Positions 1-64,000 of a DNA stretch of 64,000 nucleotides are shown in pieces. The DNA lies in assembly GCF_000828615.1 (NCBI RefSeq), contig NZ_AP012273.1:558001-622000 (forward strand), written 5' to 3'. The position numbers and the translations under genes were made by a program. The DNA comes from Thiolapillus brandeum (GTDB lineage Bacteria > Pseudomonadota > Gammaproteobacteria > Chromatiales > Chromatiaceae). The first letter of the stretch is position 1. Each line of letters starts with the position of its first letter. The notes below the pieces were generated by a model that did not search any database, was not told the origin of the DNA, and worked only from the letters and a program-made list of their open reading frames with translations.

Positions 1-3
1 CGT

Positions 4-687
4 ATGAATATGGGGCAGTTGTCTCTCCTGGAACAGGGCATTGCCGTGCTGGCCGCCCTGGTGTTGTTTACTTCCTTTGCGCTTCTGGCCCAAAGCCGCC
101 TGACCTCGGCCATACACAGTTTTGCCTGGCAGGGAGCCGGAGTGGCCCTGGTTACTGCCCTGGTGGCGTTTTCCAGCCATACGCCCCATTTGTATCTGTC
201 TGCTGTCCTGACCCTGGGTTTGAAGAGTCTGCTGATCCCCTGGATGCTGCATCGCCTGGTACGGCAGCTGAATATGGAACGCTTGGTGGAAAACATCACT
301 CATCCCGCTCTGTTGCTCCTCACGGGCGCTGCCCTGGTGATCTTTTCCTACTGGGTATCCCTGCCCATCGAGAAACTGGGCTTGGGCAATACCCGCAATA
401 TCGTGGCCATCAGTCTTTCGGTGGTATTGCTGGGGTTGTGGATGATGGTATCCCGGCGACAGGTCATCGCCCAGGTGCTGGGTTTCATGTCCATGGAGAA
501 CGGCCTGTTCCTGGCGGCCGTGGCATCCACCCGGGGCATGCCTCTGGTCGTGGAACTGGGGGTGGCCTTTGATGTGCTGGTGGCGGCGGTGCTGTTTGGC
601 ATCTTTTTCTTTCATATCAGTGAGAGCATCGAGTCCCTGGATGTGGACCGCCTGAATCGCCTCAGTGAACGGGAGGAGTCGGCATGA
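4..687 (+). CDS. Hydrogenase-4 component E-like membrane subunit (HyfE family)
   Basis: A 227-residue, almost entirely hydrophobic protein with about six or seven membrane segments, matching HyfE/NuoK-like subunits of hydrogenase-4-type complexes in length and pattern. It would form part of the membrane arm of an ion-pumping complex in the inner membrane. The ATG lies 4 bases from the window edge, so its ribosome binding site is out of view. The N-terminus resembles a normal HyfE start, and a second ATG follows two codons later. The stop overlaps the next start (ATGA), so it is the first visible gene of a translationally coupled operon with the HyfF-, HyfG- and HyfI-like genes; other subunits probably lie to the left. 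Confidence 0.85.
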   Translation: MNMGQLSLLEQGIAVLAALVLFTSFALLAQSRLTSAIHSFAWQGAGVALVTALVAFSSHTPHLYLSAVLTLGLKSLLIPWMLHRLVRQLNMERLVENITHPALLLLTGAALVIFSYWVSLPIEKLGLGNTRNIVAISLSVVLLGLWMMVSRRQVIAQVLGFMSMENGLFLAAVASTRGMPLVVELGVAFDVLVAAVLFGIFFFHISESIESLDVDRLNRLSEREESA

Positions 688-2153
688 GCGCTTTCTGGCT
701 GGTATTGATGCTGCCTGTAGTCGGCAGCTTCCTGTTGGCTCTGACCTCCAGCCTGGCCGTCAGCGGCTGGTTGAACGTGGCTTTCTGCGCTCTGGAATTC
801 CTGTCGTCGGTTGCGCTGGCGGTGCAGGTTCACGCCAACGGCAGCCTGTCCCTGACGGGGTTCCAGATAGATGCTTTCAATGTTTATCTGATCATGCTCA
901 CGACCTTTGTGGGCCTTACCACGGCGATTTTTTCCCGGCCCTATATGAAAGATGTGTGTGAACAGGGGCGTCTTACGCGCAAGCGCATGCGCCTTTATCA
1001 TGCCATGTTCCAGATGTTCCTGTTCACCATGCTCCTGGCCCTGAGCAGCGACAACCTGGGCATACTGTGGGTGGCCGTGGAGGGCGCCACCCTGGCCACG
1101 GTGCTGCTGGTGAGCCTGTACCGTACCCCGGAGTCCATCGAGGCCGCCTGGAAGTATTTCATCCTGTGTGGCGTGGGCATTGCCCTGGCTTTGTTTGGAA
1201 CGGTGCTGGTGTATTTCGCCGCTCAGCAGGTGTTGCCTGATGCAGAAGCCGGACTGAGCTGGCGGGTGCTCTACCAGCATGCAGGAGAACTGGATTCCCG
1301 GGTAATGAGTATCGCCTTTGTGTTTCTGCTGGTGGGGTACGGCACCAAGGTGGGGCTGGTGCCCATGCATTTCTGGCTTCCGGATGCCCATTCTGAAGGT
1401 CCCACACCCGTATCGGCGGTGCTGTCCGGTTTGCTGCTCAACGTAGCCCTGTATGCCGTGGTACGTTTCAAGATGCTGGTGGATGGTTCGCTTCAGAGCA
1501 CGGATACGCCCGCCATGGCCGGACTGCTGATGATGGCCTTTGGCCTGCTGTCCTTCGTGGTGGCGGTGCTTTCCCTGCAACGCCAGCGGGACATCAAGCG
1601 TATGTTCAGCTATTCATCCATCGAACACATGGGGCTGATGACTTTTGCCTTCGGCATGGGCGGCCCCCTGGCGACCTTTGCCGCCCTGTTGCACATGCTG
1701 GTGCATTCTCTCACCAAGTCCGCCATTTTCGTCACTGTGGGTCACGCCAGCCACATTGCCGGTACCCAGCGTATCGAGCATATCCGTGGTCTGATCCGCA
1801 CCCAGCCCGGCGTGGGCTGGGGTCTGCTTCTTGGCGTGGCGGCCATTGCCGGGTTTCCGCCTTTTGGGGTCTTTACCAGCGAATTTCTGATTCTCAGCGC
1901 CACCATACAGAGTTGGCCCTGGCTGACGGTGCTGCTGCTGGGCGGCCTGGGGGTGGCCTTCGCCGGACTGTTCCGCAATGTGCAGCCCATGGTTTACGGG
2001 GCGGCGCCCGAGGGGCAGGTGGCCGTGTCTGCCAATATGCTGCCGGTGCTGGTGCATCTTCTGGCAGTGCTCTGGCTGGGGCTGGCCATTCCCGCGGTGT
2101 TGTTTGGCTGGCTCAATGACGTGACTGTGCTGATCGCCGGGGAGGGCTTGTAA
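684..2153 (+). CDS. HyfF / NuoL-M-N-like proton antiporter-type subunit
   Basis: A 489-residue polytopic membrane protein of the Proton_antipo_M family (complex I NuoL/M/N, hydrogenase-4 HyfF). The conserved transmembrane glutamate is visible in VEGATL (Glu133), and the lysine of the central helix in YGTKVGLVPMH (Lys222), followed by the FWLPDAH signature; these belong to the proton path in the family. It overlaps the preceding gene by ATGA and the next by TAATG, so the subunits are probably made in stoichiometry. At 489 residues it matches the shorter HyfF/NuoN class and lacks the long lateral helix of NuoL. Role inferred: ion translocation coupled to the peripheral arm encoded by the next two genes. 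Confidence 0.88.
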   Translation: MSAFWLVLMLPVVGSFLLALTSSLAVSGWLNVAFCALEFLSSVALAVQVHANGSLSLTGFQIDAFNVYLIMLTTFVGLTTAIFSRPYMKDVCEQGRLTRKRMRLYHAMFQMFLFTMLLALSSDNLGILWVAVEGATLATVLLVSLYRTPESIEAAWKYFILCGVGIALALFGTVLVYFAAQQVLPDAEAGLSWRVLYQHAGELDSRVMSIAFVFLLVGYGTKVGLVPMHFWLPDAHSEGPTPVSAVLSGLLLNVALYAVVRFKMLVDGSLQSTDTPAMAGLLMMAFGLLSFVVAVLSLQRQRDIKRMFSYSSIEHMGLMTFAFGMGGPLATFAALLHMLVHSLTKSAIFVTVGHASHIAGTQRIEHIRGLIRTQPGVGWGLLLGVAAIAGFPPFGVFTSEFLILSATIQSWPWLTVLLLGGLGVAFAGLFRNVQPMVYGAAPEGQVAVSANMLPVLVHLLAVLWLGLAIPAVLFGWLNDVTVLIAGEGL

Positions 2154-3742
2154 TGGGGCGATTCGACTGGCTTTCTGAATATCTGGCGCGTCTTGAAGAT
2201 GAGCATGTGCTGGTGCGCCGTGGTTCCGCGCAAAAGCTGGCGCCCGCTCATGTCCTGGAAATCGATGCCGAAGACTGGGGACGGGCGGCGCGTCAGGCTT
2301 CTCTGATGGAATACCGCTGGTGTGGTCTTTGGGGGGATGAGAACGCCGGGCAGATCCGGGTGTATGCCTGTCTGGAGAATGATGGCGACTACCTGGTGTT
2401 GCAAACGGCTGTGGCCACGGATATGCCGGTGTTGCCCTCCCATGTGCCTTCCTATCCCATCGCGGATCGTCCCGAGCGGCATGCTCAGGACATGCTGGGC
2501 CTGGTGTTCAGTGATTCTCCTGATGAACGCCGCTGGATTCGTCACCAGGCCTGGCCGGAGTCTTCATACCCCCTGCGCCGGAATTTCTCCCTGCCGGAGC
2601 AAGCCGCCAGCCAGCCGGCCCCGGCGGACGGAGACTACCCGTTCCGGGCTATCAGGGGCGAGGGCGTTTGCGAGATTCCCGTGGGACCCGTGCATGCGGG
2701 CATCATCGAACCAGGGCATTTCCGCTTCAATGTCGTGGGCGAGGAGATTCTCAGCCTGGAGCAACACCTGGGATATGTACACAAGGGTATCGAGAAGGCC
2801 GCTGTCGGCCGTAGTCCTGAGGAACTGGTTCGCCTGGCTGGCCGGGTATCCGGGGACAGCAGCGTGGCCCATGCCTGGGCCGCCTGCCAGGCCCTGGAAA
2901 GAGCGAGCGGCTGTTATCCGGGGGCGCGGGATGTGGAGTTGCGCGGACTGTTCTGCGAGCGGGAACGGGTGGCCAATCACCTGGGAGATATTGGCGCCAT
3001 CTGCAACGATGTGGGCTTCGCCTTTGCGCTCTACCAATGCTCGCGCCTGCGGGAAGACTGGCTGCGCCGCAACCGGGAGTTGTTTGGTCATCGCCTGCTC
3101 ATGGATTTGCTGGTGCCGGGGGGCGTGACCAGGGATCTGGACAGTGCCGGCGTGGAAAGCCTGAAACAGGATCACCAGCGGCTGCGGCAGGAAACGGACG
3201 AGTTGTTCGATATTCTTCTGGATCAGCCTTCTCTGGAAGACCGGTTGTTGAATACCGGCGTGCTGCGTCCTGCCACGGCGAAAGCTCTGGGCTGTACCGG
3301 TTATGTGGGCAAGGCCAGTGGCCAGGGCTTCGATCTGCGCATCAGCAACCCCTATCCACCCTATGCGCAGCTGCCCATGACGGGGGTATGTCTGTCCGAG
3401 GGGGATGTCATGGCACGGGTACAGGTGCGCATGGAAGAGATACGCCACAGTCTGGCTTGGATGGATCAGCTCCTGGAGCGCTTTTCTCCGGGTGAGTCCA
3501 GCCGCGACTGGCGGATACCCGATGGCCCCTGCGAGGGTTTGGGGCTGGTGGAAGGCTGGCGCGGTGAGATCATCACCTATGTGCGCCTGGATGCCTCGGG
3601 GCGCGTGGCCCGGTTCTTTCCCCGTGATCCCAGCTGGCACAGCTGGCCGGCTCTGGAGCGCATCGTCATGGGTAATATCGTGCCGGACTTTCCCGTGTGC
3701 AACAAATCCGTCAATGGTTCCTATTCCGGGCAGGATCTCTGA
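2153..3742 (+). CDS. HyfG/HycE-like large subunit lacking Ni-ligand cysteines (Ehr-type)
   Basis: A 529-residue fusion of a complex I 30-kDa (NuoC-like) domain, roughly residues 1-130, and a 49-kDa/NiFe large-subunit domain, roughly 175-529. In true group 4 NiFe hydrogenases the nickel is held by two CxxC motifs. Here the first is replaced by serines (RVSGDS, Ser233 and Ser236). The C-terminal motif keeps one cysteine (Cys516) but has serine at the second position (Ser519, CNKS). A hydrogenase active site is therefore not expected. This matches the described energy-converting hydrogenase-related (Ehr) complexes. The actual electron donor is unknown. It overlaps the HyfF gene (TAATG) and the HyfI gene (TGATG). 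Confidence 0.85.
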   Translation: MGRFDWLSEYLARLEDEHVLVRRGSAQKLAPAHVLEIDAEDWGRAARQASLMEYRWCGLWGDENAGQIRVYACLENDGDYLVLQTAVATDMPVLPSHVPSYPIADRPERHAQDMLGLVFSDSPDERRWIRHQAWPESSYPLRRNFSLPEQAASQPAPADGDYPFRAIRGEGVCEIPVGPVHAGIIEPGHFRFNVVGEEILSLEQHLGYVHKGIEKAAVGRSPEELVRLAGRVSGDSSVAHAWAACQALERASGCYPGARDVELRGLFCERERVANHLGDIGAICNDVGFAFALYQCSRLREDWLRRNRELFGHRLLMDLLVPGGVTRDLDSAGVESLKQDHQRLRQETDELFDILLDQPSLEDRLLNTGVLRPATAKALGCTGYVGKASGQGFDLRISNPYPPYAQLPMTGVCLSEGDVMARVQVRMEEIRHSLAWMDQLLERFSPGESSRDWRIPDGPCEGLGLVEGWRGEIITYVRLDASGRVARFFPRDPSWHSWPALERIVMGNIVPDFPVCNKSVNGSYSGQDL

Positions 3743-4257
3743 TGTTCAGGATATTGCGTAAAACACTGGGTATCGGGGTGGTCACGGAGCAGGATCCGGC
3801 TGCTACGGACGAGGCTCTGGAATCCCTGGGTATCGAGGTGAAACGCTTGGTGGAGGCGCGTTTCAATGGCAGCCTGGCGATTCGTGAAGTGGATGCGGGT
3901 TCCTGCAATGGCTGTGAACTGGAGATTCATGCCATGAACAATCCTTATCATGATGTGGAACGCTTCGGCATTCATTTCGTGGCGTCCCCGCGGCATGCGG
4001 ATGTGCTGCTGGTGACCGGTCCCGTGAGCCGGCACATGGAAACCGCCCTGCTGCGCACCTGGGAGGCTACGCCTGCACCCAAGTGGGTCATCGCCTGTGG
4101 TGATTGCGCCTGTGATGGGGGCATCTTCGGCCAGGACAACTATGCCAGCTGTGGCGGTGTGGAAGCTGTGCTGCCGGTGGATCTGCGTATTTCCGGCTGT
4201 CCGCCAGCGCCCTTGGAACTGCTGGCAGGCCTGCGGGCACTGATTCAGGCGTCCTGA
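3742..4257 (+). CDS. HyfI / NuoB-like small iron-sulfur subunit
   Basis: A 171-residue protein of the complex I 20-kDa/NiFe small-subunit family. The ligands expected for the terminal [4Fe-4S] cluster are present: CNGC (Cys55, Cys58), GDC (Cys122) and GCPP (Cys153). An open frame continues upstream to 3697, but the ATG at 3742 overlaps the previous stop (TGATG) and gives a normal family N-terminus, so it was chosen. It should pass electrons to or from the HyfG-like subunit. The cluster ligands are intact while the partner's nickel ligands are lost, which is consistent with a functional electron-transfer module and not a decayed hydrogenase. Its last 13 bases overlap the convergent oxidoreductase gene. 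Confidence 0.88.
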   Translation: MFRILRKTLGIGVVTEQDPAATDEALESLGIEVKRLVEARFNGSLAIREVDAGSCNGCELEIHAMNNPYHDVERFGIHFVASPRHADVLLVTGPVSRHMETALLRTWEATPAPKWVIACGDCACDGGIFGQDNYASCGGVEAVLPVDLRISGCPPAPLELLAGLRALIQAS

Positions 4258-5324
4258 GCATAGCGCCGGATATCGGCGTTCTGCGGCAGGGGGTCGCCGC
4301 TCAGGAGCCACGCGGCCATGCGTTGCGCATACCAGGGGATGGTCAGGCTGCCATGAGCGCCAAAGCCGTTGAACATGTGCAACCGGGGCTGTTCGGGATG
4401 GGTGCCGATGAAGGGCTGGCGGTCAGCGGTGGCCGGACGCACTCCGGCGTCATTGCGTTCCAGTTCCAGTGCCTGCGGATGCCGCAGCAGTTTTTCCATG
4501 CCTTCCAGCAGTCTTTCCTTTCCCGATTCCGTGGGCTGGTTGTCCTGGCGGTCATGATAATGAGTGGCGCCCAGGCGGTAGCGGCCCTTGTCCACCGGTA
4601 GCAGCCAGGTGGCGCCATTGATGATTCGATCGGGCAGGGATTGATCCGAGACCCGCTTCAGGGTAAGGATTTCCCCCTGATCCGGGGCAAAGGGCAGCCA
4701 GTCGAACCAAGGATTGTGCATGGAGCGGTAACCGTCGCAAAAGATGGCATGGTCTGCCTGGATGCCATTGCAGGTGACGCCCTTGTCCCCGGGGGCCAAA
4801 TCGTTCCAGTCAACCGTCTGATGGCGCAGCATGTCCCGCTCCTGCATCCACTCTGCCATGAAAGCCAGCAGCTTTGGCAGTCTCACCCAGCCTGTGCGAT
4901 GCTGCTCAAAGCCCCCCCAGGGGGCCTGCACCGGTTGTGGGAAGTTGTCGGAATCCAGTTTTTCTCCAATGAGCATAGTGATCCCGGCTTTGTCTTTCTG
5001 ACGCTGGTAAAAGCGAATCTGTTCGGCGGAACGGAACAGACGCAGCATATCCAGCCACTGGAGAAAGTCCTGCCCTGCCAGGCCCGCCAGTTCATTGTAG
5101 GTTTGTTCCAGGCTGCGCAACCAGTCATGCACCAGGGGTGAGTGGTTGAAGCGCATACCCGCCAGAGGATTGATCAGCCCTGCGGCAACCATGCTGGAAG
5201 CCGTGGCGTGGCCATCATCCAGTACCAGCACCCTGGCGGCTTTTTGCGTCAGACACCAGGCCAGCAGGCTGCCCGCCAGGCCCTGGCCGATGATGAGGTA
5301 ATCGTAATGTGCTGTTGATGCCAT
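4245..5324 (-). CDS. FAD-dependent oxidoreductase (DAO family)
   Basis: A 359-residue protein with an N-terminal Rossmann dinucleotide-binding motif (Gly13-x-Gly15-x-x-Gly18, in IIGQGLAGS) and the overall layout of the D-amino-acid-oxidase (DAO) family. A C-terminal FAD-contact region contains TADRQPFIG and FNGFGAHG. Such enzymes oxidise amines or amino acids with FAD; the substrate cannot be told from sequence. No membrane segments are visible, so it is probably cytoplasmic. It is a single gene, divergent from the peptide transporter (38 bp between starts) and convergent with the HyfI-like gene, overlapping it by 13 bp. Confidence 0.82.
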   Translation of the reverse strand: MASTAHYDYLIIGQGLAGSLLAWCLTQKAARVLVLDDGHATASSMVAAGLINPLAGMRFNHSPLVHDWLRSLEQTYNELAGLAGQDFLQWLDMLRLFRSAEQIRFYQRQKDKAGITMLIGEKLDSDNFPQPVQAPWGGFEQHRTGWVRLPKLLAFMAEWMQERDMLRHQTVDWNDLAPGDKGVTCNGIQADHAIFCDGYRSMHNPWFDWLPFAPDQGEILTLKRVSDQSLPDRIINGATWLLPVDKGRYRLGATHYHDRQDNQPTESGKERLLEGMEKLLRHPQALELERNDAGVRPATADRQPFIGTHPEQPRLHMFNGFGAHGSLTIPWYAQRMAAWLLSGDPLPQNADIRRYAQDA

Positions 5325-5362
5325 TATACTTTGCCTTCAAGTCATAATAATCCACTACAAAC

Positions 5363-6712
5363 ATGAGCTACCGTACCCGCCCCCTGGATCAGAAAGGCAT
5401 GCCTGGCGGCATCCCCTACATTATCGGCAACGAGGCTGCTGAACGGTTCAGCTTCTACGGCATGCGCACCATCCTGGTGGTGTTTATGACCCAGTATCTC
5501 ATGGGCGCCGGGGGAGAACTGGCGACAATGAGTGATGAAGATGCCAAGGGCTGGTATCACTTGTTCGTGTCAGCGGTTTATTTTACGCCGTTGCTGGGGG
5601 CGGTTCTTGCCGACGTGTGGTGGGGAAAGTACAAGACCATTCTGCTCCTGTCCCTGGTGTACTGTGGGGGCCACCTGGCCCTGGCCCTGGATGATACCCG
5701 TGTGGGCCTGGCCATTGGTCTGGGGCTCATCGCCCTGGGGGCCGGAGGGATAAAGCCCTGTGTATCCGCCCATGTGGGGGATCAGTTCGGCCACAGCAAC
5801 CGTGGGCTCATCAGCCGCTCTTTTGGCTGGTTCTACATGGCCATCAATGTGGGAGCCTTCGTATCAACACTGCTTACTCCCTGGCTGCTCAAGCACTATG
5901 GTCCCCACTGGGCCTTTGGCGTACCCGGGGTGCTCATGGCCCTGGCTACCCTGCTGTTCTGGGCGGGGCGAAACAAATTCGTGCATGTGCCTCCAGCAGG
6001 CAAGGGCTTTCTGAAGGAGGCTCTTTCCCCCCGGAGCCTGCGTATCTTCGGGCGCCTGGGAATGATCTATGTGTTTATTGCGGTGTTCTGGTCCCTGTAT
6101 GACCAGACGGGGTCGTCCTGGGTGCTGCAGGCGCAGCAGATGGATCGGCACTTTCTGGGATTTGAGATGTTGCCGTCCCAGATCCAGGCCGTGAATCCGC
6201 TGCTGATCATTGTTCTGATTCCCCTGTTCAGTTACGTCATCTATCCGGCTCTGGGTAAGGTCATCAAGCTCACTCCCATGCGCAAGGTGGCCCTGGGCTT
6301 TTTGCTCGCAGCAGGGGCTTTCGCCGTATCTTCCCTGGCTCAGGAACGGATTGATGCAGGCAGCACCCCAGGCATCTCCTGGCAGTTGCTGGCTTACCTG
6401 CTGCTGACCTGCGGCGAGGTCATGGTTTCCATTACCGCGCTGGAATATTCCTATACCCAGGCGCCCCGGGCCATGAAGTCATTTATCATGGCCCTGTTCA
6501 TGCTGTCGGTGTCCCTGGGCAATATCTTCACCAGCCTGGTCAACTTCTTCATCCAGAATGACGACGGGACAGTGATGCTGGAAGGGGCGCAGTACTATTG
6601 GTTCTTTACGATTCTCATGGCGGTAACGGCAGCATTGTTTGCCCTGCTCACCCCCCTGATCAGGGACAAGACCATTCTTCAGGTCAGCGAGGGGTCTTCC
6701 AACGCGGCCTGA
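5363..6712 (+). CDS. POT/PTR family proton-dependent peptide transporter
   Basis: A 449-residue inner-membrane protein with about 12-14 hydrophobic helices. Near the N-terminus it has the POT family hallmark ERFSFYGMR, and further on the family's GxGGIKPC and NVGAF patterns. POT proteins import di- and tripeptides with protons. The spacing to the divergent oxidoreductase gene is only 38 bp, so both promoters must be packed there or overlap the genes. Its 3' end overlaps the convergent acyltransferase gene by 34 bp. Family assignment is firm; the exact substrate range is not visible. Confidence 0.9.
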   Translation: MSYRTRPLDQKGMPGGIPYIIGNEAAERFSFYGMRTILVVFMTQYLMGAGGELATMSDEDAKGWYHLFVSAVYFTPLLGAVLADVWWGKYKTILLLSLVYCGGHLALALDDTRVGLAIGLGLIALGAGGIKPCVSAHVGDQFGHSNRGLISRSFGWFYMAINVGAFVSTLLTPWLLKHYGPHWAFGVPGVLMALATLLFWAGRNKFVHVPPAGKGFLKEALSPRSLRIFGRLGMIYVFIAVFWSLYDQTGSSWVLQAQQMDRHFLGFEMLPSQIQAVNPLLIIVLIPLFSYVIYPALGKVIKLTPMRKVALGFLLAAGAFAVSSLAQERIDAGSTPGISWQLLAYLLLTCGEVMVSITALEYSYTQAPRAMKSFIMALFMLSVSLGNIFTSLVNFFIQNDDGTVMLEGAQYYWFFTILMAVTAALFALLTPLIRDKTILQVSEGSSNAA

Positions 6713-7428
6713 ATGACGGAACGGGAGGCTTCCGCCAGCCCCTTGCGATCGTATTCGGATGCCGGCAGGGTGCCGGAAAAGCACACATGCACCTGGCTGC
6801 CGGGGCGCGCCAGAATACCCAGCAGAATGCGAAAGAAGCTGCGTCCCCTGGTATAGGGCGCCAGGGTGTCCGGCTGTCCATTCACCCGGTAACACAGTGC
6901 CACGGGGATCACGGGAGCCCCCGTATCGATGGCGGCGCTGAACAGGCGCGGGAAAAAGCGCCGTACTTGTCTGCCGTCGGAGGTGGTTCCTTCCGGAAAG
7001 ATGGCCATACGGCGACCTTCTCTGAGGCGGGTGGCTATGGCCTGGGAAATGCGTTTTGCGTCATGTTTGCCGCGGCGGATGAACAAGGTTCCCGAGGCTA
7101 TGGCAAACCAGCCGATTACCGGCCAGTACCGGATACTGTTCTTGGACAGAAATGCCGAACCCGTGAGGGAATTGATCACCGGAATATCCAGCCAGGAAAC
7201 ATGGTTGGCGACCAGCAGGCCGCTTTCCCCGGGAATGTCGCCATGCACGATGACCTCCACCCCCAGGATGTCCAGTAGCCGGGCTGACCAGCGTGCTACG
7301 GGTTGTGGATCGGGAAAACTTACGCCATCAGGAGCCTGGCGCTTGTGAATGCTCAGGCTCAGCCAGATGCCATACAGGGTGTGCAGCAGCAGCAACAGGA
7401 AGCGCTGGATAATCCGGAGTAGTGTCAT
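6679..7428 (-). CDS. 1-acyl-sn-glycerol-3-phosphate acyltransferase (PlsC-like)
   Basis: A 249-residue lysophospholipid acyltransferase family protein. The catalytic HxxxxD motif is NHVSWLD (His76, Asp81), and the substrate-binding FPEGT motif follows (Phe144-Thr148). An N-terminal hydrophobic stretch (about residues 5-25) suggests membrane attachment. The family transfers acyl chains to lysophosphatidic acid, or in some members to ornithine or other lysolipids. The start overlaps the stop of the upstream methyltransferase gene by 4 bp (ATGA), so the two are co-transcribed. The gene's tail overlaps the convergent POT gene by 34 bp. Confidence 0.87.
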   Translation of the reverse strand: MTLLRIIQRFLLLLLHTLYGIWLSLSIHKRQAPDGVSFPDPQPVARWSARLLDILGVEVIVHGDIPGESGLLVANHVSWLDIPVINSLTGSAFLSKNSIRYWPVIGWFAIASGTLFIRRGKHDAKRISQAIATRLREGRRMAIFPEGTTSDGRQVRRFFPRLFSAAIDTGAPVIPVALCYRVNGQPDTLAPYTRGRSFFRILLGILARPGSQVHVCFSGTLPASEYDRKGLAEASRSVIQAALEDPSLT

Positions 7429-7976
7429 GCCTGCCGCTGCCTCGTGTATTCATACATGACGATAGAGGCGGCGATACTCACGTTGAGGCTTTCCACCCGG
7501 CCAAACTGGGGGATATGCAGGAGTTGGATGTCCGGATAGTCTGCCGGATCGAAACTCAGGCCAATCTCCTCGTGACCGAAGATGAATGCGCTGCGATCCG
7601 GCAGTATTTCCCCGGGCAGGGCATGGCGGCTGTCTGGCGACAGGGCATACAGGGTGTAGTCCCGGGCCCGCAGATCCTTGTGGCTTTGGTCAAAATTCCC
7701 GAAGAACCGGGCAGGTACCTGGCGAAAAGCACCCTTGGCCGGAGACGGGTCGAAAGGGCCAATGTCGATGAGCTGCACTTCGTGGGCTCCAAATGCTTCT
7801 GCGCTGCGAAAGATCTTGGGCACGTTGTAACCGGCCTTGAGATGATCGAGAACCACAATAAAGTCATGTTTCCCGGGTTTTGCAAGCAGATTGCGCCGCC
7901 GGTTCTTTTCGTAAGCGCGCAGCATTTGCTCACGCCGCCTTTCGCGAAACTTGCGCGCGGACAGTTTTTCGGTCAT
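7425..7976 (-). CDS. TrmH/SpoU family RNA 2'-O-methyltransferase
   Basis: A 183-residue SPOUT-fold methyltransferase. The three family motifs are visible: NVPKIFRSAEAFG (motif 1), FIFGHEEIGLS (motif 2) and LNVSIAASI near the C-terminus (motif 3, part of the SAM-binding knot). A basic N-terminus (about residues 5-30) could bind RNA, and there is no separate N-terminal substrate-recognition domain. The target, tRNA or rRNA, cannot be assigned. It is the first gene of a two-gene operon with the PlsC-like acyltransferase and is divergent from dxs across 67 bp. Confidence 0.85.
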   Translation of the reverse strand: MTEKLSARKFRERRREQMLRAYEKNRRRNLLAKPGKHDFIVVLDHLKAGYNVPKIFRSAEAFGAHEVQLIDIGPFDPSPAKGAFRQVPARFFGNFDQSHKDLRARDYTLYALSPDSRHALPGEILPDRSAFIFGHEEIGLSFDPADYPDIQLLHIPQFGRVESLNVSIAASIVMYEYTRQRQA

Positions 7977-8043
7977 GGAATTGCTCTAAACTGTTAGAAT
8001 GAGGGATTACCCCTATGCATAACTCACAAACGCATTCTACCCT

Positions 8044-9915
8044 ATGTCCAGCACCGGCGAGCAGTCATCCCCATCCTTGTTAGAGCAGGTTGACCTGCCG
8101 GAAGACCTGCGCCTGCTGGATATGGGGCAGCTGCAACCCCTGGCGGACGAATTGCGCGAGTTCCTGGTGGAGAGCGTGTCCCGCACGGGCGGTCATCTGG
8201 CTGCGGGTCTGGGCGTCGTGGAACTCACCGTGGCCCTGCATTATGTGTTCGATACCCCCAGGGACAAGCTGGTATGGGACGTGGGGCATCAGGCATATCC
8301 CCATAAAATTCTCACGGGCCGCCGGGAACGCATGGCGGGTCTGCGCCAGAAAGGGGGATTATCGGGATTCCTCAAGTGTAGTGAATCCGAGTACGATGCC
8401 TTTGGCGCGGGTCATTCCAGTACCTCCATAGGTGCCGCCCTGGGTATGGCCGTAGCGGCCAAACAGGAAGGCATACAGCGCGAGCATATTGCCGTCATCG
8501 GTGATGGGGCGCTGTCCGCAGGCATGGCTTTCGAGGCGCTGAATCACGCGGGCGCCCTGGACATGGATTTGTTGGTTGTCCTCAATGACAACGATATGTC
8601 CATTTCCAATCCCGTGGGAGCCGTGAGCAATTACCTCGCCCGAGTGCTGTCCAGCCGTTTTTACAACCGCGTGCGCGAGGGTGGCAAGAATGTTCTGGGT
8701 GTGATGCCGGGTATGCGCAATCTTGTCGATCGTTGGGAAGAGCATATGAAGGGTATGCTGATCCCAGGAACCCTGTTCGAGGAACTGGGTTTCAACTATA
8801 TCGGCCCCATCGATGGCCATGACTTGCCCCTCATGGTGCAGACTCTGCGTAACATGAAGCAGATGCGCGGACCGCGCTTCCTGCACGTGGTCACCCAGAA
8901 GGGCCGGGGTTTTGCTCCGGCGGAAGGTGATCCCTGTGTCTATCATGGTGTCGGGCCTTTTGATCCGGATACCGGTCAGCAGAACGGGTCCGGCAGCAGT
9001 GGCAAGACTTATACCCAGGTATTTTCCGACTGGATCTGCGGCCAGGCGGCTGAAGACGAGCGCCTGTTGGCCATCACACCTGCCATGTGCGAGGGCTCTG
9101 GTCTGGTGCAGTTCGCTACGGACTTTCCGCGTCGTTATTTCGACGTGGGCATTGCTGAGCAACATGCTGTGACTCTGGCAGCCGGGATGGCCTGCGATGG
9201 TTTGAAACCTGTGGTGGCCATCTACTCCACTTTCCTGCAACGGGCTTATGACCAGTTGATTCACGATGTGGCTCTGCAAAATCTCGATGTTACTTTTGCG
9301 GTAGACCGGGCCGGTCTGGTGGGCGCTGATGGCGCCACTCACGCTGGTGCATACGATCTGAGCTATGTTCGTTGTATTCCCAATATGAGCATTTTGGCGC
9401 CTGCCGATGAAAATGAGTGTCACCATATGCTCCAGGCCGCCTGGGAGCACCCGGGACCCGCCATGGTGCGCTATCCCCGGGGCAAGGGGACTGGTGTGGA
9501 AGTGGAGGCCGGCCAGGCTTTGCCCTGGGGCAAAGGGGAGATCCGCAGGGAAGGACAGCGTGTAGCCCTGCTGTGTTTTGGCAGTATGCTGGCTACCGGC
9601 ATGCAGGTGGCGGAGGCATTGGATGCTACGGTTGTGAACATGCGTTTTGTCAAACCGCTGGATGTTCAACTGCTTCAGGAGATGGCGGCGAGCCATGAGC
9701 TGCTGGTAACCCTGGAGGAGAATGCGCTCATGGGTGGCGCAGGTTCGGCGGTTGCCGAAGCGCTCAATGAGAAGGGGATTCAGGTGCCCCTGCTGCCCTT
9801 TGGCCTGCCGGACAGATACCTGGAGCAGGGCACCCAGCGCGAGCAACTGGAAATGGCAGGCCTGACCGCAGGGCAGATTCTCCCGATCCTGCGGGAGCGC
9901 CTGGGCGGACTCTGA
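8044..9915 (+). CDS. dxs: 1-deoxy-D-xylulose-5-phosphate synthase
   Basis: A 623-residue, full-length DXS, the thiamine-diphosphate enzyme that condenses pyruvate and glyceraldehyde 3-phosphate at the entry to the MEP isoprenoid pathway. The ThDP/Mg motif is complete: GDG (153-155) to NDN (181-183). The catalytic glutamate lies in GIAEQHA (Glu372). The usual order of ThDP-binding, pyrimidine-binding and C-terminal transketolase domains is present. It stands alone on the plus strand, divergent from the SpoU methyltransferase and convergent with the ArsB/NhaD transporter 23 bp away. Confidence 0.97.
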
Positions 9916-9938
9916 TCAGGCCGGTCTGTTCTCCCGGA

Positions 9939-11291
9939 TCAGCGGGGAATGGGCTGCCCGAAGAAATCGAAGAACATCCACATCAGAATTGAAGACGTCA
10001 CCAGGGTCAGAATCATCGCGGGTGTGCCTTTGCGGAACCAGAGTCCCGGTGTGATGCGCCAGTCAGCGTTGCCGGTCTCCCTGGCAATTCGCTCTGACAG
10101 GGTGACGATGAATACGTTGGCAGTAGAGCCAAGGTGTGTACCATTGCCGCCCATGCCCACTCCCACAGCCAGTGCCCACCACAAGGGGGATACATTGATA
10201 CCCTGTTGCTCCAGGCCCATGATGATGGGAATCATGGCAGCGGTGAAGGGTATGTTGTCGATCATGGCGGAGAGGATGGCGGCTACCCACATGAGCAGGA
10301 TGGATGCCAGCAGCAGGTCCGATTCCACGAAGGGACGAATGAACTGCCCCAGGTACTCAAGGAAATGGCTGTTTTCCACTCCGCCCACCAGGACGAACAG
10401 GGACATGAAGAACATCAACAGGCTCAGTTCCACGTCCTCCAGGGTGTCATCCATATCAACATTTTTTGAAATCAATAGCAGGATGGACAGCCCCAGAACC
10501 GCCACTACCCAGGGTTCCCAATGCAGGTGATGATGGAAAATGAAGAATACCACCATGACCGCCAGTACCAGCAGGGACATGCGCCAAGTGTAGGGATCGG
10601 TCAGTTTTTCCTGGTCTTCAAAGCCGGGTTGTTCCGTTTTGCCGCTGAGTTCCTTATTGAACAGGAATTTCAGAGCGACCAGGATGGCGACCCAGGCCAC
10701 CAACACCAGACCACCCATTTTTATGATAAAGGTGTTGAAGTCGATGTGCGCTGCAGAGCCGATCATCAGGTTGGGAGGATCCCCCACCAGAGTGGCTACG
10801 CCCCCAGTGTCGGATAACAGGGCGGCGGCCAACAGGTAGGGCACGGGCGAGGTTTTCAGCGCCTGTGCGATGAGAACGATAAGAGGTCCGAAGATCACTA
10901 CCGTAGTCACGTTGTCCAGCAACAGAGAGAATACCGTGACAGCCGTACCCAGCAGGGCCATGAGCAGGAACTGCCGTCCCTTGCTGAAGTCTGCGATTTG
11001 GTAGGCCAGTACCTGGAAACCCCCCGTGGGAATCATGATGGCGACTATGGTCATCATGGCGCCCAGGAGAAACACCACGTTCCAGTCGATGGCTTCCAGG
11101 GCCATTTGGGGATCGTAAAACCCCATCAACTGGCCAGCCAGCACCATCATGGCTGCGCCGCCCATGGCAAACTTGGTGCGGTGAAAACCATGCACCCCTT
11201 CGGTAAATATGCCGATGAATGTAGCGCCCAGGATGATTCCGGAAACAGCCATGCTGTTGGTCCAGGTCAGGGTCTCGGTAATCGCTTCCAT
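9939..11291 (-). CDS. ArsB/NhaD family ion transporter
   Basis: A 450-residue, roughly 11-12 helix membrane protein of the ion-transporter superfamily that holds ArsB, P-permeases and NhaD. The family signatures DNVTT, GDPPNLMIGS and, in the second repeat, DNIPFT and GNGTHLGS are visible. An inner-membrane anion or Na+/H+ exchange role is expected; the substrate is uncertain. It lies downstream of prk in the same orientation but is separated from it by a strong terminator (11383-11426), so it is probably transcribed on its own. Confidence 0.85.
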   Translation of the reverse strand: MEAITETLTWTNSMAVSGIILGATFIGIFTEGVHGFHRTKFAMGGAAMMVLAGQLMGFYDPQMALEAIDWNVVFLLGAMMTIVAIMIPTGGFQVLAYQIADFSKGRQFLLMALLGTAVTVFSLLLDNVTTVVIFGPLIVLIAQALKTSPVPYLLAAALLSDTGGVATLVGDPPNLMIGSAAHIDFNTFIIKMGGLVLVAWVAILVALKFLFNKELSGKTEQPGFEDQEKLTDPYTWRMSLLVLAVMVVFFIFHHHLHWEPWVVAVLGLSILLLISKNVDMDDTLEDVELSLLMFFMSLFVLVGGVENSHFLEYLGQFIRPFVESDLLLASILLMWVAAILSAMIDNIPFTAAMIPIIMGLEQQGINVSPLWWALAVGVGMGGNGTHLGSTANVFIVTLSERIARETGNADWRITPGLWFRKGTPAMILTLVTSSILMWMFFDFFGQPIPR

Positions 11292-11382
11292 AGTTTCACC
11301 ATGTATCTTGATCTGTGTTACTGACAGCTACAGCGGGTTTCCAACGAAATACTGGGGCGCCCCGGAACGGTTGGGTTTGCTG

Positions 11383-11426
11383 AACAACAAAAGGCCATCT
11401 TGTCCTCATGTCGGACAAGATGGCCT
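11383..11426 (-). terminator. Rho-independent terminator of prk
   Basis: A perfect 14-bp inverted repeat (11392-11405 with 11413-11426, 7-nt loop) lies 22 bp past the prk stop codon. Read on the minus strand, the hairpin runs straight into a T-rich tract (TTTTGTTGTT). This is the best intrinsic terminator in the window and insulates the ArsB/NhaD gene from prk transcription. Confidence 0.85.
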
Positions 11427-11447
11427 CGAACCGGTAGCTGAGGGAAA

Positions 11448-12320
11448 TCAGCCGCGCTCATGCATCATTTTATCAATAATGGGGCCAAGGATAATTTCCA
11501 TGGCGAAGCCCATTTTTCCGCCAGGTACAACGATAGTATTGCGCCGGGACATAAAGCTGTCGGGAATCATGTTCAGCAGATAGGGAAAATCGGTGTCGAA
11601 CTTCTCCGGATCGGCAAACCGGATGACCACGAAACTTTCGTCCGGAGTAGGGATGTCCCGGGCGATAAAGGGGTTGGAGGTATCCACCGTGGCCACCCGC
11701 TGGAAGTTGATGTCCGTGCGGGAGAACTGCGGGGTGATGTGGTTGATGTAGTCCGGCATGCGGCGCATGATGGTTTCCACCGTGGCTTCTGCGGAATAGC
11801 CACGCTCCTTGGCATCGCGGTGGATCTTCTGGATCCACTCCAGGTTCACCACGGGAACTACGCCGATACCCAGATCAACCTGACTGGCTACGTCGTTCTC
11901 ATCGGTGACCACCATGCCGTGCAGGCCTTCATAGAACAGCAGGTCGGTGCCACCGGGAATGTCTTCCCAGGGCGTAAACTCGCCAGGTTTTTTGTCACAG
12001 CCCAGGCGTGCATTGTGCTCGTCTGCTTCCTCCTGGCTGTGCAGATAGTACCGCTTCTGGCCACGGCCGGTTTCACCATAGACCCGGAACAATTCTTCGA
12101 TCTTGTCGAAACGGTTGGCCTCCGGGCCAAAATGGCTCAGGTGCTCTTCCGTCATTTTGGATTTCATTTCTGCGCGGTCGTAGCGATGGAAGCTGTCGCC
12201 CTCCACGATGGCGGCTTCTATCCCTTCACGGGTGAATATGTGCTCGAAGGCACGCTTGACGGTGGTGGTGCCAGCACCGGATGAGCCGGTCACTACTACG
12301 ACGGGGTGTTTTTGGGACAT
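11448..12320 (-). CDS. prk: Phosphoribulokinase
   Basis: A 290-residue bacterial (class I) phosphoribulokinase, of typical length. It phosphorylates ribulose 5-phosphate to ribulose 1,5-bisphosphate, the Rubisco substrate, in the Calvin-Benson cycle. The P-loop GSSGAGTT is near the N-terminus (about residues 12-19), followed by the EGDSFHRYDR region typical of PRK. A strong Shine-Dalgarno GGAGGA sits at 12325-12330. No Rubisco or other cbb genes lie in the window; prk stands alone between two ion transporters with its own terminator and a candidate promoter. This is the main evidence for an autotrophic organism. Confidence 0.96.
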   Translation of the reverse strand: MSQKHPVVVVTGSSGAGTTTVKRAFEHIFTREGIEAAIVEGDSFHRYDRAEMKSKMTEEHLSHFGPEANRFDKIEELFRVYGETGRGQKRYYLHSQEEADEHNARLGCDKKPGEFTPWEDIPGGTDLLFYEGLHGMVVTDENDVASQVDLGIGVVPVVNLEWIQKIHRDAKERGYSAEATVETIMRRMPDYINHITPQFSRTDINFQRVATVDTSNPFIARDIPTPDESFVVIRFADPEKFDTDFPYLLNMIPDSFMSRRNTIVVPGGKMGFAMEIILGPIIDKMMHERG

Positions 12321-12353
12321 TTGATCCTCCGGAAACAGATTAAAAAACAGGTA

Positions 12354-12403
12354 GTTGAATGGTTAAATGCGCTGTTGCCCCACAACGCCCTTAACCATTG
12401 AAC
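12354..12403. promoter_or_regulatory. Inverted repeat in the prk leader (operator or hairpin)
   Basis: Arms 12354-12366 and 12391-12403 match at 12 of 13 positions, with a further short pairing inside (GCG-TTG with CAA-CGC). It lies between the candidate prk -10 box and the Shine-Dalgarno, so it could be a regulator binding site or a 5' leader hairpin. The LysR-type regulator CbbR is a natural candidate but nothing in the sequence proves it. Confidence 0.45.
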
Positions 12404-12417
12404 CAGGAGCGCCTCAA

Positions 12418-12446
12418 ACTATATCACAACCCCACCGGCTTCTGAA
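12418..12446 (-). promoter_or_regulatory. Candidate sigma-70 promoter of prk
   Basis: On the minus strand, TTCAGA (12441-12446) and TATAGT (12418-12423) are separated by exactly 17 bp, matching the -35 and -10 consensus at 4 and 5 of 6 positions. Transcription would begin near 12411, about 90 bp upstream of the prk start codon, leaving a leader that contains the inverted repeat at 12354-12403. Confidence 0.45.
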
Positions 12447-12505
12447 TTGAGCAGGAACAATGGGCCTGAAGCTTCCCGGTCAGCCGGTTTTTGTTCGGTT
12501 TGAGC

Positions 12506-13930
12506 TCAGAACAGATGATCATTCAGCCAGATATGGGTAAGGATGCTGGCCCCGTAGCCAAGAGCGATGACGGGAGCCCACTTCAGGTGGCCGAAAAAAG
12601 TGTATTTGCCCCGTGCCTGTCCCATCAGGGCTACGCCCGCAGCGGAACCGATGGAAAGCAGTGAACCACCCACTCCCGCTGTGAGGGTTACCAGCAACCA
12701 CTGTCCTGCAGACATCTCCGGCAACATGGTCAGCACAGCGAACATCACCGGAATGTTGTCCACGATGGCCGACATTATGCCCACAGTGATGTTGGCTGTG
12801 GTGGCGCCCCACTGGTGGTACATGATATCCGAGGCCATGGAGAGGTAGCCGATGAAACCCAGTCCGCCGACGCACAATACTACGCCGTAGAAAAAGAACA
12901 GAGTATCCCATTCGGCCCTGGCGACGTTGCTGAAAATATCGAATGCTACGGGATCTCCAATATGCCCAGCGTCAGTGGCCGCTTCAGGAGACTCATCCCT
13001 GGTGCGGGTTCTGCGCAGGTAATAGCCAAAGAATTGCAGATAGGCCAGACCTGTGAGCATCCCCACTACCGGGGGCAACCTCAGGAAATTGTGGAAGACT
13101 ACGGCAGTGGCAATGGTGAGGAGGAACAGGAAGACGATGCGTTTGGCTCCACGCCTGGTGACGCCAGCCTCTGTCAGAGGTTCCGGGTGCTCATTGGGCA
13201 CAGCCAGCCCCATGATGAATGCGGGTATCAGCCAGTTGACCAGGGCAGGGATGAACAGGGCAAAGAATGACCAGAAATCAATCATTTCCTGAGGTGTAAT
13301 GATCTCCTTCTGCCATACCATGAGAGTGGTAATGTCACCGAAAGGGCTGAATGCGCCCCCTGCATTGGAGGCTACCACAATGTTGATACATGCCAACAGG
13401 ATAAACCTGTTGTTGTCACCGCCCACGGCAAGCACCACGGCGCACATGAGCAGGGCGGTGGTCAGGTTGTCGGCAATGGGGGAGATGAAAAAAGCCAGCA
13501 GTCCTGTTACCCAGAACAGGGCTCTGAATCCCAAACCCTTGCGCACCAGCCATATGCGCAGTTTCTCGAACACCAGGCGCTCATCCATGGCATTTATGTA
13601 GGTCATGGCTACCAGCAGGAACAGCATGAGTTCGGCATATTCCAGCAGGTTATGGCGTACCGCATGTTCGACTTCCGTGGTATAGCCGTGGGTCCGGTAC
13701 ACCAGGGCGATGGTGGCCCAGATGATTCCTGCAGCCAGCATTACCGGCTTGGATTTGCGCAGATGAGTGAATTCCTCCGCCATGACGAATAGATAGGCGA
13801 GGAAAAAGATTCCCAGGGACAGATAACCGGCCCAGTGATCGGTAAGATTCAGGGGTTCTTCACTGGCAAAAACCGGGGCTGCCAGTAGCTGCAAGGCAAA
13901 TATTGAGAGCAGGTGGCGTGCTCTGAGCAT
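12506..13930 (-). CDS. nhaD: NhaD-type sodium:proton antiporter
   Basis: A 474-residue Na+/H+ antiporter of the NhaD family. The N-terminus starts with a cleavable-looking signal (about residues 1-22, ending in FASEE), then a helix pattern characteristic of NhaD with SPIADNLTT and NAGGAFSPFGDITT in the first half and IVDNIPVMF in the second. It exports Na+ or Li+ in exchange for protons; NhaD is common in marine and haloalkaliphilic gammaproteobacteria. It follows the DUF4139 gene by 2 bp on the same strand, so the two are probably co-transcribed. A 185-bp gap separates it from prk. Confidence 0.9.
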   Translation of the reverse strand: MLRARHLLSIFALQLLAAPVFASEEPLNLTDHWAGYLSLGIFFLAYLFVMAEEFTHLRKSKPVMLAAGIIWATIALVYRTHGYTTEVEHAVRHNLLEYAELMLFLLVAMTYINAMDERLVFEKLRIWLVRKGLGFRALFWVTGLLAFFISPIADNLTTALLMCAVVLAVGGDNNRFILLACINIVVASNAGGAFSPFGDITTLMVWQKEIITPQEMIDFWSFFALFIPALVNWLIPAFIMGLAVPNEHPEPLTEAGVTRRGAKRIVFLFLLTIATAVVFHNFLRLPPVVGMLTGLAYLQFFGYYLRRTRTRDESPEAATDAGHIGDPVAFDIFSNVARAEWDTLFFFYGVVLCVGGLGFIGYLSMASDIMYHQWGATTANITVGIMSAIVDNIPVMFAVLTMLPEMSAGQWLLVTLTAGVGGSLLSIGSAAGVALMGQARGKYTFFGHLKWAPVIALGYGASILTHIWLNDHLF

Positions 13931-13932
13931 GT

Positions 13933-15369
13933 TCAGTATCTTACCAGCACCTGGTATTCCAGAGTGACCTTGCCTTCAGCAGGAATGTTGATTTCCCATT
14001 CTGCCAGCCCGGCGGCTACTTTCCGGTGCCGGTGGGACTCCCGCTCGATTTTCCAGTCACCGGGAATGGGTTCACGTACCTTGACGGTCACCGCTTTGTT
14101 CTTGGCATTCTTGAGTTCCAGGCGCAGGGTGCTTTCTGCCGCGTAGTTGTATGGGTGACCGTAGTTGACCTTCTTGTAATTGATCTGTTTCTTGCTGGCG
14201 GTAACGTCGAATGTCTCACCCAGCTTGAGACGCACTTGCTCATTCCTGGGTGTGTGATCGATGCGATCTTCTCCCACGAACTGGACATGGCCGGCGCTGT
14301 CCTGCTTGTATACGCGCACGATACCCTTGGGTAGAGGCATGCCCAGACCCTTTTCCTCACGGTTCTCGAAACTGACGTAGGCGGTTGCCTTGAGTTTTTG
14401 TCCCAGGGTGTTGTACCGGCTTCGGTAGTAGTAATCCTGTCCCTCGAAAATCAGCTCCTTGGTGGCGGGAATGTCACTGGCATTGAGCAGAGCCACCTGT
14501 TTGGTCTGGTTGTCGGCAATAGTGGTGGGGCGGTTGAGGGTGTAAAGGTGGTACTCGAACAGGGATTCTTCCGCCATGGGAGCTGGCGCCATATCCTCCA
14601 TCATCGCCGTCATGGGCGCTTTCCTCTTCAGGTAGCGCATGTTCTCCTGCACCTGGTGAACGTCCCCGGCCACCAGTTGCAGGTGGGTGTTGGGATAGGT
14701 GGTGCCGCTTTGATTGGTCAGGGTTACCCAGCCGGCCAGATCCAGGGCATTGTCGCCCTGATTCAGGTTGACCACGTAGTCGGCTTTCCAGGCCAGTCCG
14801 CCGGACATATAGGTGAGCTCCAGTTCCCGCTTTCCCGCTTGTCGTGTACTCAGGCGGGTGACCAGTGTGGGGCGGTCGCGCAGGTTCTCGGGAATGCGTG
14901 GAAAAATCCAGCGGCCCTCGGGGTTGGTTTCCACCTGGTCGCCGATTTTTACCACGACGCCTTCGTTGGTGCTGAGTATGGCGGCGGCCTCCCGGGTTTC
15001 TTTTCCGGTAGCCGGATTCATACGGACGAGTTCAACTGTCTTGCCGGTATATTTCTCCAGCATCTTGCGGGGGGTCAGCAGGTCGAAATTGAAGTTCTGC
15101 TCCAGCACCTGGAGATCTCCCGGAGGATTGATACTGCGCAGCAGGGCGGTTTCCGGCCGCATTCTGGCACTGACGCCGCGCAGGGCCAGATCCAGGGTGT
15201 TGCCGGGGAGGTTGATGCTACGCTGATCCCGGATGAGGGCCAGGTCTTCGTTATAGATGGTTACGGCCAGACCGGTCTGGTCGTCGATGTCTGAGATCAT
15301 TTCGTCCGCCTGCAGGTTGTTGCTGACAAGAAGGGTGGCCAGAAGAAGGAGAGCAGTGTTTTTTGGCAT
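13933..15369 (-). CDS. DUF4139 domain-containing exported protein
   Basis: A 478-residue protein with an N-terminal signal peptide (about residues 1-21, ending NNLQADE), predicted to be periplasmic or secreted. The rest matches the DUF4139 layout: an N-terminal region beginning TIYNEDLALIRD, which is typical of the family, and a beta-rich C-terminal part ending in a hydrophobic strand (TLEYQVLVRY). The biochemical function is unknown. It sits 2 bp upstream of nhaD on the same strand, so co-expression with the Na+ antiporter is likely. Confidence 0.8.
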   Translation of the reverse strand: MPKNTALLLLATLLVSNNLQADEMISDIDDQTGLAVTIYNEDLALIRDQRSINLPGNTLDLALRGVSARMRPETALLRSINPPGDLQVLEQNFNFDLLTPRKMLEKYTGKTVELVRMNPATGKETREAAAILSTNEGVVVKIGDQVETNPEGRWIFPRIPENLRDRPTLVTRLSTRQAGKRELELTYMSGGLAWKADYVVNLNQGDNALDLAGWVTLTNQSGTTYPNTHLQLVAGDVHQVQENMRYLKRKAPMTAMMEDMAPAPMAEESLFEYHLYTLNRPTTIADNQTKQVALLNASDIPATKELIFEGQDYYYRSRYNTLGQKLKATAYVSFENREEKGLGMPLPKGIVRVYKQDSAGHVQFVGEDRIDHTPRNEQVRLKLGETFDVTASKKQINYKKVNYGHPYNYAAESTLRLELKNAKNKAVTVKVREPIPGDWKIERESHRHRKVAAGLAEWEINIPAEGKVTLEYQVLVRY

Positions 15370-15424
15370 GGGTAGCTCCGCTGAGGAAGGTTATTTTGAT
15401 GTTACCCTAAAACCCTGTAGTGCG

Positions 15425-17750
<2,326 letters not shown>

Positions 17751-17779
<29 letters not shown>

Positions 17780-19718
17780 GGTGGCTTGGCGTGGTCGGGT
17801 CCGGAATCTCCATGGGCACCACCTGCACGCCGGCGGCATCAGGAGTGATGCCCAGCACCTTGGGGGGGATCTGCAGGGAAATCCAGGTCATGCGCCGCAG
17901 CAGTTGCCGCTGTGGGTTCAGGTAGAGCAGGCCAGTGCGCCCGGGAAAGGATTCCGTGTCGCTACTTTCAAGGCGTCGCAGCAAAGGTGCTACGGTGTAA
18001 GCGTCGATACCCATGGGCAACAGGCGCAGATATTTGTGTCCCCGGGGAGGGAGTACGGCTTCCAGATTGGTGCGGGACAGGGGGTTCCGGCTATCCTGGT
18101 CCAGTATCCACGGCATTTCCGGCAGCATCAGGCCGGCAAAATCGAAGCTTTCATCATGACTGAGTTGCCCGTCCCAGGCTCGGGAGGTGCTGAAAACGGG
18201 CAGATCTTCGGCGTAGTGGAACTGCACCATGGGACGGATCTGGCGCATCTGTTGTTTGTCGCCGATGGCGAAGACGAAATCGATGCCTCGTGGCGGCAGT
18301 TGGTAGTCGATTTCCGTGAGGCCTTCCTCCTTGGCCTTTTCCTGTGCTTCCTTGAGTTTCTCCAACTGGGCCTTGCGCTGCCGGGCCATGACCAGTTCTG
18401 CCACAGGCGTGGAATAATCACCACTTGCCGGATCATAAGCCTGGGTGCGTACGCTGTCGCCGCCCAGTTCACGCCACTCTTCCATAAAACTTTGTGCCAT
18501 GCGTTTTCCCAGGGAAGTCGAAGGGTAGAGCAAGGCGGGCTGGCTGTAGCCCTGGAAAGCCGCCCAGACGGCCACCTGCCGGGCTTCATCCTCAGGAGAC
18601 AGGGCATACTGGTACAGTCCCTGGGGGGGAATACTGTCGATGTCCACCTGATTCAGTGCAAGCACAGGAACGGGCAGGCTGCCAGCCCGGGCTACTTGTT
18701 CCACAGCAGGTTTGGCCAGGGGGCCGATGACGATGCTGGCGCCATCATCCGCGGCCTGGTTGATCAGGGGCCAGATCTGTTCCGGATTGCTGGAGTCGTA
18801 GAACTTGATGGGAGGGCGGTTTTCATTGGCGTCTGCGTACCAGGCGGCCATCAATCCGTCACGAAGGGTGGCGGCCGCCCTTGCATAAGGGCCGCTAACG
18901 GGCAGCAGTACGGCTATCTGACGGACTTCTATGGGGGCTTTCTGCTGTTGCTGTCTGTAGTAGGCGGTGATCAGCTGGGGCACGGCCGGATGATCGGGAA
19001 ACAGATCCCGCCATTCCCGGTAAGGGGCAATGATTTCTTCCGGAGCACCGGGAAAGTCCCGCAGCAGCGCCGCAAGTTCCATCCAGCCCCGGGTGGTGGT
19101 ATCCGTATCGGACAGTTGCTCTTGCAGAATCCGGGGCTTGAACCGGGTCAGGGTGTCCAGAATACCGAGTTGGGTCTGTAGTTGTTGTTCTTCGTCCAGT
19201 TGCAGCTTGTCCAGGGCGATCAGTTCCCGGGCATAAGGAAGATTTTGTTGCAGCTCCTTCAGGGCCGCTGCCCGCAGGCTGTGATAACGGATGGCGGCGT
19301 CCCGCGAGACGTTCTGTGGCAGATGGCTGAGTATCTTCAACACGGTTTCCGGCTGGTGGCGCTCCAGGGCAAGGTTGGCCTGTACCAGGTCCCGTCTGAA
19401 TTTCTGCTCTGACGCAAGGGCTGCCGCCTGTACCTGATTCAGCAGGGCTTCGGCCTTGTCAAGCTGGTCTTCATGAATCAGACTGTCCGCTGCCAGCAGC
19501 TGGTAGAGGCTGCGGTTGTCGGGAGTGGCACGATTGGCCAGATCCAGGTATAGATCGGCAGCTTCCTGGTAGCGTTGCTGTTCATAGAGGCTGGCAGCAT
19601 GAGCAGCCTGGGGGTCCACCGGAGCTGCCTGCCTGACCTGCGTGGTCTCACATCCTGTGACCAGTGCGAGTAATATCAATGAAACGAGGAAAAGCCGTGA
19701 ATACTGTCTGCTGCGCAT
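17751..19718 (-). CDS. lpoA: Penicillin-binding protein activator LpoA (lipoprotein)
   Basis: A 655-residue outer-membrane lipoprotein. The N-terminus has a signal peptide with a lipobox ending LVTGC, so Cys23 should be lipidated. A helical, TPR-like region (about 30-270) is followed by a periplasmic-binding-protein-like domain (about 280-610) starting at RQIAVLLPVSGPYA. In E. coli LpoA spans the periplasm and activates the peptidoglycan synthase PBP1A. It heads the lpoA-yraN-diaA group and is divergent from rsmI. The sequence carries a full-length two-domain layout. Confidence 0.92.
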
Positions 19719-19772
19719 TGTCCATTTGCCACGAGTTGCGGGGCTGCAGAGTATCCGATGCGGGAGGGCGAA

Positions 19773-20615
19773 GTGTCAAATAAGCCGGGCACACTCTATA
19801 TAGTCGCCACTCCTATTGGGAATCTGGACGATATCAGCCTGCGCGCCATCCAGGTGTTGAACCAGGTATCCCGTGTTGCTGCGGAAGATACCCGCCACAG
19901 CCGCCGCCTCATGCAGCATCACGGCATCGATACTCCCATGCTGGCCCTGCATGAGCACAATGAGCGGCAGGCTCTGAAGGGACTATTGAAAATCCTGCGG
20001 CAGGGACAGGATATGGCTCTGATCTCTGACGCTGGTACGCCCCTGGTCAGTGACCCGGGTTTTCCTCTGGTGCGTGCCTGCAGAGAGGCCGGCATACGGG
20101 TTTCTCCGGTCCCCGGGCCCAGCGCCCTGGTGGCGGCCCTCAGTGTCTCCGGCCTGCCCGTGGACAGTTTTTGTTTTCATGGCTTCCTGCCTCGCAGTCC
20201 CGCCGCCCGGCGTGAACGCCTGGAGGCTGTTGCCGGCCAATCCCATACGCAGGTGTTCTATGAGTCCTCCCATCGTATCCTGCATGCCCTGCGTGACATG
20301 CTGGAAATGCTGGGAGGGGATCGGGAAATCTGCGTAGCCCGGGAACTGACCAAGCAGTATGAAGATGTCATGTCGGGTTCTTTGGACGAGGTGCTGGCCC
20401 TGATGGAAGGGGATGCCATGCGTCAGCGGGGAGAATTCGTGATCCTCGTGGGGGGCGTTTCCCGCCGGGACAGGGATCTGCCCAGTGAAGATGCCCTGCG
20501 CGTCCTGGATCTGCTGCTGGATGAATTGCCCTTGAAGCAGGCGGCGGCTCTGGCGGCGCGTATTACCGGCGAGAAGAAAAACCTGTTGTACAAACTGGCA
20601 TTGGAGAAGGGGTGA
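19773..20615 (+). CDS. rsmI: 16S rRNA (cytidine1402-2'-O)-methyltransferase
   Basis: A protein of about 280 residues of the tetrapyrrole-methylase fold. It has the family motifs YIVATPIGNL at the N-terminus, EDTRHSRRL, SDAGTPLVSDPG and PVPGPSALVAALSVSGLP. It 2'-O-methylates C1402 of 16S rRNA. An upstream ATG exists at 19758, but GGGAGG at 19762-19767 is well spaced for the GTG at 19773 and gives the standard N-terminus (SNKPGTLYIVATP), so GTG is preferred. It is divergent from lpoA and directly followed by the RNase P RNA gene, the common gammaproteobacterial order. Confidence 0.95.
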   Translation: MSNKPGTLYIVATPIGNLDDISLRAIQVLNQVSRVAAEDTRHSRRLMQHHGIDTPMLALHEHNERQALKGLLKILRQGQDMALISDAGTPLVSDPGFPLVRACREAGIRVSPVPGPSALVAALSVSGLPVDSFCFHGFLPRSPAARRERLEAVAGQSHTQVFYESSHRILHALRDMLEMLGGDREICVARELTKQYEDVMSGSLDEVLALMEGDAMRQRGEFVILVGGVSRRDRDLPSEDALRVLDLLLDELPLKQAAALAARITGEKKNLLYKLALEKG

Positions 20616-20661
20616 TGCGCATTTCCTTGCAATTTTCCCTGGTTGCCCTTATGTTTCCTTC

Positions 20662-21017
20662 GGGAAGACGGTCGGGTAGTCGCTGTTGCCATGCAATAGA
20701 GGAAAGTCCGGGCTCCATAGGGCAAGTCGCCAGGTAACGCCTGGGAGGCGCAAGCCTACGGATAGTGCCACAGAAAATATACCGCCTGCTTCGGCAGGTA
20801 AGGGTGAAAAGGTGCGGTAAGAGCGCACCGCGCTGCCGGTAACGGCAGTGGCAGGGTAAACCCCGGCTGGAGCAAGACCAAATAGGGAAGCTGATGCTGT
20901 TGCCCGCAGTTGCTTCCGGGTAGGTTGCTTGAGGCGTCCGGTGACGGGCGTCCCAGATGAATGACTATCACGGCAGCTTCGGTTGCTGACAGAACCCGGC
21001 TTACAGACCGTCTTCCC
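20662..21017 (+). ncRNA. rnpB: RNase P RNA component (bacterial class A)
   Basis: The RNA of the ribozyme that matures tRNA 5' ends. The universally conserved core is clear: GAGGAAAGTCCGGGCTC (CR I/P4 5' strand) near 20700, the GGTAAGGGTGAAA and GGTAAACCCC segments in the middle, AAATAGG, and ACAGAACCCGGCTTA (CR V/P4 3' strand) near 20990. The ends are set by helix P1, pairing GGGAAGACGGTC at 20662-20673 with GACCGTCTTCCC at 21006-21017. The length of about 356 nt is normal for proteobacteria. A weak GCGC hairpin followed by a T-run (21029-21051) might terminate it but is not convincing. Confidence 0.96.
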
Positions 21018-21186
21018 ATTCCTTTTCGGCGCGTTACCTTGCGCACATTTTTTACCTCAGCTTACGCTTTATTCCTCACAAGTTACTTTAACTTGGCTCT
21101 GCAGGCTCCTGTTTGCGGTTCTTTTTTCATGTTTTCCTTTGTTCCGTAAGGTCTTGAGATTTAAGTGTTTTTTTACCTGGATCTTC

Positions 21187-21215
21187 TTGACCCCGTGGGG
21201 TGTAGGGCCTATTAT
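21187..21215 (+). promoter_or_regulatory. Pmra: sigma-70 promoter of the dcw cluster
   Basis: TTGACC (21187-21192) and TATTAT (21210-21215) are each 5 of 6 matches to the -35 and -10 consensus and are separated by exactly 17 bp. Transcription would start near 21222, about 34 bp before the mraZ GTG. It is the only clearly strong promoter in front of the 17-kb division and cell-wall operon. Confidence 0.72.
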
Positions 21216-21225
21216 TCACATCAAT

Positions 21226-21251
21226 GTGGGGAATTGTGGGGAAAAAGGGGT
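21226..21251 (+). promoter_or_regulatory. MraZ-box repeats (autoregulatory operator)
   Basis: GTGGGG occurs at 21226-21231 and 21236-21241, exactly 10 bp apart, with a degenerate third copy (AAGGGG) ending at 21250. A further GTGGGG lies at 21195-21200 in the promoter spacer. MraZ proteins bind tandem TGGG-type boxes at about 10-bp spacing in the mra leader and repress their own operon. Here the repeats sit just after the predicted transcription start, and the last one doubles as the mraZ Shine-Dalgarno. Confidence 0.65.
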
Positions 21252-21255
21252 AATT

Positions 21256-21717
21256 GTGTTTGTAGGGATCAACACCTTGAATCTGGATGCCAAGGGGCGT
21301 CTGGCCATTCCGGTCCGATACCGGAAGGAGCTGGTCGGTCCTGAAGGCGCTGGTGTGGTGGTGACGGTGAATCCCTATGAGCGTTGCCTGTGGCTGTATC
21401 CCCGCAATGAATGGCAGGAAGTTGCCCGCAAGGTGATTTCCCTGCCTGATCTGAAAAAACAGAACAAGAGCCTGAAACGCCTGCTGCTGGGCCATGCGTC
21501 AGAACTGGATCTGGATGGACAGGGGCGCATTCTGTTGAGCGCCAGCCTGCGAGAGTATGCCGGCATGGACAAGCCTGTTGCCCTGGTGGGCCAGGGCAAC
21601 AAGTTCGAGATCTGGGCGGAATCCGCCTGGCTGGAAACCCGTGATGACTGTCTGGAGACGGTGATGCCGGGAGACGAATCGGATCTGTCGGAAGATCTGG
21701 TGAATCTGGCCCTGTAG
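21256..21717 (+). CDS. mraZ: Transcriptional regulator MraZ
   Basis: A 153-residue protein with two SpoVT/AbrB-like domains, each marked by a DAKGR or DGQGR turn (INTLNLDAKGRLAIP near the start; ELDLDGQGRILL near residue 90). MraZ forms a ring-shaped DNA-binding oligomer that represses the dcw promoter. The reading frame stays open far upstream, but the GTG at 21256 with AAGGGG 5 bp in front gives the family N-terminus (VFVGINTLNLD). It is the first gene of the dcw cluster, and its stop abuts the rsmH start with no gap. Confidence 0.95.
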   Translation: MFVGINTLNLDAKGRLAIPVRYRKELVGPEGAGVVVTVNPYERCLWLYPRNEWQEVARKVISLPDLKKQNKSLKRLLLGHASELDLDGQGRILLSASLREYAGMDKPVALVGQGNKFEIWAESAWLETRDDCLETVMPGDESDLSEDLVNLAL

Positions 21718-22656
21718 ATGGATGATTTGAATCTGCATCGGCCAGTATTGTTTGAGGAAGCGATAGAAGCAATGAATATCCAGCCCGACAGTTGCTGTAT
21801 GGATGGCACCTTTGGCCGTGGTGGTCATAGTGGCGCAATACTGGAGCGTCTTGGTGAGCAGGGCTGCCTGATTGCCTTGGACAAGGATGAGTCGGCTATC
21901 GACTATGGCAGGAAGAAGTTCCCCGGGGAGTCGCGTTTGCACCTGGTGCACAGCAGTTTTGCTGCACTGAAAGGGGTTGCGGAAGAATTTTCCATGGTGG
22001 GAAAGGTGCATGGGGTTCTCCTGGATCTGGGGGTTTCCTCGCCCCAGCTGGATGAGCCAGCACGGGGCTTCAGTTTTCAGCAGGAAGGCCCTCTGGATAT
22101 GCGCATGGACAGGAGCAGTGGCATGAGTGCTGCGCAATGGCTGGCGACAGCGGAAGAAAAGGAGATTGCCAGGGTACTGTGGGAATTTGGCGAGGAGCGT
22201 TTTTCCCGGCGCATAGCACGGGCCATTGTGGAACAGCGCAGTACGGAGCCCTTGCACAGCACTTTGCAGCTGGCGAACCTGATCAGGCAGGCCAGTCCGG
22301 TCAAGGAGCGGCACAAACATCCCGCCACGCGCAGTTTCCAGGCCATTCGTATTCATGTCAACCGGGAGTTGGATGATTTGCGGGAAGGCTTGCGGCAGGC
22401 GGTGGAAGTGCTGGCAACCGGGGGGCGTCTGGTCGTGATCAGCTTTCATTCCCTGGAGGATCGGATCGTGAAACGCTTTATGCGTGAACAATCCCGTGGT
22501 GATGTCATCCCCCGGGGAGTGCCGGTGCTGCAGAAGGATTTGAAACCCGGGATGCTAAAGCTCGTGGGCAAGGCCGTGCGGGCGGGGAAGCGGGAGCTGG
22601 AGGAGAACCCCAGGGCGCGTAGCGCCATCATGCGGGTGGCTGAAAAGCGCGCATGA
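21718..22656 (+). CDS. rsmH: 16S rRNA (cytosine1402-N4)-methyltransferase
   Basis: A 312-residue RsmH (MraW), full length, that adds the N4-methyl group at C1402 of 16S rRNA, the same base that RsmI modifies at the ribose. The SAM-binding motif DGTFGRGGHS is at about residues 22-31, and the C-terminal family motifs SFHSLEDRIVK and NPRARSA are present. It begins immediately after the mraZ stop and overlaps ftsL by 4 bp. Finding rsmI and rsmH within 2 kb of each other is typical of gammaproteobacteria. Confidence 0.97.
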   Translation: MDDLNLHRPVLFEEAIEAMNIQPDSCCMDGTFGRGGHSGAILERLGEQGCLIALDKDESAIDYGRKKFPGESRLHLVHSSFAALKGVAEEFSMVGKVHGVLLDLGVSSPQLDEPARGFSFQQEGPLDMRMDRSSGMSAAQWLATAEEKEIARVLWEFGEERFSRRIARAIVEQRSTEPLHSTLQLANLIRQASPVKERHKHPATRSFQAIRIHVNRELDDLREGLRQAVEVLATGGRLVVISFHSLEDRIVKRFMREQSRGDVIPRGVPVLQKDLKPGMLKLVGKAVRAGKRELEENPRARSAIMRVAEKRA

Positions 22657-22937
22657 AAGCTTCACGCAGGATCATGCTGGCGTTGTTGACGCTGGCGGTG
22701 CTGGTATCTGCGATAGCCGTGGTACACAGCAAATACCGCTCCAGAGTGCTGTTCAGGGAGTTGAAGGCGCTGGACAGGCAGATCGATGAAGTGGATATCG
22801 AATGGGAGCAACTGCTCCTCGAGCATGGAACCTGGGGAACGCCGGCCCACATCGAGGCCAGCGCCCGAAAGCAGTTGAAAATGCGTATGCCAAGAGCAGA
22901 CGAGATTGTGATCATCAAGGAGCAACATGGCGGCTAG
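22653..22937 (+). CDS. ftsL: Cell division protein FtsL
   Basis: A 94-residue bitopic membrane protein: a short basic N-terminus, one membrane segment (about residues 7-27) and a periplasmic coiled coil (about 30-65), ending in an RMPRADEI motif. FtsL forms the FtsQLB complex that activates FtsWI septal peptidoglycan synthesis. It overlaps rsmH (ATGA) and ftsI (11 bp), so it is translationally coupled. The size and position between rsmH and ftsI identify it. Confidence 0.93.
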   Translation: MKASRRIMLALLTLAVLVSAIAVVHSKYRSRVLFRELKALDRQIDEVDIEWEQLLLEHGTWGTPAHIEASARKQLKMRMPRADEIVIIKEQHGG

Positions 22938-24690
22938 ACGGGAAAAACGTGCGAAGAGGCAGAAGCAGGCTGAAGCCCTGCCCAAGGCCTACGTGGGCCG
23001 CCGCCGCGTGGTGCTCAGCATATTCATGGTGGCTTTGTCTGCGTTGATCTGGCGTGCCGTGGATCAGCAGATCTTCGAGCGGGACTTCCTGCAGTCAGAA
23101 GGGGATCATCGCTACCTGGACCGGGTCAAGGTGCCGGCTCACCGGGGGGCCATTACCGATCGCAATGGCGTGGTTCTGGCCATGAGTACGCCGGTCGATT
23201 CCATTGCCGCCAATCCCCGCCTGCTGCGCCCGGATGCCAATACTCTGGCGCCTCTGGCCAAAGCTCTCGACATGGATCTGGATGACCTGCGGCGCAAGCT
23301 GGCCCGGTATGGCCACAAACATTTTGTTTATCTCAAGCGGCGTATGCCTCCTGATGATGCCCGCCGGGTCATGGATCTGGCCCGGGAGCACCGCATTCAC
23401 GGGTTGCAGGCCACCCGGGAATATCGGCGCTTCTATCCGGATGGTGAAACCTTCGCCCATGTGATCGGGTTTACTGATGTGGATGATGTCGGCAGAGAAG
23501 GGCTGGAGTTGGCATTTAATGATCAGCTGGCGGGAAAGCCGGGTCTGATGCGGGTGTTGCGTGATGGTCGGCGTCAGGTTGTGGCGGACGTGGAAAGCCT
23601 GCGCATGCCTCAGCCGGGCAAGAATCTGGCCCTGAGTCTGGATCAGCGTCTGCAGTACATCGCCTATCGGGAACTCAAGGCTGCCATCAGCCGCCACGAT
23701 GCCGTCTCCGGATCCGTGGTCATGCTCGATGTGAAGACCGGAGAAGTGCTGGCCATGGTCAACCAGCCTGGCTACAACCCCAATGCGCCGCGCCGCCGCG
23801 TGGATGGGCGCATGCGCAATCGTGCGGTCACGGATGTGTTTGAACCGGGTTCCACCATGAAGCCTCTGACCGTTGCCGTGGGTCTGGACCTGGGGATCAT
23901 TCGCCGGGATTCGCTTATCGATACCAACCCGGGCTATTTCAAGGTGGGCCGCAACCAGGTGAAAGATCACAAGAATCTGGGTATCGTGGATATCAGAACC
24001 ATTATCAAGAAATCCAGCAATGTGGGGGCGGGCAAGATCGCCTTGTCCCTGCCCAAAGAAAAGTTTCATGACTATCTGGCCGCTCTGGGATTTGGCCAGC
24101 GTGGTAGCAGTGGCTTTCCCGGCGAAGCCCGGGGGCAATTGCGGCCGGCAGCCAATTGGGCACGCATCGATCAGGCCACTTTGTCCTTTGGCTACGGGAT
24201 ATCCGTGTCCGCACTGCAACTGGCCCAGGCCTATGCGACCCTGGCCAATGATGGTGTGCGGCTGCCCGTTACCCTGTTGCGCCGGGAGCAGGTGCCCCAG
24301 GGCAAGCGGGTGTTCAGCAAAGAGACAGCGCGGGCTGTGCGCTACATGATGGAATCAGTAGTTGCTGCTGGTGGTACGGCTCCCCGTGCTGCTGTGGCCG
24401 GTTACCGGGTGGCCGGCAAGACCGGCACTGTGAAGAAGGCGGGCAAGGGCGGTTACTCGCAACGCAAATACCTGTCTTTGTTTGCCGGAATGGCGCCCGC
24501 CAGCGACCCCCGTCTGGTGGTCGTGGTAATGATCAACGAGCCCCGCGGCAAACAGTATTATGGGGGCTTGGTGGCAGCCCCGGTTTTCTCCGCGGTTATG
24601 GATGATGCTCTGCGCCTGCTGAATGTCCGTCCGGACAATCTCGCACCGCAGCAGGCCGTGCGTCTGGCGGGCGGGGAGGAGAAATCTTGA
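22927..24690 (+). CDS. ftsI: Peptidoglycan D,D-transpeptidase FtsI (PBP3)
   Basis: A 587-residue class B penicillin-binding protein that crosslinks septal peptidoglycan with FtsW. A basic cytoplasmic tail is followed by one membrane helix (about residues 28-48), the dimerisation domain and the transpeptidase domain. All three active-site motifs are present: STMK with nucleophile Ser309 and Lys312, SSN at 363-365, and KTG at 498-500. The start overlaps ftsL by 11 bp, and the stop overlaps the murE start by one base (TGATG). Confidence 0.97.
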   Translation: MAARREKRAKRQKQAEALPKAYVGRRRVVLSIFMVALSALIWRAVDQQIFERDFLQSEGDHRYLDRVKVPAHRGAITDRNGVVLAMSTPVDSIAANPRLLRPDANTLAPLAKALDMDLDDLRRKLARYGHKHFVYLKRRMPPDDARRVMDLAREHRIHGLQATREYRRFYPDGETFAHVIGFTDVDDVGREGLELAFNDQLAGKPGLMRVLRDGRRQVVADVESLRMPQPGKNLALSLDQRLQYIAYRELKAAISRHDAVSGSVVMLDVKTGEVLAMVNQPGYNPNAPRRRVDGRMRNRAVTDVFEPGSTMKPLTVAVGLDLGIIRRDSLIDTNPGYFKVGRNQVKDHKNLGIVDIRTIIKKSSNVGAGKIALSLPKEKFHDYLAALGFGQRGSSGFPGEARGQLRPAANWARIDQATLSFGYGISVSALQLAQAYATLANDGVRLPVTLLRREQVPQGKRVFSKETARAVRYMMESVVAAGGTAPRAAVAGYRVAGKTGTVKKAGKGGYSQRKYLSLFAGMAPASDPRLVVVVMINEPRGKQYYGGLVAAPVFSAVMDDALRLLNVRPDNLAPQQAVRLAGGEEKS

Positions 24691-26210
24691 TGGTCAGAGT
24701 GCCACAACCTCAGGCGTCCTGGCTGGCGGGAGATCTGCTGTCCGGATTGCCGCTGGCGGAAGGAAACTGGGCTGCTGTACCTGTTTCAGGGCTGGCCCTG
24801 GACAGTCGCAAAGTACAGCCGGGATGGCTGTTCATGGCGCTGCAGGGAAGTCAGGAACATGGTCTGGTGCATCTGCCTCAGGCGTTGGATCAGGGTGCGT
24901 CTCTGGTGCTGGCAGAGACTTCGGCAGACATGGGAGTGGAAGACATCGCAGCCCTGGATGCGCCTGTGCCGGTTCTGCCGGTGAAGGGGCTGGGTGCCCT
25001 GGCGAGCAGTCTGGCGAGCCGTTTTTATGGTGATCCGGCGCAGCATATGCGTATGGTTGGTGTAACCGGCACCAATGGCAAGACCAGTGTCAGTCTGTTC
25101 CTGGCCCAGGCGCTGCCGGAATCCTGGCGCTGTGCGGTGACTGGCACGACGGGAAATGGTTTTCCCGGTGACCTGCAGGCAGCGACCCATACCACGCCGG
25201 ATGCCGTAGAGGCGCAACGTATTCTCGCTGACCTGCTGAATCAGGGGGCTGGCGCTGTAGCCATGGAAGTCTCTTCCCACGCCCTGGATCAACACCGCCT
25301 TGAAGCCGTGCCTTTCCATACGGCCGTGTTCACCAATCTGAGTCGGGATCATCTGGATTATCATGGTTCCATGCGCGCCTACGCGACTGCCAAAGGGCGT
25401 CTTTTTCATACCCCGGGGCTGCAACTGGCTGTCATCAACACGGATGATGAAGCGGGTGCGGAGCTGTTGGAAACGCTCAAGGGGCAGGTGCGTACTGTCG
25501 CCTGCCATGGGGGAGGGCGTACTTTGGGGGCGGATGAGTTCATCCGTCTGGAAAGCCTTCAGGCAGGTGCCCGTGGTCTGATCCTGGAGCTGTCCTCGTC
25601 CTGGGGGCAGGCGCAGATCAACAGTCGTCTGGTGGGGGATTTCAATGCCGGCAACCTGATGTTGGTTCTGGCTGTACTGCTGGCCTGGGGGATTCCCATG
25701 GAAGAAGCTGTGGCCCGGCTGGAACAATTGGAAACCGTTCCTGGCCGCATGCAGACCTTCGGTGGTGATGATTTGCCGCTGGTGGTAGTGGACTATGCTC
25801 ATACCCCTGATGCCCTGGGCAAAGCGCTCTCTTCTCTGCGCGCCCATTGCCGGGGCAGGCTCATTTGCGTATTCGGCTGTGGCGGTGACCGGGACCGGGG
25901 CAAGCGTCCCCAGATGGGGGCTTTGGCCGAGGCCATGTCCGACAGGGTCGTGGTTACCGATGACAATCCCCGCCATGAGGCATCCCCGGCAATCATCGCC
26001 GATATTCTGGAAGGCATGGAAAACCCAAGTGCCGTGCTGGTGCAGCCCGACCGGGCCAGGGCAATCGCCTGCGCGATTGAAGAGGCTGTTCCCGGTGACC
26101 TTGTGCTGGTGGCAGGCAAGGGCCATGAGACTACCCAACAGGTGGGGGATCTGTGTCTGCCCTTCAGTGATCTGGAACAGGTGCAGCGCCACCTGGGGGG
26201 CAGGGGATGA
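24690..26210 (+). CDS. murE: UDP-MurNAc-L-Ala-D-Glu:meso-diaminopimelate ligase
   Basis: A 506-residue Mur ligase that adds meso-diaminopimelate to the peptidoglycan precursor. The ATP-binding motif is VTGTNGKTS, and the DNPR signature (Asp425-Arg428) specifies diaminopimelate over lysine, as expected for a Gram-negative. ATG at 24690 and TTG at 24687 are both possible; the ATG has GGAGGA 9 bp upstream and makes the TGATG overlap with ftsI, so it is preferred. It overlaps murF by 4 bp. Confidence 0.97.
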   Translation: MVRVPQPQASWLAGDLLSGLPLAEGNWAAVPVSGLALDSRKVQPGWLFMALQGSQEHGLVHLPQALDQGASLVLAETSADMGVEDIAALDAPVPVLPVKGLGALASSLASRFYGDPAQHMRMVGVTGTNGKTSVSLFLAQALPESWRCAVTGTTGNGFPGDLQAATHTTPDAVEAQRILADLLNQGAGAVAMEVSSHALDQHRLEAVPFHTAVFTNLSRDHLDYHGSMRAYATAKGRLFHTPGLQLAVINTDDEAGAELLETLKGQVRTVACHGGGRTLGADEFIRLESLQAGARGLILELSSSWGQAQINSRLVGDFNAGNLMLVLAVLLAWGIPMEEAVARLEQLETVPGRMQTFGGDDLPLVVVDYAHTPDALGKALSSLRAHCRGRLICVFGCGGDRDRGKRPQMGALAEAMSDRVVVTDDNPRHEASPAIIADILEGMENPSAVLVQPDRARAIACAIEEAVPGDLVLVAGKGHETTQQVGDLCLPFSDLEQVQRHLGGRG

Positions 26211-27577
26211 TCAGCTTCCGCCTGTCAGAACTGGCTGAAGTCACCCATGGCACAGTACTGGGTGATGATGTGAGTGTCGCCTCGGTGAGCACTGATAGCC
26301 GCAAGCTGAATCCCGGAGATTTCTATGTGGCTCTGAAGGGTCCGCATTTCGATGGCCATGATTTCCTTCAGGACGCCGCCCGGCAGGGAGCTGCTGCCGC
26401 CATGGTCAGTGACAGCAGCAGCGGGGACCTGCCCTGCCTGGAAGTGCGGGATACGCGTGTTGGTCTGGGGCAGATGGCGGCTGCCTGGCGCCAGCGCTCT
26501 GCTGCCAGGGTGGCGGCAGTAACCGGCAGCAACGGCAAAACCACTGTAAAGGAAATGCTGGCGGCGATTCTTGCCCGCAAGGGAAGCACCCTGGCGACCA
26601 TGGGTAATCTGAATAATGACATTGGCCTGCCCCTGACCCTGTGTCGCCTGCAGGACGAAGTGTTTGCAGTAGTGGAACTGGGGGCCAACCACCCCGGTGA
26701 GATCGATTACCTGAGCCGTATTGCCCGACCGGATGTGGCGGTACTCAACAATGCCGGATGCGCCCACCTGGAGGGCTTTGGCAATCTTGAAGGTGTGGCC
26801 CGGGCCAAGGCGGAGATTCTCAACGGCCTCGCCGGGGATGGTGTGTTCGTTTACAACGCCGATGATTCTTTTGCACCTCTCTGGCGGCGGCTTGCAGATG
26901 GACGGGCCAGTCTGGGGTTTGGCCTGGGGGAAGATGCGGATATCCGCAGCCCGGAACCCGAATCCCGGCTGGTCTGGGATGCCGAGGGGTACCACAGCGA
27001 ATTCACCGTGTTCACACCCGCTGGCAATCTGGATATTCAGTTGAACCTGCCGGGGGAACACAACCGCATGAATGCCCTGGCAGCCATTGCTGCGGCCCAG
27101 GTGCTGGGGGCCTCACGCCAGGACATCGAAGCCGGCCTGGCTGCGCTGGAACCTGTGCCGGGCCGCCTGCAAAGCCGCTGTGGGCGGCGCGGCATGCGTA
27201 TCATCGACGATAGTTACAACGCCAATCCAGATTCTGTGCGCATGGCTATTGAAGTGCTGCGCCAGGCTCCCGGGCGCGGAGTGCTGGTGCTGGGCGATCT
27301 TGGGGAACTGGGTACAGGCAGTGTGGGGCTGCACCAGGAATTGGGGCGTCTGGCCCGGCAGTGCGGCGTGGAATGCCTGTTCACCTGTGGTGAGCTGAGT
27401 GCTCATTGCAGCCGGGAATTTGGCGATGGTGGGCGACATTTTACTACCCGGCAGGCTTTGTTGTCTCACCTGGACAAGGTTTTGGCCGGGACGGATACCG
27501 TACTGGTCAAGGGTTCCCGTGCTGCGGCCATGGATGAGGTGGTGCAGGCCCTTTGTGAGGAGGATGATCCATGCTGA
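26207..27577 (+). CDS. murF: UDP-MurNAc-tripeptide:D-Ala-D-Ala ligase
   Basis: A 456-residue Mur ligase that attaches D-alanyl-D-alanine to UDP-MurNAc-tripeptide. The ATP-binding loop [13 protein letters not shown] and the central-domain motif [13 protein letters not shown] are visible, followed by the C-terminal ligase domain motif DSYNANPDS. It overlaps murE (ATGA) and mraY (7 bp). The D-Ala-D-Ala substrate comes from Ddl, encoded further down the same operon. Confidence 0.97.
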
Positions 27578-28653
27578 TCTGGTTGACTGACTACCTGGCG
27601 CAGTTTGATCCGGCATTCAAGGTGTTCCACTACATCACCCTGCGAGCCATTCTCGGGGTGCTTACCGCCCTGGTGATCTCTTTCCTGGTGGGGCCGGTGA
27701 TGATCCGCCGCCTGAGCCAATACAAAATTGGTCAGACCGTGCGTGATGATGGCCCGGAAAGCCATTTTTCCAAGGCGGGCACACCCACCATGGGGGGAGC
27801 CCTGATACTGGTGGCGGTTTCCATTGCCGTGCTCCTGTGGGCGGACTTGCAAAACCGCTATATCTGGATCGTTCTGCTGACTACCCTGGCCTTTGGTCTA
27901 GTGGGTCTTATTGATGATTATCGCAAGCTGGTGTTGCGTGATTCCAAAGGTCTGCCTGCCCGCTGGAAATACCTGGGCCAGTCGGTATTCGGGTTTGGTG
28001 CTGCCCTGGCCCTTTATGTTACTGCCAGTGTGCCGGCAGAGACCCAACTCATCGTGCCCTTCTTCAAGGACGTGGTGCTGAACCTTGGGCCAGCCTTCGT
28101 CCTGCTCAGTTACTTCGTTATCGTGGGTACTTCCAATGCCGTCAATCTTACGGATGGTCTGGATGGTCTGGCGATTCTTCCCACGGTAATGGTGGCCGGG
28201 GCTCTGGGTGTGTTTGCCTATGTTTCCGGCCATCTCTACCTGTCCAAGTACCTGCTCATTCCCTACCTGCCCGGGGTGGGTGAGCTGGCCATATTCTGTG
28301 GCGCCCTGGTAGGAGCGGGACTGGGTTTTCTGTGGTTCAATGCCTATCCCGCCCAGGTATTCATGGGGGACGTGGGTGCCCTGGCCCTGGGGGCTGCCCT
28401 GGGGGTGGTGGCAGTGGCCGTGCGTCAGGAACTGGTGCTGTTCATCATGGGCGGAGTGTTCGTCGTGGAAACAGTGTCCGTGATCCTGCAGGTGGGGTCC
28501 TACAAATTGACCGGGCGGCGTATCTTCCGTATGGCGCCCCTGCACCATCATTTTGAGCTGAAAGGCTGGCCGGAGCCACGGGTCATCGTGCGCTTCTGGA
28601 TTGTTACGGTCATCCTGGTACTCATCGGCCTTGCGAGTCTGAAGATAAGATGA
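27571..28653 (+). CDS. mraY: Phospho-MurNAc-pentapeptide translocase
   Basis: A 360-residue, ten-helix membrane enzyme that transfers phospho-MurNAc-pentapeptide to undecaprenyl phosphate to form lipid I. The catalytic aspartates are in GLIDDYRK, in [10 protein letters not shown] and in the C-terminal cytoplasmic loop (FMGDVGALA); MAPLHHHFE follows. The start ATG at 27571 has GGAGGA just upstream and overlaps murF by 7 bp; its stop overlaps the murD start. Confidence 0.98.
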
Positions 28654-30014
28654 TGGAGACGGCACTCAAAACCGATCAGCTGCCAAGCCGGGTTCTCATC
28701 GTGGGCCTGGGCAAGACCGGCCTGTCCTGCGCCCGTTATCTGAGCGCCAGGGGCATGCAGGTGGCAGTCACCGATAGTCGCGAGCAGCCACCGGGCCTGG
28801 AGGCCCTGCGCCGGGAACTCCCGGACGTGGGCCTGTTCCTGGGGGGCTTCGATCAGGCCTTGTTTGATGCCGCTGATATGCTGGTGTTGAGTCCCGGCGT
28901 GCCTTTGGAGACGCCTGCGGTACGCCATGCCGTAGAAAAAGGGGTGCCGGTGCTGGGCGATGTGGAGATCTTTGCCCGGGAGGTTCAGGCGCCGGTAGTG
29001 GCGATTACCGGTTCCAATGGCAAGAGCACGGTGACCACACTGTTTGGGCAGATGGCCCGGGCCGCGGGCCGGCGCACAGCCATCGGTGGCAACCTGGGTG
29101 AACCCGTGCTGGATCTTCTCGATGAGCGCAATGACCTTTACGTTCTGGAACTGTCCAGCTTCCAGTTGGAGACCACGGATTCTCTGGCACCTGCCGTGGC
29201 AGTGGTGCTGAACATATCTGCGGATCACATGGACCGATACCCTTCCCTCGATGCCTATGCCGACACCAAGGCCGGTCTCTACGACCACGCCCAAGCCGGG
29301 GTGTACAACCTGGATGATGCCCGTGTCGCTGCCATGCCCCGTACTTCCCATGCCCGCTTCTTCACCCTGGATGCACCTGCCGGTGAGGACACTTTTGGTC
29401 TGTGTGAGGAGGCCGGGGAAATCTGGTTGTGCCGGAGCAGTCAGCGTCTGCTGAGAGCCACGGACCTGTGTATGCCCGGCCGTCACAACCTGGCCAATGC
29501 CCTGGCCTGCCTGGCCATGGGCAGCCTTATGGACTTGCCCCTGGACGTGATGCTGGAAGTGCTCACGGCTTTTCCCGGTCTGGCACATCGCACGGAATAT
29601 GTCTGCGAGTATCGAGGTGTGACCTGGTACAACGATTCCAAGGGAACCAATCCCGGAGCGACGGTTGCTGCCCTGGAAGGTCTGGATCGGGGTGATGACA
29701 GCCGCACGGTGCTTATCGCCGGTGGTGATTGCAAGGATGCGGACTTTTCCAGCCTGGCCGCAGCCCTTGACCGCTATGCCCGGGGGGTAGTGCTCATGGG
29801 ACGGGACAGGGATCAGATCCGCCGCCACCTGGATGAAAACCTCGAGGTGGTGGAAGCAGCAGACCTGGATGCTGCCGTACAACAGGCGGCTGCCCTGGCC
29901 CGGGCGGGTGACCGGATACTGTTGTCCCCGGCCTGTGCCAGCTTCGACATGTTTGCCGGTTTCGAAGACCGTGGTGACCAATTCAAGGCCAGCGTAGAGA
30001 GGTATTGTCAATGA
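28650..30014 (+). CDS. murD: UDP-MurNAc-L-alanine:D-glutamate ligase
   Basis: A 454-residue Mur ligase that adds D-glutamate to UDP-MurNAc-L-alanine. The N-terminal Rossmann-like domain ([17 protein letters not shown]), the ATP loop ITGSNGKST and the conserved [10 protein letters not shown] stretch are all visible. Two adjacent ATGs (28650 and 28653) overlap the mraY stop; either is possible. It overlaps ftsW by 4 bp. Confidence 0.97.
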
Positions 30015-31180
30015 GTGCCGTTGCCAATGCCATGCCCATGACTTCGCGGAATACCCCGGCGGTGGATTGGGTGCTGTTGCTGGCGGTGCTGGCCCTCGTG
30101 GGCCTGGGTATCGTCATGGTCAGTTCTGCGTCACTGCACCTGGCGGGAAGCGGTGGTTCGTTCCGTTACCTGAGCAAGCACCTGATTGCCTTGAGCCTGG
30201 GCCTGACAGGTGGCTTCGTGGCGCTGCAGATTCCCACTCAGTGGTGGGAGAAGGGCAGTACCTGGTTGTACTTTTTCGGCTTGCTGCTGCTGGCGGTGGT
30301 GCTGGTGCCCGGATTGGGAAAAACCGTCAATGGCGCGACCCGATGGGTGGCCATTGGGCCGTTCAACCTGCAAACATCCGAGTTCATGAAGCTGTTCATA
30401 ATCTTTTACATGGCGGGTTATCTGGTCAGGCGGCAGGTGGAAGTGGCACATAGTGTCTGGGGCGTGATCAAACCACTGCTATTGCTTTCAGTGGCTGTTT
30501 TCATGCTCATGGCGCAGCCTGATTTCGGCACCACCGTAGTGCTGCTTGCCACGGTCCTGGGCCTGTTGTTCCTGGGCGGAGCCCCCTTGTGGCAGTTTGC
30601 GCTGCTGTTGCTGCTGGCAATGCTGGGCGGAGCGGTGCTGGTGATTACTTCACCCTATCGGCTGGAACGGGTCACTTCCTTTCTCAACCCCTGGGCGGAT
30701 CCCCTGGATTCCGGCTACCAGCTCTCCCAGGCCCTGATTGCCTTTGGCCGGGGGGAATGGACGGGAGTAGGTTTGGGCAACGGCATACAGAAACAGTTCT
30801 ACCTGCCCGAAGCCCACACGGATTTCATCATGGCGGTGATTGGTGAAGAATTCGGCCTGCTGGGAACACTCACGGTTATTGCCCTGTTCAGCATCCTGGT
30901 ATGGCGGGCCTTCAGTATTGGCGCCGCGGCAGAAGCCATGCAGCAGCGTTTTTCCGCCTATGTGGCATACGGTATCGGCCTGTGGTTGGGAATGCAGGCC
31001 TTTATCAATATTGGGGTGAATGTGGGCATGCTGCCCACCAAGGGACTGACCCTGCCGTTTATCAGCTATGGCAGCAACAGCATGATCATTGCCTGCCTGG
31101 CCATCGGCGTGTTGCTGCGCATTCACTGGGAGAATGTTACGGGCCACAAAGGGCCGGGGGGAGTGCCGTGGCGCGTGTGA
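30011..31180 (+). CDS. ftsW: Septal peptidoglycan glycosyltransferase FtsW (SEDS)
   Basis: A 389-residue SEDS-family membrane protein with about ten helices that polymerises lipid II at the septum as partner of FtsI. The family signatures NGATRWV, the catalytic aspartate region AQPDFGTTVV, EAHTDFIMAVIGEEFG and LPFISYGSNS are present. The open frame reaches a TTG at 30005, but the ATG at 30011 forms an ATGA overlap with murD and is preferred. It overlaps murG by about 13 bp. Confidence 0.97.
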   Translation: MSAVANAMPMTSRNTPAVDWVLLLAVLALVGLGIVMVSSASLHLAGSGGSFRYLSKHLIALSLGLTGGFVALQIPTQWWEKGSTWLYFFGLLLLAVVLVPGLGKTVNGATRWVAIGPFNLQTSEFMKLFIIFYMAGYLVRRQVEVAHSVWGVIKPLLLLSVAVFMLMAQPDFGTTVVLLATVLGLLFLGGAPLWQFALLLLLAMLGGAVLVITSPYRLERVTSFLNPWADPLDSGYQLSQALIAFGRGEWTGVGLGNGIQKQFYLPEAHTDFIMAVIGEEFGLLGTLTVIALFSILVWRAFSIGAAAEAMQQRFSAYVAYGIGLWLGMQAFINIGVNVGMLPTKGLTLPFISYGSNSMIIACLAIGVLLRIHWENVTGHKGPGGVPWRV

Positions 31181-32238
31181 TGATTATGGCCGGAGGCACT
31201 GGTGGCCACGTATTCCCCGCCCTGGCGGTGGCCCGGGAGCTGCGTGAACGTGGCTGGGACGTGGACTGGATGGGAACTCCCGACAGTTTTGAAGCGCGCA
31301 CGGTTCCACCGGAGGGCTTTCCCCTGCACACCATTTCCGCCTACCGCCTGCGTGGCCAGGGATTGGGAGGATTGATGCTGGCGCCTTTCCGGCTGTTGCG
31401 TGCCATGGGACAGGCGGGTAGGGTGCTGCGCCACTCGCGTCCTCAGGTGGTATTGGGCATGGGAGGGTTCGTCACCGGCCCCGGTGGACTCATGAGCCGG
31501 GTGCTGGGTATCCCCCTGGTGATCCATGAGCAGAACACCATTCCCGGCCTGACCAACCGCTGGCTGGCGAAGATTGCCGCCCGGGTGCTGGAAGCCTTTC
31601 CCGGCAGTTTCCCGGCTTCTGTGGGGGCTACTGAAACCGGCAACCCGGTGCGGGCGGATATTCTTGCCGTAGCCCCCCCGGAACAGCGGCTGGCGGGGCG
31701 CAAGGATCCCCTGCGCATACTCGTGATTGGTGGTTCTTTGGGGGCTGTGGCTCTCAATGAGGAAATCCCTCCGGCTCTGGCCCGATTGGAGCAGCCCATG
31801 GAGATCCGCCACCAGGCGGGCCGGGGCAAGGCTGGGGCCGCCAGTGACCTGTATGCCGGGTTGGCACTGAAGGCGCAGGTAAGTGAGTTTATCGATGACA
31901 TGGCCGGCGCCCTGGCCTGGGCCGATCTGGTGATCTGCCGGGCAGGAGCCTTGACGATCTCGGAACTGGCGGCGGTGGGCGTGGCTTCCGTGCTGGTGCC
32001 CTTCCCGCATGCGGTGGATGACCATCAGACCCGAAATGCCCGGTACCTGGTGGAGGCAGGTGCCGCCCTTCTTCAACCCCAGTCCTCCATTGATACACAA
32101 GCTCTGGTGCAGAAACTGGCAGGACTCCTGGAAAACAGGAAGCTGCTGCTGGAAATGGCCATGGCTGCCCGGGCTCTTGGGCGGCCCCGGGCCACACAAC
32201 AGGTTGCCGATGAGTGCGCTGCGCAGGTGAAGACATGA
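31168..32238 (+). CDS. murG: UDP-GlcNAc:lipid I N-acetylglucosaminyltransferase MurG
   Basis: A 356-residue GT28 enzyme that adds GlcNAc to lipid I to make lipid II on the inner face of the membrane. The N-terminal [16 protein letters not shown] loop, [22 protein letters not shown] and the C-terminal GGSLGA donor site are seen. The frame is open far upstream through ftsW. GTG at 31168 (giving [10 protein letters not shown]) follows a GGGGGGAG ribosome binding site and matches the usual family N-terminus; ATG at 31180 is the alternative. It overlaps ftsW by 13 bp and murC by 4 bp. Confidence 0.95.
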
Positions 32239-33674
32239 CTGATATCCGTGACATGAGCAATGCCCCGCGGGTACATGCTGCTGAAGCCATGGGACGCATG
32301 CGCCGCCTGCACTTCGTGGGCATCGGTGGATCCGGCATGAACGGTATTGCCCAGGTGATGCTCAACCTGGGGTACGAGATCAGTGGCTCTGATCTTGCAG
32401 AAAATGCCGCCACCCGGCGCCTGCAGGAGCAGGGCGCGGTCATTCACATAGGGCATGCGCAAAGCCATGTCCAGGGAGTGGATGCGGTGATCATCTCCAG
32501 TGCGGTCACCAACGAAAATCCTGAAGTTCTAGCGGCTCGGGAACTGCGCATCCCGGTAGTGCCCCGGGCGGAAATGCTGGCGGAGATCATGCGCTTCCGT
32601 TATGGCATCGCCGTGGCCGGTACCCATGGCAAGACCACCACCACCAGTCTGGCGGCCAGCCTGCTCATCGAGGGGGGCATGGATCCCACCTTCGTTATTG
32701 GTGGCCGACTCAATGCCGCAGGCAGCTATGCCCGTTTGGGAACGGGTGAGATTCTGGTGGCGGAAGCTGATGAAAGCGATGCCTCCTTTCTCTATCTGCA
32801 GCCCATGATGGCCGTTGTCACCAACGTGGATCGGGATCACATGGGCACCTATGGTGGTGAATTTTCCCGCCTGCAGGATGCTTTCGTTGAATTCCTGCAT
32901 CATCTGCCTTTCTACGGTTTGGCGGTGCTCTGTGTGGACGATGAAGAAGTACGCAGGCTTCTGCCCCGGGTAACGCGTCAGGTGCTGGGATATGGCACCC
33001 GGGAAGAGGCGGATCTGCGCGCTGTCGATATTCAGTATGAGGGTCAGAGTTCCCGGTTCACTGTGGTACGCAGGGGGCAGGCGCCTTTCCAGGTGAGTCT
33101 GAATCTGCCGGGGAAACACAATGTGCTGAATGCTTTGGCAGCTATTGGTGTAGCCCTGGAGATGGGCGTTTCCGTACCGGCCATACAGAAGGCTCTGGCG
33201 GGTTTTCAGGGTATCGGACGGCGTTTCCAGGTGTATGAACACTGCAGCTTTGGTGATGGTGATTTTATGCTGGTGGATGATTATGGCCACCATCCCCGGG
33301 AAGTGTCGGCCACCTTGCAGGCGGTACGCCAGGGCTGGCCGGAGCGCCGCCTGGTACTGGTGTTCCAGCCACACCGTTACAGCCGCACCCGGGATGCTTT
33401 CGATGACTTTGTGGAAGTGCTTTCCGGCGCGGATGTATTGGTGCTGAACGAGGTCTATGCCGCCGGGGAGACTTCCCTGGCGGATGCCGATGGCCGTGCC
33501 CTGAGCCGGGCAGTACGGGCCAGGGGCCAAATCGATCCGGTGTTCGTAAGCCAGCTTGCGGATCTGCCGGAAGTGCTCAAGGGGGTTGTCCGTGAGGGCG
33601 ACATGGTGCTCATGATGGGAGCAGGTGATATCGGACAGATGGCAGCACAGCTGTCGGAGGACTGGTGCAAATGA
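32235..33674 (+). CDS. murC: UDP-N-acetylmuramate:L-alanine ligase
   Basis: A 479-residue Mur ligase that adds the first amino acid, L-alanine, to UDP-MurNAc. The N-terminal [11 protein letters not shown] nucleotide-binding turn, the ATP loop [11 protein letters not shown] and the [10 protein letters not shown] region are present. The chosen ATG overlaps the murG stop (ATGA) although the frame is open upstream. It is followed by a 150-bp stretch before murB, the first loose junction in the operon. Confidence 0.97.
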
Positions 33675-33841
33675 AACAACGAGACGTGATCAGATATCTG
33701 CACATGGGTTGTGGCGAATCATTGGCGGCACGCCAGTTTCCCCGGCCGGGGCGGGTTGCGGAGGTTGTCCATCAGCAACAGGGCAACGGGAAAACCAGAT
33801 CCCTGCCGAAGAGGAGGAAAGCTCATGAGGAGCAATGTTGA
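33671..33841 (+). CDS. Possible small ORF between murC and murB (56 aa)
   Basis: An ATG at 33671 overlaps the murC stop as ATGA, as at most junctions in this operon, and opens a 56-codon frame ending in TGA at 33839-33841, 14 codons' worth of bases short of nothing else but overlapping the murB start in another frame by 17 bp. The product would be very basic ([18 protein letters not shown] at the start, [10 protein letters not shown] at the end) with no recognised domain. It may be a real small protein, a translational bridge between murC and murB, or chance. Nothing but position and coupling supports it. Confidence 0.3.
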
Positions 33842-34724
33842 AACCGCGGTTCATTACACCATGCTGTTGATGGATGAACCCATGTCACGGCATACCACCT
33901 GGCGTGTGGGTGGGCCGGCGCGTTTTTATTTTCAACCGGCGGATGAAGCGGATCTTTCGGATTTTCTCAAGTCCCTGCCTGCAGGTGAACCCATACTCTG
34001 GTTGGGCCTTGGCAGTAATCTGCTGGTGCGTGACGGAGGCTTCAAGGGAACGGTTATCGCCACGCGTGGCCGGCTGGATTCCATTGAGGTTCTGGCGCCC
34101 AATCGCCTGCGGGTGGGTGCCGGTGCCGCCACGGCCCTGGTGGCCCGGCATGCGGCCAGGGCCGGACTGTGTGGCGCTGCCTTCCTTGCAGGGATTCCCG
34201 GCACCATGGGGGGCGCCCTGGCCATGAATGCCGGTGCCTTTGGCAGCGAGACCTGGGAGTACGTGATCAACGTCCAGACGATCGATCGGCAGGGGGTGAT
34301 TCACAGACGCACGCCGCTGGAATACAAGGTGGCCTATCGGGAGGTCATGGTGCCGGGAGAAGAGTGGTTCATCGGTTGTGAATTGCAACTGGAGCCCGGT
34401 GATACGGATGCCGAGCGTGAACGGGTGCAGAAGCTGTTGAAAAAACGCAACCAGAGCCAGCCCATTGGTCAACCCAGTGCGGGTTCCACGTTTCGCAATC
34501 CTCCCGGGGATTATGCGGCACGCCTCATAGAGGAGGCGGGTCTCAAGGGATTTCAGATGGGAGGTGCTCAGGTGTCCGGGAAACATGCCAATTTCATTAT
34601 CAATACCGGCACTGCCCGGGCAGCGGATGTGGAAGGGCTGATTCAGCATATTCAGAAGGTCGTGGAAGAACAAACCGGTGTTCGTCTGCAGACGGAAGTA
34701 CATATTGTGGGTGATCCGGCATGA
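33825..34724 (+). CDS. murB: UDP-N-acetylenolpyruvoylglucosamine reductase (type II)
   Basis: A 299-residue flavoenzyme that reduces UDP-GlcNAc-enolpyruvate to UDP-MurNAc. The FAD-binding stretches TTWRVGGPA, LGLGSNLLV and GIPGTMGGALAMNAGA are visible, and the GSTFRNP motif carries the serine used for protonation. The length and the compact C-terminus (AARLIEEAGLKG) mark the short type II MurB, unlike the approximately 340-residue E. coli type I. The frame extends upstream to 33711, but the ATG at 33825 is preceded by a perfect AGGAGGA (33812-33818), so this start is firm. Confidence 0.95.
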   Translation: MRSNVETAVHYTMLLMDEPMSRHTTWRVGGPARFYFQPADEADLSDFLKSLPAGEPILWLGLGSNLLVRDGGFKGTVIATRGRLDSIEVLAPNRLRVGAGAATALVARHAARAGLCGAAFLAGIPGTMGGALAMNAGAFGSETWEYVINVQTIDRQGVIHRRTPLEYKVAYREVMVPGEEWFIGCELQLEPGDTDAERERVQKLLKKRNQSQPIGQPSAGSTFRNPPGDYAARLIEEAGLKGFQMGGAQVSGKHANFIINTGTARAADVEGLIQHIQKVVEEQTGVRLQTEVHIVGDPA

Positions 34725-35647
34725 CGGTCAAAGCTGCAGATTTCGGCAAGGTTGCTGTCCTCATGGGCGGCTGGTCGGCGGAGCGCCAGGTTTCCCTGGA
34801 CAGCGGTGCTGCGGTGCTCGCCGGGTTGAAGAAAAATGGTGTGAATGCGCATGGCGTGGATGCCGGACGGGATATCTGCCAGGTGCTGGCTGCAGGCAAC
34901 TACGATCGCGCTTTTGTTGTCATGCATGGGCGCGGGGGAGAGGATGGCGTGATTCAGGGCATCCTGGAAACCCTGCAGATCCCCTATACGGGCAGTGGCG
35001 TGCTGGGATCCGCCCTGGGCATGGACAAGGTGCGCTGCAAGCGACTCTGGTCCGGCATGGGTTTGCCCACGCCGGAGTATCTGCTGATACGTGATGAGGA
35101 CAGCCTGGACATGGCGGGCGCCCTGGGTTTTCCCCTGGCAGTCAAGCCGGTGCATGAAGGATCCAGTATTGGTATCAGCAAGGCTGTGGATGCAGAGAGT
35201 TTACGCAGGGGCTGGGTAATGGCGCGTCAGTTCGATGATGAAGTGCTGGCGGAGCGTTGGATCGAAGGTGAGGAATACACGGTGACGATTCTGGGCGAAC
35301 AGGCTCTGCCGGTGATCCGTCTGGAGACCTCCCATGAGTTCTATGACTATGAGGCCAAGTACCAGGATGATGCCACCGGCTATCACATTCCTTGCGGTTT
35401 GTCCCCGGATGCAGAGAAAGGCATGCAGGAAATTGCGTTGCGCGCCTTCCGTGCTGTCGGTGGGCGAGGTTGGGGGCGGGTGGATTTCATGATGGATGAT
35501 GCTGCCCAGCCCTGGCTCATGGAAGTGAATACGGTACCGGGAATGACCAGCCACAGCCTGGTTCCAATGGCTGCCGCTGCCGCTGATATGGATTTCCCGA
35601 CCCTGGTATGGCACATCCTGCTCGATACTCTGGAGGCTGGTGAATGA
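34721..35647 (+). CDS. ddl: D-alanine:D-alanine ligase
   Basis: A 308-residue ATP-grasp ligase that makes the D-Ala-D-Ala dipeptide used by MurF. The N-terminal GGWSAERQVSLDSG motif, HGRGGEDG, the P-loop-like HEGSSIGISK and the C-terminal metal-binding EVNTVPGMTSHSLVP are present. It overlaps murB and ftsQ by 4 bp each. The length and position correspond to DdlB of E. coli. Confidence 0.97.
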   Translation: MTVKAADFGKVAVLMGGWSAERQVSLDSGAAVLAGLKKNGVNAHGVDAGRDICQVLAAGNYDRAFVVMHGRGGEDGVIQGILETLQIPYTGSGVLGSALGMDKVRCKRLWSGMGLPTPEYLLIRDEDSLDMAGALGFPLAVKPVHEGSSIGISKAVDAESLRRGWVMARQFDDEVLAERWIEGEEYTVTILGEQALPVIRLETSHEFYDYEAKYQDDATGYHIPCGLSPDAEKGMQEIALRAFRAVGGRGWGRVDFMMDDAAQPWLMEVNTVPGMTSHSLVPMAAAAADMDFPTLVWHILLDTLEAGE

Positions 35648-36378
35648 AGGCCGGAGCGCGCAGGCAAAACGTGGTTTTCCGGCATTGGCGGCTACTGGGT
35701 CTGTTGGGTTTTGCGCTGGTGCTGGTTGCCGGGGGGTGGGGGCTGGCTCGTTACCTGATGGATCCGCACACCCTGCCTATTCGCGCCATTCAGGTCAAGG
35801 GAGAGTTCCGCAACCTGGACCGGGAAAATGTCGAGCAGGTGCTGGCCAAGGCTGTTGATGGGGGATTCTTTAGTCTGGATCTTGGCCATCTGCGGGATGC
35901 GGTCATGGCTTCTCCCTGGGTGGCGGATGCCCGGATTACCCGGGTATGGCCGGATCGGCTGGTGGTGGATGTCACGGAAGAACAGGCCATTGCGCGTTGG
36001 GGCGACGACGGCTTGCTGAACAAGCAGGGTGAAGTGTTTCATCCACGCAAGAGGCTGAACAAGCCGTTGCCCCTGAGTTTCCGGGGTGATGAAAGCAAGG
36101 CGCCTGTAATGCTGGATTTTTTTGTCAGGGAGCAGCCGGGTTTCCGGCAACACGGCATGGCCATACGTGCTGTGACTCTGGACAAGCGTGGCGAGTGGCG
36201 GCTGGAGCTGGTGGACGGCACCCGTATCGTCATAGGCAAAGAGAATATGCATGCGCGCATCCGGCGTTTGCTGGGGGCCTACCCGGTACTGGAACAGGAA
36301 CCACGCAGGCCACAAACAGTGGACTTGCGCTATGAACAGGGCTTCGCCGTGAGCTGGCGGCCAGAGGAACAGAGCTGA
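35644..36378 (+). CDS. ftsQ: Cell division protein FtsQ
   Basis: A 244-residue bitopic protein with a short basic cytoplasmic tail, one membrane helix (about residues 17-38), a POTRA domain (from PIRAIQVKGEFRNLDRENV) and a beta domain. FtsQ recruits FtsL and FtsB to the divisome and restrains FtsWI. It overlaps ddl (ATGA) and ftsA (TGATG). Confidence 0.94.
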   Translation: MKAGARRQNVVFRHWRLLGLLGFALVLVAGGWGLARYLMDPHTLPIRAIQVKGEFRNLDRENVEQVLAKAVDGGFFSLDLGHLRDAVMASPWVADARITRVWPDRLVVDVTEEQAIARWGDDGLLNKQGEVFHPRKRLNKPLPLSFRGDESKAPVMLDFFVREQPGFRQHGMAIRAVTLDKRGEWRLELVDGTRIVIGKENMHARIRRLLGAYPVLEQEPRRPQTVDLRYEQGFAVSWRPEEQS

Positions 36379-37607
36379 TGAGAAAAGCGGGCAAAAAGAT
36401 TGTCGTGGGACTGGATATAGGTACGTCCAAGGTCGTGGCAATTGTTGGGGAAGTGACGGCTGATGGAGAGATCGAGATCATCGGTATCGGCACCCATCCC
36501 TCCCATGGCCTGAAGAAAGGGGTAGTGGTGAATATCGAATCCACCGTGCAATCCATTCAGCGTGCCGTGGAAGAAGCGGAACTCATGTCCGGTGTGGAGA
36601 TAGAGTCCGTGTATGCGGGTATCGCCGGCAGTCATGTATCCAGCCTCAACTCCCACGGCATAGTGGCTATCAATGACGGAGAGGTGAGTTCCGGCGATGT
36701 GGAGCGTGTCATCGATGCGGCGCGGGCGGTTCCCATTCCCGCGGATCAGCGCATTCTGCACATCCTTCCCCAGGAGTTCATTATCGACAACCAGGAAGGC
36801 ATACATGAACCGGTGGGAATGTGCGGGGTGCGCCTTGAAGCCCAGGTGCATATGGTCACCGGGGCGGTCAGTGCGGCGCAGAATATCATCAAGTGCGTGC
36901 GCCGCTGCGGGCTGGAAGTGCAGGATCTGATACTGGAGCAGATTGCCTCCAGCTACTCGGTGTTGGACGAAGAGGAAAAAGAACTGGGTGTGTGCCTGGT
37001 GGATATCGGCGGGGGAACCACGGATATTGCCGTGTTCACCGGGGGCTCCATTCGCCACACGGCAGTGATTCCCATTGCCGGGGATCAGGTCACCAATGAT
37101 ATTGCCGTGGCTCTGCGCACTCCCACTCATCATGCTGAAGAGATCAAGCTGCGCTATGCCTGCGCCCTGAGCAAGCTGCCTTCGGCAGATGAAACCATAG
37201 AAGTGCCCAGTATCGGTGACCGGGCGCCCCGCCGCATGTCCCGTCAGACTCTGGCGGAAGTGGTGGAACCCCGTTACGAAGAACTGCTCACCCTGGTGCA
37301 GGAAGAGCTGCGCCGCTCCGGTTTTGAGCACCTGATTGCCGGCGGCATCGTGCTTACCGGTGGCAGTTCCAAGATGGAAGGGCTGGTGGATCTTGCGGAA
37401 GAAGTCTTCCATATGCCGGTGCGCCTGGGGATTCCCCAGTATGTCACCGGCCTGGTGGATGTGGTGCGCAACCCCATACATGCCACGGGCGTGGGACTGC
37501 TGCTGTTTGGGCAGCAAAACAGTTACATCAACGTGCCCCAGGAGAACAAGGGCGCGTTGCGGGCAACCTGGGAGCGGATGAAGAGCTGGTTCCAGGGGAA
37601 TTTCTAA
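36378..37607 (+). CDS. ftsA: Cell division protein FtsA
   Basis: A 409-residue actin-like ATPase that anchors FtsZ to the membrane. The phosphate-1 motif GLDIGTSKV is at the N-terminus, the GGGTTDIAVF phosphate-2 motif and GGIVLTGGSSKMEGL adenosine motif follow, and an amphipathic membrane-targeting end (ATWERMKSWFQGNF) closes the protein. Its TAA stop lies inside the CTAA direct repeat next to the MITE-like element at 37608-37768, so the insertion left the coding sequence intact. Confidence 0.97.
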   Translation: MRKAGKKIVVGLDIGTSKVVAIVGEVTADGEIEIIGIGTHPSHGLKKGVVVNIESTVQSIQRAVEEAELMSGVEIESVYAGIAGSHVSSLNSHGIVAINDGEVSSGDVERVIDAARAVPIPADQRILHILPQEFIIDNQEGIHEPVGMCGVRLEAQVHMVTGAVSAAQNIIKCVRRCGLEVQDLILEQIASSYSVLDEEEKELGVCLVDIGGGTTDIAVFTGGSIRHTAVIPIAGDQVTNDIAVALRTPTHHAEEIKLRYACALSKLPSADETIEVPSIGDRAPRRMSRQTLAEVVEPRYEELLTLVQEELRRSGFEHLIAGGIVLTGGSSKMEGLVDLAEEVFHMPVRLGIPQYVTGLVDVVRNPIHATGVGLLLFGQQNSYINVPQENKGALRATWERMKSWFQGNF

Positions 37608-37768
37608 CAGGATGTTGAAAAAGCCCTTCCCTGGGCTTTTTCAACTCGGAAAGACAAAAATGCGATTTTGTTTTTCCTCCATTTTCAATGACTTATCGCC
37701 ATTGAAAATGGCCGCACATCCTTGTGCGGCAATCGGGCTGCCGAAAAACGGTGTTTTTCAACAGCCTG
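37608..37768. mobile_element. MITE-like element with CTAA target duplication, between ftsA and ftsZ
   Basis: A 161-bp non-coding element bounded by 16-bp imperfect terminal inverted repeats, CAGGATGTTGAAAAAG (37608-37623) and GTTTTTCAACAGCCTG (37753-37768), with two mismatches. It is flanked by a 4-bp direct repeat CTAA (37604-37607 and 37769-37772). The inside is almost all hairpins: 37614-37645 (13-bp perfect stem), 37651-37674, 37679-37711 (12-bp stem), 37711-37730 (8-bp stem) and 37736-37766. CTAA fits the YTAR target preference known for the IS5 family, which is inference about its parent. No transposase is present, so it would need one in trans. Confidence 0.72.
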
Positions 37769-37838
37769 CTAATTGATTTAAATGTGTTTAAGCGGCTCCC
37801 CGGCAGGAGCATACAGGCAGACGACAGGAGTAAGACAA

Positions 37839-39050
37839 ATGTTTGAACTAGTGGACGTAGACAGTCAGAACGCGGTAATCAAGGTTATCGGCATCGGCGG
37901 GGGTGGCGGCAACGCCGTGACCCATATGCTCAATGCCAACATCGAAGGTGTGGATTTCATCTGCGCCAACACCGATGCCCAGGCACTGAGCAATTCAGAG
38001 GTGAATACCACCCTGCAGATCGGGTCTTCTCTGACCAAGGGTCTGGGGGCGGGCGCCAATCCCCAGATTGGCCACCAGGCGGCCATGGAGGACAAGGAGC
38101 GCATTGCCGAGGCCATCAAGGGATCGGACATGATCTTCATCACCGCCGGCATGGGTGGCGGCACCGGTACCGGTGCTGCACCCGTGGTGGCGGAGGTTGC
38201 CAAGGAGCAGGGTATTCTTACCGTAGCGGTGGTTACCAAGCCCTTCCCGTTCGAGGGAGACAAACGCATGAAGGTGGCGGACATGGGGATCGAGGAACTG
38301 GGCAAGCATGTGGATTCCCTGATCACCATCCCCAATGAAAAACTGCTGGCAGTGCTGGGCAAGAGCACTACCCTGCTGGATGCCTTCAAGGCGGCCAATG
38401 ATGTGTTGCTCAATGCGGTGCAGGGTATCGCTGAACTGATTACCCGTCCCGGCCTGATCAACGTGGACTTTGCCGACGTACGCACGGTGATGGCCGAAAT
38501 GGGTATGGCCATGATGGGTTCGGGTTGTGCTTCCGGAGAAGAGCGGGCGCGCAAGGCGGCGGAAGCCGCAGTCAACTGTCCCTTGCTGGATGACTTCCAT
38601 CTGGCCGGTGCCAAAGGCGTACTGGTGAATATCACGGCAGGCCTGGATCTGGGAATTGGAGAATTTGACGAGGTGGGCACTACGGTCAAGGAATTTGCCC
38701 GTGAGGATGCCACGGTGGTGGTGGGTACCGTTATCGATCCCGAGATGCATGATGAACTGCGGGTCACTGTGGTTGCCACAGGCCTGGGCGAGGAAGAAGA
38801 GGTTCAGATCAGTCGTCCGGAGATGGAAGTCGTGGCGCCTCCCAGAGCGGTGGTTGCCCAGGCAGAGGAGAGCCTGGGTGCTGAAGAACCACCGGTTCAG
38901 CCCATGAATGCCGCCAGTTCCTATGATAATCTTGAGGTTCCCACGGCCATTCGCCGTCGCCAGGAGCAGAATGTGGCTCCCCAGGCAGCAGAAAAGCCCG
39001 ATATGGATTACCTGGATATCCCCGCATTCTTGCGCCGCCAGGCCGATTAG
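37839..39050 (+). CDS. ftsZ: Cell division protein FtsZ
   Basis: A 403-residue tubulin-like GTPase that forms the division ring. The tubulin signature GGGTGTG is at residues 106-112, and the T7 catalytic loop N208-x-D210-x-x-D213 is intact. A linker of about 60 residues ends in the conserved C-terminal peptide [12 protein letters not shown] that binds FtsA and ZipA/ZapD. The frame is open to 37782, but the ATG at 37839 with AGGAG 8 bp upstream gives the standard N-terminus (MFELVD). It is separated from ftsA by 231 bp that contain the MITE-like element. Confidence 0.98.
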
Positions 39051-39065
39051 CGCCAGGGTGTCGGT

Positions 39066-39094
39066 TTGCATTTCGGGTAAAAACAGGGTAGATT
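39066..39094 (+). promoter_or_regulatory. Candidate promoter upstream of lpxC
   Basis: TTGCAT (39066-39071) and TAGATT (39089-39094) are separated by 17 bp and match the sigma-70 boxes at 3 and 4 of 6 positions. The spacing is ideal but the boxes are only moderate. It would give lpxC its own transcript starting about 80 bp before its ATG. Confidence 0.35.
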
Positions 39095-39145
39095 AGGGAA
39101 ATCCCTGAGTCCTGTCGATGGGTTCCCTAGGGTATTTTGTTTCTT
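39094..39145 (+). terminator. Candidate terminator or attenuator after ftsZ
   Basis: TAGGGAA (39094-39100) pairs with TTCCCTA (39123-39129), extended by CCC with GGG across a 2-nt bulge, and is followed by a T-rich stretch (TATTTTGTTTCTT). It could end the dcw transcript. It overlaps the -10 box of the candidate lpxC promoter, so an attenuator role is also possible. Confidence 0.38.
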
Positions 39146-39179
39146 AACGGTATTTGGCCGGGGCGGAGAAAAAACGCTG

Positions 39180-40094
39180 ATGATAAGGCAAAGAACACTG
39201 AAAAACGTTATCCGGGCTACCGGAGTAGGCCTGCATACAGGCGAAAAGGTATTCCTGACTCTGCGTCCCGCTGCGGCGGATACGGGGATCGTATTCCGGC
39301 GGGTTGATCTGCCTGAACCCGTGGATATCCCTGCTACTGCCGATAATGTGGGGAATACCCAGCTGTCCACCACCCTGGAGAAGGATGGGGTGGAGATTTC
39401 CACTGTAGAGCATCTGTTGTCAGCATTTGCCGGGCTTGGCATTGACAATGCCTATGTGGATGTCAGCGCTCCCGAGGTGCCCATCATGGATGGCAGCGCC
39501 GGGCCATTCGTCTTTCTGATCCAGTCTGCCGGCGTGGAAGAACAGAATGCCCTGAAAAAATTCATCCGTATCAAGGAGTCCGTTGAAGTGCGTGATGGTG
39601 ACAAGTTTGCGCGTTTCGAGCCTTTTGAAGGCTTCAAGGTCAGTTTTGGAATCGATTTTGATCATCCGGTATTTACCGAGGACACCCAGTTTTCCAGTAT
39701 CGATTTCTCCTCCACCTCTTTCGTCAAGGAAGTAAGCCGTGCGCGCACCTTCGGATTCCTCAGGGAAATCGAAATGTTGCGGGACAAGAACCTGGCCCTG
39801 GGCGGCAGCATGGATAACGCTATCGTCGTGGATGATTACCGGGTTCTGAATGATGACGGTCTGCGCTATGAAGATGAATTCGTCAAGCACAAGATTCTGG
39901 ACGCCATCGGTGATCTCTATCTCCTGGGTCACAGCCTGATTGGCGCCTTCTATGGCTACAAGTCAGGGCATGCACTGAACAATAAGCTTTTGAACAAGCT
40001 GGTGGCAACGCCGGAAGCCTGGGAAGAAGTTACCTTCGAGGAGGAAGATGGGTTGGTGCCTATTTCCTACATCGCACCGGTTCACGCATCCTGA
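39180..40094 (+). CDS. lpxC: UDP-3-O-acyl-N-acetylglucosamine deacetylase
   Basis: A 304-residue zinc deacetylase that catalyses the committed step of lipid A synthesis. The zinc ligands are in place: His78 (EHLLSA), His237 and Asp241 (HKILDAIGD), and the catalytic His264 (YKSGHALNN). The protein has the usual two-domain repeat and length. It follows ftsZ across a 129-bp gap with its own candidate promoter, and its end converges on dciA with 9 bp between them. Confidence 0.98.
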
Positions 40095-40103
40095 TCGAGG
40101 CTG

Positions 40104-40550
40104 CTATCCGGTCTTGTCGTCCCTGGAGGCTCTGCCCAGGTGTTTGAAAGCAGCGCGCAGATCCGAGTCCGCAAGACCGTCTGCAAGTTCCCGGATCAAA
40201 CTGGCGGTTTCTCCGGGTAAGGAACTTCGACGGGTTTTGGTGGGTCTGATGTCCTGTTCGACCATGATACGGATGTCGGTCTTTTCAAGGTTTGGCGCCA
40301 GGCACCTGAGTTCCTTGAGAATGCGCGGCGCATGAAAGCGCAGCCCTGTGCTCCAGGCCGGGGAGTCGGTGTGCAGAATCAGACGTTCAGCATCGATTCG
40401 GGCATGCAGACAATGCTCATTCAATGGAGCCGGCAGAATTTTCCTGACCTGTTCCAGTAGGGCCTGCTGTTTTTTCAGCATGCGCTTGAGATGGCCCAGT
40501 TGGTCGCCATCTTCCAGTACGTTCGCCACCTTGTGTGGTTTTTTTATCAT
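40104..40550 (-). CDS. dciA: DciA family (DUF721) replicative helicase loader
   Basis: A 148-residue protein with the DUF721/DciA domain at about residues 20-105, marked by LLEQVRKILPAPLNEHC and the strand-forming HTDSPAWSTGLRFHAPRIL. DciA loads or stimulates the DnaB helicase in bacteria that lack DnaC. The frame extends upstream to 40607, but the ATG at 40550 gives the normal N-terminus (MIKKPHK). It is the only minus-strand gene in this region and is divergent from the M23 peptidase with 14 bp between starts; the order lpxC-dciA-M23-secA is conserved in Pseudomonas-like genomes. Confidence 0.88.
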   Translation of the reverse strand: MIKKPHKVANVLEDGDQLGHLKRMLKKQQALLEQVRKILPAPLNEHCLHARIDAERLILHTDSPAWSTGLRFHAPRILKELRCLAPNLEKTDIRIMVEQDIRPTKTRRSSLPGETASLIRELADGLADSDLRAAFKHLGRASRDDKTG

Positions 40551-40564
40551 GGGTTGATTATACG

Positions 40565-41467
40565 ATGTCCGACTGCGGCAAAACCAACAATGCAACACCT
40601 GCTTCATTCTGGTCTGTCAGAAACGGCCTGGTGTTGATGGTGTTTGTCGGGCTGGCCCTGTTCTCGGGCTACCAGTACGGTCGCATGCAGGCGGTTCAGG
40701 CTGCAATGGATCAGGATATTCAGGCGGCCATGGCATCCATGGCGGAGGAAAAGCGCGAGCTGGCTGCCTTGCGTGACAATATGGAAGCTGAACTCGACGC
40801 ACTGGCTTTGCGTATTGGCAGTCTACGGGCCAACCTGCTGCGTCTGAATGCCCTGGGGGAACGTCTCGTGGCGGCGGGCAATCTGGATGAACAGGAGTTC
40901 GATTTTTCTTCAGAGCCTCCTCAGGGGGGTGTCGATATGGATGTCCGGGAACCCGTGGTCATTTCTGACCTGGAAAGAGAGTTGGCGCGCCTTACCCAGG
41001 TCTTCCGGAACCGGGAGCACAAGCTGCTGCTGTTGGAGGATATGCTGGCCAGCCGGGAGGTGCGTGACCAGGTTATTCCTTCCGGTCGTCCCCTGAAACA
41101 TGGGTATATCAGCTCTGGTTTTGGTCGTCGTACTGATCCTTTCACCGGCAAGAAAAAATACCATAAGGGCATTGATTTTGCGGGCAAGAAGGGTAGTGAA
41201 GTGCTGGCTGTCGCGGCCGGTGTGGTTTCCCGGGCCGGGCGCATGAGTGGTTATGGCAATGTGGTGGAGATCCGCCACGCCGATGGATATGTGACCCGGT
41301 ATGCCCACAACCAGGAAAATCTGGTCAAGGCCGGGGACAGGGTGGAGAAAGGAGAGCCCATCGCCATGCTCGGATCCACGGGGCGTTCCAGTGGCCCCCA
41401 TGTGCATTTTGAAGTGATCAAGAACGACAAGGTCGTCAATCCTGCACGTTTCATAAGGGGTGGTTGA
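40565..41467 (+). CDS. M23 family metallopeptidase (membrane-anchored peptidoglycan hydrolase-like)
   Basis: A 300-residue protein with one N-terminal membrane helix (about residues 24-44), a coiled coil (about 50-95) and a C-terminal LytM/peptidase M23 domain (about 180-295). The zinc-site residues are visible in HKGIDFAG (HxxxD) and in GPHVHFEV (HxH), so the enzyme looks catalytically competent. It probably cleaves peptide crosslinks in peptidoglycan, or acts as an amidase activator. The ATG at 40565 was preferred to the longer frame from 40535. It lies between lpxC and secA. Confidence 0.9.
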   Translation: MSDCGKTNNATPASFWSVRNGLVLMVFVGLALFSGYQYGRMQAVQAAMDQDIQAAMASMAEEKRELAALRDNMEAELDALALRIGSLRANLLRLNALGERLVAAGNLDEQEFDFSSEPPQGGVDMDVREPVVISDLERELARLTQVFRNREHKLLLLEDMLASREVRDQVIPSGRPLKHGYISSGFGRRTDPFTGKKKYHKGIDFAGKKGSEVLAVAAGVVSRAGRMSGYGNVVEIRHADGYVTRYAHNQENLVKAGDRVEKGEPIAMLGSTGRSSGPHVHFEVIKNDKVVNPARFIRGG

Positions 41468-41631
41468 GGGTTTTCGGATTGAACCTCTGCAACCAGGCTT
41501 TTTCCCCTGTTTTTACGGTAAAATCTCTGCTTTTGCGGTATCATTCCCGTTTTATTGTCCACTGAAAATGGCAGCATCGCTCTGCCGTTGGTCGTGGTGT
41601 ATTTTTCTGCTCTCGGAAGGTCCCAAGCTTC

Positions 41632-44430
41632 ATGTTCAACAAAATCGCTAAAAAGGTGTTTGGCAGCCGCAATGAACGGCTGGTCAAGCGCATGTTCAAG
41701 GAAGTCGAGAAGGTCAATGCCCTGGAGGATTCCATCAAGGGACTCTCTGATGATGAGCTTCGCGCCAAGACAGGGGAATTTCGTCAGCGCCTGAAAGACG
41801 GTGAGAACCTGGACAAGCTGCTGCCCGAGGCTTTTGCCGTGGTACGCGAGGCCAGTGCCCGGGTGCTGGGCATGCGCCACTTCGACGTTCAGCTCATTGG
41901 TGGCATGGTGCTGCATCAGGGCAAGATTGCCGAGATGCGCACCGGTGAGGGTAAAACCCTGGTGGCAACTCTGGCCGTATATCTCAATGCCCTGGAAGGC
42001 AAAGGCGTGCATGTGGTCACGGTAAACGACTACCTGGCGCGGCGGGACGCTTCCTGGATGGGCAAGTTGTATCACTTCCTGGGGATGAGCACAGGTATCA
42101 TCAATTCTTCCGGAGGATCCGGGCCTGACAGCAGTTCCTATCGTTTTGATCCGGATGCAGATGGCAGCGCCAGCGGCCATCGGTTCCTGGTCAATGTGAG
42201 CCGCAAGGAAGCGTATGATGCCGATATCACCTATGGCACCAACAATGAATTTGGTTTCGATTACCTGCGCGACAACATGGCTTTCGAAGCAGGTCAACGG
42301 GTGCAGCGCCGTCATTATGCGGTGGTGGACGAAGTGGACTCCATCCTTATTGATGAGGCCCGGACGCCCCTGATCATTTCGGGGCCGGCGGATGACAGTT
42401 CCGAGTTGTATCAGAAGATCAATCAGATTATTCCCCACCTTACCCGCCAGGATCCCATCACCAACGAGGAAGGCAAACCGGATTTTGGTCCCGGCGATTA
42501 CTCCGTGGACGAGAAAGCCAAGCAGGTGTTTCTCAGCGACGAAGGTCATGAGCACGTGGAACAGATGCTCACGGAAATGGGCTTGCTGGATGAAAACGCC
42601 AGCCTATATGACACTGCCAACATCATGCTCATGCATCATGTCATGGCGGCTTTGCGCGCTCATGTGATCTTTCAGCGCAACGTGGACTACATCGTGCGTG
42701 ACGGGGAAATCGTCATCGTGGATGAGTTCACCGGACGCACCATGCCGGGACGGCGCTGGTCAGAAGGCCTGCATCAGGCGGTAGAAGCCAAGGAAGGTGT
42801 GGAGATCCAGAAGGAGAACCAGACTCTGGCCTCCATCACTTTCCAGAACTTTTTCCGTCTGTACGACAAGCTGGCGGGAATGACCGGTACGGCTGATACT
42901 GAAGCCTACGAGTTCCAGCAGATCTATGGCCTGGAGGTGGTGGTGATTCCTACCAACAAGCCCATGTTGCGGGATGACCAGACTGACCTGGTGTATCTCT
43001 CCGCCGAGGAGAAATTCTCTGCCATCGTCGATGATATCCGAGACTGCGTGGAACGGGGCCAACCCGTGCTGGTGGGCACTGCTTCCATCGAGGTTTCAGA
43101 GCTGGTATCCGAACTGCTGAACAAGGCGGGAATCGAACATCAGGTGCTCAATGCCAAGCAGCATGAACGTGAAGCGCGGGTAGTCGCTGAAGCCGGCCTT
43201 CCCGGTGCGGTGACCATTGCCACCAATATGGCTGGCCGGGGTACGGATATCGTGCTGGGCGGCAACATGGATGTAGAGATCGAAGACCTGGGGCCGGAAG
43301 CGAGCGAAGAACAGAAGCAGGCCGTATATCAGGCCTGGAAAGAGCGTCACGGAAAGGTGCTGGAAGTAGGTGGTTTGCGGGTCATCGGCACTGAGCGTCA
43401 TGAGTCACGGCGTATCGACAACCAGTTGCGTGGCCGTTCCGGCCGGCAGGGAGATCCCGGCTCCAGCCGTTTCTACCTGTCCCTGGAAGACAGTTTGATG
43501 CGCATATTTGCCTCTGAGCGTGTGGGCAAACTGATGCAGAAACTGGGCATGAAGGAAGGCGAGGCCATTGAGCATCCATGGGTGAACAAGGCCATCGAGA
43601 ATGCCCAGCGCAAGGTGGAAGGCCGCAACTTCGACATCCGCAAGCAGTTGCTGGAATATGATGATGTTGCCAACGATCAGCGCAAGGTCGTCTATGAGCA
43701 GCGCAACGAACTCATGGACAGCGAGGATATATCAGACACTATTGCTGCTCTGCGCGAAGAAGTACTGGATGAAGTCATCGACAGCTACATTCCTCCCCAG
43801 ACCATCGAGGAACAGTGGGACATCTCCGGCCTGGAAGAGGCCCTGAAGGAACGCTTCGACCTGGATCTGCCGATTCAAAAGTGGTTGGACGAGGAACATG
43901 ACCTGCACGAGGAATCCTTGCGCAGACGCATCCACGAAGAACTGGAAAGGGTCTATCAGGAAAAGGTCGCCCTGGCCGGTGAAGAACAGATGCGCTACAT
44001 CGAGAAAGCGGTGATGTTGCAAACCCTGGATACCCATTGGAAGGAACATCTGGCCGCCATGGATTACCTGCGCCAGGGTATACACCTGCGTGGTTTTGCC
44101 GCCAAGAATCCCAAACAGGAATACAAGCGTGAGGCCTTCGAGCTGTTCTCCGGTATGCTGGATGCGATCAAGCGGGAGGTGGTGGAGATTCTGAGCAAGA
44201 TCCAGCTTTCGGATGCACCGCCTTTGGAGATGGAGCCTCAGGCCAGTGAATTTGAATTCACCCATGAATCCTTTGAAGGTTTGCCCGAAGAACCTGCTTC
44301 CCCGGAGCAGGAAACGGTCGATGAAACTCAGCAGCCCTATGTCCGTGCGGATCGCAAGATCGGCCGGAACGAACCTTGTCCCTGCGGCTCAGGCAAGAAG
44401 TTCAAACACTGCCATGGCAAGCTCGCCTAG
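41632..44430 (+). CDS. secA: Preprotein translocase ATPase SecA
   Basis: A 932-residue motor ATPase that drives proteins through SecYEG. The Walker A loop MRTGEGKT (Lys108), the [14 protein letters not shown] Walker B/helicase stretch, the [14 protein letters not shown]-type region and a C-terminal zinc site (Cys916, Cys918, Cys927, His928) for SecB and lipids are present. It has the full domain set and typical length. The 164 bp upstream are non-coding; no secM-like gene is present, and the M23 gene occupies that position. Confidence 0.98.
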
Positions 44431-44498
44431 CCCAATGAGCATTGGGTGGTCCTTCAGGGGGCGGCCTGGCTGGCTGACTCGTTGCGAGGAGTAAGAAT

Positions 44499-45701
44499 AT
44501 GAGTGCAGTTCCCGTGTATCGCGTTCCCGGTGTACGCCTGGCGGCCTGTGCTGCCGGGATACGCTACCAAAACCGCCATGATCTTGTGCTCATGGAACTG
44601 GCTGAAGGTGGTGCGGCAGCCGCCGTATTTACGCAGAACGCCTTTTGCGCCGCGCCGGTTCTGGTGGCCCGGCAACATCTTGAAAAAACAGCTCCCCGCT
44701 ACCTGCTCATCAATTCAGGCAATGCCAACGCGGGCACCGGAGAAGCAGGGCTTGCCGCCAGTTTTGAGACCTGCCGTTTGCTTGCTGCTGCCACCAGTGT
44801 GGCAATGAACCAGGTATTGCCTTTCTCTACCGGTGTCATCGGTGAGGATCTTCCCACAGAGCCTTTTGCCCAGTCCATTCCGGGCCTGTTGGCTGGTCTT
44901 GAAGAAGACCAATGGGAACCGGCAGCACAAGCCATTATGACCACGGATACCGTGCCCAAGCTCGCCAGCCGCCGCTTTGAAGTGGCGGGAAAGATGGTGA
45001 CGGTTACCGGCATGTGCAAAGGCTCAGGCATGATTCGCCCGGATATGGCCACCATGCTGGCGTATGTAGCCAGCGACGCGGTATGTGGCAGGGACAGTCT
45101 GCAGCAGGTTCTTGGGGATGCTGTGGCCCCTTCTTTCAATGCCATTACCGTGGATGGTGATACGTCCACCAATGATGCTTGTGTATTGCTGGCCAGTGGT
45201 GCTTCCGGGGTAGCGGTGGATGATGCCGGGACTGATGCCGGGCGCCGCTTCCGGGCAGCGGTGAATGAGGTCTGTATGGATCTTGCCCGGGCCATTGTTG
45301 CGGATGGTGAAGGTGCTACCAAACTGGTGGAAATCCTGGTGGAAGGAGCAGACTCTGAAGATCAGGCCAGGAGCGTCGCTTACACCGTGGCCCATTCTCC
45401 TCTGGTGAAAACCGCACTGTTTGCTTCCGATCCCAACTGGGGGCGGATTCTTGCGGCGGTGGGGCGTGCGGGCGTCCCGAACCTGGATATCAGTAATGTG
45501 GGCATTTGGCTCGATGATCTGTGCATCGTCAGCCAGGGTGGTCGGGATGCGGCCTATACGGAAACTGCCGGTCAGGCAGTGGTGGGGAAGGAATCATTTG
45601 TCATTCGCATCGCACTTGGCAGGGGCAGGGCCTCTGCCCGCATTCTCACCTGCGACCTGTCCTTCGACTATGTGAAGATCAACGCTGAATACCGAACCTG
45701 A
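44499..45701 (+). CDS. argJ: Bifunctional glutamate N-acetyltransferase / amino-acid acetyltransferase
   Basis: A 400-residue ArgJ that recycles the acetyl group from N-acetylornithine to glutamate in arginine synthesis. The autoproteolytic Ala-Thr site is in DMATML (nucleophile Thr185), where the protein self-cleaves into two chains, with KGSGMI just before it. An adjacent Nudix-ThiE fusion follows; their coding regions may overlap by 17 bp. It is 68 bp downstream of secA, perhaps co-transcribed. Confidence 0.96.
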   Translation: MSAVPVYRVPGVRLAACAAGIRYQNRHDLVLMELAEGGAAAAVFTQNAFCAAPVLVARQHLEKTAPRYLLINSGNANAGTGEAGLAASFETCRLLAAATSVAMNQVLPFSTGVIGEDLPTEPFAQSIPGLLAGLEEDQWEPAAQAIMTTDTVPKLASRRFEVAGKMVTVTGMCKGSGMIRPDMATMLAYVASDAVCGRDSLQQVLGDAVAPSFNAITVDGDTSTNDACVLLASGASGVAVDDAGTDAGRRFRAAVNEVCMDLARAIVADGEGATKLVEILVEGADSEDQARSVAYTVAHSPLVKTALFASDPNWGRILAAVGRAGVPNLDISNVGIWLDDLCIVSQGGRDAAYTETAGQAVVGKESFVIRIALGRGRASARILTCDLSFDYVKINAEYRT

Positions 45702-46644
45702 GAAGCCTCTTGTCCATGTCGCTGCCGGTGTCCTCAGGAGGCCGGACGGCAAGGTGCTGCTTGCGCAACGCAGAGCGGACAGCCATCAGGGAGGACTGTG
45801 GGAGTTTCCCGGGGGCAAAGTGGAGTCCGGCGAATCTGTGCGCGAAGCCCTTGATCGGGAGCTGAAAGAGGAACTGGGGATAGAGGTACAGGATGCCCGC
45901 CCCCTGATCCGGGTGCCACACGCCTATGCAGACTGTCGCGTTCTGCTGGACACCTGGCTGGTGAGTCGCTGGCAGGGTGAACCCCGGGGCCTGGAGGGCC
46001 AGCCCCTTGCCTGGGTGAGTATGGGGGAATTGACTGACAGGAGTATGCCCGCTGCCGATATGCCCATCCTCGACGCCATCCGGTTGCCGGATACCTGCCT
46101 GATCACCCCCCCTTCCGTGGCCGATGCCACCCGGTTTCTGCAGGCACTGCGCAAGGCTGTATCGAATGGCGTTTCCCTGGTGCAGTTTCGTGTCTTTGGC
46201 CTGGCGGAAAACGATTTGGAAGACCTGGCTCTGGCATCGCGCAGGCTATGCGAGGAATTTGGCGCGAAAATGCTGGTGAATGGCCCCCTGGAACTGGCGC
46301 TGAAATCCGGCGCTCATGGCTGGCATCTGAACCGGCGCCACCTGAGAAGCCTGAAATCATCCCGGGATTACGCCGGACTGCTGCTGGGGGCTTCCTGCCA
46401 TGATGCGGAAGAACTCGCCTTGGCCCGGGAAAAGGGGGTGCATTTTGTTCTGCTGTCGCCGGTACTTCCCACGGCCAGCCATCCGGATGCGGAGGTATTG
46501 GGCTGGAAAGGGTTTTCGGATCTGGTGGCAGAGTTTCCATTGCCGGTCTATGCCCTGGGTGGCATGAATGCCTCCCTGCTGGAACACAGCTGGCGGGCCG
46601 GGGCTCAGGGTATTGCGGGTATCCGGGGGCTCTGGCCCGATTAG
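45685..46644 (+). CDS. Nudix hydrolase (MutT-like) fused to a ThiE-like domain
   Basis: A fusion protein of about 319 residues. The first half is a MutT-type Nudix hydrolase that sanitises oxidised nucleotides, with the Nudix box [23 protein letters not shown]. The second half (about 150-319) has the TIM-barrel fold of thiamine-phosphate synthase, but the usual NDR is NGP here and the GVHLGQ motif is GWHLNR, so catalysis is doubtful. The canonical start is unclear: homology reaches back to [10 protein letters not shown], which lies upstream of the first usable GTG (45754), and that frame has no ATG, GTG or TTG. CTG at 45685 was chosen; GTG 45754 would delete the first strand. The same fusion is known next to argJ in Pseudomonas. 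Confidence 0.85.
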
Positions 46645-46823
46645 CTCTTTTCCTCACCGCTGCCGGCTTCCTGTTCCTCCTCATCGGTAAGCCATTCATC
46701 GAGATCGATCAACTGACAGCGTTTGCTGCAGAAAGGGCGCCAGGGAGAGTTCTCATCCCAGGTGACCGGGGCGGAACACGTCGGACAGTTGACAACTGTG
46801 GGAGAGCTTCGTTCTTTGTTCAT
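46641..46823 (-). CDS. yacG: DNA gyrase inhibitor YacG (zinc-finger)
   Basis: A 60-residue protein with one four-cysteine zinc site (CPTC and CSKRC, roughly residues 13-35) and an acidic tail ([12 protein letters not shown]). E. coli YacG binds GyrB and inhibits DNA gyrase. The frame runs to 46937, but the ATG at 46823 gives the family N-terminus. It is last in the pilBCD-coaE-zapD-yacG series and meets the convergent Nudix-ThiE gene with a 4-bp overlap. Confidence 0.9.
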
Positions 46824-46827
46824 GGCT

Positions 46828-47604
46828 TCATATGGCGCAGGTCTTGAGTTTGAAAGAGACTTCCTGCAGGGTTTGTTCCGGTTGTTCCCAATCAGTGCTT
46901 TCCATGAAGCGGATGCAGAATCTGTGCTTGTTGCCACTGATCTCCGCGTACAGGAATGATTCTGCCGGCAGCACTACCTGGATCAAATCGACATGCCGGT
47001 TCTTGTCCAGGGACTGCTGAAAGAAACCTTCTGAAGTGGAACGGGAGCGGAAGACGTTGCTGTTGCGCAGGATGCCCAGTAGCAAATCCGTGGTTTCCTG
47101 TACCACGCTGATTTCATGCCGCCAGTCATCAAGTTGCATGACCCGTTCCGTGTGCGGCAGATTCAACCAGTAGTGTAGCTGTGGCAGGTCGAATTCAAAC
47201 CCCCCTCCGGGGATGGGGGCACGCTGGGCAATACTGTTGAGAAAGTTGTTCTTGCGCAGGCTGGTTCCCAGTTGACTGGTGGTGGTGAACAGGCGTTCGC
47301 TCATGCGGGCAATATCTGCCAGAACCTGCTGCAGGCGAATCTGGTCCACTCCCGGGTTGTTGCCAATGCGTTCCAGGGATTTCTTCTGTTGTTCCAGCTG
47401 TTTGATCAGCTCCTGCTTGATATCTGCCCGGCCCAGAATACTGGTAATGTCCAGGAGGGCCTGAATGGCGGCGCGGCTTTGCCAGGGGCTGGAAGCGGGA
47501 AGGTGATACTCGAACTGCTCGAACAGATGGGATATGCGCAGCAGGGTGCGAGTCCGTTCGTTGAGGGGGTGTTCAAACAGCAGGGAATTATGCAAGACAG
47601 GCAT
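46828..47604 (-). CDS. zapD: Cell division protein ZapD
   Basis: A 258-residue DUF1342/ZapD protein that crosslinks FtsZ filaments by binding their C-terminal peptide. The start has the typical [15 protein letters not shown] motif and the rest is mainly helical with a short beta domain. It sits between coaE and yacG on the minus strand, a conserved gammaproteobacterial order (E. coli yacF-yacG). A 135-bp gap separates it from coaE. FtsZ in this window carries the matching C-terminal peptide. Confidence 0.94.
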
Positions 47605-47739
47605 CCGGCCGGTGGCGATATTGTGGCTATTGTCTACCAGATGCCACCAGGGTTCAAACGGGAATACTCATTGTGACAGCCAGGCATGCCTTTCAGTTCC
47701 CTTGTGGGCCAGGGGCCAGGCGTGTTTGCCGGTTGTCAG

Positions 47740-48354
47740 TCAAACAGGGTCATACCTGTGAGGCACCAGGGAAAGGTAGTACTGATGAAGGGCCTTCACC
47801 CGGGCGGACAGGGTGTTCCTGTCCCCGGTATTGTCGAGAACATCATCTGCTGCAGTGAGTCGTTGATCCCGGGATGCCTGGGCGTCCATGATACGCCGGG
47901 CCTGTTCCCTTGATATATTGTCCCGCTGACAGACGCGCTGGATTTGAAGTTCTTCAGGAACATCCACGAGTAACACGCGGTCGATCATGTCCTGCAGACC
48001 GTTTTCCACCAGAAGTGGAATGACCACGATGACATAGGGACTGTCCTGAAGTGCGGCCAGTTGCCGGGCCACTTCCTGGCGTATGGCCGGGTGAAGAATG
48101 TTTTCCAGGAGGATTCTGGCGTCAGGGTGAGAGAAGATGTGCTGGCGTAAGGCCCGGCGGTTCAGGCTGCCATTCGCCTGTATGAAGGCTTTGCCCAGCT
48201 GGTTTTCGATCTGCCGCAGGGCGGGTTTTCCCGGTGCTACCAGTTCCCTGCTGATGATATCCGTGTCGATAACTGGTACGCCCAGACGGGAAAAGCCGTC
48301 ACTGACCGCTGTCTTGCCGCTGGCGATGCCGCCGGTAAGACCAATCTTCAGCAT
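47740..48354 (-). CDS. coaE: Dephospho-CoA kinase
   Basis: A 204-residue P-loop kinase that makes the final 3'-phosphorylation in coenzyme A synthesis. The Walker A loop GGIASGKT is at residues 8-15, and the DTDIISRE and PLLVENG motifs follow. The frame continues upstream into pilD, but the ATG at 48354 matches the family start (MLKIGLTGG) and lies 11 bp after the pilD stop. Confidence 0.96.
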   Translation of the reverse strand: MLKIGLTGGIASGKTAVSDGFSRLGVPVIDTDIISRELVAPGKPALRQIENQLGKAFIQANGSLNRRALRQHIFSHPDARILLENILHPAIRQEVARQLAALQDSPYVIVVIPLLVENGLQDMIDRVLLVDVPEELQIQRVCQRDNISREQARRIMDAQASRDQRLTAADDVLDNTGDRNTLSARVKALHQYYLSLVPHRYDPV

Positions 48355-48365
48355 CGACCAGTATC

Positions 48366-49238
48366 CTATTGCAGGCCGGCCAGTTGCAGGTAGCTGCGGT
48401 TGATGTCCTCCCCCCAGATCATGGCGATCCAGCCAGCGGCCGCCAGGTAGGGCCCAAAAGGTATGGGGATGCTCTTGTCCCGCCCCAGAAACAGAATCAT
48501 TCCCAGGCCACTGATGGCGCCAACCACGGCAGAAACCAGCAGGATCTGCGGCAGGAACTGCCAGCCCAACCATGCGCCAAAGAGTGCGAAAAGCTTGAAA
48601 TCTCCATAGCCCATACCTTCCTTGCCGGTAATCAGCAGAAACAGGTGGAACAGGAACCAGAGTGACAGATATCCGGCCACGGCCCCATAGATGGCAGACT
48701 GAATATCCGTAAACATCCCATCCAGGTTCAGCAGCAGGCCCAACCAGATCAGGGGGAGTATCAGCACATCAGGGAGAATCTGCAGACGTATATCGATGAC
48801 GCTCATGGCCAGTAGCGCCCAGGTGAGCACCAATGCGGCCAGGGCCTGCCAGGTGAATCCGAAATGCCAGACGACCACCAGGGAGAATAGGGCACTGAGC
48901 AGTTCCACCACAGGGTATTGTACGGACAGGCGGACGCCGCAAGCGGCGCATCTGCCTTTCTGCAACAACCAGCTGACGACCGGGATGTTCTCCCAGGCGC
49001 GAATTTTGTGTCCACAGGACATACAGCTGGAGGGAGGATACATGAGCCAGGCAAGACCGAACCACTTGTTGGGACGGTAGTCCACTTCGTTTCCCGCCAG
49101 CTCTTCGCAGGCATCCTTCAGATCCTGCTCCATGCGCCTGGGAAGGCGGAAGATGACAACATTCAGGAAACTGCCTACCAGCAGTCCCAGAATGAAGCCC
49201 AAAGGATAAAGGATTGCCGGTTGGGCAAACACTTCCAT
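48366..49238 (-). CDS. pilD: Type IV prepilin peptidase / N-methyltransferase PilD
   Basis: A 290-residue, eight-helix membrane enzyme that cleaves type IV prepilins (and type II pseudopilins) and N-methylates the new N-terminus. Two pairs of cysteines (CMSC and CAAC) form the cytoplasmic zinc-binding loop. The catalytic aspartates are seen in VIDIRLQILPD and in GYGDFKLF. It directly follows pilC (1-bp overlap) and precedes coaE. Confidence 0.95.
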   Translation of the reverse strand: MEVFAQPAILYPLGFILGLLVGSFLNVVIFRLPRRMEQDLKDACEELAGNEVDYRPNKWFGLAWLMYPPSSCMSCGHKIRAWENIPVVSWLLQKGRCAACGVRLSVQYPVVELLSALFSLVVVWHFGFTWQALAALVLTWALLAMSVIDIRLQILPDVLILPLIWLGLLLNLDGMFTDIQSAIYGAVAGYLSLWFLFHLFLLITGKEGMGYGDFKLFALFGAWLGWQFLPQILLVSAVVGAISGLGMILFLGRDKSIPIPFGPYLAAAGWIAMIWGEDINRSYLQLAGLQ

Positions 49239-50485
49239 TAGATGGCAGCGCCCAGCTTGAAGATAGGCAGGTACATGGCTACGACCAGTCCACCGACCAG
49301 GGTACCCAGGATAACCATGATGAGAGGTTCCATGAGACTGCTCAAAGAGTCAACGGCGTTGTCTACCTCCTCTTCGTAGAAGTCGGCGACCTTGGCCAGC
49401 ATCTCATCCAGAGAGCCGGATTCTTCGCCGATGGCTACCATCTGTTTGACCATGTGTGGAAACAGACGCTGTTGTTCCATGGCCAAGCGCAAGGATTGGC
49501 CAGTTGAAATGTCTTCACGCATTTCCCTGACGGCGTTGCCATAAACCACGCTACCCGTGGCGCCAGCTACGGAATCCAGTGCTTCCACCATGGGCACGCC
49601 GGCGGCAAACATGGTGGATGTGGTTCGGGCGAATCGAGCCAGGGCGGATTTGTGCATGATGGGGCCGAAAACCGGTGCTGAAAGCATGCCCCGGTCGATA
49701 ATTTCACGGAATTTTGGAGAACGTTTCCATAGGTTGGATATGATGATAATCACTGCCGCCAGGCCCAGAACGATAAAGACCCAGTTGTCTCGAATGAAAC
49801 GGGACATGCTAACAACCATCTGGGTGAATGCAGGCAGCTCGGCGCCAAAACTCTCGAACAATTCTTCGAACACGGGAACAACAAATATGAGAATAATGGC
49901 GGTTACGATAATGCCGACACTCAGTACCGCTGCCGGGTAAATCAGTGCTTTCTTGATTTTTTTCTTGATGGATTCGGTTTTTTCCTTATAAGTGGCTATC
50001 CGATCCAAAAGGGTTTCCAATACACCCGCCTGTTCACCGGCTTCCACCAGGTTGCAAAACAGATCATCGAACTGTATGGGGTGCTTGCGCAGGGCGTTGG
50101 TAAGCGATGTGCCTCCCTCGATATCCGATTTGATGGATAGAATCATTTCCTGCATGGTTGGATTGTTATGGCCTTTTCCCACGATATCCAGGGCCTGCAC
50201 CAGCGGGACACCCGCTTTCATCATGGTCGCCAACTGGCGGGAGAATACCGCAATATCTCCCGTGGTGATTTTGGGTTTGCCGAAGGAAATGGTGATCTGC
50301 TTTTGAACCTTGATCGGGGTAACACCTTGGCGGCGCAGATCTGCGCGAACGAGGGCTTCGTTGGTTGAGCGCGCTTTGCCCTTGATTTTCTTGCCCCTTC
50401 TGTCCGTTCCGGTCCAGGCATATTCGTAGGTTTTTTCCGCCTTTGGTTTTTTTACGGCTTTTTTTGCTACTGTTCTCGTCGCCAT
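49238..50485 (-). CDS. pilC: Type IV pilus inner-membrane platform protein PilC
   Basis: A 415-residue protein with two T2SSF repeats separated by membrane helices, marked by PLVQALDIVGKGHNN in the first and GVPMVEALDSVAGATGS in the second. It couples the PilB motor to pilus polymerisation in the inner membrane. A lysine-rich N-terminus (MATRTVAKKAVKKPKAEK) is typical. It lies 5 bp after pilB and overlaps pilD by one base. Confidence 0.95.
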   Translation of the reverse strand: MATRTVAKKAVKKPKAEKTYEYAWTGTDRRGKKIKGKARSTNEALVRADLRRQGVTPIKVQKQITISFGKPKITTGDIAVFSRQLATMMKAGVPLVQALDIVGKGHNNPTMQEMILSIKSDIEGGTSLTNALRKHPIQFDDLFCNLVEAGEQAGVLETLLDRIATYKEKTESIKKKIKKALIYPAAVLSVGIIVTAIILIFVVPVFEELFESFGAELPAFTQMVVSMSRFIRDNWVFIVLGLAAVIIIISNLWKRSPKFREIIDRGMLSAPVFGPIMHKSALARFARTTSTMFAAGVPMVEALDSVAGATGSVVYGNAVREMREDISTGQSLRLAMEQQRLFPHMVKQMVAIGEESGSLDEMLAKVADFYEEEVDNAVDSLSSLMEPLIMVILGTLVGGLVVAMYLPIFKLGAAI

Positions 50486-50490
50486 GTGTT

Positions 50491-52206
50491 CTAGTCCTTG
50501 GTGATTCGGTTGATTTCTTCCAGACTGGTGATGCCGTTCTTCACTTTCAACAGGCCCGCGGTCCGCAGATCATAATAATAGCCTTCTTTCAAGGCCTGAT
50601 CCTTGAGCTGCATAGCATTTCCTTCTTCCAGAATGATCTGAGCTATGCCTTCGGAAACCGGAAGAATTTCGAAGATACCTACCCGCCCCTTATAGCCATT
50701 ATTGCACTTGTCACAACCAACTGCTTTGTAGATGGTAAGGCCTGAGGCGACTTCTGCTTCCGAGAAACCCTCTTCCAGGAGGGCGGTGCGAGGCAGATCT
50801 TCGACTTCCTTGCAGTGATCGCACAGGCGTCGCCCAAGTCGCTGGGCCATAATCAGATTGACCGAAGAAGCGATGTTGTATGGGGGAATACCCATGTTGG
50901 CCATCCGCGTCAGTGTTTGAGGGGCATCATTGGTATGCAGGGTGGACAGAACCATATGGCCTGTCTGAGCGGCTTTGACGGCGATTTCTCCGGTTTCCAG
51001 GTCACGTATCTCCCCCACCATGATGATGTCCGGATCCTGACGCAGAAAAGCGCGCAGCGCATCGGCAAAATGCAATCCGCTGGCGGTATTGATGTTGACC
51101 TGGTTGATTCCTTCAACCTGGATTTCAACAGGGTCTTCCGCTGTGGATATGTTGACTTCAGGACTGTTGAGAATGTTCAGAGCGGTGTACAGGGAGACGG
51201 TTTTACCACTGCCGGTCGGGCCGGTAACCAGAATCATGCCATAAGGCTTCTTGATAGCCTTCAAAAAGAGCTCTTTCTGGTCTTCCTCGAAACCCAGGGC
51301 ATCGACGCCCAAAGTGGCGGCTGAGGCATCGAGAATACGCAGAACGACTTTTTCTCCATAGACCGTCGGGCAGGTGTTGACCCGGAAATCGATGGCCTGA
51401 TGTTTGGAAACCTTGAGCTTGATACGTCCATCCTGAGGAACCCTGCGTTCGGCAATGTTCAGGCGCGCCATGACCTTGAGGCGAGAGGAAAGGCGTTGGG
51501 CGATATTCACAGGCGGGCTGGCTTTTTCAAACAGCAAGCCATCCTGGCGATAGCGTATGCGATAGCTTTTTTCATAGGGTTCGAAATGAATGTCGGAAAC
51601 TCCGCTGTTGATAGCGTCCAGCAATATCTTGTTGACGAATCGAACAACGGGAGCCTCGTCGATTTCAGCCTGGCCTTCTTCATCTATGTCGCCCTCACCA
51701 TCCAGGCCAAAATCGATGTTCTCCAGGTTTTCTTCCAGCATCGCGCCCATGGCTGCTTCCTGAGACTTGGATGCGTCTTCGAGGGCGGATGCCAGCTTCT
51801 CTTCCTCAACCAGGATGATTTCGATGGCTAGCCCGGTGCTGAACTGGATTTCCTTTATGGCTTCCTGATTGGTGGGGTCGGAGGCGGCAAGGAACAGCCG
51901 GTTGCCGCGTCGGACCAGGGGCAGGACATGATGCTTGTTAAAAAGCTGAGGTTCGACTTCGTTTACCGCGAGGCTGTCTTTGCTTAGGGCATCGAGATCC
52001 AGCAGGGGCAGGCCAAACTCCTGGTGGGCCAACAAGGCAATTTTTCTGGAAGGAACCAGTCCTGTTCGAACAACGTGGGTAATCAGCGGTACATCGTCAT
52101 CCTTGGCTTTTTTTTCGGCCTCCAGTGCCGATTCGAGTTCCAGCAGTCCCGCATTCACCAGATAGCGGGAAAATCCCTTCAGATTCTTGTTTGAGTCTTC
52201 ATTCAT
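50491..52206 (-). CDS. pilB: Type IV pilus assembly ATPase PilB
   Basis: A 571-residue motor ATPase for pilus extension. It has an N-terminal MshEN-like region (about 1-160), the AAA core with Walker A GPTGSGKT (Lys335), the Asp box EDPVEIQVEG, and a C-terminal four-cysteine metal site (CDHC and CDKC). It is the first gene of pilB-pilC-pilD. No pilA is next to it, so the pilin must be encoded elsewhere, and no retraction ATPase is seen. Confidence 0.96.
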   Translation of the reverse strand: MNEDSNKNLKGFSRYLVNAGLLELESALEAEKKAKDDDVPLITHVVRTGLVPSRKIALLAHQEFGLPLLDLDALSKDSLAVNEVEPQLFNKHHVLPLVRRGNRLFLAASDPTNQEAIKEIQFSTGLAIEIILVEEEKLASALEDASKSQEAAMGAMLEENLENIDFGLDGEGDIDEEGQAEIDEAPVVRFVNKILLDAINSGVSDIHFEPYEKSYRIRYRQDGLLFEKASPPVNIAQRLSSRLKVMARLNIAERRVPQDGRIKLKVSKHQAIDFRVNTCPTVYGEKVVLRILDASAATLGVDALGFEEDQKELFLKAIKKPYGMILVTGPTGSGKTVSLYTALNILNSPEVNISTAEDPVEIQVEGINQVNINTASGLHFADALRAFLRQDPDIIMVGEIRDLETGEIAVKAAQTGHMVLSTLHTNDAPQTLTRMANMGIPPYNIASSVNLIMAQRLGRRLCDHCKEVEDLPRTALLEEGFSEAEVASGLTIYKAVGCDKCNNGYKGRVGIFEILPVSEGIAQIILEEGNAMQLKDQALKEGYYYDLRTAGLLKVKNGITSLEEINRITKD

Positions 52207-52522
52207 AACTTCAAGGCATTTCGGTGTCGAACGGATGAAAGGCTTAGTGTACGATATCCATGCGTTCCAGTATCAGCATTTTGTTCTGAAATCAGCTGAA
52301 TGTCCAATGGCTTGGCTGGATAGACCCCATAGTCGTGTATCAGGGAGGTGGGGCAACGCAGGGAGCAGTTGCCGGGAACTTCAACGACGTTATCGGGCCT
52401 GCCAGATGCAAGATGCAAGTTTATGAATTATCCAGAGGTCTCTTTAGGGAAGTGATCGATTCATGTGAGTATCGGGTAAACTGCTTCTTATCCCGCAGAA
52501 ATCATATAGAAGGGAATATACA
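52207..52522. other. Intergenic region between pilB and the glycan cluster
   Basis: A 316-bp stretch between the divergently transcribed pilB and the GT2 glycosyltransferase. No credible gene, RNA or repeat was seen except a short tandem AGATGCAAG-type duplication near 52410 and the AGGGA ribosome binding site at 52511-52515. It must hold the promoters of both units; no convincing -35/-10 pair could be picked by eye, so none is annotated. Confidence 0.6.
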
Positions 52523-53410
52523 TTGTCATCCGCCAAACTCTTGTCCATCATTTTGCCAGCCTACAATGAAGCCGGGGTGGTTGGTAATGTAGTAAAAAGT
52601 CTGCGAGAAGCTTTTCCTGACGCTGAGATACTGGTGGTCAATGACTGCTCCAGGGACAGCACTGCGGAAGAAGCCGGAATGGCAGGGGCCAGAGTGGTGT
52701 CTCATCAGTACAATATGGGAAATGGTGCAGCTATCAAGACGGGTGCAAGACAAGCAGCCGGCGATATTCTGGTGTTCATGGATGCTGACGGTCAGCATAG
52801 TGCTGAAAATGTACGAGCGCTCCTGGATAAACTGGATGCAGGCTATGATATGGCTATTGGCGCCAGGGATGCCGGTAGTCAGGCAAACCGGCGTCGCCAT
52901 GTCGGGAACAGTTTGCTGAATCGCCTCGCATCATTGTTAACAGGCCATAAGATCCATGACTTGACATCCGGTTTCCGCGCCGCCAAAGCCAATGTCTTTC
53001 GACAGTTCCTGTATCTGCTGCCTAATGGCTTTTCCTACCCGACCACCTCCACAATGGCGTTTCTTCGTTCCGGCTATTCGGTGGCGTTCGTGCCTATCAA
53101 GGTGCGTCGCAGGCAAGGTAGCAGCAAGATCAGTTTCCTTCGTGATGGCATACGTTTCCTAGTCATCATCATGAAGATGACAACCCTGTTTTCACCAATG
53201 CGTGTGTTTTTCCCCCTAAGCATGCTGTTTTTCATCCTGGGTACGATCCGCTACATCTATTTTTACTGGCAAACCGGTGGGTTCTCCAACATGGCAGGTA
53301 TCATGTTTATGATGTCCATGCTGATATTTCTCATTGGTTTGGTATCTGAGCAGATTACAGCACTGCACTATGGAATGTCTCATTCTGATTGTACTCGGGA
53401 GGAAGATTGA
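52523..53410 (+). CDS. GT2 family glycosyltransferase (dolichol-phosphate mannosyltransferase-like)
   Basis: A 295-residue GT2 enzyme. The N-terminal catalytic domain starts SIILPAYNEAGVV and has the DxD-type motif DADG (87-90) in MDADGQHSAEN, followed by the DLTSGFRAAKA stretch of the DPM1/polyprenyl-phosphate class. Two helices near the C-terminus (about 220-240 and 250-275) anchor it in the membrane. It probably transfers a sugar to polyprenyl phosphate. The start is a TTG at 52523 with AGGGA 7 bp upstream; no ATG is available at the right place. First gene of the glycan cluster. Confidence 0.85.
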   Translation: MSSAKLLSIILPAYNEAGVVGNVVKSLREAFPDAEILVVNDCSRDSTAEEAGMAGARVVSHQYNMGNGAAIKTGARQAAGDILVFMDADGQHSAENVRALLDKLDAGYDMAIGARDAGSQANRRRHVGNSLLNRLASLLTGHKIHDLTSGFRAAKANVFRQFLYLLPNGFSYPTTSTMAFLRSGYSVAFVPIKVRRRQGSSKISFLRDGIRFLVIIMKMTTLFSPMRVFFPLSMLFFILGTIRYIYFYWQTGGFSNMAGIMFMMSMLIFLIGLVSEQITALHYGMSHSDCTREED

Positions 53411-53489
53411 CTGAGCGGGGTGCCAAAGAAGTACGTTGTGCAAGTGCCATTGCAGATACCCATAGATTCCGAGAACCGGCAGTCAGGCC

Positions 53490-54731
53490 ATGTTTGGCAA
53501 GTTGACAGTATCCTGGTTGCAACTGTTTGCCGGAATGGGGTTGAGAGTGGTTGCACAAGCTTTGGTATTTGTCATTGTTGCCCGGGTTCTTGGTGTGGAT
53601 GCCTATGGCGCACTTGTGACCACTACCGCCCTGGCCATGATGCTTGCAGGGTTCTCGGGCTTTGGGACGCAGATTCTGTTGGTCAGGGATGTGGCAAAGT
53701 CACATCAGAATTTCCCGTTTGCGTATGGTTATGCCCTTACTGCGATAGTTGCCGGTTTTCCGTTGTTGTTCATTCTTTATCTGGGATTCGGCTGGGTTGT
53801 ATTGCCGCAGGGGATTCCTGTGGATGTCGTTCTGCTCGTTGGAGTAACAGAACTGTTGTTCACGCCCCTGAGTATCCTGGGGGCTAGTTGCTACCAGGCT
53901 CATGAGAGAATGGGGCGGGCTGCCAGGATGATACTGGTGCCAGCAGTATTCAGGTTGGTTTCAGCGGTCCTGTTATTGGCTGGAGCGGCGTGCTGCCTCG
54001 CTGCTGATCTGCTTCGTCAATGGGTTCTTTATAATGCACTGGCGTCTCTGGTGGCTGCAGTCTATATCTACTGGCATGTCGCCAGAGAACTGGAGGGGGC
54101 TGTGAGGCTTCCGTTGAGTGTTGTGTTCTCCAGAATAAAGGAAGGTATTCCCTTTTCTTTCAGGGGGTTGGCTGAGCGCTTGTATGTAGATATGGACAAA
54201 GTGATGGTGGGCCGGATGGTCAACCTGGAAACCGCGGGCTTCTATGCCGCTGGATACCGTATCGTTGATATGAGCTTTTTGCCCTTGTATTCTTTATTGA
54301 ACGCAGCATCACCCGAGTTGTTTCGAGCAGGTACGGAAGGGGTGCAAACCGCTTGGCGCTATGCGTTGAGTATTCTTGGATTGCCGTTGGTCTATGCAGT
54401 CGTGGCCGGCACTTTGCTATTCGCCTGTGCTCCATTGATGCCCATTCTCCTGGGACAGGAATTTTCGGATGCGAGTCATGTGTTGCGCGGGCTCGCCGGG
54501 TTGCCTGTCATTGTTGTGTTCCGTTTGTTCCTGCAGTACACACTGGGAAGTAGTGGATACCAACGAGGAGTGGTTGGCGTATTCTTTATTGGAAGTATGT
54601 CGAACATCATACTGAATCTGCTGCTGATTCCTTACTGGGGCTGGCGGGGTGCCGTGATGTCCACTTACCTGTCCGAGTTCGTGTTTGCGCTGGGACTGGT
54701 ATTGTTCCTCAGGCGGAGAATCCTGGCTTGA
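53490..54731 (+). CDS. Oligosaccharide flippase / Wzx-like membrane protein
   Basis: A 413-residue membrane protein with about 12 helices and the polysaccharide-biosynthesis (MATE/MOP-like) pattern, starting RVVAQALVFVIVARVLGVDAYG. Wzx proteins flip undecaprenyl-linked oligosaccharide units to the periplasm. Its position between glycosyltransferases fits lipopolysaccharide, capsule or exopolysaccharide export. No polymerase (Wzy) was recognised in the visible part. Confidence 0.85.
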   Translation: MFGKLTVSWLQLFAGMGLRVVAQALVFVIVARVLGVDAYGALVTTTALAMMLAGFSGFGTQILLVRDVAKSHQNFPFAYGYALTAIVAGFPLLFILYLGFGWVVLPQGIPVDVVLLVGVTELLFTPLSILGASCYQAHERMGRAARMILVPAVFRLVSAVLLLAGAACCLAADLLRQWVLYNALASLVAAVYIYWHVARELEGAVRLPLSVVFSRIKEGIPFSFRGLAERLYVDMDKVMVGRMVNLETAGFYAAGYRIVDMSFLPLYSLLNAASPELFRAGTEGVQTAWRYALSILGLPLVYAVVAGTLLFACAPLMPILLGQEFSDASHVLRGLAGLPVIVVFRLFLQYTLGSSGYQRGVVGVFFIGSMSNIILNLLLIPYWGWRGAVMSTYLSEFVFALGLVLFLRRRILA

Positions 54732-54825
54732 ATTGAGATGGCGCCCCTGGCATGGAAGCATGCCTATTTTGTGCGGATTCATGTCCATGTAAACAAGCAT
54801 TCAGCTATTATTCGGCAGTATAGTC

Positions 54826-55926
54826 ATGGTTACAGGAAGTATTGATATAACACTGTTTCTACCGGGACTTTTTGGAGGTGGGGCCGAGCGGATCTTTGTG
54901 CGGCTTGCCAACGCCTTTTCCAAGAGGGGGTTCAATGTGGAAATTCTGGTGTTGAGTAAAGAAGGTCCCCTCTTTTCCGAGGTGGCTGATAGTGTGCATG
55001 TCAGGGTGCTGAACAAATCCACGCCAGCCCGCGCAATACCTCTTTTGTACAGATACTTGCGCACATACAAACCAAAGGCCGTGCTTTCCGGTCTGTTTCA
55101 TGCCAATGTTGCAATGGCGAGTGCAGCCAGGCTGGCTCACTTCGGTGGAAGGCTGGTGTTGAGCGAAAGATCTACTCTGGAAAACTCACTGCGGTTGCGG
55201 TCCCGGATGGACAGGTTTCTTCTACGCCACTGGATACCGGTTGCCTACCCATGGTCTTCGAAAGTGGTCGTGGTGGCCAACGGTGTACGTGAAGAATTGG
55301 TGCGCGATTTCGGGTTGCCTCGGCAGGATGTGCAAGTCATCTATAATCCCATTGACATACAGATGGTGCAGGAGCGGTCCCGTGAGCCAGTCAGTTTTCC
55401 CTGGGAGGATAATCAGCCAGTGATCATTGCAGGTGGGCGATTGCACATACAAAAGGATTTCATGACATTGATGGAGGCCTTTGCACTGCTGCGTAAAGAA
55501 ACTAGCGCAAGACTGGTGATTCTTGGAGAGGGTGCGGAGCGGGGTCGTCTGGAAGCTTATGCCCAGGAACTTGGGATCAGCGAGGATGTCTGGTTACCGG
55601 GGTTCGTGTCCAACCCCTGGGCATATATGAGGCGTTCCAGTTTGTTTGTATTGAGTTCCCTGTGGGAAGGGTTGCCCGGAATATTGCTGGAAGCCATGGC
55701 TTTGGGGTTGCCGCTGATTGCCACCCGATGTCCTTCTGGTCCTGAAGAAATTCTGGAAAACGGGCGATACGGATGCCTTGTTCCCATGCGGAATCCCAAG
55801 GTTCTGAGCATGGCAATGGCGCAGGGTTTGTCAGGGAAGCTTCCCCGCTATGATGTGGATTTGGCTATGCAGCGGTTCGACATGAGCGTGGCGACATCCC
55901 GTTACCTGGAAGCTTTGGGTTTCTGA
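54826..55926 (+). CDS. GT4 family glycosyltransferase
   Basis: A 366-residue GT-B enzyme of the GT4 family. The N-terminal donor-side loop GLFGGGAERIFVRL and the C-terminal EGLPGILLEAMALGLPLIAT motif (family E-x7-E) are present. Acceptor and sugar are not predictable. It ends with a TGATG overlap into asnB, so the two are translationally coupled. Confidence 0.87.
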   Translation: MVTGSIDITLFLPGLFGGGAERIFVRLANAFSKRGFNVEILVLSKEGPLFSEVADSVHVRVLNKSTPARAIPLLYRYLRTYKPKAVLSGLFHANVAMASAARLAHFGGRLVLSERSTLENSLRLRSRMDRFLLRHWIPVAYPWSSKVVVVANGVREELVRDFGLPRQDVQVIYNPIDIQMVQERSREPVSFPWEDNQPVIIAGGRLHIQKDFMTLMEAFALLRKETSARLVILGEGAERGRLEAYAQELGISEDVWLPGFVSNPWAYMRRSSLFVLSSLWEGLPGILLEAMALGLPLIATRCPSGPEEILENGRYGCLVPMRNPKVLSMAMAQGLSGKLPRYDVDLAMQRFDMSVATSRYLEALGF

Positions 55927-57821
55927 TGTGTGGGTTTGTAGGTTTACTCAGTAGGGGGGATGCACCTTCGACGGAGCAGTTGGCATCCATGTCCCAAAGT
56001 ATTCAGCACCGGGGACCGGATGACGAAGGTTTCTATGTGGATGAGGCAGGTGGTGTGGCCATGGCACATCGTCGATTGTCGATTCTCGATCTGTCCGAGC
56101 ATGGCCATCAGCCCATGCATTCCGCCAGCGGACGTTATGTGCTCGTCTATAACGGTGAAATATACAATCATCCTGAATTGCGAATGGAGTTGGAGCGTAC
56201 GGGACAGGCCCCCGAATTTCGTGGCAACAGTGATACTGAAACCCTTCTGGCCTTGATTGAGTCCCGGGGAATCGAATCTACCCTGAAATGTTTGAATGGC
56301 ATGTTTGCCATTGCCGTGTGGGATCGGCAGGAACGGCGCCTGCTCCTTGCCAGGGATCGCATGGGAGAAAAGCCTTTATATGTTGGGTGGCTGAACAACT
56401 GTATGGTATTTGCTTCTGAATTGAAGCCTCTGTTGAGCCATTATTCCTTTGAGCTGGAGCCCCAATCGGTTGGTCGGTTTTTGTCCTTTGGATATATCCC
56501 TGCTCCCTGGTCGATACTCAAAGGTGTGTTCAAACTGCCCCCGGGATGTTTCCAATGGTATAGCATCGATGATGCAATGCAGAAAAGAGACATCAACGGC
56601 TTTGTTGCTGACGTGAAGCGCTACTGGAGTCTGGAAGAAACAGCACTTGCCGGGCGCCGGCAGCCATTCACTGGAAGCATGAATGATGCTTTGGATCAGC
56701 TTGATGGCCTGTTGGGAGATGCCGTGGAAAAGCGTATGCTTTCGGATGTGTCTCTGGGAGTCTGTCTGTCCGGTGGAATTGATTCATCGTTGGTCGCAGC
56801 ATTGATGCGGTCACATACCAATGGGAAAGTAAAGACGTTCAGCATCGGTTTCAGGGAAGATGCATTCAATGAGGCGCATCATGCCCGTGCGGCGGCCCGC
56901 CATTTGGGTTGTGAGCATACAGAGGCAATTCTGGAGCCTGGTGCCGCCCTGGATCTCATACCGGAAATGGCTTCAGTGTATGACGAACCATTCGCTGATG
57001 TATCCCAGCTACCCACTTATCTGTTGTCACGTCTCCTGAAAGAGCATGTGAAGGTTGCATTGAGCGGTGATGGAGCTGATGAGCTGTTTCTGGGATATAC
57101 GAGGTATTTTGTTGCGCCACGACTTTGGCATGGCTATGGCCGCCTTCCCCGGCGCCTGCGTCGGCCTGCGGCATCCATGTTGATCAGGGGGTGGATGCGC
57201 AATTATCGCTTTTGGAATCTGGGACAGCGGTTGTCTGCTCCGGATTTTGAAGGGTTTTTTGGGGCCTTTGTTTCTTTGTGTCCGAATGCCGGGGTTTTGT
57301 ACCATGGTGCGGATCCGGTGTGGAACTATCAGGACGTCGTTCCCGGTAGTCTGAAGGGGCAGGATGCTAGGATGATGTATCTTGATCAGATGGGGTATTT
57401 ACCGGATGATATTCTCGCAAAAGTGGATCGGGCCAGCATGGCAGTGAGTCTGGAAATGCGGACACCTTTCATGGATCACGGCCTGGTTGAATGGGCCTGG
57501 TCATTGCCTGATGACTATAAGCGTGAGAAAGGTCGGGGAAAATGGTTACTGCGCATGTTGCTGGAACGCTACTTGCCCAAACAGTTGTTTGATCGCCCAA
57601 AGCAGGGCTTTGGGGTACCCATTGGGGTTTGGCTGCGAGGCCCCTTGAAACCCTGGGCGGAAGAGTTGCTGAGCGAACCAAACATGCAGCGTTGCCCCCG
57701 GTTGAAAAGAGAGGCAGTATTTGAGCTGTGGCAATATCATCAGCGGGGGCAGTTTGATGCAGGGCATACCCTGTGGGCATTGCTGACATTGCTTGCCTGG
57801 CTGAAATACTGGAAACCGTGA
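55926..57821 (+). CDS. Asparagine synthase-type glutamine amidotransferase (AsnB family)
   Basis: A 631-residue two-domain enzyme. Cys2 is the nucleophile of the N-terminal class II glutaminase, with RGPDDEG and HRRLSILD following. The ATP-pyrophosphatase loop SGGIDSS is at 282-288. In glycan loci such proteins often amidate sugar acids and do not make free asparagine; here it sits between GT genes, with a TGATG overlap upstream and a GTGA overlap downstream. A housekeeping role is therefore less likely, but sequence alone cannot decide. Confidence 0.88.
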   Translation: MCGFVGLLSRGDAPSTEQLASMSQSIQHRGPDDEGFYVDEAGGVAMAHRRLSILDLSEHGHQPMHSASGRYVLVYNGEIYNHPELRMELERTGQAPEFRGNSDTETLLALIESRGIESTLKCLNGMFAIAVWDRQERRLLLARDRMGEKPLYVGWLNNCMVFASELKPLLSHYSFELEPQSVGRFLSFGYIPAPWSILKGVFKLPPGCFQWYSIDDAMQKRDINGFVADVKRYWSLEETALAGRRQPFTGSMNDALDQLDGLLGDAVEKRMLSDVSLGVCLSGGIDSSLVAALMRSHTNGKVKTFSIGFREDAFNEAHHARAAARHLGCEHTEAILEPGAALDLIPEMASVYDEPFADVSQLPTYLLSRLLKEHVKVALSGDGADELFLGYTRYFVAPRLWHGYGRLPRRLRRPAASMLIRGWMRNYRFWNLGQRLSAPDFEGFFGAFVSLCPNAGVLYHGADPVWNYQDVVPGSLKGQDARMMYLDQMGYLPDDILAKVDRASMAVSLEMRTPFMDHGLVEWAWSLPDDYKREKGRGKWLLRMLLERYLPKQLFDRPKQGFGVPIGVWLRGPLKPWAEELLSEPNMQRCPRLKREAVFELWQYHQRGQFDAGHTLWALLTLLAWLKYWKP

Positions 57822-58954
57822 AGATCCTTCTGTGTACCGATGTTCCGCCTTTTGTGGTTGGTGGCGCTGAAACCCAATCCTGGCGATTGGCCCGTGAGTG
57901 GGCTGCGATGGGGAATCAAGTGGAGTGTGTCGGCTATAGAATTGCCAGCCAGGTGCAGAATGAAATACGCCTTCATCGTCTCCCGCTACTGAAAAGGGGT
58001 GGGAGGTTGGTGCGTGGCATGGGCTATTTCTTTGCCCTGGGGTTATTCCTGTTGAAGAGGCGTCGCAGCTATGACGTGGTGTATAGCCGGTTCCTGGGGG
58101 AGTCCACCCTGAGCGTCGTATTGCTCAAAGCTATGCGTCTTTTGCGTATGCCACTTGTGGCAGTGCCTGCGGCAGCCGGGCATGAAGATAATTCTGATCT
58201 GGCGATACTGTCATCCCTGCCGGCCACCAATGGCTTGATCAGGCTCATCAATCGGCATTGTGACTGCATCAACTTTATATCGCCTGCCATAGAAAGAGAC
58301 TTGAGGTCTGCGGGTATTGCCCCCGGAAAGTTCCGCCATATACCCAATGGCGTGAATCTGACAGGAAAAACTGCCTTGGCGCCGGCAGGCCATCCTTACA
58401 GATTGTTGTTTGTCGGGCGCCTGGAATACCAGAAAGGGCTGGATATCCTGCTGCCGGTTATGTCCCGATTGGCTGCTGAAGGCCATGAGTTCGAACTGAA
58501 GATTCTGGGAACCGGTTCATTGCTTGGTGAACTTGAGGAGAAAGTGGTTTCTCTGGGGCTTGATGGAAAGGTGCATTTTTCCGGGGTGGTGGATTCCGAT
58601 CAGGTACTCGAGGAATTATCCCGGACGCATTTGTTTTTGCTGCCTTCACGCTATGAAGGAATGTCCAACGCTGCCCTGGAAGCGTTGGCTTGTGGAGTAC
58701 CATGCGTGTTGAGTGCTTGTGGCGGGATTGATAGCTACCTGGATGGGGATACTGGCTGGGTTTTTAATCTGGAAGACGTGGAAGACCTGCATCACGGTTT
58801 GAGTCAGGCGCTGTGCATTTCTGCCGAAGAGTGGGAAATTCGCTCCAGGCGTAGCAGGCAGCTGGTAATGGATAACTTTTCCATGCCCGTTGTGGCAAGA
58901 GAGTATCTGGACTTATTCAGGGAATTGGCATGCGCCCCAGAATCCACAGTGTAG
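57818..58954 (+). CDS. GT4 family glycosyltransferase
   Basis: A 378-residue GT4 enzyme starting at the GTG overlapping the asnB stop (GTGA). The N-terminal VGGAETQSWRLAREW loop, the VGRLEYQKGLDIL stretch and EGMSNAALEALACGVPCV (E-x7-E) are visible. It should transfer a sugar to the growing lipid-linked unit. The frame is open upstream to 57773, but the GTG gives the clean family N-terminus (VKILLCTDVPPF). Overlaps the next gene by 25 bp. Confidence 0.88.
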   Translation: MKILLCTDVPPFVVGGAETQSWRLAREWAAMGNQVECVGYRIASQVQNEIRLHRLPLLKRGGRLVRGMGYFFALGLFLLKRRRSYDVVYSRFLGESTLSVVLLKAMRLLRMPLVAVPAAAGHEDNSDLAILSSLPATNGLIRLINRHCDCINFISPAIERDLRSAGIAPGKFRHIPNGVNLTGKTALAPAGHPYRLLFVGRLEYQKGLDILLPVMSRLAAEGHEFELKILGTGSLLGELEEKVVSLGLDGKVHFSGVVDSDQVLEELSRTHLFLLPSRYEGMSNAALEALACGVPCVLSACGGIDSYLDGDTGWVFNLEDVEDLHHGLSQALCISAEEWEIRSRRSRQLVMDNFSMPVVAREYLDLFRELACAPESTV

Positions 58955-59922
58955 TTCCCGGCGGTAGCGGTGTGGAAGTGGTGCATGGAGCTTTGCGGGA
59001 TAACATTCCCGGCTACAGCATGGCCCACTATTCACCGAAACTGGAATATCTTCCAGTGATGCTGAGACGATATCGCAGCACCAATGTGGATCTGCAGCAT
59101 ATGCCCGCTGATCATGCCATGTTTCTTGCGGCTTCTGACGTGCCACTGGCAATTACTTTTCATAATTATGTGCTGGATGCCTGGATGCGGAGATACAGCT
59201 CTCCGGTGCAGAAACTGCATTATGCTACGGATCTGCGCTATTTCATCAAACAGGCCCTGCACAAAGCGGATACTGTAACGGCGGTCAGTCAATTTACAGC
59301 CGACCTGGTTGGAAAGGATCTGGGATATGGGGGCGATATACATGTCATTCCCAATGGCGTTGATGAAGAGTTGTTCAAGCCACGGAATGACGGGCGTCGG
59401 GACGCCAGAGGCAAGGTTCGGGTGCTGTTCAGTGGCAATCCTACGCGCAGAAAAGGCGTTCAGTGGTTGAAGGAAATCGCCGATCAGCTACCGGCGCAAG
59501 TGGAATTGTTTGTTACCCAGGGCTTGCGTGCGCACAGGAAAATATTCTCCGGTTCTTCCATGTATTGTGTCGGTGCGGTACCACACAAGGATATGCCCGC
59601 CTTGTATCGTGATGTGGATATGGTGTTGAGCTGTACGGTTCGGGAGGGAATGCCATTGTCCATCATTGAAGCCATGGCATGCGGACTGCCGGTTGTAGCC
59701 AGTGATTGTTCTTCGTTGCCGGAATTGATCGATCATGGCAAGGGGGGGTTCCTGTGTGGTGTTGGTGATGTTCCGGATTTTGTGAAAAGAATAGGCCAGT
59801 TGGCGGATTCTCCTGGCTTGCGTCGGGAAATGGGGCTGTACAATCGGCATAAAGTCGAGAGTTGTTTTACGTTGTCTGGCATGATCGATGCTTACAGGAT
59901 GCTGTTTGATGATATGTTGTAG
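58930..59922 (+). CDS. GT4 family glycosyltransferase
   Basis: A 330-residue GT4 enzyme, shorter than usual, with the donor-site motifs VLFSGNPTRRKGVQWL and EGMPLSIIEAMACGLPVVA. The N-terminal domain lacks the usual GGxE loop and starts SVVPGGSGVEVVHGAL instead. It overlaps the upstream GT gene by 25 bp. Acceptor unknown. Confidence 0.82.
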   Translation: MRPRIHSVVPGGSGVEVVHGALRDNIPGYSMAHYSPKLEYLPVMLRRYRSTNVDLQHMPADHAMFLAASDVPLAITFHNYVLDAWMRRYSSPVQKLHYATDLRYFIKQALHKADTVTAVSQFTADLVGKDLGYGGDIHVIPNGVDEELFKPRNDGRRDARGKVRVLFSGNPTRRKGVQWLKEIADQLPAQVELFVTQGLRAHRKIFSGSSMYCVGAVPHKDMPALYRDVDMVLSCTVREGMPLSIIEAMACGLPVVASDCSSLPELIDHGKGGFLCGVGDVPDFVKRIGQLADSPGLRREMGLYNRHKVESCFTLSGMIDAYRMLFDDML

Positions 59923-59984
59923 CCTGCCTTGCAGGCAGTGCTCATCAGGGATTGCCTGCAGGATGAAAATTGTGCCTGAACTGA

Positions 59985-60653
59985 ATGCGCGTGGATAAAA
60001 TGAAAACCAGGCAATACTACGAAAAGGAGTATCACTTTGATCAGGATGCATCTTCTCCTCCGGATCTCAGGCGTGCTGAGCGTATTCTCAAGTATCTTGG
60101 GAAGGATGGTGATCGCCTGATTGATTTGGGAGGCGGTGTCGGCTGGATGTCCATGCTGGCCGTGAAAGGGGGACATGTCCGGGAGAGTGTGAACCTCGAT
60201 ATTTCCATGCGAGCGTTGCGTTTTGGCCGGGAGTTGCAGGCTGATAGTGTATTCTTTGCCTGTGCCAACGGAGAGGCGCTGCCACTGCAAACCGGCAGTG
60301 CAGACAGGCTGTTGTCTTTTGGTTCCCTGGAGCATTTTGATGACATCGATGCTGGTTTGAAGGAGATAAGGAGAGTACTGGTTCCCAATGGAACAGCCAT
60401 ACTGGTGGTCCCCAATTTTTATGTTAGAACCGAGCAGCCACAGGAATTCAGAACCCACTATTGGGGTTGGAAAAGGATTATGGAGCGCAATGGCTTTGAA
60501 GTGTTGACGACCGGCAGGGATTGGGGGCCGCAAGTGTTCCGCAACTCAAGTCCCGGACGAGCGCTGTTGCGAATGGCAGGCAGGGTGGCTTCGTTGTTCC
60601 CCTATCTTCAATACCAACTGATCATGGTGCTAAAATCAAAACCCTGCTCATAG
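59985..60653 (+). CDS. Class I SAM-dependent methyltransferase
   Basis: A 222-residue methyltransferase with motif I LIDLGGGVGWMS (about residues 44-55) and the DRLLSFGSLEHF acidic loop, like methyltransferase type 11 proteins of glycan loci. ATG at 59985 or at 60000 (MKTRQYYEK) could start it; neither has a strong ribosome binding site. The last codons overlap the next GT gene in another frame by about 19 bp. It may methylate a sugar of the surface glycan. Confidence 0.82.
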   Translation: MRVDKMKTRQYYEKEYHFDQDASSPPDLRRAERILKYLGKDGDRLIDLGGGVGWMSMLAVKGGHVRESVNLDISMRALRFGRELQADSVFFACANGEALPLQTGSADRLLSFGSLEHFDDIDAGLKEIRRVLVPNGTAILVVPNFYVRTEQPQEFRTHYWGWKRIMERNGFEVLTTGRDWGPQVFRNSSPGRALLRMAGRVASLFPYLQYQLIMVLKSKPCS

Positions 60654-61771
60654 CCAGAAATTATCCCCCTCTGGTAGGGGGCATCGAGCGCCTGATGCTG
60701 GAAGCCAGCAGGTATTTGCTGACTGCCGGAGATCTTGCTGTTCTGGCTCCCCAGGGTGCGGGGGAACAGGCTCCTGCAGGTGCGCAAGTCCACGAGCTTG
60801 CCTCGAACCCCACTTGGCGAATGCTGTTGGGCACTGCATGGCGAGGCCGGCAAATCTCCCGGGCTTTCATGCCGGATCTGGTGTTGGCTTCCAGCGGCCT
60901 GATGGCTCCTGCGGCCTATATTGCTGCAAGGCAGCGTAAACTTCCTTACGCTATCTTTGTACATGGTCTGGATATCGTCTATCCCCATCCCGTATACCAG
61001 CGTTTGTTTCTGCCGGCGATACGCCGAGCGAACCAGGTCATTGCAAACAGCAGTTATACCGCAGAGCTTGCACGTGCCAAGGGTATATCCGGTGATCGGT
61101 TGCAGATCCTTCATCCAGGCGTGCAGACCCGCCTTGATGCAGCTTCTGCAGAGGAAATTGAGCAGTTTCGCCGGAAGAATGATCTGGATGGTACATTGCT
61201 GTTGTCGGTGGGCCGTCTTACCCCCAGAAAGGGTTTGGCCGAGTTTGTAGATCGGTCGCTGCCAGGAATCCTGGAGGCAGTTCCTGATGCATTGCTGGTG
61301 ATCGTAGGGGAAGATGCGACACAGGCTTTAGGGCAAGGTGTCGCCAGGGATGCCATTATCGCAGCAGCAAGACGGCGGGGGGTGTCTGATCATATCCGGT
61401 TTCTTGGAAAGCTCCCGGAAGCGTCCCTGCAACTGGCCTGGCAGGCATCTCAGCTGCATGTTTTTCCGATAAGAGCCATACCTGGTGATGTGGAGGGGTT
61501 CGGTATGGTAGCCATGGAAGCTGCGGCGCGTGGTTTGTGGACCATCGCTTTTTCAGTAGGAGGCGTTGTCGATGCAGTATCACCGGGTCAGTCCGGGGTG
61601 CTGGTGGCACAGAATGACTATGAAGGCTTCTCCCGAGCGGTTGTGGAAGCATTGTCCGGGGAAAACGTAAAACACCCGGAACAGGCCAGGCAATATGCGC
61701 AAGGTTTTGATTGGAGTCGTTATGGAGAGCGGTTGCTGGAAATCTGCAGGGGTTTGAGTGCTGCCGGTTGA
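60635..61771 (+). CDS. GT4 family glycosyltransferase with no canonical start
   Basis: A GT4 enzyme of about 378 residues with the loop YPPLVGGIERLMLEAS near the N-terminus and GFGMVAMEAAARGLWTI (E-x7-E-like) near the end. The reading frame has no ATG or GTG at the expected place. The homologous start (KTLLIARNYPP) falls at AAA-ATC, so ATC at 60635 is the best placed start; the nearest usable codon is a TTG at 60521 that would add 38 unrelated residues. It overlaps the upstream methyltransferase end in the -1 frame, so a -1 frameshift fusion is conceivable. It converges on the minus-strand methyltransferase with a 52-bp overlap. Confidence 0.8.
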   Translation: MKTLLIARNYPPLVGGIERLMLEASRYLLTAGDLAVLAPQGAGEQAPAGAQVHELASNPTWRMLLGTAWRGRQISRAFMPDLVLASSGLMAPAAYIAARQRKLPYAIFVHGLDIVYPHPVYQRLFLPAIRRANQVIANSSYTAELARAKGISGDRLQILHPGVQTRLDAASAEEIEQFRRKNDLDGTLLLSVGRLTPRKGLAEFVDRSLPGILEAVPDALLVIVGEDATQALGQGVARDAIIAAARRRGVSDHIRFLGKLPEASLQLAWQASQLHVFPIRAIPGDVEGFGMVAMEAAARGLWTIAFSVGGVVDAVSPGQSGVLVAQNDYEGFSRAVVEALSGENVKHPEQARQYAQGFDWSRYGERLLEICRGLSAAG

Positions 61772-62577
61772 AAATGAAATACAAACTGGTTGTTGCCGAG
61801 GCCGCAACTGCTTTCCAGCCGTGTAAGGATAAAGCCCCGGCTATTGTAAAAGTTGAATATCTCTGTCGTAGTGGCCACCTCGAACGGATACCCGCCAAGC
61901 CAGTCCCGCCAGTCGTGGACTATGGACATTCCCCGCTTCTTGCGGTATCCGGTAAACAGGTTCTTTTTGCTGACCAGGCTGGACGCAGCAGTTCTCAGGA
62001 ACAGGTAAGGATAGAAAATGGTTGAAATCAATGTCCTTGAAATGCTGTTCCGGCAATAGGCGCGCTTTACTTTTTTCCATAAGCGAGACTTGAAACCCTG
62101 GTCGTTGTATATGGCGATGAACAACCGACCATCTTCTGCCACAGGAATGACGATGTTTTCCAATGCGCGCCACATATCTCCCGTATGGTGTAGCACGCCC
62201 CAGGAATAGGTTATGTCGAATGTTCCAAGACTTTTCAGAAAGTCCGGATCCAGTACGGAACCCTGCATGATTTGCTATTCCAGAGTCTCAGCAAAGTAAC
62301 GCTGGCGCAGGGTTTCCGCGCAGGCAACGGAGGCGGGATCAAAATCAAAAGAGGTAACCCTGGCCCCAAGGCGCCGGGCAGCAAGAGAAAACAGGCCACT
62401 ACCGCAGCCTGCATCCAGAAAGGTTTTCCCCTTCAGATCCTGCACCTGAAGCATATCCTGAAGAGACTTCTCCGCTTCCAGGATTTTGTCTTCGTCCAGT
62501 GTATTGAGAAATGCACGCCAATTGTCTCCAAAAGCAAAACGGATTCCCTGCCGGATTTCATGCTGTGCGTCAGACAT
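61720..62577 (-). pseudogene. Class I SAM methyltransferase interrupted by one in-frame TAG
   Basis: On the minus strand the frame runs from 62577 as a methyltransferase with motif I FLDAGCGSGLFSLAARR, meets TAG at codon 101 (62275-62277), and continues in the same frame for 184 more codons, through SWGVLHHTGDMW and IYNDQG, to 61720. Homologues usually have a tryptophan-like residue where the TAG lies, so TGG-to-TAG is the simplest change. No other frame disturbance is seen. The two pieces could be annotated as separate 100- and 182-residue proteins, but each lacks half of the fold. Confidence 0.8.
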
Positions 62578-62585
62578 GGATGCCC

Positions 62586-62888
62586 CTACAGCTTGGTAGC
62601 CAATGCTTCAATCAGCTTGTTGACTGTAGCAGAGTCCTGCCCCTGCGCTTCCAGGTTGGCCATCAGTGCTTTGAGGAACCTGGCTTTTACATAGAAGTTC
62701 ATGGGATTGCTTTCTGCGTACAGGAATATTTGTTTGAGTACTTTTTCAAACTTCTTGCGATCCTTGCTGCGGGTGAGGCGTTCTTCCAGGGTGAGGCCCT
62801 TGGGCGGGAACTGGCGGGCAAACTCTTCGGATATCTCCTTGGCGAAATGGATTGCCTGGGAGGCGTCAAACCATTGTAAAATTGCCAT
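62586..62888 (-). CDS. Small conserved-looking protein of unknown function
   Basis: A 100-residue, mostly helical, charged protein that I do not recognise. It begins MAILQWFDASQAIHFAKEI, has the segment FARQFPPKGLTLEERL and a lysine-rich middle (RSKDRKKFEKVLKQIF), and ends LIEALATKL. No signal peptide or membrane helix is visible. It ends 8 bp before the start of the methyltransferase pseudogene, so both were probably one operon, divergent from the TPR/GT41 gene. Confidence 0.6.
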   Translation of the reverse strand: MAILQWFDASQAIHFAKEISEEFARQFPPKGLTLEERLTRSKDRKKFEKVLKQIFLYAESNPMNFYVKARFLKALMANLEAQGQDSATVNKLIEALATKL

Positions 62889-63019
62889 AAATGAACCGTA
62901 CCAGTTTGGGGCGGGCTAATGCTGTCAGGATACTTTATTCGTCTGCCAGGGGTCAAATTGGGCGGGGAGACAAGTACCTCATGATCTGGTGGCAACTCAA
63001 TTAGGATGGCTTGGAGAGT

Positions 63020-64000
63020 ATGGTGGACGGACAATCGCTGATCACCCTGGGAAACACCTTTGAGGATGAGGGGCAGCTGGATAAGGCAGAGCAATTGTAT
63101 CGGCAGGCTTTGCAGTATCCGGAGGTTCTGGCAAGGGCCCGGGTGAATCTGGGAAATATTGCTTCAGCCCGTGGTGACGGGCAGAAGGCATTGGAAAACT
63201 ACAGGAAGGCCGTGTCGGCTGATCCGGATTATGCCGGTGGTTACGCAAACCTGGGGCGCCTGCATTTTCTGAACAACCAGTTTGAGGCAGCGGTGTCCCA
63301 GTACCGTAAAGCCGCAGCATTGCTCCATGGCCCGGCAAAGGCAGAGATTCTGGTTAGTTTGGGCAATGCCCTGAACTACCTGGAACAAAGGGAAGAGGCG
63401 AGGAAGGTACTCGAAGAGGCTCTGTCCATCACTCCGGGGCATCCGTGGGCGCACAAGCAGCTGGGCCATATTCTCATGGTGCTCAAGCAACTGCCGGAAT
63501 CCATGGATCATCTGAATAAGGCTTTAGAGGCCTTGCCTGATGATGCGGATATATATACCTGGCTGGGAAAGGTGCTCTGTGACCAGGGATTCGTGGAGGA
63601 CTCCGTTCAACATCTGAAGGCAGCGCTTGATATCACACCGGATCACATATATTTGCGGGGTATGGCCATATTCACCATGAACTACCTTCCCGGCATCAGT
63701 GGTGAGGCGCTCTATAACGAGCACCTGGATTATGCCGATCGTTTCTGCAAGCCTTTTTATCCGAAGCAGCCTGTATATGCCAATACGCCTGAACCTGAGC
63801 GGAGACTTCGGGTCGGTTATGTATCTTCAGACTTCAGAACGCATCCTGTTTCCGTTTTTCTGGAGCCTTTGTTGGAACAGCATGATCGAAACAGGTTCGA
63901 GATCCACTGTTTTTACAACAACCGGCGCATTGACGGGATAACCACGAGACTGAAAAAACTGTCTGACCGGTGGCATGAGATTGCTGACAGGGACGATGAA
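63020..64000 (+). CDS. TPR-repeat protein with GT41 (O-GlcNAc transferase-like) domain, partial
   Basis: A frame of at least 327 codons running off the right edge. From ATG 63020 it carries about six tetratricopeptide repeats (residues 5-225, with repeat signatures such as GNTFEDEGQLDKAEQLYRQA, YANLGRLHFLNNQFEAA and LGNALNYLEQREEA). From about residue 267 it shows the start of the GT41 catalytic domain (RVGYVSSDFRTHPVSVFLEPLL, then HCFYNN). The family puts GlcNAc or another sugar on protein Ser/Thr residues. A TTG at 63011 and a GTG at 63023 are alternative starts. The catalytic half is outside the window. Confidence 0.85.
   Translation, partial: MVDGQSLITLGNTFEDEGQLDKAEQLYRQALQYPEVLARARVNLGNIASARGDGQKALENYRKAVSADPDYAGGYANLGRLHFLNNQFEAAVSQYRKAAALLHGPAKAEILVSLGNALNYLEQREEARKVLEEALSITPGHPWAHKQLGHILMVLKQLPESMDHLNKALEALPDDADIYTWLGKVLCDQGFVEDSVQHLKAALDITPDHIYLRGMAIFTMNYLPGISGEALYNEHLDYADRFCKPFYPKQPVYANTPEPERRLRVGYVSSDFRTHPVSVFLEPLLEQHDRNRFEIHCFYNNRRIDGITTRLKKLSDRWHEIADRDDE

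Follow-up and report, generated by a model that had tools for sequence, protein, structure and literature searches.

The window, a stretch of 64,000 nucleotides of the Thiolapillus brandeum genome (NZ_AP012273.1, positions 558,001 to 622,000), opens within an operon whose six genes represent the known Ehr/hyfBCEFGI complex (hyfBCEFGI = ehrABCDLS), which descended from a hydrogen-making enzyme and has kept its iron-sulphur and ion-pumping parts. The six subunits probably combine the membrane pump of hydrogenase-4 with a nickel-free catalytic module and act as a redox-driven ion pump. The operon starts left of the window and has the gene order hyfB-C-E-F-G-I (Table 1), which is identical in all 69 of the 69 loci that carry the six genes; hyfB, C, E, F, G and I supply the antiporter-like membrane arm, the large subunit and the small subunit (ABCDLS) by which Ehr is recognised. 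The original prediction had counted two intact membrane subunits. HyfE and HyfF are indeed intact ORFs with conserved charged pump residues, but hyfB and hyfC are located 5' of the window and the complex therefore has four membrane subunits, in all of which (HyfB, HyfC, HyfE, HyfF) the pump residues are near-invariant among relatives. The hyfE product matches the NCBIfam model for hydrogenase 4 membrane subunit E at 2.7e-24, which is under the cut-off of that model, and agrees with E. coli HyfE at 28% across 148 residues, while the hyfF product scores above two HyfF cut-offs (44% across 346 residues in comparison to E. coli HyfF).

Table 1. Features of the Ehr operon. Positions refer to the window unless a genome position (C1) is given.
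Feature	Position	Strand	Remarks
hyfB	C1:555012-557057 (L004 10012-12057)		ORF; just left of window
hyfC, NuoH-like membrane subunit	C1:556916-558007 (L004 11916-13007)	+	final codons = window 1..7
hyfE-like membrane subunit, 227 aa	4..687	+	NCBIfam, E. coli HyfE comparison
hyfF-like antiporter-type subunit, 489 aa	684..2153	+	Glu133, Lys222, Lys345, Glu400 kept
hyfG/ehrL-like large subunit, 529 aa	2153..3742	+	NuoC-like and NuoD-like domains
SGDS, codons 233-236	2849..2860	+	stands where hydrogenases have the first Ni-binding CxxC
rebuilt second Ni motif, codons 517-529 (NKSVNGSYSGQDL)	3701..3739	+	Ser523 and Gly526 at Cys positions
hyfI/ehrS-like small subunit, 171 aa	3742..4257	+	from ATG at 3742 (186 aa from GTG at 3697)

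The ORF of the large subunit had been read as HyfG-like. Its Pfam matches (Complex1_49kDa and 30kDa) and the PDB sequence that it matches best, HycE (7z0s_E, E 3.8e-61), confirm a HyfG/HycE-like protein. Ser233 and Ser236 stand in place of the first CxxC, as predicted, and are aligned with Cys241 and Cys244 of HycE. At the C-terminal end DFPVCNKSVNGSYSGQDL is aligned without gaps with DAPLIIGSLDPCYSCTDR of HycE, so that Cys531 becomes Ser523 and Cys534 becomes Gly526. Two residues of the original prediction have to be corrected accordingly: Ser519, taken for the substitute of the last cysteine, has a serine in HycE at the aligned place, and Cys516, taken for a retained Ni ligand, is aligned with an isoleucine and is a cysteine in 88 of 118 rows, a variability that together with the gap-free alignment excludes it as a kept ligand. 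Replacement of Cys241/244/531/534 by S233/S236/S523/G526 leaves 0/4 of the Ni-ligating cysteines that characterise [NiFe] hydrogenases of group 4, and the protein is thus a group 4-type large subunit without Ni-binding CxxC motifs, as is typical of Ehr. The same substitutions are common to the Ehr family in the row alignments (120 rows for the large subunit, 113 distinct strings, L111 being the window's own copy). The last residue of the protein is aligned with Arg537 of HycE, where mature HycE also ends, and the C-terminal extension (maturation tail) is absent.

The residues around the former metal site are strongly conserved and follow the signature SGD[S/T]...NKSxNxSYSGxDL. Residue roles were mapped from passages on HycE in PMC9474812. 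The counterparts of HycE Glu193 (E186, 119/120 rows), His284 (H276) and Glu437 (E429, each 120/120) and of the canopy residue Arg478 (R470, 118/118) are kept, the canopy residue Asp529 becomes N521 (117/118), and Arg395 of the proton path is a lysine in the window protein (88 of 120 rows have R at this place, 31 have K). Asp235 is invariant (120/120). Across Ehr the residues D235, D279, N517, K518 and N521 hardly vary, and the aligned sequences of four active hydrogenases, four NuoD and four proteins of a second clade (see below) have none of them; H313 is not specific for Ehr, as the second Ni-free clade has it in two of four proteins. The pocket residues agree across 37 distinct rows, a check against repeats. 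The predicted fold of the large subunit is nearest to HycE (Z 44.5), with NuoD having the same fold. Residues 149-210 and 524-529, which belong to the pocket in part, are poorly predicted in the AlphaFold model, and the pocket geometry therefore rests on the alignment. In comparison to the copy of a congeneric genome (G004), dN/dS was 0.136 for hyfG and 0.06 for hyfF. These ratios and the family-wide substitutions indicate that the changes at the Ni site are more than chance. The pocket has been rebuilt with a fixed set of new residues and has not decayed. A decaying hydrogenase-4 operon without function, as could be imagined because metal ligands and genes of the E. coli type have been lost, has a negligible probability and is already contradicted by the purifying selection, the constant six-gene order and the near-invariant new pocket residues.

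The small subunit was predicted to keep four cluster ligands. Cys55, 58, 122 and 153, which become 70/73/137/168 if the count begins at the GTG at 3697 instead of the ATG at 3742, are shared by all 108 rows. They occupy the positions of the proximal 4Fe-4S ligands, the CNGC motif aligns without gaps with CNAC of E. coli HyfI, and the CxxC is of the hydrogenase type and not the CC of complex I. This bears on a solved group 4 relative that also works without nickel, MBS of Pyrococcus, which has no NiFe site and reduces polysulphide at its proximal cluster according to the passages seen of PMC7684303. A comparable sulphane-sulphur reductase, with catalysis at an open iron in the proximal cluster, would suit the several hosts that are sulphur oxidisers by name among the best 80 of 567 relatives, but methanotrophs and rhizobia are hosts as well. 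(Since only these 80 were kept, distant relatives are under-sampled.) MBS, moreover, has lost the proton glutamate, its CxxC motif is three residues shorter and leaves one cysteine without a ligand role, and its MbsN subunit carries two more clusters (same passages of PMC7684303). The window complex keeps Glu186 and the full-length CxxC, HyfI does not have the three-cysteine proximal cluster of MBS, and an MbsN-like or ferredoxin-type subunit was not found, which makes an MBS-like reaction very improbable.

The tree was built from the residues from 170 on and rooted with E. coli NuoCD; it included some repeated genomes and four active hydrogenases (three Hyf/Hyc and one other group 4 enzyme). 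The 59 Ehr rows are monophyletic and sister to a second Ni-free clade, and both stand beside HyfG/HycE (UFBoot 100). Rather than clustering with the active Hyf/Hyc enzymes, Ehr forms a clade of its own (UFBoot 100). The predicted Ehr identity is supported by this clade, the loss of four Ni ligands, the six-gene set and a genome without a HypD match; neither of the two results named beforehand as refuting it, other cysteines at the Ni positions or clustering with active group 4 hydrogenases, was obtained. The second clade (L174-L180) likewise has no Ni ligands and a serine at the first Ni position, but differs from Ehr by its C-terminal end GLxxAxxDR and by a HycF-like gene kept in four operons (L175, L176, L177, L179). 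The closest characterised relatives of the window complex are E. coli hydrogenase-4 and FHL (Hyf, Hyc), with identities over the aligned parts of 32% (HycE), 44% (HyfF), 40% (HyfB) and 42% (HyfI). In contrast to these, it has no Ni cysteines and no C-terminal extension, the canopy Asp is replaced by Asn, and HyfA, HyfH and a separate HyfD were not found for the operon.

Complex I shares the fold, the pump subunits and the C-terminal end point with the window complex, and the Ehr family can be placed beside it as a second outcome of nickel loss. We consider it unlikely that Ehr is itself a short complex I, with quinone bound in the former NiFe cavity and taking its electrons from the one cluster. 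The NuoD fold, Asp286, which is as in complex I, and Asn275, which is as in the NuoD of the same genome though not as in E. coli NuoCD, are in agreement with such a function. However, the His and Tyr of NuoD that bind the quinone (Nqo4 His38 and Tyr87, with headgroup roles according to PMC7684303) are aligned with an Ile and a Gly, the operon has no NADH module, the CxxC of the small subunit is that of hydrogenases and not the CC of NuoB, and 35 of 37 Ehr genomes hold at least one further, lower-scoring homologue that is probably NuoD.

Ehr was present in 37 of 276 genomes sampled across the class. The complex is thus common, and the residues that replace the Ni site are now fixed for functional tests. 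Complexes of the same six subunits with a large subunit without Ni motifs, named Ehr or 'incomplete Hyf', show no established difference to that of the window: hyfBCEFGI is reported in Cupriavidus (C. necator H16, genes H16_A2196-A2201; PMC2864759) and Acidithiobacillus (PMC7735108) and Ehr in Geobacter (PMC7894505), the function is given as unknown for Sulfobacillus (PMC4378227) and comammox Nitrospira (PMC10284858), and other papers treat the gene set as a hydrogenase or formate-linked enzyme, in each case as far as the passages seen of these sources go. We describe the pocket signature and the end point of the protein without a claim of priority in print.

In the genome that carries the window (G000, listed as 100% complete) HypD, the only Hyp protein sought, had no match at E <= 1e-5, and a PF00374 hydrogenase had none either, so NiFe maturation is not indicated there. 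A HypD match was lacking in 23 of the 43 Ehr genomes, G000 among them; the protein is no constant partner of Ehr and is not required by the complex, which is self-contained with its six genes. A formate-linked, hydrogenlyase-like complex that takes electrons from formate dehydrogenase has been proposed for other Ehr complexes (passages of PMC6349859), and Ehr subunits were more abundant in Geobacter on formate (passages of PMC7894505). For the window complex we regard this as highly improbable: Fdh-alpha gave nothing above the curated cut-off in G000 (TIGR01591, a model that may miss some formate dehydrogenase types), exceeded it in 18 of 43 Ehr genomes and had no match at E <= 1e-5 in G106 and G214, Fdh does not figure among the families listed for either census batch of flanks, the 25 most frequent ones, and HyfA and HyfH are missing among the genes found. 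Formate dehydrogenase is hence not a constant partner.

The favoured reading, a redox reaction coupled to ion pumping as is presumed for the Ehr family, is suggested by the kept cluster cysteines, the loop glutamate and the pump residues. We assume that the single cluster of HyfI, the HyfH wire being gone, would exchange electrons with a soluble carrier or a protein encoded elsewhere. A small polar substrate may sit in the former NiFe pocket (Asp235, Lys518, Asn517, Asn521, Ser523, Tyr524) and would be reduced or oxidised there, with protons moving via Glu186; movement of the surrounding loops could then drive H+ or Na+ translocation via HyfC, HyfE, HyfF and HyfB, perhaps in a reversible manner. 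The complex has one cluster and a ferredoxin-like subunit was not found, which makes a route for electrons harder to trace than in Hyc, MBH, MBS or complex I, and among the flanking ORFs scanned no electron donor, acceptor or docking subunit stood out. The original prediction had proposed to look for a quinone-, formate- or sulfur-related partner to the left of the window; the operon continues there with hyfB and hyfC and with the gene of an XRE-type regulator. The census of flanks covered 294 of 355 chosen ORFs (146 + 148 scanned, 47 unscanned, 14 of >900 aa dropped; six loci left out beforehand as near-repeats; some ORFs surely not genes) and showed no recurrent oxidoreductase fitting all loci among the families listed, the 25 commonest per batch.

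Two kinds of gene recur beside the operon: one encodes a small regulator, the other, for the most part in methanotrophs, an anion transporter of the SulP type. SulP is clustered with the operon in 15 of 90 loci, in two of them (L040, L100) on the opposite strand; its ORF overlaps the hyfB ORF by 4 bases in L045, and outside those 15 loci it lies between hyfF and hyfG in L068. This linkage speaks for a reading in which Ehr is not primarily an oxidoreductase and handles anions or inorganic carbon (bicarbonate/CO2 or sulphate) with SulP via its antiporter-like subunits. The DAB system and the cyanobacterial CO2-uptake NDH-1 are the systems to compare. In L026 PRK follows 130-210 bp 3' of hyfI with RuBisCO and a CbbR-like gene close by, and in G297 RuBisCO and a carbonic-anhydrase-like gene (named by eye) are found ~6 kb and ~11 kb from the operon, both RuBisCO genes being identified by PF00016. 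In Acidithiobacillus caldus hyfBCEFG adjoins a beta-carbonic anhydrase (passage of PMC3826726); papers linking hydrogenase 4 with RuBisCO, carbonic anhydrase or bicarbonate were not found in the literature searched. Against this reading, which we hold to be unlikely, RuBisCO appeared in the searched flanks of two genomes only, the SulP linkage is mostly one of methanotrophs and comprises two subfamilies, of which the methanotroph type stays under every curated SulP cut-off, and the cluster cysteines are invariant. Its stricter form, in which Asp235, Lys518 and Asn517 of the former hydrogenase pocket would bind a small anion and the cluster would be regulatory or structural, is also unlikely; if true, Ehr with SulP would be a relative of complex I whose pump spends an ion gradient on the transport of anions or on the hydration of CO2.

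Presence across genomes also speaks against a carbon function. RuBisCO occurs in 21/37 Ehr genomes and 116/239 others (E < 1e-100 only; 14 weaker matches omitted as likely RuBisCO-like proteins), which is no association, and the weight that the original prediction had placed on a Calvin-cycle gene is not justified; a Calvin-cycle function of Ehr was rejected. DabA is likewise not associated (8/37 compared to 57/239) and no constant partner, and DabA (PF10070), the mark of a DAB or DIC transporter, had no match in G000. RuBisCO, DabA and formate dehydrogenase are thus proposed partners that fail to track the complex. RuBisCO is present in 19 of the 24 closest relatives, a subset picked after the data had been seen. 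Ehr and RuBisCO share one contig in 8 of 26 RuBisCO-bearing genomes, at <30 kb in four (G017, G297, G095, G141; threshold picked afterwards, distances by hand, G095 and G297 being one family), at 66 kb in G079 and at >1 Mb in three (G000, G132, G143). For G000 the distance from the operon is 1.24 Mb, while PRK is found in the window 7.2 kb from hyfI; in G017 PRK comes after hyfI.

HyfG of T. brandeum and HycE, the large subunit of E. coli formate hydrogenlyase, align without gaps at both nickel-ligand motifs. RVSGDSSVAH is the counterpart of HycE RVCGICGFAH and DFPVCNKSVNGSYSGQDL that of HycE DAPLIIGSLDPCYSCTDR, so that C241 is replaced by S233, C244 by S236, C531 by S523 and C534 by G526. The loss of nickel ligands at Ser233 and Ser236, as claimed in the original prediction, is borne out, whereas Ser519, taken there for a third lost ligand, and Cys516, taken for a retained one, are not nickel positions in this alignment. 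Among 120 aligned large-subunit rows (113 distinct), position 233 is Ser in 112 and Cys in 3, 117 rows have Ser or Thr at position 236, and Asp235 is conserved in every row. Position 523 is Ser in 111/118 rows and position 526 Gly in 118/118; N517, K518, S519, Y524 and D528 are invariant in 118 rows, as are D235, N517, K518, S519, N521 and Y524 in a smaller set of 37 rows. D235, D279, N517, K518 and N521 are absent from all four active hydrogenases and the four NuoD proteins (complex I) aligned.

Glu186 of HyfG occupies the position of HycE Glu193, and the canopy Arg and proton-path positions of HycE correspond to R470, H276 and E429; Asn521 stands in place of canopy Asp529 and Lys387 in place of HycE Arg395. 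Passages of PMC9474812 describe Glu193 as the proton-donating loop residue and assign the canopy and proton-path roles. The small subunit HyfI carries a hydrogenase-type CNGC motif, and the alignment confirmed that it keeps all four predicted cluster ligands. Little or no variation across the family is seen in the charged pump-subunit residues E133, K222, K345 and E400 of HyfF, E158, K238, K367 and E422 of HyfB, and E165 and E184 of HyfE, or in a series of Glu/Asp residues of HyfC. Because cluster, proton-donating Glu and pump are kept and a polar pocket is rebuilt, the sequences are best read as those of a redox-coupled ion pump whose active site contains no nickel. Electrons would be fed directly at HyfI, redox exchange would proceed without nickel in the rebuilt pocket, and this reaction would be coupled to ion translocation by the kept pump. 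The Pyrococcus sulphane reductase MBS, described in parts of PMC7684303, is a precedent for a group 4 relative without nickel; the MBS-specific changes reported there are, however, absent from T. brandeum Ehr.

HycE, HyfG of E. coli hydrogenase-4 and an Azospirillum hydrogenase-4 extend beyond an aligned Arg. The C-terminal extension of such hydrogenases is cut off by a maturation protease. Ehr large subunits end at the aligned residue in 40/40 rows inspected; the same end point occurs in NuoD proteins and in L187, another group 4 enzyme, and is thus not unique to Ehr. Neither HypD nor PF00374 had a match in the T. brandeum genome (3.15 Mb, listed as 100% complete), and 23 of 43 genomes with Ehr, drafts among them, likewise gave no HypD match.

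Since hyfB and hyfC were found left of the window, the operon is hyfB-C-E-F-G-I. Further genes around the CcmI/CycH gene resemble, by eye, cytochrome c maturation genes. In tblastn searches with E. coli queries, HyfA, HyfH and HycF had no match at the T. brandeum locus or in nine relatives, where the top match of HyfD was hyfB or hyfF; as a positive control, four operons of the second clade, a nickel-free sister group of Ehr, each gave a hit with the same HycF query.

Features of the Ehr operon and its upstream flank (C1, contig NZ_AP012273.1; the window spans C1:558001-622000)
Feature	Position	Strand	Basis
hyfE, hyfF, hyfG, hyfI	window 4-4257	+	ORFs
hyfB	C1:555012-557057, left of window		ORF
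hyfC	left of window, 3' end at window base 7		ORF
XRE-type regulator, 94 aa	ends where hyfB starts		ORF
CcmI/CycH gene	upstream of XRE-type regulator ORF		

A profile built from nine close homologues and run on 276 genomes across the class found the Ehr large subunit in 37 (36 scored above 450 bits, and the G289 hit is a fragment), with a score gap to a second type (265-302 bits) and to other homologues including NuoD (below 175 bits). Hosts among the best 80 of 567 relatives are, by name, purple sulphur bacteria, methanotrophs, Nitrospirae, Geobacteraceae, Gallionella, Mariprofundus, Rhodoferax, Accumulibacter, Caballeronia and others; plasmid-borne copies (42-47% identity) occur in Rhizobium, Azospirillum and Cupriavidus, the motif being confirmed among these three for Rhizobium only. 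All six genes are present in 69/90 loci, in the order B-C-E-F-G-I in 69/69, and no other order was seen in the 21 partial loci; three loci (L068, L072, L077) have insertions within the operon. In a maximum-likelihood tree of large-subunit residues from 170 on, which included four active hydrogenases and some repeated genomes and was rooted on E. coli NuoCD, 59 Ehr rows are monophyletic, a nickel-free clade of eight is their sister and both together stand beside HyfG/HycE (UFBoot 100 at all three nodes). The predicted fold matches HycE with Z 44.5 (rmsd 2.4 over 494 residues) and E. coli NuoCD with Z 41.3.

The T. brandeum complex belongs to an already known kind. The function of this kind is stated as unknown in passages of PMC4378227 and PMC10284858, and Geobacter Ehr as never investigated in one of PMC7894505. 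Elsewhere, again in individual passages, Cupriavidus hyfBCEFGI is judged unlikely to serve lithotrophic growth (PMC2864759), the A. ferrooxidans protein is classed as non-hydrogenase (PMC7735108) and such genes are handled as group 4 hydrogenase (PMC5596200, PMC3826726). The present analysis adds the signature of the pocket, a set of negative partner tests and the anatomy of a six-gene complex that stands alone, with its regulator.

Pfam scans of 294 flanking ORFs, in which only the commonest families were compared, gave no oxidoreductase family fit as a general partner; flavoprotein families reached at most 3 members in 148 ORFs. Recurrent families were SulP (12 members in the first scan batch; 15/90 loci by clustering), histidine kinases (8) and DUF2490 (6). 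SulP lies upstream of hyfB and co-directional in ten methanotroph loci (L045, L048, L049, L051, L053, L054, L056, L057, L063, L080) and between hyfF and hyfG in Methylocaldum (L068); none is annotated beside the operon of the methanotroph plasmid locus L184. An XRE regulator was found in 26/128 loci, always (26/26) on the same strand and less than 400 bases from the hyfB start. Three Nitrospirae-type loci (L074, L084, L099), where it was not found, carry a helix-turn-helix gene immediately 5' of hyfB.

Association failed for RuBisCO (21/37 Ehr genomes vs 116/239 others) and DabA (8/37 vs 57/239), and Fdh-alpha, above cut-off in 18/43 Ehr genomes but not in T. brandeum, was likewise rejected as a constant partner. 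Linkage to Calvin genes occurs in some lineages and is rare across the flanks searched: phosphoribulokinase (PRK) lies 130-210 bp 3' of hyfI in genome G017, with RuBisCO and a cbbR-like gene, a RuBisCO cluster begins ~6 kb from the operon in G297, and PMC3826726 reports hyfBCEFG with an adjacent beta-carbonic anhydrase gene in Acidithiobacillus caldus. At window 8044-12320, dxs and PRK are grouped near the Ehr operon with a gene that looks by eye like an NhaD-type Na+/H+ antiporter; dxs and PRK jointly flank Ehr in another genus too (L026).

The second clade (L174-L180; genomes G060, G230, G208, G260, G125, G154) is Hyf-like with the C-terminus GLxxAxxDR; a HycF-like gene comes next after the large subunit in four of its operons, and two operons lie within one 20 kb stretch of G230. 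A NuoD paralogue at L016-L021 (G016, G015, G007, G021, G037, G014), with one Cys in RICVPDP and one in SLDACPPEVDR, is neither Ehr nor ordinary NuoD; it was seen in genomes of the same genus and of the same family, plus one that is more distant. In the small genomes G106 (L163) and G214 (L159), which had no match to HypD or the Fdh-alpha model, Ehr is the sole large-subunit profile match at E <= 1e-10, making them candidates in which Ehr may replace complex I. The Thiomargarita MAG locus L042 (5087-11593) carries a TauE-like gene, SulP, hyfF and hyfG consecutively; hyfB, hyfC and hyfE were not found upstream on this stretch, and the operon is partial or rearranged. Near the first operon, a second Ehr gene set occurs in L062, L065 and L110, an extra hyfI in L077 and an extra hyfB in L082; the second large subunits of L062 and L110 are the deepest branches within Ehr.
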